Part shown: one piece after another, positions 1-33,730 of the stretch
Position numbering within the stretch: the stretch's first letter is position 1
Layout of the letters: each line of letters opens with the position of its first letter
Assembly: GCA_030595055.1 (NCBI GenBank)
Contig: JAUVEB010000004.1
Span: 1 to 33,730 of the forward strand
Origin: Desulfuromonadaceae bacterium
GTDB lineage: Bacteria; Desulfobacterota; Desulfuromonadia; Desulfuromonadales; Geopsychrobacteraceae
Direction: 5' to 3'
Length of the DNA: 33,730 bases
Notes under the pieces: model-generated
Database searches by the model: none
Seen by the model: only the letters and a program-made list of their open reading frames with translations
Told to the model about the DNA's origin: nothing
Program-made: the position numbers and the translations under genes

Positions 1-297
1 TTTCCCCGGGTAGGGTGCGGAAAAAGCCACACACTGTTTTCCTGCTCCCTGATTGGTGAAATGTGTCATAAAGATCGATTCACCCGTCAGGACCCTTTTA
101 CCGACACCAAGGAGTTTACCGAAGATCCCCTGTTCCGGTTCTGACCCATCGCCCATCCTGGCCTCGAAATTGATCCCTTCCTCCATATAGGTCATCGCCC
201 CGGCTTCAGCGATAACCGCTTCCAGAGGGTCGAGTTCAACTTCAACCAACTGCATATCGCCGCCGATAATTTGGTAGTCGACTTTATGACACTTCAT
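1..297 (-). CDS. AIM24/TIGR00266-like family protein (C-terminus truncated by window edge)
   Basis: Manual minus-strand translation from ATG at 297: [51 protein letters not shown]...; RBS-like GGAGG upstream; runs off the window edge. Confidence 0.75.
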
Positions 298-342
298 TTA
301 TTGACCTCCGCAGCCAAAGATTAAATATACCGTCACAGCATA

Positions 343-1008
343 TCAAGATTCCAGGGTATACGCGAATGCCGCGGTGAAATGTTGAATAAATTTCTTTTTC
401 AACTCTGACAAATCGACTTTTGCACCAATTTCCCGACTCACGGAAGTGACAATTTCATTTGGCCGGCCGCAGGGAACGATCATGTCAAAAGTTATTAGAT
501 CATTATTGACATTCAAAGCAATCCCGTGTGAGGACACCCATTTTTTCAGGGCAATTCCAAAACTGCAGATTTTCCGACCATCGACCCAGACTCCCGGTTC
601 TCCCTCTTTAAGCTGCCCCTGCAGACCGTAGTCAGCAAGCAGTTCAACGATCACCTGCAGAAATGTTCGAGAGAACCAGCGAAGATCTTTTCGCTGCAAC
701 TGAATGATGGGATAAGCAACCAACTGTCCGGGTTCGTGAGCTGTTGCCAGACCTCCTCGATTGATCTGCTGCAACGCGACACCGCCGGCAACAAAATCTT
801 TTTCCGGTAATCGCAAATCGGCTTCGGAACCTCGTCGACCAAGAGTGACCACGGCCGGATGTTCAACAATGACCAGAGTATCAACACCATGCCCCTGAAG
901 ATGTTGTTCAACCATCTGCGCCTGACGAGCGAAGGCAGTCGCATAATCCAATCGATTCCAGTCCTCAATCTGCAGAGGGGTTACAACGTGATCAATTGAA
1001 CGCGGCAA
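343..1008 (-). CDS. lipB: Octanoyltransferase (lipoyl(octanoyl) transferase)
   Basis: ORF with NRGGLATAHEPGQLVAYPIIQL and GRKICSFGIALKKWVSSHGIALNVNNDL motifs typical of LipB; TTG start. Confidence 0.93.
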   Translation of the reverse strand: MPRSIDHVVTPLQIEDWNRLDYATAFARQAQMVEQHLQGHGVDTLVIVEHPAVVTLGRRGSEADLRLPEKDFVAGGVALQQINRGGLATAHEPGQLVAYPIIQLQRKDLRWFSRTFLQVIVELLADYGLQGQLKEGEPGVWVDGRKICSFGIALKKWVSSHGIALNVNNDLITFDMIVPCGRPNEIVTSVSREIGAKVDLSELKKKFIQHFTAAFAYTLES

Positions 1009-1038
1009 CAGTCAGTCCTTTCCTGCGTAAAAACAGAA

Positions 1039-1067
1039 CAGGGAGTTACGTATAACGCAACTCCCTG
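1039..1067 (-). terminator. Intrinsic terminator-like hairpin downstream of tRNA-Val(CAC)
   Basis: CAGGGAGTT...AACTCCCTG inverted repeat followed on the minus strand by TTCTGTTTTT. Confidence 0.75.
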
Positions 1068-1075
1068 AAAATAAT

Positions 1076-1150
1076 TGGTGGGCGGTCGGGGGATCGAACC
1101 CCGGACCCTTCGCGTGTGAGGCGAATGCTCTCCCGCTGAGCTAACCGCCC
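1076..1150 (-). tRNA. tRNA-Val (anticodon CAC), CCA encoded
   Basis: Minus strand GGGCGGTTAGCTCAGCGGGAGAGCATTCGCCTCACACGCGAAGGGTCCGGGGTTCGATCCCCCGACCGCCCACCA folds as a cloverleaf; anticodon loop CTCACAC. Confidence 0.95.
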
Positions 1151-1162
1151 TGATGGAACAAA

Positions 1163-1191
1163 TTTATAACAATATGGATTCCGACTGTCAA
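1163..1191 (-). promoter_or_regulatory. Sigma70-type promoter for tRNA-Val(CAC)
   Basis: TTGACA-N17-TATAAA on the minus strand immediately upstream of the tRNA. Confidence 0.8.
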
Positions 1192-1219
1192 TATGAGATT
1201 CACTCACCTCTTGCCAAGC

Positions 1220-1771
1220 TCACCGCGAAGCGGGATTTACCGGTAAATAAATATCTCTGGCTCTGCGATAGCCGGCTTCGGTGACCAGAGCCTTATCCAG
1301 AATGGCCTCAATCGCCTGCGTCTTTTTATCAGCAACCCGTTCAGATAAATTGACTAACGCATCGGCATCCCAGAGGATTCTGAATTCTGCTGAATCAACG
1401 CCCGCTGAAGTGTGGTGCCGACCGACAAGCTCACAAACCTTATCGATCAAACCTTCTTCAGCACCGACATCCGCAAGTAATATTCTGGCAACTGGCGGCC
1501 CCTCCTGCTCCTGGAGTTTACCGCTGCACTGTCCAAATTTTCGCTCTGCTTCAGGAATTCCGATGTCGTGCAGGTAGGTTGCCGTGAGGGTGACAACCGG
1601 GTCAGCATCGATATATTGCAAAAGGTCGGCGGCATGGTCCGTCACCTCTTGTGCATGAATGATCCGACGCACATCAGAACCGAAATACCTTTCCATCTGC
1701 AGCCTGACCCGCTCCAGAAAGCGCAGTTGTTTTTCTGACAAACGATTTAAGATCAACCTTTCCTGAAGCAT
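1220..1771 (-). CDS. HD-domain phosphohydrolase-like protein
   Basis: IIHAQEVTDHAADLL...YLHDIGIPEAE...ILWDADALVNL HD-domain motifs; likely start ATG at 1771 (MLQERLILNRL), inside the longer ORF. Confidence 0.8.
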   Translation of the reverse strand: MLQERLILNRLSEKQLRFLERVRLQMERYFGSDVRRIIHAQEVTDHAADLLQYIDADPVVTLTATYLHDIGIPEAERKFGQCSGKLQEQEGPPVARILLADVGAEEGLIDKVCELVGRHHTSAGVDSAEFRILWDADALVNLSERVADKKTQAIEAILDKALVTEAGYRRARDIYLPVNPASR

Positions 1772-1785
1772 GATTCCGACTCCAT

Positions 1786-2199
1786 TCAGTTGAGAATGAA
1801 CACCTTGGCCTGAGCTTCGGCATAAAGAGAACCGGCAATTTTCAATTGAGCACTCGCCTGCCAAACTTTCCGGTGACTTTCGGTTAACACTCCTGAAATC
1901 TCGACCAGAGCCCCAACCGGGACCGGTTTACGATAACGAAGTTGCAACTCCGCTGTCACACAGCGTTCAGCTTTACACCGACAGGCATAGATACAGGCTT
2001 CATCGAGTAACGCAGCGATGATGCCTCCATGGACCACATCCTGCCAACCTTGATAGTCAGCCGATAACTGCAGCGTCGCGTGGCTACTGCAGGCCTCAGG
2101 ATTCGTTGTAAAGTTTACTTGCAAGCCGATGGGATTATCCTGACCACAAACAAAACAGGCCGAATCCTCAGTAACATTGAGTAATTTTTTTTCAATCAT
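1786..2199 (-). CDS. PaaI/hotdog-fold thioesterase family protein
   Basis: CFVCGQDNPIGLQVNF...GWQDVVHGGIIAALLDEACIYA hotdog thioesterase motif; start chosen at MIEKKLLNVTED. Confidence 0.8.
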   Translation of the reverse strand: MIEKKLLNVTEDSACFVCGQDNPIGLQVNFTTNPEACSSHATLQLSADYQGWQDVVHGGIIAALLDEACIYACRCKAERCVTAELQLRYRKPVPVGALVEISGVLTESHRKVWQASAQLKIAGSLYAEAQAKVFILN

Positions 2200-3535
2200 G
2201 AACAATGCGCCCGACAGCAAAGTATTCAAAACCCTCATCCCTGATATACGCCGGGTCATACTGATTACGACCGTCAAAAATAATCGCCTGTTTCATGGAG
2301 CGCCGCATTGCTGCCAGATCAGGATTCCGGAAAGGTTTCCACTCGGTCACCAGCAACATGGCGTCAACCGCCTGCAATGCTTCATATTGATTCGCTACGA
2401 GTTGCAAACGCCCGGAGGCAAACCAATCAGCGGGCAATTCATCCCTGGCGGTATCCATAGCCACTGGATCATAGGCAAAAACTCTGGCTCCGGCAGCAAG
2501 CAGATCGGCCAGTAGGGTTTTTGCCGGCGCTTCACGCATATCGTCAGTTCCAGGCTTGAATGACAATCCCCAGATTCCGAATGACAAACCGGAGAGATCG
2601 TGACCAAAGCGTTTGCTCACTTGGCGAGTGAACCATTTTTTTTGTTGTTGATTGCGCTGCTCAACAGACAGCAGCAGTTCCGGCTTAAAATCGACCCCTT
2701 GCGCCATACGAATCAAGGCCTGGACATCTTTCGGGAAACAGGAGCCACCGTAACCACAACCGGGGTAAATAAAAGAAAAGCCGATCCGTGAATCGGAACC
2801 GATCCCGCGGCGCACATTTTCCACATCAACACCCATCAGTTCACAGAGGCCGGCAATTTCATTAATAAAAGAGATTTTTGTCGCCAGCATTGAATTGGCA
2901 GCGTACTTGATCATCTCGGCATCACGAATACCCATAAACAGGGCTCGTTCATGATTCCGGTTAAAAGGCGCATAAAGCTGCCGCATCAATTCGCAGGCCT
3001 TTTCACTGTCACTGCCGATGATGATCCGGTCCGGCTTCATGAAATCTTCGATCGCCGCACCTTCCTTCAAAAATTCCGGATTACTGACAACATCGAAAGG
3101 AATCTGCACACCACGTCTTGCCAATTCCTCGGTAACTGTTGCTCGCACCAGATCCGCCGTTCCCACCGGCACTGTTGACTTATTGACGATCAGGGTATAT
3201 TCGGTCATCAGTCTGCCGACATCTCGCGCGACGGCTTGAACATATTTAAGATCCGCAGAACCATCTTCACCGGGCGGGGTACCGACAGCAATGAAATAGA
3301 TCTGTGTATCAGCCATCGCGTCAGCCAGAGAGGTCGTAAATATCAGTCGCCCTTCCGCGTGGTTTCGCAAAACCATTGCTTCCAGTCCGGGTTCATAAAT
3401 CGGCAACTGTCCCTGTTTAAGCCCGGAAATTTTCTTCTCATCAACATCCACGCAGTAAACACGATTCCCCATTTCGGCAAAGCAGGCCCCACTGACCAAC
3501 CCCACATAACCCGTGCCGACTATCGTTAGATTCAT
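2192..3535 (-). CDS. ugd: UDP-glucose 6-dehydrogenase (nucleotide-sugar dehydrogenase)
   Basis: MNLTIVGTGYVGLVSGACFAEMG Rossmann start; FIYPGCGYGGSCFPKDVQAL catalytic Cys motif; GLSFKPGTDDMREAPA. Confidence 0.93.
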   Translation of the reverse strand: MNLTIVGTGYVGLVSGACFAEMGNRVYCVDVDEKKISGLKQGQLPIYEPGLEAMVLRNHAEGRLIFTTSLADAMADTQIYFIAVGTPPGEDGSADLKYVQAVARDVGRLMTEYTLIVNKSTVPVGTADLVRATVTEELARRGVQIPFDVVSNPEFLKEGAAIEDFMKPDRIIIGSDSEKACELMRQLYAPFNRNHERALFMGIRDAEMIKYAANSMLATKISFINEIAGLCELMGVDVENVRRGIGSDSRIGFSFIYPGCGYGGSCFPKDVQALIRMAQGVDFKPELLLSVEQRNQQQKKWFTRQVSKRFGHDLSGLSFGIWGLSFKPGTDDMREAPAKTLLADLLAAGARVFAYDPVAMDTARDELPADWFASGRLQLVANQYEALQAVDAMLLVTEWKPFRNPDLAAMRRSMKQAIIFDGRNQYDPAYIRDEGFEYFAVGRIVHD

Positions 3536-3570
3536 CCCACACTCCAAAATCGCTTTATTGAGGACAGGTT

Positions 3571-3604
3571 AAAATAAAAATGGGCTACAGATTCGTAACC
3601 CATT
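3571..3604 (-). terminator. Intrinsic terminator-like hairpin downstream of tRNA-Arg
   Basis: AATGGGttacg...CCCATT hairpin followed on the minus strand by TTTTATTTT. Confidence 0.7.
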
Positions 3605-3616
3605 CAAGTTCAGTTC

Positions 3617-3693
3617 TGGCGACCCCGAGAGGATTCGAACCTCTGACCATCACCTTAGGAGGGTGCCGCTCTATCCAGCTGAGCTACGGGGCC
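3617..3693 (-). tRNA. tRNA-Arg (anticodon CCT), CCA encoded
   Basis: Minus strand GGCCCCGTAGCTCAGCTGGATAGAGCGGCACCCTCCTAAGGTGATGGTCAGAGGTTCGAATCCTCTCGGGGTCGCCA; anticodon loop CTCCTAA. Confidence 0.95.
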
Positions 3694-3702
3694 GCTCGGA
3701 CG

Positions 3703-3731
3703 CTTATACCCCAGCAGCAGAGTTTTTTCAA
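3703..3731 (-). promoter_or_regulatory. Sigma70-type promoter for tRNA-Arg
   Basis: TTGAAA-N17-TATAAG on the minus strand just upstream of the tRNA. Confidence 0.7.
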
Positions 3732-3755
3732 GCCAAGTCGGCCGACCGGAAAAAA

Positions 3756-4271
3756 TCAAAATTTCAGCAGGCTGTAAACCTTGCCCTCCGGGAGTTTGCT
3801 CCGACCGTTGAGAAATTCTAGTTCCGCCATAAATGCACATTCATAAACCACCGCATCGAACTGCTCGACAAGTTCAACAACAGCCGCCATGGTGCCACCT
3901 GTTGCCAGCAGATCATCGGCAACAATCACCCGATCACCGGGTTTAAAAGCATCTGCGTGGATTTCCAGGGTATCCGAACCATATTCCAGTTCGTAACTGA
4001 TACTCCGCGTTTTATAGGGCAGTTTGCCCGGCTTACGAACCAAGGTGATTCCCGTCCCGAGCTTGTAAGCAAGCGCCGAACCGAGAATAAAACCACGTGC
4101 CTCAATTCCGACAATCTGATCGATCCTTTCCCCGATATAACGATGTGCCAGCAAATCGACCATCCGATGAAAACTTTTCGCATCCGCCAAGAGGGTGGTA
4201 ATATCTTTGAAAACAATACCTTTTTTCGGAAAATCCGGGACATCCCTGATAATCTTTTTCAATTGGTCCAT
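3756..4271 (-). CDS. apt: Adenine phosphoribosyltransferase
   Basis: [43 protein letters not shown]-binding motif. Confidence 0.95.
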
Positions 4272-4296
4272 TTCAAACTCCTTCTGACATGCCAGT

Positions 4297-4444
4297 GGTC
4301 CGTGCGGTTAATCGTGACGCGTAATTCTGAGACATTTTGATTGCTGTCAAGACGTGCCGATGAAGCCTGCGTTAAGCCAAAGAGGTGCAACGCAGAAGCG
4401 GGGAAAAGGGCCGGAATTAAAGGATAGGATTAGCCGCACGGGCC
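4297..4444 (+). repeat. Dispersed intergenic inverted-repeat element, copy 1 (MITE-, REPIN- or structured-RNA-like)
   Basis: Ends GGTCCGTGCGGTTAATC (4297-4313) and GATTAGCCGCACGGGCC (4428-4444) are complementary over 17 bp with two G.T positions; shares blocks AATTCTGAGACATTTTG, GCGTTAAG.CAA, GAAAAGGGCC.GAAT and AGGATTAGCCGCACGG with copy 2 at 23669-23825. Confidence 0.85.
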
Positions 4445-4445
4445 G

Positions 4446-5429
4446 TTAATCTTCTGTGTTGTCATCTGTCATTCGCTCTTCAAGTGTTTTACGTAACTTG
4501 GCAAGACTTTTCGCTTCAATCTGCCGGATTCTTTCCCGGGTCACGCCGAATTTCCGCCCAATGGTATCGAGAGTTTGCGGTTCACGGTCATTCAAGCCAA
4601 AACGCAACGAGAGAATTTCCTGTTCATTTTCAGAGAGTTCTTCCATCCACTCAAGCACGTGGGAGAAACGATCCAGATCCTCAATCACGCGACCCGGATC
4701 AAGCAGGTTTTTGTCCTCTATGGTATCGATAAGACTATAATCGCTATTGTCCCCCATCGGATGTTCGATGGAATAGGTTTTTTTCAGGAGAATCATCATC
4801 CGCCGCACATGAGCAACATCCGCGCCCATCGCTTCGGCAATCTCCTCAAACGAAGGGTCGCGCTTCAGGCGCTGAACCAGCTCGCGGCTGATCTTTATCA
4901 GCTTATTGATATCGTCCGCAACATGAACAGGAAGACGAATCGTCCGGCTCTGATTGACCAGGGCCCGCTCGATCGATTGCCGAACCCACCAGGTGGCGTA
5001 AGTTGAAAAGCGGCACCCCTTGCTGACCTTAAATTTCTCGACCGCCTTGATCAAACCCATATTCCCTTCTTCGATCAGGTCAAGAAAAGGCAGGCCACGA
5101 TTCATATAGCGTTTGGCAATTTTAACCACAAGGCGTAGATTCGATTCAATCATACGCGCCCGGGCCGCTTCGTCCCCTTGGGCAATCAAACCGGCCAGTT
5201 CCCGCTCACCTGCGGCTGTCAGCAGGGTGCTTTTCTGTATTTCCTTTAAGTACAGCTTGATGGCATCGGCAGCGACATAACCATCATCCGGATGGACAGT
5301 CTTTTCAGCAACAACCTTTTTATTATCTTTGGCATTTTCTGCCGGCTCGACTTTCCTGAATCCAGCCGGCTTCTGTTCACTGCCTGCCTGCTCACGACTG
5401 CGCTCAAACTCAGACAACATTTCATCCAC
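4446..5429 (-). CDS. rpoS: RNA polymerase sigma factor RpoS (group 2 sigma70)
   Basis: Sigma70 regions 1.2-4: [99 protein letters not shown]; located downstream of nlpD. Confidence 0.93.
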
Positions 5430-5491
5430 AACAGCCTCCCCAAGAAGATATCATTAAAATTCCAGATCACAGTCTAGGTGACGTCAAGAAA

Positions 5492-6334
5492 CTATGGCAA
5501 GTACAAAATCGGATTGACCGCAACCTTTCCTTTGCGAACCTCAAAGTGCAGGCGCGGAGCCCCCCCGGCGGGAGGTGTCCCGGAAAGAGCAATCTTCTCC
5601 CCCTTGCTGACAAAATCCCCAAGGCGAACATAAAGTCGTTGATTAAATCCATAAACCGTAAACAGATCATTTTCGTGCTGCAGAATAATCAGCTGACCGT
5701 ACCCCTGGACACCATCCCCACCATAGATCACCTTACCGGCCTCGGCTGCAGTCACTGCAGTTCCGCTACGAACAGCGATCTCAATGCCCCTTCCTCCTCC
5801 CGCCTTTGCCACGGTACTGAAAGAGTGGACGATTTTGCCACGTAACGGCCACTGAAGCTTTTTGACCGTTGTGGCTTTAGCCGGGCGCTGTTGTACGGGC
5901 ATTTTTTTGCGTGGAGAAGGCGGCGATTTTATCGTTGATTTCTTACTTGAAAGCGCTTTTTTCGGCACACGGGACGGAGCGACTGCTTTAGCCGCCGGTG
6001 CTGATTTCACAATGGGGACATAACGAACCCGATCGGCTCCTGGAATATAAAGTCGGGTACCGGCTCGCAATCGAGTCGGATCGGAAATATGATTCACCCT
6101 GGCAATCGTTGTTTCAGCAACACCATAGCTGAGACCGATTCGGTACAATGTCTGCCCCGGTTTCACGGTATGATAAATTCCACCGCCACAGGAACAGAGC
6201 AACAGCAGAACAACAAAAACAGCCGGTAGATATCGACAAACGATTTTTCTCGTCTGCGGATCTATAACCAAAACTGTTTTATCCTGACAGCCCATCCAGC
6301 CACACCTGTAACTTCCGGGAGACCATCTCATCAA
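5492..6334 (-). CDS. nlpD: LysM / M23-family peptidase lipoprotein (NlpD-like)
   Basis: Hydrophobic segment with lipobox VLLLLCSCGG; LysM YHTVKPGQTLYRIGLSYGV; degenerate M23 domain GRGIEIAVRSGTAVTAAEAGKVIYGG; exact start uncertain. Confidence 0.85.
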   Translation of the reverse strand: MMRWSPGSYRCGWMGCQDKTVLVIDPQTRKIVCRYLPAVFVVLLLLCSCGGGIYHTVKPGQTLYRIGLSYGVAETTIARVNHISDPTRLRAGTRLYIPGADRVRYVPIVKSAPAAKAVAPSRVPKKALSSKKSTIKSPPSPRKKMPVQQRPAKATTVKKLQWPLRGKIVHSFSTVAKAGGGRGIEIAVRSGTAVTAAEAGKVIYGGDGVQGYGQLIILQHENDLFTVYGFNQRLYVRLGDFVSKGEKIALSGTPPAGGAPRLHFEVRKGKVAVNPILYLP

Positions 6335-6356
6335 CAGTCTCCTGGAGAATGATATA

Positions 6357-6950
6357 TCAGCGCAAGTATTGAACGAGGATTAAAACACCAATCAACAAAA
6401 TCAAAAACAAAATCGTCAATAAATTAAAATATTTTTCGATCAGAACTCTGGCAGGGCGACCAAGATAATAAAACATCGCAGCGACCAGAAAAAAACGTAA
6501 TCCGCGACTGATCAGTGAGGCGGCTGCAAAAATCGGAAAATTGATCTGAAATGCCCCTGAAGCAATTGTGAAAATTTTATAGGGGATCGGAGTGAATCCG
6601 GCAGCAAACACCGTCCAGAAGTCGTACTGGTCAAAAAGTGCCTTAACCTGGTCAAACCCTTCTGCTGTAAACCCTGGGATATATTGATAAAAGACCATGC
6701 TGACACGATCCCACAAGCCCCAGCCGATAAGGTAACCGAGCATCCCGCCGGCGACCGACCCCAAGGTGGCAACCAGAGCAAAACGGTAGGATCTGGCCGG
6801 TATCGCCAGACACAGGGCGAGCAACAAAACATCAGGCGGAACGGGGAAAAAACTGGCCTCGGCAAAAGCCAAAACGCCAAGAGCCGGTATACCGTAAGGG
6901 GTATTGGCCCAAGAAAGAACCCAGTCATATAAACGACGAACGGCTTTCAT
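6357..6950 (-). CDS. DedA/VTT-domain (YqaA-like) inner-membrane protein
   Basis: GIPALGVLAFAEASFFPVPPDVLLLALCL and AAGFTPIPYKIFTIASGAFQI motifs; start chosen at MKAVRRLYDW, beside the pcm stop codon. Confidence 0.85.
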   Translation of the reverse strand: MKAVRRLYDWVLSWANTPYGIPALGVLAFAEASFFPVPPDVLLLALCLAIPARSYRFALVATLGSVAGGMLGYLIGWGLWDRVSMVFYQYIPGFTAEGFDQVKALFDQYDFWTVFAAGFTPIPYKIFTIASGAFQINFPIFAAASLISRGLRFFLVAAMFYYLGRPARVLIEKYFNLLTILFLILLIGVLILVQYLR

Positions 6951-6951
6951 A

Positions 6952-7611
6952 TCAACCGGGGAAATCCGCTTTCCAAGCTTGCTCACCAATCAACGGAACG
7001 AAGCGGCAGCCCATCAACTGCTCACGCTTCAAGGACCCGTCCTCAAGCCGGGTCACACGCATCAATATCTGCTGATGACGGTCCCCGACCGGCAGGACCA
7101 ATCTCCCACCGGTTTCCAGCTGGGCAAGATATTCATTGGGGATATCGGGAGCTCCGGCAGCAACCAGAATCCCATCGAAGGGAGCCTGATCCTGCCAGCC
7201 GATTGTGCCGTCAGCAACCTTGATATTGACATTACTCAGACAAAGCTGATCGAGAACTTTTCTGGCACGACCGGCAAGCAGAGGGATTCGCTCAATGGAA
7301 TAAACCCGTTTCACCAGCAAAGAAAGGATCGCTGTCTGGTAGCCGGATCCGGTACCGATTTCAAGAATTCGCTCTCCTCCCCGTAACTCAAGAGCAGCAG
7401 TCATCGCGGCAACCATATACGGTTGTGAAATGGTCTGCTTTTCACCGATCGGCAAAGAAGCATCACTGTACGCATGACTCTGCAAGCCGGATTCAACAAA
7501 CAGGTGGCGCGGCACCTGCAGCATGGCATCAATGACGCGCGGATCTTCGACTTCACGGGCAATAATTTGTTGTTCCACCATGCGACGACGCGCAATTGAA
7601 TAATCCATCAA
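6952..7611 (-). CDS. pcm: Protein-L-isoaspartate O-methyltransferase
   Basis: [16 protein letters not shown] and [18 protein letters not shown] motifs; ATGA overlap with surE. Confidence 0.95.
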
Positions 7612-8366
7612 TCACGACCTGAGAAAGAGGAGAGCGACCATTCACGCAAAGCGGCAAAAGCTGCATCATTGGTCAAATCGGTCCGCAGCGGTGTCACGGA
7701 AATCATCTTGTCGTTTATCGCATTGCAATCGCTGCCCGGCATATCTTCAAACCCGACCTCCCCTCCACCTATCCAGTAATAATGGCGTCCACGTGGGTCC
7801 TGGTTGACCGTAACGGCAGCTCCATACTGACGCTTACCCTGGCAAGTCAGTTGGACTCCGCAATAGCCCCCTGAAGGGACATTGATATTCAGGAAAGTCC
7901 TTTCCGGCAAACCATTTTTGAGGATTTTAGCGGCAATTCCTCGTGAGAATTCGGCTGCGGCATGGAGATCATCGGGAGTGAATTGCAAACTGTCGAGGGA
8001 AACAGCAAATGCCGGCAACCCCATCAGCGAAGCTTCCATCGCCGCACAGACGGTTCCGGAATAAGTGATATCATCCCCCAAATTACTGCCACGGTTTATT
8101 CCGGAGACAACCAGATCGGGGAGTTCCTGCAAAAGACCATGGATTCCCAGGTTGACACAATCGGTCGGAGTGCCGTCGACGGCGAAAACATCCGGCTTGA
8201 TCTCCTCAGCCCGTAGCGGATGCTCCAAGGTCAGGGCATGGGCGACAGCACTTCTATTGCGGTCCGGCGCCACGGTAACAACCCGGCCAAGGACGCATAA
8301 TGCCTCAGCTAAAGCCCTTATCCCAAGCGAGCGCACACCATCATCATTGGTAACCAGAATTAACAC
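7608..8366 (-). CDS. surE: 5'-nucleotidase SurE
   Basis: [57 protein letters not shown]. Confidence 0.96.
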
Positions 8367-8374
8367 TGCAGACC

Positions 8375-8737
8375 TTATTCAGAGAGGGAATTTCCACGCA
8401 GGCGTTGTTGAATACGCAACAAATCAGTTTTGACCTTTTTGAGGACTTGCTCTGCTGTGGGCATGTCCGACTCACTGCGGTAGGAGACATTCATTTCAGA
8501 GGATATTTTTTTACGAGCCCCGGCAATAGTAAAGCCCTGCCGATAAAGAAGATCCTTTATCAACAGGGCTGTTTCAACATCTTTACGACGATAAAGCCGT
8601 TGATTCGCACGACTTTTTACCGGTTGTAAAACGGAAAACTCCGTCTCCCAATAACGCAGGACATGAGTTTTTACTTTCAGCAGAGCCGCAACCTCGCCGA
8701 TTTTGAAATAGAGCTTATCAGGTATTTCGACCGTCAT
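8375..8737 (-). CDS. MerR-family transcriptional regulator
   Basis: [56 protein letters not shown]. Confidence 0.9.
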
Positions 8738-8757
8738 TTAACTTAAAACACTTATTA

Positions 8758-9042
8758 TCAGGCGTCTTCGCCGTTGATTGCCGCTTTCAGAACCTGGCTC
8801 GGCTTAAATGTCAAAATTTTTCGCGCCGAGATTTCAATTTCATCCCCGGTCTGCGGATTACGACCGCGACGGGAAGCTTTTTCTTTGACGACAAAGTTAC
8901 CAAATCCGGCAATCTTGATCTTTTCACCCTCCTCCAGAGTCGATTTCATCAGGTCAAAAACCATCTCAACAATCGCAGCCGATTCTTTCTTAGAAAAACC
9001 AGTTGTCAGATAAATACTCTCAATAAGATCAGCTTTAGTCAT
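8758..9042 (-). CDS. ihfA: Integration host factor subunit alpha (HU/IHF family)
   Basis: MTKADLIESIYLTTGFSKKESA...IKIAGFGNFVVKEKASRRGRNPQTGDEIEISARKILTFKPSQVLK; downstream of pheT. Confidence 0.92.
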   Translation of the reverse strand: MTKADLIESIYLTTGFSKKESAAIVEMVFDLMKSTLEEGEKIKIAGFGNFVVKEKASRRGRNPQTGDEIEISARKILTFKPSQVLKAAINGEDA

Positions 9043-9141
9043 AATCCCTCCCGCACAGGCGCAATGAACGCCTCGTGGAATCTACTATCTATTTGATTTT
9101 TCAGGATTTATATCATAGCGACAATAAGTGCGCAACAGCAA

Positions 9142-11550
9142 TTAACGAATTTCTGCGCCAAGTTGCCGACAAAGTGTTTTTATCAGCTTGTTATGAGCCT
9201 TACTGACCTCTTCCTCCGTTAAAGTTTTCTGTAGATCGCGATAGCGCACGCGGACCGCGAGACTCTTCTTTCCTTGCGGTATTCCTTTGCCGGTGTAGAG
9301 GTCAAAAAGAACAGCATTTTCAATATATTTCACCTTGCTGCGCTGAATAATCTCAAGAACCTGGGCAGCAGCCACCTCACTGTCAAGCAACAAGGCACTA
9401 TCACGAATCACATCGGGATAGCGCGATAACGGTTTAAATTTGGCGTGAGCACCGGCAATCTCAATCAGTTTTTCAACATCCAATTCCAAGAGAAAAAGCG
9501 GTTGATCAATCGCAAATTCGACCAGCACCTGCGGATGGATTTCACCGATACTGCCAAGGAAATGTCGATCATGAATCATCCGGCATGACTTACCGGGATG
9601 CAAATAGGGTTCTGTATCTATTGCATCAAAAAAAACATCAGCAATATTGATAGTTGCAAACAACTCTTCAACAATCCCTTTAAGGTCATAAAAGTCAACA
9701 CCAGCTGCAGACTGGGCCCAGCCTTCCGGGTTTCGACGACCGCAGATCACTGCCGTCAGGGACAATTTCTCACAAATTCCCTGGCCATTATTCTGCGGTA
9801 AAAATACCGGCCTTAATTCAAAGAGACGTAGGTCCTGACTCCGATATGACAGATTTCTCGAGACCGTTTCCAGCAGGCTCGGCAGCAGACTGGTTCGCAT
9901 CACCGCCTGGTCTTCTGACAATGGATTGAGAATTTTGATTTGCCTGGAGCGTGGGTCTTCCGTCGTTACAGACAATTTACTGATCGAGTCCTCAGCATAG
10001 AACGAATAGTTCATTGCTTCAGAAAAGCCACCGGCAACCATTGTATCGCGCAGCTTTTTCTGTACCTGCTGACCTAGTGGCGGTAAGCAGGCATCGACTG
10101 TCCCAACCGGCATGGTCGCAGGTATCCGCTCATAACCGTACAAGCGAGCAACCTCTTCGATCAGATCGACTTCCCGTTCCAGGTCAGGACGAAAACTGGG
10201 GACAGTAATCTCCAGGCTGGTGGTGGAATCCCCGGGAACCACCTGCAACCCGATAGATTCCAACAATGTTTGTATCGTATCGCAATCAACCGGGATATCG
10301 AGCAACTTCTCAACTTTTTCAGCATGCAAAATCAGCACAGGGGTTTGCAAAGGTTGTGGGTAATTATCGATGATGCCGGACAGTACCGACCCATTACTCA
10401 AGTCTGCAATCAGGCCGGCAGCTCGATCCAGAGCTACCAATATCATGTCAATATCAGCCCCACGTTCGAAACGGTGAGAGGATTCCGTATGTAAACCGTG
10501 ACGCTTGCTGGTTCGACGAATTGCCGTCGGCTTAAAATAAGCGGCTTCCAGCAAAATGGTCTCGGTATCCTCCTGAACCTCTGAGTTCAAACCACCCATG
10601 ACACCCGCCATGGCAACGGCTCGCCGACCATCACAGATCATCAGGTCCTCAGCAGTCAGGGTGTGTTCCTGATTATCGAGACTTGTAAACGTTTCACCCT
10701 CCTGAGCTCGCCTGACAACAATTCGACCATCTTGTAAATTCTTGAAATCAAAAGCGTGCAGCGGATGGCCAAGTTCCATCATCACATAATTGGTCACATC
10801 GACGACATTATTGATCGAGCGCATACCGACCGCTTCGAGACGCCGCACCAGCCAGTCCGGCGACGGACCGATTTTCACACCTTTGATCATCCGCGCGGCA
10901 TAACGCGGGCAATAATCAGTATCTTCGATAACAACGGAGGTCTGCTGAGCAATCGGCTCCAGCGACTCCCTGATCTGCGGGATGGGAAGCTGCAATTTTT
11001 TATCGCAAAGGGCCGCAACTTCACGAGCGACACCGACAACGCTCAGGCAATCGGGTCGATTGGGGGTCAGGCCGATTTCAATCTGAAAATCTTTGCGATT
11101 CAGTGCGGCAAACACGGGTTGCCCCAAAGTCAGGCCCACAGGCAGGATCATGATTCCGGAAGACTCTTCGGAAAGGGCCAGTTCCTTTTCCGAGCAAAGC
11201 ATTCCCATGGAAACCTGACCGCGGATTTTTGATTTTTTGATCTTGAAATCACCCGGCAAAACGGAGCCGGGTTGAGCCAGAGCCACCAGATCGCCAGTTT
11301 TATGATTCGTCGCTCCGCAAACCACCTGAACAACTTCTGTGCCGTTATTCACCTGGCAGACGGTCAGCTTGTCGGCATCCGGATGTTTGTCCACGGAGTC
11401 GAGTTTGGAAACAATCACCGAATCAAGATTCCCGCCGATTTCGTCCAAGGCATCGACTTCCAGGCCGACCATCGTCAAACGGTCACAGAGTTCTTGCGGG
11501 GTGTAAGCAAAGTCGACAAATTCTTTTAACCAGTTATATGTAACAATCAT
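9142..11550 (-). CDS. pheT: Phenylalanine--tRNA ligase beta subunit
   Basis: MIVTYNWLKEFVDFAYTPQELCDRLTMVGLEVD start; B1-B5 domains (PNRPDCLSVVGVAREVAAL, MRSINNVVDVTNYVMMELGHPLHAFD); likely start 11550 rather than 11730. Confidence 0.96.
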   Translation of the reverse strand: MIVTYNWLKEFVDFAYTPQELCDRLTMVGLEVDALDEIGGNLDSVIVSKLDSVDKHPDADKLTVCQVNNGTEVVQVVCGATNHKTGDLVALAQPGSVLPGDFKIKKSKIRGQVSMGMLCSEKELALSEESSGIMILPVGLTLGQPVFAALNRKDFQIEIGLTPNRPDCLSVVGVAREVAALCDKKLQLPIPQIRESLEPIAQQTSVVIEDTDYCPRYAARMIKGVKIGPSPDWLVRRLEAVGMRSINNVVDVTNYVMMELGHPLHAFDFKNLQDGRIVVRRAQEGETFTSLDNQEHTLTAEDLMICDGRRAVAMAGVMGGLNSEVQEDTETILLEAAYFKPTAIRRTSKRHGLHTESSHRFERGADIDMILVALDRAAGLIADLSNGSVLSGIIDNYPQPLQTPVLILHAEKVEKLLDIPVDCDTIQTLLESIGLQVVPGDSTTSLEITVPSFRPDLEREVDLIEEVARLYGYERIPATMPVGTVDACLPPLGQQVQKKLRDTMVAGGFSEAMNYSFYAEDSISKLSVTTEDPRSRQIKILNPLSEDQAVMRTSLLPSLLETVSRNLSYRSQDLRLFELRPVFLPQNNGQGICEKLSLTAVICGRRNPEGWAQSAAGVDFYDLKGIVEELFATINIADVFFDAIDTEPYLHPGKSCRMIHDRHFLGSIGEIHPQVLVEFAIDQPLFLLELDVEKLIEIAGAHAKFKPLSRYPDVIRDSALLLDSEVAAAQVLEIIQRSKVKYIENAVLFDLYTGKGIPQGKKSLAVRVRYRDLQKTLTEEEVSKAHNKLIKTLCRQLGAEIR

Positions 11551-11572
11551 GATACTCAGTCCTTCCCCGACA

Positions 11573-12598
<1,026 letters not shown>

Positions 12599-12704
12599 CT
12601 ATTTCAGCCTCAGCTTCTGGGAAAACCGGGCAATATTCTGATCCGACACCCGGCTCCTTAAAAACACCGAGCATATTTCAAAGGAAGTGAACTGGAGACA
12701 AAAA

Positions 12705-12736
12705 AGGGAGATGGAGCAATTTACTCCACCTCCCTC
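12705..12736 (-). terminator. Intrinsic terminator downstream of rplT
   Basis: Minus strand GGGAGGTGGAGtaaattgCTCCATCTCCC followed by TTTTTT. Confidence 0.85.
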
Positions 12737-12754
12737 TACATGGCTGAAAACAGC

Positions 12755-13111
12755 TTACTGTAGTCGAGCCTTGGCGGTTTCGACAACAACGGCGAAACCT
12801 GCAGGGTCGTTGACGGCCAGATCTGCCATAATCTTGCGGTCAAGAGCCACTTCTGCCTGTTTCAGACCATGAATCAGGCGGCTGTAGGAGAGTCCGTTTT
12901 CACGGGCCGCGGCATTAATACGAGCAATCCACAGAGCACGGAAATCACGCTTTTTGACACGGCGGTCACGATAAGCATAACTTAATGCACGATCAACTGC
13001 TTCCGTCGCTGAACGGAACAACTTGCTGCGGGCGCCACGGTAGCCTTTGGCAAGCTTAAGAACTTTATTCCGACGACGTCTGGCTTTAAAGCCTCTTTTT
13101 ACTCTTGGCAT
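12755..13111 (-). CDS. rplT: 50S ribosomal protein L20
   Basis: [35 protein letters not shown]. Confidence 0.98.
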
Positions 13112-13220
13112 CTCACTTGCTCCTTCTCTCTAAATGGTTTCGGCATTTGCCGTGGCCGGATCTGCAGGGGGAGATCGTCCCCACAGTTCGCAGCCGAATC
13201 TACCTCAGTGGCAGACCGCC

Positions 13221-13418
13221 TTACAGATACGGAATCAACTGTGCAATGTTGCGCTCATCAGCCTTCGATATGAGAGTCGAGCGCCGCAGATCACGCTTCC
13301 GCTTAGTGGTTTTCTTGGTCAGAATGTGGCTCGTAAAAGCTTTATTCCGACGGATCTTTCCGGTGCCGGTTTTGCGAAAACGCTTGGCCGCACCTCGGTT
13401 GGTTTTGATTTTTGGCAT
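13221..13418 (-). CDS. rpmI: 50S ribosomal protein L35
   Basis: [45 protein letters not shown]. Confidence 0.97.
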
Positions 13419-13463
13419 GTTCCTCTCCTGTTACCTTTGTTTATGCTGTTCCGGTCTCCCGTT

Positions 13464-13976
13464 TCACTTCTTTAACGGACCGATCATCATGGTCATAAAC
13501 CGTCCCATTTTACTCGGTCGGGATTCAACCTGACCGACATCTTTCAGCGCCGCAACAGCTTTTTCCAGTTGCTTCAGTCCCTGGTCGGGATGAGCGTTCT
13601 CACGGCCACGAAACATGATCGTCATTTTGACCTTATTGCCCTCTTCAAGAAAACGTCGTGCGTGCTTAATCTTGAACTGGAAATCATGGTCATCGGTCTT
13701 AGGTCGCATCTTAACTTCTTTAATTTCAACCTTGACCTGTTTTTTTCTCGCCTCGGAAGCTCGCTTGGCCTGTTGATATTTATACTTGCCGTAATCCATG
13801 ATCCGGCAAACCGGCGGTTCTGCCTGGGGAGAAACCTCCACCAGATCCAGCCCCTGTTCGTTCGCCAAACGCAATGCTTCACTGGTCACCAGAATGCCAA
13901 GCTGACCGCCTTCATCATCAATCACCCGAACCTGGCGAGCCTTGATGGCACCATTGATATTCACTTCTTTAGCTAT
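13464..13976 (-). CDS. infC: Translation initiation factor IF-3, probable AUA start
   Basis: NINGAIKARQVRVIDDEGGQLGILVTSEALRLANEQGLDLVEVSPQAEPPVCRIMDYGKYKYQ; GAGGAGG lies 7 nt upstream of in-frame ATA at 13976, versus 19 nt upstream of GTG at 13964. Confidence 0.9.
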   Translation of the reverse strand: MAKEVNINGAIKARQVRVIDDEGGQLGILVTSEALRLANEQGLDLVEVSPQAEPPVCRIMDYGKYKYQQAKRASEARKKQVKVEIKEVKMRPKTDDHDFQFKIKHARRFLEEGNKVKMTIMFRGRENAHPDQGLKQLEKAVAALKDVGQVESRPSKMGRFMTMMIGPLKK

Positions 13977-14000
13977 GAGCCTGCCTCCTCTACTCTCTCA

Positions 14001-14014
14001 TGCAGATATCTGCA
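14001..14014. repeat. Perfect 14-bp palindrome TGCAGATATCTGCA in the infC leader
   Basis: Self-complementary over 14 nt, 10 nt upstream of the infC Shine-Dalgarno. Confidence 0.8.
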
Positions 14015-14039
14015 GCAATTAAGCAAACAACTCAACAAC

Positions 14040-14064
14040 GAAAAGACCCGCATCGGGTCTTTTC
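14040..14064 (-). terminator. Terminator hairpin at the end of thrS
   Basis: GAAAAGACCCG-3 nt-CGGGTCTTTTC: perfect 11-bp stem immediately after the thrS stop; T-rich 3' arm on both strands. Confidence 0.8.
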
Positions 14065-14069
14065 GATAT

Positions 14070-15986
14070 TTAATGATATTTCGCCGTTTCTTCTGCGACA
14101 AAACCGGCAAAATCGACAGCCGTCACAGCAGCAAGATTTTTACCGTCACGGTAACGCGGAGCAACCGTCTGCTCTTCCATCTCCCGATCACCAATCACCA
14201 ACATATAGGGGATCTTGGCCATCTGGGCTTCGCGAATTTTAAACCCGAGCTTTTCATTGCGCAGATCCAGCTCAACCCTGACTCCGGCAGCTCGTAACTG
14301 ATTGTAGACCTGCTGAGCATATTCTGCCTGATTATCAGTCACATTCAGGATAATCGCCTGAACCGGCGAAAGCCAGAGTGGGAAACTCCCCGCATAGTGC
14401 TCGATCAAAATACCGATAAAACGTTCAATCGAACCCAAAATGACACGATGCAGCATAACCGGGCGATGTTTATCCCCGTCAGCACCGATGTAATTCAGAT
14501 CAAAACGATCCGGAAGGGTAAAATCGCACTGGATTGTAGCACACTGCCACTCCCTGTCAAGCGCGTCCTTCAGCTTCACATCAATCTTCGGACCGTAAAA
14601 AGCCCCGTCCTCCGCATTGATTTCGAACGGTTGACCACTGTCCTCCAAAGCACTGCGTAGCGCTGAGGTCGCCTGTTCCCAGTCGGCATCACTGCCGATC
14701 GATTTTTCCGGCCGGGTTGAGAGCTCCATACGGTATTCAAAACCGAAAATACCGGCGACATCCTGAATAAACTGCATAACGCCTTTAACCTCGGCATCAA
14801 TCTGATCAGGACGACAGAGGATATGGGCATCATCCTGGGTAAAAGCACGGACCCGCAGCAATCCGTGCAGCACACCCGACTTTTCATGGCGATGAACTGT
14901 TCCAAGCTCGAAGTAGCGCAAAGGTAAATTGCGGTAAGAACGTGGCTTAGACTTGTAAATCAACATGTGCGCCAGGCAGTTCATCGGCTTGATGCCATAA
15001 CTCTGCTCGTCGATCTCAGTGAAATACATGTTCTCGCGGTAATGCTCGTAGTGACCGGAGATTTGCCACAGTTCGGTCTTGAGAATCTGCGGGCCCATGA
15101 CAATGTCATAACCACGCTTGAGGTGTTCCTTGCGTTCAAAATCCTCAATAACAGTGCGCAACATGGCGCCCTTGGGATGCCAGATCACCAGCCCGCTGCC
15201 GGCTTCTTCGTTGAAGGAGAAGAGATCCAGCTCGCGACCGAGCTTGCGGTGATCACGCTTACGTGCTTCTTCCAAACGGTTCAGGTGTGCTTTCAGGTCT
15301 TTCTTGCTCTGGAAGGCCGTTGCGTAAATCCGTTGCAGCATGGCATTTTTCTCATCACCACGCCAGTAAGCGCCTGCCAGACTGGTTAACTTGAAGACCT
15401 TAATCATTCCGGTACGGGGGAGATGCGGGCCGCGGCAGAGATCGACAAAATTTCCCTGGCGATAAATTGAAACGCTTTCTGCGTCAAGATCCTCAATCAA
15501 CTCAACCTTGTATTCCTCGCCCATCTCGCGAAACATCTTGATCGCATCAGTCCGGCTGATCTCCTCACGAACAATCTTCAGATCTTCCTTGGCCAGTTCT
15601 GCCATCTTTTTTTCGATGACCGCAAAATCCTCAGGAACAAACTTTTTCGTTGCGCTGTAAAAATCGTAATAAAATCCGTCCTTGATTGCCGGTCCGATCG
15701 TCACCTGAATTTCATCCCCGTAGAGATCTTTGACTGCGTGAGCCATCAGGTGAGCAGACGAGTGACGAATGATTTCCAGTGCTTCCGAAGAATTCTGGGT
15801 AATCAATTTCAATTGACCGGCCGACTCCAACGGCCGGCTAACATCAATCAATTGACCATTAAATTGGGCGGCAACAGCCTGCCGGGCAAGATTTTCACCG
15901 ATCCCCGAAGCGATATCATAGGGAGTCGTTCCCGACTCAACCTCTTTGACCGACCCATCAGGTAGTTCAATCTGTAACATCGCCAT
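14070..15986 (-). CDS. thrS: Threonine--tRNA ligase
   Basis: TGS domain start; [101 protein letters not shown]. Confidence 0.98.
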
Positions 15987-16003
15987 TGCAAGTCTCCTGA
16001 AAC

Positions 16004-16031
16004 AAAAAGAGGCATCTTCTATAGATGCCTC
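16004..16031 (-). terminator. Intrinsic terminator-like hairpin between tRNA-Val(GAC) and thrS
   Basis: Minus strand GAGGCATCTatagaAGATGCCTC followed by TTTTTG; ends 5 nt before the thrS Shine-Dalgarno. Confidence 0.85.
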
Positions 16032-16064
16032 GACGTCTGAACGGTTATTCGCAATTGCCGGTTA

Positions 16065-16139
<75 letters not shown>

Positions 16140-16157
16140 GCAACCAACCGCGGCGTT

Positions 16158-16187
16158 CTTTTATCAAATCGCCGTCAATACTGTCAA
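16158..16187 (-). promoter_or_regulatory. Sigma70-type promoter for tRNA-Val(GAC)-thrS
   Basis: TTGACA-N18-TAAAAG on the minus strand just upstream of the tRNA. Confidence 0.6.
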
Positions 16188-16376
16188 GCCATTTTGTCTG
16201 TTTCGCCAGTTTTTTATTTCACTTCGGCCCGGATAGTCCGACAGCCTCCTGGGCGATATCAAGAAAATCAGAGTTTTACTGCTTGCCTGATATGACAGAC
16301 CTCGCTAGAGTAAACCACTGTTTGTGTAATAGCAAGAGTTCTAGATTTCCTTCTTATGTGACGTTGAGGTTTAAGC

Positions 16377-18239
16377 GTGCAGACTATCGATCAGTACATT
16401 CAGAAAAGCTGCCAAGTCAATGCCGACAGATTAGCCATGCAAAGCAAGAACCGTGGCCGGTGGAAAGGACTCACTTATCGCAAACTGTGGGATAGCGTAG
16501 AAAAACTCGCCGCAGGACTCCACAACATCGGCATAACAAAAAAGGCGCACATTGCTCTACTCGGCCCTTCTTCCCCTCGCTGGGTGGTTGCCTATCTGTC
16601 AATATTACGCGCCGGTCATATCGCTATCCCCATTGACAAAGACTTGAAAGCAGCAGAACTGCGACTGATTCTTGATGATGCCGATGCGCAAGTGATCTTC
16701 GTCGGCCAGCCACAATTCGAAACCCTGCTTGACATCATTGATGATCTGCCGAAGCTGAAAAAAATTATCCTGATCGATATCCCGCTGTCAGATATCACAG
16801 ATCGTGGTGAGATTGCCGCTGTTCTCGAAAACCTCTCTAACCTCTGGCACGAGCTGGTTAACGATGTGGCCATCTCTGCCGACATACGGAAAAAAATCGA
16901 ATCAGCAGCCATTGAAGCTCACGCACTGCTGTCTCATCAGGAAAAGGAGGAGGGAAGTAAAAAGAAAAAAACCGGTTTTCTCTCCCGCACAGAGACATCA
17001 CGCAACAAGCTCCTCAAAGAAAACCGGCTGTTTGCCTATAAGAGCATCTTTCACGACCCTCCCCTTCCTCCGGCAAGCAACAACCCGCAGGAGACAGCGG
17101 TTATTCTTTACACCTCGGGAACGACCGGCCGTTCCAAAGGGGCGATGCTCAGTCACCACAATATCGTCAGCAATATTCAAGCAGTCTGTAACCGCTTTCA
17201 ACTGGACGAGTCGATAGCGACCCTTTCATTTCTGCCGATCAACCACGTTTTCGAACAGGTCTGCGGAATCTTGCTGCCGCTTTCTTTGGGCGGACAAATC
17301 AGCTTTGCCGAATCAATCAAAAAACTGGGTGAGAATCTCAACGAAATTAAACCGACCTTTCTGCTCGGCGTTCCTGCGGTGTACCAATTGTTGCTCGATC
17401 GGATCATGAAAAACATCGAATCCAAATCGACATCTCGACTGTTGTTTAAATTCTCCATGACCCGGAACATTGTCGCCTCCAAAGTACAGAAAACGGTTGG
17501 TGTCCATACGACGTTCGTCAGCGGCGGTGCCGCTCTCGACCCATCAATTGCTGAAGGGTTCAAAGCCTTGGGATTGACCCTGCTGCAGGGCTACGGAATC
17601 ACCGAGACTTCCCCGGTCATCTCCGCAGAAAGCCCGCTTAAGGGCAAACCCGGCACGGTCGGTGAGGTTCTGGATGGTATTGCGGTCAAAATCGACCGGC
17701 CCAACGCTGACGGTGAAGGGGAAATTCTTGTCAAAGGTCCAAACGTGATGCTCGGCTATTACAAAAACGCCGAAGCAACCGCCGAAGTTCTTAAGGATGG
17801 TTGGTATCATACCGGTGACCTGGGCCGTTTCAACGAAGAGAAGTTGCTGCATATCTGCGGGCGGGTGAAAAACCTGATCGTAACGTCAAAAGGTAAGAAC
17901 GTTTATCCGGAGGAAGTTGAGAACCAGCTTCTTAAGAGCCCGTTTATCGCTGAAATCATGGTTTATGGCCACAAGGTCGGTGCGACGGCGGAAGAAGTTT
18001 ATGCCGTTATTTTCCCTGATAAAGAAAATCTCTTCAACTATGAAAAAGATCGGGGGGATGGCCCACTGTCAACGGCCGAAATTGAAGAATTGATGCGCCG
18101 CGAGATTCTCCAGTACGGTAAGGATTCGGCTGACTACAAACGGGTGAAAAAATTCAGCCTGCGCGAGGACGAGTTCCCGAAAACCACCACGCGAAAAATC
18201 AAACGTTACGTGGTTGTGCCGGAAATTTCAACCGATTGA
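16377..18239 (+). CDS. AMP-dependent synthetase / long-chain acyl-CoA synthetase
   Basis: ILYTSGTTGRSKGAMLSHHNI AMP-binding motif; LLQGYGITETSPVIS; GWYHTGDLGRFNEEKLLHICGRVKNLIVTSKGKNVYPEEVE; GTG start. Confidence 0.92.
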   Translation: MQTIDQYIQKSCQVNADRLAMQSKNRGRWKGLTYRKLWDSVEKLAAGLHNIGITKKAHIALLGPSSPRWVVAYLSILRAGHIAIPIDKDLKAAELRLILDDADAQVIFVGQPQFETLLDIIDDLPKLKKIILIDIPLSDITDRGEIAAVLENLSNLWHELVNDVAISADIRKKIESAAIEAHALLSHQEKEEGSKKKKTGFLSRTETSRNKLLKENRLFAYKSIFHDPPLPPASNNPQETAVILYTSGTTGRSKGAMLSHHNIVSNIQAVCNRFQLDESIATLSFLPINHVFEQVCGILLPLSLGGQISFAESIKKLGENLNEIKPTFLLGVPAVYQLLLDRIMKNIESKSTSRLLFKFSMTRNIVASKVQKTVGVHTTFVSGGAALDPSIAEGFKALGLTLLQGYGITETSPVISAESPLKGKPGTVGEVLDGIAVKIDRPNADGEGEILVKGPNVMLGYYKNAEATAEVLKDGWYHTGDLGRFNEEKLLHICGRVKNLIVTSKGKNVYPEEVENQLLKSPFIAEIMVYGHKVGATAEEVYAVIFPDKENLFNYEKDRGDGPLSTAEIEELMRREILQYGKDSADYKRVKKFSLREDEFPKTTTRKIKRYVVVPEISTD

Positions 18240-18255
18240 GAAACCATCAAACAAC

Positions 18256-18285
18256 AAAAAGGCCACCTTCGCAGGCGGCCTTTTT
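18256..18285. terminator. Bidirectional intrinsic terminator between convergent acyl-CoA synthetase and hom
   Basis: AAAAAGGCC...GGCCTTTTT hairpin between convergent genes. Confidence 0.88.
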
Positions 18286-18306
18286 AAATAACGGTGCAGG
18301 GGGACA

Positions 18307-19617
18307 TCAACCCAGGTTATTTTCCACCCGGATGAGACGGGTCGCTTGTCGGACAATGGCCAACTGATCAATTTCGGCCAGAGCCTTGGTCACATTGGAT
18401 TCCCTCGCACCATGGGTCATAATGACAATCGGTACAGCATCCGCGGTGTGCCGTTCCGGCTGAATCATCGATTGGATACTGATATCATACCGACCGAGAA
18501 TTCCGGAAATCTGCGCCAGTACCCCCGGGGCATCCTCAACAGCGAAGCGCAGATAATAATGACTGACAATATCATTCATTGCCTTAATCGGCAGATCGGC
18601 GATTTGGTCAGTGGGATAGCCCATAATCGGCGTCCGCTGTTGCGCTCCGGAAGCGATATCCCGAGCAATGGCCATGACATCACCCATGACGGCACTGGCC
18701 GTCGCCTCCATCCCAGCACCGCTGCCATAGAGCAATGCCGGGCCGAGAAAATCGCCCGACAAGCGAACCGCATTAAATACCCCATCAACCTCAGAAAGCT
18801 GATAGCTGGTTGGAATCATCGTCGGATGGACCCGAACCTCAATCTGATCACCATAATTCTTGCCAATGGCTAATAGTTTGATCTTGTACCCCATCTGGGT
18901 CGCGAAGCGGATATCAATAGCAGCGACCTTGGTAATCCCCTCAGTGTAAACCTGATCAAAATCGACCTTTGTGCCAAAACAGAGGGCGGATAAAAGGGCA
19001 ATTTTGTGGGCCGTGTCGACACCTTCAATATCGAAAGTCGGATCAGCCTCAGCATATCCCAGTTCTTGTGCCTCTTTGAGAGCCGGGGCAAAGTCGCTCC
19101 CTTCTTCAGTCATCTTGGTCAAAATAAAGTTACAGGTGCCGTTTAGAATCCCCAACACATTGCTGAAGCGATTGGCACAGAGATTTTCCTTAATAGCCGA
19201 AATGACCGGAATCCCCCCGCCGACTGCGGCCTCAAACATCACTGCAACATGCTGTTGATTCGCTGCAGCAATAAGCTCCTGACCATGAACCGCCATCAGT
19301 GCCTTGTTTGCCGTAACAATATGCTTACCGTTCGCAATAGCCTTGAGGATAAACGACTTGGCCGGCTCATAACCACCGATCAGTTCGATCACCAGATCAA
19401 TTTCCGGATTGTCGATGATATCTTCAACATTGGTGCTCAACATTCCGGGAGCCAGAGTAACCCCGCGATCTGACGTGATGTCGAGATCGACAATCTTGAC
19501 CAGTTCCAGAGACTGCCCGAGCCGTTGCCGCAATAACTCAGAATTTTCTTGAAAGACCTTCACAACACCGGTTCCGATGGTGCCGAAACCAAGCAACCCT
19601 ACCTTTATTGAGTCCAT
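18307..19617 (-). CDS. hom: Homoserine dehydrogenase
   Basis: VGLLGFGTIGTGVVKVF; VTANKALMA; GILNGTCNFILTKM; GYAEADPTFDIEGVDTAHKIALL; C-terminal ACT domain. Confidence 0.96.
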   Translation of the reverse strand: MDSIKVGLLGFGTIGTGVVKVFQENSELLRQRLGQSLELVKIVDLDITSDRGVTLAPGMLSTNVEDIIDNPEIDLVIELIGGYEPAKSFILKAIANGKHIVTANKALMAVHGQELIAAANQQHVAVMFEAAVGGGIPVISAIKENLCANRFSNVLGILNGTCNFILTKMTEEGSDFAPALKEAQELGYAEADPTFDIEGVDTAHKIALLSALCFGTKVDFDQVYTEGITKVAAIDIRFATQMGYKIKLLAIGKNYGDQIEVRVHPTMIPTSYQLSEVDGVFNAVRLSGDFLGPALLYGSGAGMEATASAVMGDVMAIARDIASGAQQRTPIMGYPTDQIADLPIKAMNDIVSHYYLRFAVEDAPGVLAQISGILGRYDISIQSMIQPERHTADAVPIVIMTHGARESNVTKALAEIDQLAIVRQATRLIRVENNLG

Positions 19618-19649
19618 AACTTCCTCTTAAGCCCTGAGCGTCTTACAAG

Positions 19650-20126
19650 TCACTTACTGTCAAGTTTTCTCGCCTTCCGGGCGATTTTATCCAGCAGACC
19701 ATTGACAAATGCCGGTGAATCCTTGGTACCGTAACGCTTGGAAATTTCGATCGCCTCATTGATCGAGACACGCACAGGAATATCCGGCTGATAGAGTAAT
19801 TCGTAAGAACAGAGCCGCAATATCGACAGATCGACACTCGACATCCTTTCCAGGGACCAGTTTTTAGCGACTTCACGAATTTCCCGGTCAATCACGGCAC
19901 GATACTCAATAACACCTTGGACCAGAAGTTCCGCAAAGGTCCGTGCCGCGGTTGTCAGTGAACCTTCCTCTGTTTCCAGAGGCTCACCCAAGGCATCATC
20001 GGCAAAACGAAAGTTTTGCCAAAACCCGCTGAGCAAACGGGAGACATCGGCCTCTTCATCAAGTCGCAAGGCAAAGAGAATTTTCAGTGCACACTCACGC
20101 CCGACACGACGATTGTTAGTCGACAT
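19650..20126 (-). CDS. nusB: Transcription antitermination factor NusB
   Basis: RRVGRECALKILFALR...WSLERMSSVDLSILRLCSYELLYQPDIPVRVSINEAIEISKRYGTKDSPAFVNGLLDKI. Confidence 0.95.
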   Translation of the reverse strand: MSTNNRRVGRECALKILFALRLDEEADVSRLLSGFWQNFRFADDALGEPLETEEGSLTTAARTFAELLVQGVIEYRAVIDREIREVAKNWSLERMSSVDLSILRLCSYELLYQPDIPVRVSINEAIEISKRYGTKDSPAFVNGLLDKIARKARKLDSK

Positions 20127-20130
20127 CCGC

Positions 20131-20595
20131 TCAGATCACCTTCATCAAGTTGACCATTTCAATGGCACTCATCGCCGCCTCAGCGCCTTTGTTGCCGGCC
20201 TTGGTTCCGGCACGCTCAATAGCCTGTTCAACGGAGTCTGTGGTTAAAACACCAAAGGCCACGGGCAAGCCACTGTCGAGGGAAACTGATGCGACGCCTT
20301 TAGTGACCTCTGAACTGATATACTCAAAATGCGGCGTAGCGCCCCGGATGACAGCGCCGAGGCAAATAATAGCATCATATTTATCTGATTCAGCCATCTT
20401 CTTGGCCAACAACGGAATTTCAAAAGCACCCGGCACCCGAACCACGGAGAGCTGCAGTTCTTCGGCACCATGACGCGTAAGAGTATCGATTGCTCCCTCG
20501 AGTAAACGATCGCAGATAAAACTGTTGAAACGGCTGACGATCAGACCAAACCGGAAACCCGTGGCGTCAAGTTTTCCTTCGATAATCTCAGGCAT
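20131..20595 (-). CDS. ribH: 6,7-dimethyl-8-ribityllumazine synthase
   Basis: [84 protein letters not shown]. Confidence 0.97.
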
Positions 20596-20620
20596 ATTTT
20601 CCTCCGTGTAAAAGGCTAGG

Positions 20621-21825
20621 CTAGAGATTTTCCAGCAGGTGCCCCAATTTTTCCCGTTTAGTTTTCAGGTATTTTAGATTTGCGGCCTGCGGCTTCATCT
20701 CGATGGGAACACGTTCAACAATTTCCAGACCATAACCTTCCAGCCCGACGATCTTTTTCGGATTATTCGTCATCAAACGCAGTTTTTTGACCCCCAACTC
20801 TGCCAGGATCTGCGCCCCGATACCATAATCCCGCAGGTCAGCACTGAAACCGAGGGCCTCATTAGCCTCTACGGTGTCATGACCCTGATCCTGCAAAGCA
20901 TAGGCTTTGATCTTATTGAGCAGGCCGATCCCACGTCCTTCCTGACGCATATAAAGGATGATACCGACACCTTCTTCATCAATCTGTGCCAGCGCGGCAT
21001 GCAACTGATCGCCACAGTCACAGCGCTGCGAACCGAAAACGTCGCCGGTTAAACATTCTGAGTGAACCCGCACGAGAACAGGTTTTTCCGGATCAATTTC
21101 ACCTTTGACCAAGGCGATATGCTGGGCATGATCAACATCATTTTCATAAACGATTGCGGCAAAATCACCCCCATAGAAAGTGGGCAGAACCGTTTCCGCT
21201 GCTCTCCGAATCAACAACTCTTTACGCATTCGGTAGGCGACCATATCGGCGATAGCGATGATTTTTAAATCATGTTGCGCAGCAAACTTTTTCAACTGCG
21301 GCATGCGCGCCATGGTGCCGTTCTCATTCATGATTTCACAAATAACCCCAGCCGACTTAAGGCCCGCCATACGTGCCAGATCAACTGAGCCTTCAGTCTG
21401 TCCGGCACGCACCATGACACCACCCTTTTTCGCCCGTAACGGGAAACATGTCCCGGCCGGGCGAGATCTCGGGCCGTGGTATCATCAGCAACAGCGACCT
21501 GTATCGTATGCGATCGGTCAGCAGCAGAAATCCCTGTCGTCACGCCACGCCGTGCTTCGATCGAAACGGTGAAGGCGGTCCCGAAAGAGGAACTGTTATT
21601 ACTGACCATTAAAGGCAGATCAAGCTCATCAGCGCGAGCTTCCGTCATCGAAAGACAGATCAGGCCACGCCCCTCTTTCGCCATAAAGTTGATGGCTTCC
21701 GGAGTCACCTTTTCAGCGGCGATGACCAGATCACCTTCATTCTCACGGTCCTCATCATCGACCAGAATGACCATTTTACCCCGTCGGATATCGTCCAGAG
21801 CGGCTTCAATTTTTGCTATCGGCAT
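20621..21825 (-). pseudogene. ribBA: Bifunctional 3,4-dihydroxy-2-butanone-4-phosphate synthase / GTP cyclohydrolase II, frame-disrupted as given
   Basis: RibB frame (21328-21825) runs [13 protein letters not shown] then changes to [10 protein letters not shown]; the other frame carries [29 protein letters not shown] and the whole RibA domain (20621-21415). One missing base near 21444-21446 explains the switch. Confidence 0.88.
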
Positions 21826-21866
21826 CTATTCAATCCTTTTTTTGAATTCCCCAGCCGGGAAATATC

Positions 21867-22517
21867 TCACATGAATCCGTTTTTGGCAAGGGACTCCAGA
21901 CTCATCCCGGCGTTGTTCTGCGGCGCTATCTTTCCCTGCAAAAGACGCTCAACATAACGGCCGATCAGGTCTGTTTCAATGTTGACCGCTGCTCCTTCGC
22001 GACAGTTTTGCAGGGTTGTCATAGCGAGAGAATGTGGAATAACCGCAACGGAAAAGCTGTTCTGTGTTACTTCGTTAACCGTCAAACTGATCCCGTCAAT
22101 CGCTACGGAACCTTTCATAACGATGTAACGCAAAGTTTCTTCAGGCAGCGCAAATTCAAAACGTACCGCGTTGTGCTCCTGGTAACGTTTACGAATCTTG
22201 GCGATACAATCAACATGACCACTGACCAGATGGCCGCCGAGCCGGTCACTCAAGCGTAAAGCCCGCTCCAGATTAACCGGCATATTCGGTCTCAAGCTAC
22301 CCAGGGTTGTACACGTCAAAGTTTCCGGTGAGACATCAACCGTAAAGCTGCCGGAGTCCCAGCTTATCACCGTCAGGCAAGCCCCATTCACTGCGATACT
22401 TTCACCAAGTTGCAGATCCCCCTTAGCCAGTTCCGAGACGATCCGCAGTTGAGCAGAATCTCCCCGTCGTTGGAGACTGCCGACCTTGCCGATTTCCTGA
22501 ATCAATCCTGTGAACAT
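21867..22517 (-). CDS. ribE: Riboflavin synthase alpha subunit
   Basis: [54 protein letters not shown]. Confidence 0.96.
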
Positions 22518-23617
22518 TTTTCCACATCCCCCGTAATCAGGATATCTTCGCCAACCTGTTCAGAACACAGCTCGACAAGTCGTACCGCGTTTATCAGCTT
22601 ATGACAACCCTCACCGTTAAAGATTCCGTACCGGGCAGAGCCACCAATCATTTTGGGGGCAACAAAGACCATCATCCGGTCGATCAAACCGGCCTGCAAG
22701 GCGGCTCCGGCCAAAGTTGCCCCACCTTCCAGTAAAAGGCGCTGAACATGACGACGCCCCAACTCTTGCCAGAGATGGGGCAATGATACGCCACCGGCAG
22801 ATTCAGGGAAAATCATCACTTCGGCGCCCAGCTGTTGCAATGCGGAAATTTTCTCCGGGTCGGCAACGGTTGTCGCAATAAACGTCGATGCGGAAGATTC
22901 TTGCTGCAGCATTCTACTGCTCAACGGAATACGCAACCGGCTGTCGACAACAACTCGCAGAGGATCTCTGCAGCTATTATCCGGCAAACGGGTGTTGAGC
23001 AGCGGGTCATCAGCCAGCAAGGTCTCGATTCCAACCATGATGGCCTCAACACGGTCACGCAACTGATGAACTCGCTGACGGCTCAGTTCTCCGGAAATCC
23101 ATTGCGAATCCCCGCCGGTCGTCGCCGTTTTGCCATCCAGCGTCATGGCGGTTTTATAGATAGTGAACGGGAACCCAGTGGTCAGGTGACGGGTGAATGC
23201 TGCAATCAGGCGACGACACTGTCGCTCCTGCACGCCGACGGCCACTTCGATACCGGCTTGACGTAATTTTTCAATGCCTCGTCCAGCGACCTGTGGATTC
23301 GGATCCTGCACACCGACAAAGACCCGTTTGATACCGGCAGCCACTAACGCATCGGCACAGGGTCCGGTTCGCCCATAATGAGAGCAAGGTTCCAGAGTCA
23401 CATAAACATCCGCACCTACGGCCTTTTCAGCGGCCTCCCTAAGGGCAAAAATTTCTGCGTGCGGCTCTCCGGCTTTGGGATGAAACCCCTCGCCGACGAC
23501 TTGACCAGCGCGAACAATAACCGCACCCACCGGTGGATTCGGTGCCGTTCTTCCCAGCCCTATCTCCGCCAATTTAATCGCCCGAGCCATAAATTGTTGC
23601 TGGATGCTGTCAGCCAT
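22502..23617 (-). CDS. ribD: Bifunctional diaminohydroxyphosphoribosylaminopyrimidine deaminase / 5-amino-6-(5-phosphoribosylamino)uracil reductase
   Basis: TAPNPPVGAVIV; GEPHAEIFALREA; VTLEPCSHYGRTGPCADALVAAGIKRV; start chosen at MADSIQQQFMARAIKL. Confidence 0.96.
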   Translation of the reverse strand: MADSIQQQFMARAIKLAEIGLGRTAPNPPVGAVIVRAGQVVGEGFHPKAGEPHAEIFALREAAEKAVGADVYVTLEPCSHYGRTGPCADALVAAGIKRVFVGVQDPNPQVAGRGIEKLRQAGIEVAVGVQERQCRRLIAAFTRHLTTGFPFTIYKTAMTLDGKTATTGGDSQWISGELSRQRVHQLRDRVEAIMVGIETLLADDPLLNTRLPDNSCRDPLRVVVDSRLRIPLSSRMLQQESSASTFIATTVADPEKISALQQLGAEVMIFPESAGGVSLPHLWQELGRRHVQRLLLEGGATLAGAALQAGLIDRMMVFVAPKMIGGSARYGIFNGEGCHKLINAVRLVELCSEQVGEDILITGDVEKCSQD

Positions 23618-23668
23618 CTGCGACTCCAAAAGCAACCGCTATAAAACTCGACAGCCGGAATACCGAGT

Positions 23669-23825
23669 GTCTCATGCGGTTAGTCGTGTCAATGAATTCT
23701 GAGACATTTTGGGTGCTGCCAAGGCGGTGCCAACGCAGGCCTAGCCATGCGTTAAGTCAAGTTGGCGCAACATTGGCAGCGCCGAAAAGGGCCAGAATCA
23801 GAAGACAGGATTAGCCGCACGGGGC
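23669..23825 (+). repeat. Dispersed intergenic inverted-repeat element, copy 2
   Basis: Ends GTCTCATGCGGTTAGTC (23669-23685) and GATTAGCCGCACGGGGC (23809-23825) pair; internal hairpin arms CTGCCAAGGCGGTGCCAAC (23716-23734) and GTTGGCGCAACATTGGCAG (23761-23779); related to 4297-4444. Confidence 0.85.
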
Positions 23826-23865
23826 ACTAATATATTCCGGCCGAAAAACATCTTTAGAAGCTGCT

Positions 23866-24324
23866 TTATTTAGAATGTTTCAACAGGTCGGTCAATTCGA
23901 CCATGAATTCGTTGATATCCTTGAACTGTCGATAAACCGAAGCGAAGCGCACGTAAGCAACCTCGTCGACAACCTGCAAGCTATCCATAACCGCTTCACC
24001 GATCAAGCTTGCGGCGATTTCCTTATCACCGCATTCCTGAAATCTCCGCTCCAGTCGATCAACCATTGCTTCAATCTGCTCAACCGAAATCGGTCTTTTT
24101 TCACAAGCGCGCTGCATCCCGGAGATAATTTTAGAACGATCGAATGCCTCCCGGCGTCCGTCTTTTTTAATCACCCAGGGAAGAATTTCTTCAACCCGCT
24201 CATAGGTGGTAAAACGTCGCTCGCAGGCCGGACATTCACGTCGCCGCCGTACGTTATTCCCCTCCTTTCCCAAACGCGAATCGACAACCTTGGTATCATC
24301 GTGTTGACAGAAAGGACATTTCAT
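23866..24324 (-). CDS. nrdR: Transcriptional repressor NrdR
   Basis: [17 protein letters not shown]...[21 protein letters not shown] Zn ribbon plus ATP-cone. Confidence 0.97.
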
Positions 24325-24779
24325 ACCTGCTCCGCAACGGGAAATTGCTGATGGGAAATTCCTGCCTCATCCAACATCTGCAGTGATAATTGATCAGGAT
24401 AACCCCGCTTGAAAACGATTCCGGTGACACCTGCATTAATCAGCATTTTACTGCAGATGATACATGGTGAATCGGTACAATAGAGGGTGGAACCGGCAAT
24501 ATTGATCCCATGGCGAGCGGCCTGAATAATCGCATTCTGCTCGGCATGCAAACCGCGACAGAGTTCGTGCCGCTCACCGGAGGGAACCTTTAACTGCTCA
24601 CGCAAGCAGCCGGTGACATCACAATGAGTAATGCCGCTCGGCGCACCGTTGTAACCGGTCGCCAGAATGTTCTTTTCCTTCACCAGGAGCGCACCGACCC
24701 GGCGTCGCAGACAGGTCGAACGACTGGCGACCAGTACGGTGATCTGCATGAAATATTCATCCCAGCTCGGCCGTTCCAT
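24321..24779 (-). CDS. dCMP deaminase / ComEB-like cytidine-deoxycytidylate deaminase
   Basis: [71 protein letters not shown] overlap with nrdR. Confidence 0.93.
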
Positions 24780-24787
24780 ACTGAATC

Positions 24788-26041
24788 CTATTTTAAGCGA
24801 TGAGCATACAAGGGAAACGCTTGACAGAGCTCCTTGATTTCTGCACGAATTTTGGCCAGTTCCGCTTCGTTATCGATATTGCTCAACGCCCGATTGATCC
24901 ATGCTGCAACTTTGAGCATTTCAGGTTCTTTCAAACCACGGGTGGTGGTTGCCGGAGTCCCGATCCTGATTCCACTGGTAACAAATGGAGAACGGGGATC
25001 AAAAGGAACCGCATTCTTATTCACGGTAATCCCGGCTTTTTCCAAAGTTGCCTCGGCCACCTTGCCGGTCAATTCGGTGCCGCTGAAATCGACCAGCATC
25101 AGATGATTATCGGTGCCGCCTGAAACCAACTTATAGCCTTTCGCAACCAATTCGTTTGCCAGGGTTTGAGCGTTTTTAACCACCTGCCGTGCATACTCGC
25201 TGAACTCCGGCGACAACGCTTCCTTGAATGCGACGGCCTTGGCCGCAATGACATGCATCAGCGGCCCACCCTGGATCCCCGGAAAGATATTACTGTTGAG
25301 CTTCTTGGCCCATTCTTCCGTACAGAGAATCATCCCGCCGCGTGGTCCGCGCAGGGTTTTATGCGTGGTGGTAGTGACAAACTCAGCGTAAGGCACCGGA
25401 TCGGGGTGAACACCGGCAGCAACCAATCCGGCAATGTGCGCCATATCAACCATGACGACAGCGCCAACCTCATCAGCAATCCGCCGGAAAGCCGGAAAAT
25501 CGATCTCACGGGCATAGGCACTGGCACCGACAACGATCAACTTCGGCTGGTGTTCCTTCGCCAAGCGCTCGACTTCTGCATAATCAATCGTGCCGGTTTC
25601 AGGTTTCACCCCATAAGGCACAACATTATAGAGCTTGCCGGAAAAATTGACGGATGAACCGTGTGTCAAATGACCACCATGCGCCAGATTCATTCCGAGG
25701 ACGGTATCGCCAGGCTTGCAGACCGCCATATAAACCGCCATATTAGCCTGGGAACCGGAATGGGGCTGAACATTGACGTGTTCGGCACCGAACAGCTCTT
25801 TCGCCCGGTCGATGGCCAGTTGCTCGGCGACATCAACCACCTCGCAACCGCCATAATAACGCTTACCCGGATACCCTTCAGCATATTTATTGGTCAATAC
25901 CGAGCCCTGTGCTTCCAGCACAGCCTCGCTGACAAAGTTTTCCGAGGCAATAAATTCGAGGCTGTATTCCTGACGCTCGGTTTCTTCGCGCAGAATTTTG
26001 GCAATTTCCGGATCAAAATCAGCAAGCCTTGAAGCAACCAT
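24788..26041 (-). CDS. glyA: Serine hydroxymethyltransferase
   Basis: [60 protein letters not shown]. Confidence 0.98.
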
Positions 26042-26060
26042 CTCATCTCTCCTGTTCTAT

Positions 26061-26092
26061 AAAAAACGGGGCAGTTTATCGCTACCCCGTTC
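26061..26092 (-). terminator. Intrinsic terminator between rpiB and glyA
   Basis: Minus strand AACGGGG...CCCCGTTTTTTAT hairpin plus T-tract. Confidence 0.8.
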
Positions 26093-26104
26093 ATTGTTAG
26101 CCGT

Positions 26105-26542
26105 TTATTTCTGCTCAGTCGCAGTTATCTTCAACAAACGATTCTGATGCCGCCCACCTTCGAACCGATGATCCAGCCAGATCCCAACCAACCCGGCGCC
26201 TTCTGCGGCAGAGAGGATCCGTCCCCCCATCACCAGAATATTGGCATTATTATGTTCACGGGCCATCTGCGCGGTAAAAGCATCATGCACCAATGCCGCC
26301 CGGACACCGGGAAATTTATTCGCGGCAATCGACATGCCGATCCCGGTACCGCAGATCAGAATGCCCTCTTTCACCGCCCCCTTTGAAACAGCGCCGGCAA
26401 CTTTGGCGGCAAAATCGGGATAATCAACCGATTCAGTGCCGTAGGTCCCGTAATCTTCATAGGAAATTTGCCGACTTTTCAGATACTCGCAAACCGCCTG
26501 CTTCAACTCATAACCACCGTGGTCACTTCCGACAGCAATCAT
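26105..26542 (-). CDS. rpiB: Ribose-5-phosphate isomerase B
   Basis: MIAVGSDHGGYELKQAVCEYL; EGILICGTGIGMSIAANKFPGVRAALVHD; start revised to 26542. Confidence 0.95.
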   Translation of the reverse strand: MIAVGSDHGGYELKQAVCEYLKSRQISYEDYGTYGTESVDYPDFAAKVAGAVSKGAVKEGILICGTGIGMSIAANKFPGVRAALVHDAFTAQMAREHNNANILVMGGRILSAAEGAGLVGIWLDHRFEGGRHQNRLLKITATEQK

Positions 26543-26550
26543 CTTGCGCC

Positions 26551-27783
26551 TCAGATCTTGCGAAAAGCGAGAGTGGCATTGGTCCCACCGAAGCCGAAAG
26601 AGTTCGACAAGGCCACTTGGCAAACGGCTTCGCGGGCCACATTCGGAACATAATCAAGATCACAATCAGGATCAGGCTCATCATAGTTGATGGTCGGAGG
26701 GATGACGCCTCTTTGCAACACCAGCGCCAGATAAGCCGCTTCAATACCACCGGCCGCACCAAGACCGTGACCAGTCATACTCTTGGTCGAGCTAATCATG
26801 ACCTTTTTGGCGTGCTCACCCAGGACAGCTTTAATCGCCATGGTTTCATAGAGATCGTTGAAATGCGTGGAGGTACCATGAGCGTTGATATAATCGACAT
26901 CCTCGGGGTTTAATCCGGCATTATTGAGCGCCATCTTCATGCAACGTGCAGCCCCTTCACCGCCAGGGGCCGGTTGGGTCAGATGGTAAGCATCACCACT
27001 CATTCCGTAACCGGCGACTTCACAGTAAATCCTGGCACCACGGGCCTTGGCAACTTCGTATTCCTCAAGGATCAGAATACCGGCACCTTCGGCCATGATA
27101 AAACCGTCTCGATTCTTCTCAAACGGACGACTGGCCGCTTGTGGATCATCATTACGCGTCGACAAAGCTTTCATGACGTTGAAACCACCAACTCCCAAAG
27201 GAGTGATCGTTGATTCTGTCCCCCCGGCAAACATGGCATCGGCATCGCCGCGAGCGATCATGTGATAGGCATCACCGATCGAATGAGTTCCTGTGGCGCA
27301 AGCGGAGACAGATGACAGGGTCGGCCCTTTCGCACCAAATTTCATCGAAATATGGCCGGGGGCAAGGTTGATGATCAGCATCGGGATAAAGAACGGAGAG
27401 ATTTTTTTGTAACCGCGTTCGAGCATGACTTTGTGGTACTTCTCAATGGCCGGCAAACCACCAAGGCCGGAGCCGACCAGAACACCGACCCGTTCAGCAT
27501 TTGCGTCAGTAATCTCCAGGCCGGAATCACTCAACGCCATCGTTGCGGCGGCCAGACCATACTGGATAAAAAGATCCATCTTCTTGATCTCTTTTTTTTC
27601 AATATAGAGTTCCGCGTTAAAATCTTTCACTTCACCGGCAATCTGACTCGAAAAGTCTGCAGCATCAAACCGGGTGATCAGACCCAAACCGGATTGTCCA
27701 GAAGTAATGGCTGTCCAGTTTTTTTCAACACCTGTCCCGAGGGGAGACACGATACCGACACCGGTGACCACAACTCTACGCAT
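26551..27783 (-). CDS. fabF: Beta-ketoacyl-ACP synthase II
   Basis: [39 protein letters not shown] active-site Cys; [26 protein letters not shown]. Confidence 0.97.
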
Positions 27784-27859
27784 AAATATCTCTTTCATTA
27801 GTTGAATAATTTATTGCTCAGCTTAACAACAAACTGCTGAATATGGCGGGAAATAAAAC

Positions 27860-27888
27860 GGTGGTGCCGGAAGAAATCCGACACCACC
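27860..27888 (-). terminator. Hairpin (partial terminator/attenuator-like) between acpP and fabF
   Basis: Minus strand GGTGGTGTCGGatttcttCCGGCACCACC followed by GTTTTATTT. Confidence 0.6.
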
Positions 27889-27895
27889 AAAACAA

Positions 27896-28129
27896 TCAGG
27901 AAGCCTTGTTGATATAATCAACAGCATCCTTGACTTTCTGGATTTTCTCTGCGTCTTCGTCAGAGATTTCGACATCAAATTCCTCTTCAAGAGCCATAAC
28001 CAGCTCAACAGTATCAAGAGAATCTGCGCCCAGATCATCCATAAATGCGGCATCAGAAGTGACCTGATCTCCGTCGACACCCAGTTGCTCGGCAACAATT
28101 TGCTTTACACGTTCCTCAATAGAAGCCAT
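27896..28129 (-). CDS. acpP: Acyl carrier protein
   Basis: [18 protein letters not shown]...[27 protein letters not shown] with the phosphopantetheine Ser. Confidence 0.98.
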
Positions 28130-28176
28130 TTGCTTTCCTCCTGTGTGGTTTAGGCTGTTTGAAAGCCATTTTTTGT

Positions 28177-28914
28177 TTACATATACATACCGCCGTTGAC
28201 ACCCAGAACCTGACCGGTGATATAGCCGGCCTGATCCGAGGCCAGAAAAAGTACCGCGTGAGCAATATCCTCAGCAGAACCAAGCCGCTCCAAGGGAATC
28301 TGAGCTGCCAGTTGCTGCCGTTTTTCCTCCGGAAGCGCGTCCGTCATAGCGGTCGCAATGAAACCTGGAGCGACCGCATTAACAGTCACATTACGCTTTG
28401 CCAGTTCCCGGGCGTTAGAACGGGTCAAACCCATCAAGCCGGCTTTGCTCGCACAATAATTCGCCTGTCCTGCATTCCCCATCTGACCGACAACCGAAGC
28501 AATATTGATAATCCGTCCACTGCGCTGCTTCGACATCAGTTTGGCAGCAGCACGACTGCAGAGGAACGCCCCTTTGAGGTTGACTGAGAGAACTGCATCC
28601 CAGTCTTCTTCCTTCATTCTCAGCAGCAGGGCATCACGAGTAATTCCAGCGTTATTTACCAGAATATCGACACGCTCAAAAGCTTCCTTGGCAGCCTTGA
28701 AGAGGGCCTCAACGTCAGCAGCCACGGTGACATTCCCCTGCACGGCAATCGCCTCAGTCCCCTGAGCTTTGAGTTCAGCGACAAAATCCTCGGTTGCCTC
28801 AAGATCGATATCAACGGCAACAATCTTTGCCCCTTGACCTGCCAAGGCGAGGGAAATGCTGCGACCAATCCCTCTTGATGCACCAGTCACCACGGCAACT
28901 TTATCCTGAACCAT
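28177..28914 (-). CDS. fabG: 3-oxoacyl-ACP reductase
   Basis: [55 protein letters not shown]. Confidence 0.97.
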
Positions 28915-28992
28915 GTTCCATCTCCTTCATTATGCGAAAAGTTATATGCTGACATGCAACAATAAAGCAAGTTTTTTAAAGGCTTACATCAA

Positions 28993-29907
28993 TTACAGCT
29001 TCTTCAGGCCGGCAACATCAGCGACATTTTGCACCTCAGTCCCCCTGGCAATTCTTTTCACTAAACCGGAAAGCACCTTGCCGGGGCCGATCTCAACAAA
29101 ACGCTCGACACCGATTTCCCGCATTTTCAGTACCGACTCATCCCAACGCACCGGAGCACAGACTTGCTCAACCAGCAACGGCTTCACCCGCTCCGGCTCC
29201 TGATAAGGTGCAGCTTCAACGTTGCCGACCACAGGACAGCTAAAATCACCGATCGCGATCTCAGACAGGACAGTACCCAGACGAGTTGCGGCAGGCGCCA
29301 TCAATGAGGAATGAAAAGGCGCGCTGACCGGCAATGACAGCGCACGCTTGGCACCACGCTCTTTTGCCAGGATCATGGCACGCTCAACCGCGGTGGCATG
29401 ACCGGCGATGACGACCTGTCCGGGGCTGTTGAAATTAGCCGGGGAGACAACTTCACCTTCCGCAGCATCATCACAGAGCTGCTCAAGATCGGAACCTTCG
29501 ATTCCCATGATCGCCGCCATGGCGCCAACACCGACAGGAACCGCCTGCTGCATAAAAGTCCCTCGTTGCCGCACAGTTCTGACCGCATCCGCCAACGATA
29601 ACACCCCGCTACACACCAGTGCCGAATATTCCCCTAAAGAATGGCCGGCGACAAAAGCCGGCGTGAGGTCGGTTTCCTGCTCGACAACCCGTAAAACGGC
29701 GACGCTGGCCGTCAAGATAGCCGGCTGGGTATTTGCCGTCAGCTTGAGTTCCTCCTCACTGCCATGAAAACACATGGCTGCGATGTCAAAGCCAAGTGAA
29801 TCGGAAGCCTCTTCAAAAACCCGCTTTGCGCAAGTGAAATTATCAGCGAGATCCTTCCCCATTCCGGAGAACTGAGAACCTTGGCCTGGAAACAAAAATG
29901 CAATCAT
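28993..29907 (-). CDS. fabD: Malonyl-CoA:ACP transacylase
   Basis: AFLFPGQGSQFSGMGKDL; AGHSLGEYSALVCSG; APFHSSLM. Confidence 0.97.
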   Translation of the reverse strand: MIAFLFPGQGSQFSGMGKDLADNFTCAKRVFEEASDSLGFDIAAMCFHGSEEELKLTANTQPAILTASVAVLRVVEQETDLTPAFVAGHSLGEYSALVCSGVLSLADAVRTVRQRGTFMQQAVPVGVGAMAAIMGIEGSDLEQLCDDAAEGEVVSPANFNSPGQVVIAGHATAVERAMILAKERGAKRALSLPVSAPFHSSLMAPAATRLGTVLSEIAIGDFSCPVVGNVEAAPYQEPERVKPLLVEQVCAPVRWDESVLKMREIGVERFVEIGPGKVLSGLVKRIARGTEVQNVADVAGLKKL

Positions 29908-29948
29908 CGGTTACTGTCCCGTGTATAACGTGTGTCTGAATTTCGCGT

Positions 29949-30926
29949 TTACCAACGAATAATTGAAGCGCCCCAGGTGAAGCCACCGCCAAAAGCAGCC
30001 ATCAGGATTAAATCCCCATCTTTGAACTGCCCCTGACGGTAAATTTCATCGAGTGCCACCGGGATCGTTGCCCCGGAAGTATTACCATACCTATTAACAT
30101 TAATGAAGCATTGCTCATCAACGAGTTTCAGACGTTTGGTCACTGCTTCAAGGATACGCAGATTGGCTTGATGAGGGACAAACCAGGTCACGTCTTCACT
30201 GGTCATCCCATTGGCTTTAAGTGCTTCCTTGGAAACAGCCGTCATGGAACGGACCGCGACCTTGTAAACCTCATTTCCCTGCATTTTCAGAAACGGCAGT
30301 TTTTCTTCAATTCCAGCAATCGTAGCAGGATTTTTCGTACCGAATCCCGGTTGGCAAAGCAGCTCACGATAATTGCCGTCAGAGTGAAGGTGACAGGAAA
30401 GAACCCCGGACTCACTCTCCTGGGCTTCCAGTAATATCGCTCCGGCACCGTCACCAAAGAGGACGCAGGTATTCCGGTCAGTCCAGTCAACGATACGACT
30501 CATCGTTTCAGCACCGATGACCAGAGCCTTTTTACCGTGCCCTGAGGTCAAAAAATCACTGGCAGCGGATAACGCGTAAAGAAAACCGCTGCAGGCTGCT
30601 GACAAGTCGTAGGCATAGGCGTTTTTGGCTCCGAGATTGGCTTGGACGATACAGGCGGTCGCCGGCCAGGGATAATCAGCGGTAATGGTTCCCATGACGA
30701 TCAAATCAACTTCCTCAGCCGACACCCCGGCCATCTCCAAAGCACGCTGTGCAGCCTTGGTTGCCAGATCCGAAGTAAATTCATTCTCGGCGGCGATGCG
30801 CCGTTCCTCAATACCGGTACGTGCTACGATCCACTCATTATTCGTATCAACCATCTTTTCCAGATCAAAGTTGTTCAGCACCTTTTCCGGAAGATAAGAT
30901 CCTGTTCCGATAACACGAGCCCTCAT
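29949..30926 (-). CDS. fabH: Beta-ketoacyl-ACP synthase III
   Basis: IGTGSYLPEKVLNNFDLEKMVDTNNEWIVARTGIEERRIA; DLSAACSGFLYAL; FVPHQANLRILEA; NVNRYGNTSGATIPVALDE. Confidence 0.97.
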   Translation of the reverse strand: MRARVIGTGSYLPEKVLNNFDLEKMVDTNNEWIVARTGIEERRIAAENEFTSDLATKAAQRALEMAGVSAEEVDLIVMGTITADYPWPATACIVQANLGAKNAYAYDLSAACSGFLYALSAASDFLTSGHGKKALVIGAETMSRIVDWTDRNTCVLFGDGAGAILLEAQESESGVLSCHLHSDGNYRELLCQPGFGTKNPATIAGIEEKLPFLKMQGNEVYKVAVRSMTAVSKEALKANGMTSEDVTWFVPHQANLRILEAVTKRLKLVDEQCFINVNRYGNTSGATIPVALDEIYRQGQFKDGDLILMAAFGGGFTWGASIIRW

Positions 30927-30979
30927 AAGCTGTTTCTCCTTAATCTAAAGGGAGCCGATAACATTGCACAAATAAGCAA

Positions 30980-31966
30980 TCAGAAAAGTTCTGCCAACCG
31001 CTCCTCGATACGAATCTTGGCAAATTCACTCGCCTGGCGGATAGCAATGCTGATAGCCACAGAATCGGAACTGCCGTGACAAATAACTCCGGTTCCTGCT
31101 ATCCCGAGCAGTAGGGCGCCACCATATTCCGCGGGATTGATTTTCTTCTTAAATGATTTAAAAGCCGGTCGACTCAACAGATAACCCACCCTGGCCCAGA
31201 AGCGACTCTGAATTTCACGCCGCAGCATGGTACCGACAGCCACAGCGAGGCCTTCTGAAACCTTGAGAAGAATATTGCCGACGAAACCGTCGCAAACGAC
31301 AACATCGACAGAACCATTGTAAACGTCTCCACCCTCGACATAACCAATATAATTCAGATGAGAATCTTTAAGCAGCAGATGGGCTTCACGGGTCAGATCG
31401 TTCCCCTTTTTTTCCTCTGAACCGTTAGAGAGAAGTCCGACACGCGGTTTTGCCTTGCCGAGAACATGCTCAACATAGAGACTCCCCATAACCGCAAATT
31501 GATAAAGGTTATTCGGCTTACACTCAACATTGGCACCCATATCAAGGACCATGGTCTGGTCCTTTAAATTCGGCATCAGGGTTCCGATTGCCGGACGATC
31601 TATCCCCTTAACGCGGCGCAAAACGACCATTCCGGCGGCCATAATAGCGCCGGAATTTCCGGCACTCACCACCGCGTCAGCCTCCCCCTGTTTCACCAGG
31701 TCGAAAGCGACGCGAATTGAAGAGTCTTTCTTTTTTCGCACAGCATCAGAAGCCGAGTCCTCCATGCCGATAACCTGACTGGCATGATGAATACGCAACC
31801 CCAAACCATCGGTGCGATGTTTTTTCAGCTCCGCTGCAATTTTCTCAGTATCACCAACGAGAATAATCTCACAGCCCCATTGCCGACAGGCAGCGACAGC
31901 TCCGGCGATTTCCGCAACCGGTGAATTATCCCCACCCATCGCATCAACAGCAATTTTCGACACCAT
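30980..31966 (-). CDS. plsX: Phosphate acyltransferase PlsX
   Basis: [43 protein letters not shown] at 31966 preferred over TTG at 31972. Confidence 0.96.
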
Positions 31967-31983
31967 ATTCAATCTGAACCAAT

Positions 31984-32166
31984 CTAGATTTCGTCGCTGT
32001 TAATGACTTCTTTACCTTTATAGGTGCCGCAGTTAGCACAAACACGGTGCGGCTGCTTAGGCTCCTGACATTGCTGGCAGATGGAAATTCCGGGAGCAGA
32101 AACGGCGTCGTGAGCACGCCGCATATTTTTTTTCGACTTGGAAGTTTTACCTTTTGGTACGGCCAT
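31984..32166 (-). CDS. rpmF: 50S ribosomal protein L32
   Basis: [55 protein letters not shown]; start revised to 32166. Confidence 0.97.
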
Positions 32167-32240
32167 TTTGATTATCTCCTTACAACCGAACATTCACGTT
32201 CAGCGTCATGTTGATGGATCAGGCAAATGCCTGTATATCC

Positions 32241-32804
32241 CTAATTTTCAGATGAATTAAATTTGATTCTCGCCAGCGCGGAAAATTTATTATTAAATGG
32301 CTCTTTAGCGCAATCACAGGTCTCGTGATTCAGGTTAGCACCACAGTTCGGACACAGACCTGAACAATCCTCGCTGCAGAGTGGATTGATCGGTAAAGCC
32401 ATGACCAGCTGATCTTGCAAAGGATGCAGCAGCTCAATGAAATCGTCCTGATAATAAACCAGGCCGAGCTCATCAGTTTCCAGTTCAACCTCATCCCCCT
32501 CATGACTATCGAGAATTTCCTCGGCATCAGGGTGTGGAGTAAATGTCAGGGAAAAAGCTCCTGAAATCCGTTGCTCATAAAGTTGCAAACAGCGGCCGCA
32601 AAAAAGTTCTACTGTAGCAGTCAGCTGACCATCTATTTCAACAATCTGTCCAGATTTCTGAACTCGCAGCTGAAAAACAAGCGGGTCATAAAAACGGGCT
32701 TCATGGCGCTTTTCCATCTCGCGCAAAACAGGAAATTCGGCTGGTGAGCAATAAAGCTCTTTTTTCAGAGGACCATCTTCTATATCTTGCAACTCGAGAC
32801 GCAA
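32241..32804 (-). CDS. DUF177 / YceD-family protein
   Basis: FCGRCLQLYEQRISGAFSLTF...PLCSEDCSGLCPNCGANLNHETCDC, adjacent to rpmF as in other genomes. Confidence 0.9.
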   Translation of the reverse strand: MRLELQDIEDGPLKKELYCSPAEFPVLREMEKRHEARFYDPLVFQLRVQKSGQIVEIDGQLTATVELFCGRCLQLYEQRISGAFSLTFTPHPDAEEILDSHEGDEVELETDELGLVYYQDDFIELLHPLQDQLVMALPINPLCSEDCSGLCPNCGANLNHETCDCAKEPFNNKFSALARIKFNSSEN

Positions 32805-32830
32805 CGATCAGCTCCAGAATAAAAGTGAAC

Positions 32831-32858
32831 AGTATAAAGAGTGCTTCAACCATGTCAA
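32831..32858 (-). promoter_or_regulatory. Sigma70-type promoter for the DUF177-rpmF-plsX-fab cluster
   Basis: TTGACA-N16-TATACT on the minus strand, about 20 nt before the predicted leader start. Confidence 0.8.
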
Positions 32859-33036
32859 GGGAAAAGGACCGTCATATTTGACAGAGAACGGTGAGTTTAT
32901 TAGTTCATCATAAGGTCATTTGCAAGTTTTTTTTCGCGTGAAAAATGCTATTGATAAGTACAGTATTTAATACCATGGACAGTGTCTGAAACACACAACT
33001 TTACAGACCTTCAATCCCAGCAAAAGGACTTCTCAA

Positions 33037-33730
33037 ATGGCTGCTGAAAACCAGCAAGAGGCTCTTCAAGACCTGGTTGCCATTATGGCGTTACTGCGTT
33101 CCCCACAAGGCTGTCACTGGGACCGCGAACAAACGCCTGAGAGCCTTAAAAAGCATATCCTGGAAGAAACCTACGAGGTGCTGGAAGCGATAGATAATGG
33201 AGAGCCTCGGGAAATCTGCGATGAACTTGGAGACCTCTTGCTTCAGGTCGTTTTTCAAGCACAGATTTTCAGTGAACGAAACGAATTCTCACTCTCCAAT
33301 GTCGCACAATCAATCAGTCAAAAGTTAATCCGCCGCCATCCGCATATTTTTTCAGACGCCGATCATACTGAACAAGAACAACGCTGGGAAGAAATTAAAC
33401 AACAGGAGCGTGCGGCACGGGGCCAATCAAACAAACTGGCGCAACGCCTGCCGAAAACTCTTCCAGCGCTAAAAAGAGCATCTAAAACTGCAAAAACACT
33501 CCCATGTCTCTCCCCCTGCGAACTGGTTGATCAAATAATCTTGCAACTCCACCGGATACGCCCTTCACTCTCCAGTGATCAAGCGATGAAACCGGCGCTA
33601 GAAGATGAACTGGCCAAAGTCCTCTTTGCTCTGGTACAACTCACCACAACCATTGGTCTCGACAGTGAAGACCTGCTCAGAAAAAAAACCACTCAGCTCA
33701 TTGCTGAAATTGACTCAGAAAATAACCTGT
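33037..33730 (+). CDS. mazG: Nucleoside triphosphate pyrophosphohydrolase MazG (3' truncated by window edge)
   Basis: Manual translation MAAENQQEALQDLVAIMALLRSPQGCHWDREQTPESLKKHILEETYEVLEAID...EICDELGDLLLQVVFQAQIF...RRHPHIFSDA; open to the window end. Confidence 0.95.
   Translation, partial: MAAENQQEALQDLVAIMALLRSPQGCHWDREQTPESLKKHILEETYEVLEAIDNGEPREICDELGDLLLQVVFQAQIFSERNEFSLSNVAQSISQKLIRRHPHIFSDADHTEQEQRWEEIKQQERAARGQSNKLAQRLPKTLPALKRASKTAKTLPCLSPCELVDQIILQLHRIRPSLSSDQAMKPALEDELAKVLFALVQLTTTIGLDSEDLLRKKTTQLIAEIDSENNL

Follow-up and report, generated by a model that had tools for sequence, protein, structure and literature searches.

The sequence that fills the gap between rpoS and apt in the window (the whole stretch of 33,730 nucleotides analysed here) is very probably, at about 93%, an IS630/Tc1-mariner-type MITE on which an IS630-type transposase acts in trans, as judged from sequence comparison. 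It would be a gene-less palindrome over its full length and would contribute no more than its ends; the IS630-family (Tc1/mariner-type DDE) transposase that recognises them would be supplied by a separate IS. The element would move by cut-and-paste into TA, with a strong preference for CTAG and with duplication of the TA, and no host function would be required to explain it. The first-pass annotation had already offered a MITE among its options, and this guess is supported by dispersed copies, terminal inverted repeats, TA duplication, an empty-site ortholog and IS630 elements with the same ends. The features concerned are listed in Table 1.

Table 1. Genes, putative MITE copies and target-site features in the window, in order of position; the + strand of copy 1 is the orientation in which the GAGACATTTT arm comes first.
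Feature	Position	Strand	Remarks
apt (adenine phosphoribosyltransferase)	3756..4271	-	TIGR01090
Copy 1, left TA target-duplication slot	4293..4294		CA by mutation; the G008 ortholog has TA
Putative MITE copy 1	4295..4446	+	152 bp, rpoS-apt gap; aligned with 139 other copies
Copy 1, left terminal inverted repeat	4295..4315	+	GTGGTCCGTGCGGTTAATCGT
Copy 1, right terminal inverted repeat	4426..4446	-	ACGGCCCGTGCGGCTAATCCT on the minus strand
rpoS stop codon TAA	4446..4448	-	TA duplication plus terminal base of the element; G008 and the empty G004 allele have TAG
rpoS-like sigma factor	4446..5429	-	NF004207/TIGR02394 best matches, below curated cut-off
Copy 1, right TA target duplication	4447..4448		bases 1-2 of the rpoS stop codon (minus strand)
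ribD	22502..23635	-	TIGR00326
Stem-loop, loop probably received copy 2	23649..23843	-	arms at ~23649-23663 and 23832-23843
Copy 2, left target-duplication slot	23665..23666		now GA
Putative MITE copy 2	23667..23827	+	161 bp, nrdR-ribD gap; alignment with family copies
Copy 2, right TA target duplication	23828..23829		TA intact
nrdR	23866..24324	-	TIGR00244

The two copies in the window had been proposed to be related on the basis of ordered blocks and outer arms, and indeed they show 73% identity across 148 columns. A search of the own genome with copy 1 as query recovers copy 2 at E=3.9e-19. The same search returned several closer relatives of copy 1, at 86-91% identity, and the genome holds ~11 full-length copies together with several partial ones, so that the description as a two-copy element has to be abandoned. 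The arms described at first are correct but the boundaries are not, the true ends lying 2 bases further out on each side. In the same way, the 17-bp terminal inverted repeats are real but form only the outermost part of a near full-length palindrome with ~55 matching positions per half.

The family as a whole is an imperfect palindrome of ~150-161 bp, with ends GTGYCCCGTGCGGTTAR and its reverse complement, and its inner ~80 bp are conserved across the order. Searching the own and related genomes, a check suggested at the outset, yielded many dispersed copies: the consensus query matches 65 of the 118 searched relatives (mostly of the same order), distributed over 31 of 50 genera. In an even sample of the phylum, 6 of 395 genomes have a match (E<=1e-6), all of them from the same order and the own genome included; the family occurs in none of the searched genomes outside the order, and the plasmid and phage collections gave no family match. 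The terminal-repeat pattern occurs at 38-54 sites in each of G079, G102, G024 and G008 and at 21 sites in G085; with the pattern reversed as a control, the count is 0-2. Full elements are also found in named records (Desulfuromonas sp. CSMB_57, Pelobacter sp. MAGs and Oryzomonas sp. MAGs), and recent multiplication is indicated in G079, G085 and G030 by copies that lie at separate locations and are 98-100% identical. A long frame runs through the element in only 2 of 119 copies. The first-pass annotation had asked whether the element might be confined to its two loci or belong to Rfam; many loci and no Rfam match were found.

Several particular arrangements were seen along the way. In G056 (L068, C1:1627800-1628350; L069, 3851250-3851750), a second palindrome of ~160 bp, AGGCTGTCGGACTATCC...GGATAGTCCGACAGCCT, interrupts the MITE at its central CTAG and apparently duplicates CTAG. 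A compound of ~260 bp made of head-to-tail partial copies is present in G072 (L070, C7:99500-100000), where one N at the junction points to a possible assembly join. A record labelled as a Chloroflexi MAG (L179, JADFVC010000295.1) carries the element in a flank shared with a copy of the own genome and is probably mis-binned.

Examination of the flanks defines the target site. Among the 140 distinct copies aligned with intact ends, both flanks are TA in 94, usually as part of CTAG, and 97 have equal flanking dinucleotides, compared with only 5-12 at outward-shifted positions. The base outside the TA is C at 239 of 280 ends, giving CTAG as the target, a context that accounts for only 0.9% of the TA steps of the window. 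Flanking dinucleotides are unequal in ~31% of copies, which we attribute to age. A 4-bp duplication of CTAG was considered first, most copies being flanked by CTAG on both sides, and was dropped for three reasons: the outer C and G on one side change without regard to those on the other (e.g. CTAG/CTAA, TTAG/CTAG), as they should if the TA alone is duplicated; the IS630 partners described below behave likewise; and duplication of TA within CTAG is known for IS630. The preference of IS630 for a TA that lies in 5'-CTAG-3' was described by Tenzen and Ohtsubo (1991, as cited in PMC2170065); ISY100, which is of IS630 type, inserts into TA and duplicates it (PMC2170065).

The rpoS-apt locus provides the only clean empty site obtained, and the empty-site ortholog, a kind of evidence whose inspection had been recommended, is informative here. 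Of the gene names first assigned, apt, ribD and nrdR are upheld by NCBIfam, whereas rpoS is a best match that reaches 345 bits against a curated cut-off of 394. In G004, which belongs to the same genus and has a 97% identical apt, the two genes are 23 bp apart, reading gat-TAG-CGGGTC with the full spacer CGGGTCTGAAGGAGTTTGAA followed by atg. The filled site of G008 reads gac-TAG-TGGCCC...GGGCCAC-TAG-CATGTC, with CATGTCAGAAGGAGTTTGAA as spacer after the second TAG, then atg. Filled sites show the TA duplicated at the rpoS TAG; in the window the stop is now TAA and the left flank CA. The comparison of the empty G004 allele with the filled G008 and window alleles therefore places the insertion at the TA within the stop codon (TAG) of rpoS. 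In most of the more distant relatives the rpoS-apt gap is short (<90 bp) and has no element. Copy 1 had been thought to start one base beyond the rpoS stop; in fact the stop itself consists of the duplicated TA and the terminal base of the element. The MITE entered the TAG of rpoS and its own first G took the place of the last base of the stop, leaving the protein unchanged.

This arrangement may extend beyond rpoS. Frames ending exactly at the TA/G junction make up 37 of the 56 long frames (long frames being counted here, not curated genes) that run into the element, against an expectation of 1/3 (p=6e-7). An enrichment of copies at native TAG stops, as at rpoS, is suggestive only. It is conceivable, if rather doubtful, that the family uses TAG stops as safe harbours, CTAG targeting and the terminal G together rebuilding TAG so that a copy can settle at the very end of a gene with the protein intact, and that it has in this way re-written operon junctions and 3' untranslated regions order-wide. 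The stop-restoring insertion at rpoS is a clean and testable example of a transposon spreading between co-directional genes without damage.

The second locus presents a different context. In several element-free relatives, the nrdR-ribD gap contains a short uninterrupted hairpin, which in G003 is CAGCCGGAATATGGTACATATTCCGGCTG with a TA in its loop; in the window and in G008 the element is located inside this loop. Copy 2 would have entered the loop of the pre-existing hairpin, whose arms in the window are still predicted to pair around the hairpin of the MITE. The ortholog of copy 2 is present in G008 and also in G004, where it is cut by a contig end. One may ask whether the MITE was later co-opted at both loci, rpoS-apt and nrdR-ribD, as a terminator, an attenuator or an RNA-stability element. 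The retention of both copies in G008 and the lengthening of a pre-existing hairpin by copy 2 are in keeping with such a role, which we nevertheless consider unlikely: copy 1 is decaying, with a central 6-bp deletion and altered ends, no T-run terminator was found on the gene strand of either gap, and other members of the genus do without the element. Relative to its ortholog in G008, copy 1 lacks 6 bp centrally and a further 1 bp. Between the own genome (G000) and G008 the copies diverge by 4-6%, which is below the fourfold-site divergence of most neighbouring genes; as evidence of constraint, this divergence and the central 6-bp loss of copy 1 are weak and mixed.

The orientation of the copies bears on any role in host transcripts. 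According to a longest-frame rule, 64 copies lie between co-directional, 36 between convergent and 19 between divergent genes, and at the 64 co-directional sites the strand of the element is random (33:31), which speaks against a general role of the hairpin in host mRNA. The shared orientation of the two window copies, and their position between a regulator and a nucleotide gene, to which importance had been given initially, are by the same count a coincidence. The first-pass annotation had also raised the option of a structured RNA, that is, a conserved cis-regulator or sRNA spread by duplication, with its hairpin selected as RNA. Both copies do fold strongly (copy 1, + strand, z -5.96; copy 2, minus strand, z -5.81, each against shuffles), two-sided changes affect 15 of 55 pairs, G-U pairs outnumber A-C mismatches on the oriented strand (837 vs 460, among copies that share ancestry), and copy 2 with its flanks differs between G000 and G008 at 7 of 188 positions vs 38 of 254 fourfold sites. 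Shared ancestry, however, inflates the covariation counts, no Rfam match was obtained either at the gathering threshold or at E<=1, neighbouring genes are inconsistent and most relatives have no element at the same locus. Together with the random orientation relative to host transcription, this leaves a selected RNA a very slight probability. In the same window, positions 13120-13195 of the minus strand match the Rfam L20-Deltaproteobacteria ribosomal leader.

The MITE reading calls for a transposase acting on the same ends, and looking for one had been part of the initial suggestions. Loci with the terminal repeat were examined for inverted pairs lying further apart, and full-length IS630-family elements with the same ends were found. 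A Desulfobulbaceae MAG contains an IS of 1146 bp (L226) with ends GTGTCCCGTGCGGTTAATCG and GTGTCCCGTTTGGTTAGTGC, flanks CTA/TAG and a 364-aa protein (P0001); Marinobacter salarius contains one of 1181 bp (L184) that shares the terminal 16 bp with 1 mismatch, has CTA/TAG flanks and encodes a transposase; and a third, transposase-encoding and with 1 and 4 mismatches in its ends, is found within the order (L247, G055). Further partner sequences are L248 (G094) and fragments in G109 and G017. Against NF033545, the NCBIfam equivalog for IS630 with a cut-off of 100, the L226 and L247 proteins score 279.9 and 285.7 bits; the partner transposases match DDE_3, with the catalytic D, D and E positions conserved in the 4 aligned. 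Furthermore, the similarity is not confined to the terminal repeat: in the left arm of the MITE, positions 17-45 match both ends of L226 (z 5.2 and 5.7 against shuffles). The inner ~80 bp have no counterpart in the ISs found, and the MITE is therefore not a simple deletion derivative of any of them. Such transposases would be the ones that move the MITE.

A cognate transposase usually, though not by strict definition, resides in the same genome as such an element, and MITE and partner IS do co-occur in G055 and G094. No IS630 transposase of the partner subgroup was found in the own genome (G000, an assembly 84.6% complete) or in the recent-copy genomes G079, G102, G024 and G085, several of which have copies that are 97-100% identical. 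In these genomes some copies lie <=~140 bp from contig ends; possibly the IS was lost in assembly there, or the transposase is gone. One candidate autonomous element, L153 (1862 bp, perfect ends), was rejected since it contains an HD-GYP/NosR-like gene and no transposase; this locus (L153:1007-2868, Geotalea toluenoxydans) has the gene placed like cargo between two MITE-like halves with intact outer ends. Remnants of other IS630-type transposase genes directly adjoin a MITE copy at L005 (G000:C150:21313-22055) and L246 (G030:C77). In Marinobacter (L174, L237, L184), MITE-like palindromes share their terminal repeat with the IS630-type element of that host; the two seem to form an independent IS/MITE pair.

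A different mover had also been envisaged, the element being in that case a REPIN or REP-type palindrome mobilised by a RAYT (Y1 tyrosine transposase). The element is palindromic and intergenic, and 7 of the 8 genomes tested do have Y1_Tnp genes. Its ends, however, are absent from the vicinity of 18 of the 20 Y1_Tnp loci; at the other 2 the ends belong to a MITE inserted at or within an IS200-type gene, in one case exactly at its TAG stop, and not to flanking REPs. That copy, L340 (G024:C34, ~35326), sits at the stop of the IS200-type transposase gene. Moreover, G102 has many copies and no Y1_Tnp match, and the TA duplication and IS630-type ends fit such a mover badly, leaving it next to no chance.

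With an IS630-type MITE as the preferred reading, it becomes possible to say what a repeat widespread in the Desulfuromonadales/Geobacter group is, what probably moves it and where it inserts, and intergenic 'structured elements' of this sort consequently need no annotation as regulatory RNA. ERIC and Correia/NEMIS are palindromic MITEs that are likewise spread lineage-wide in dozens of copies; they differ from the present family in sequence, hosts and cognate transposases. The IS630 family (IS630 and ISY100, within the Tc1/mariner superfamily) has in common with it the TA duplication and the CTAG preference, and the IS630-type ISs found here have inverted repeats with sub-terminal homology to the MITE; unlike them, the MITE has no transposase and an interior unrelated to theirs. 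A literature search for the terminal sequence strings gave no match, and we found no published description of the family; genome papers on Geobacter and Pelobacter, of the same order, report palindromic multicopy intergenic sequences (PMC2700814, PMC2996986, PMC3543383) that possibly include it, and their supplements may list it, neither family nor transposase being named in the parts of these papers available to us. Chunjie, a MITE of 178-235 bp from Geobacter uraniireducens in the same bacterial group (Chen et al. 2008, as cited in PMC10969869), differs in size range as far as that secondary description goes. A precedent for a short repeat with IS630 ends is RUP of Streptococcus pneumoniae, a repeat of ~107 bp with ends like those of IS630-Spn1 (PMC3049150): it too is a short folded repeat with many intergenic copies, for which an IS630-family transposase is the supposed mover, whereas the MITE described here is longer (~160 bp), has another sequence, belongs to another phylum and is spread over a whole order. 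The kind of element is already known, and the order-wide family is a new member of it.
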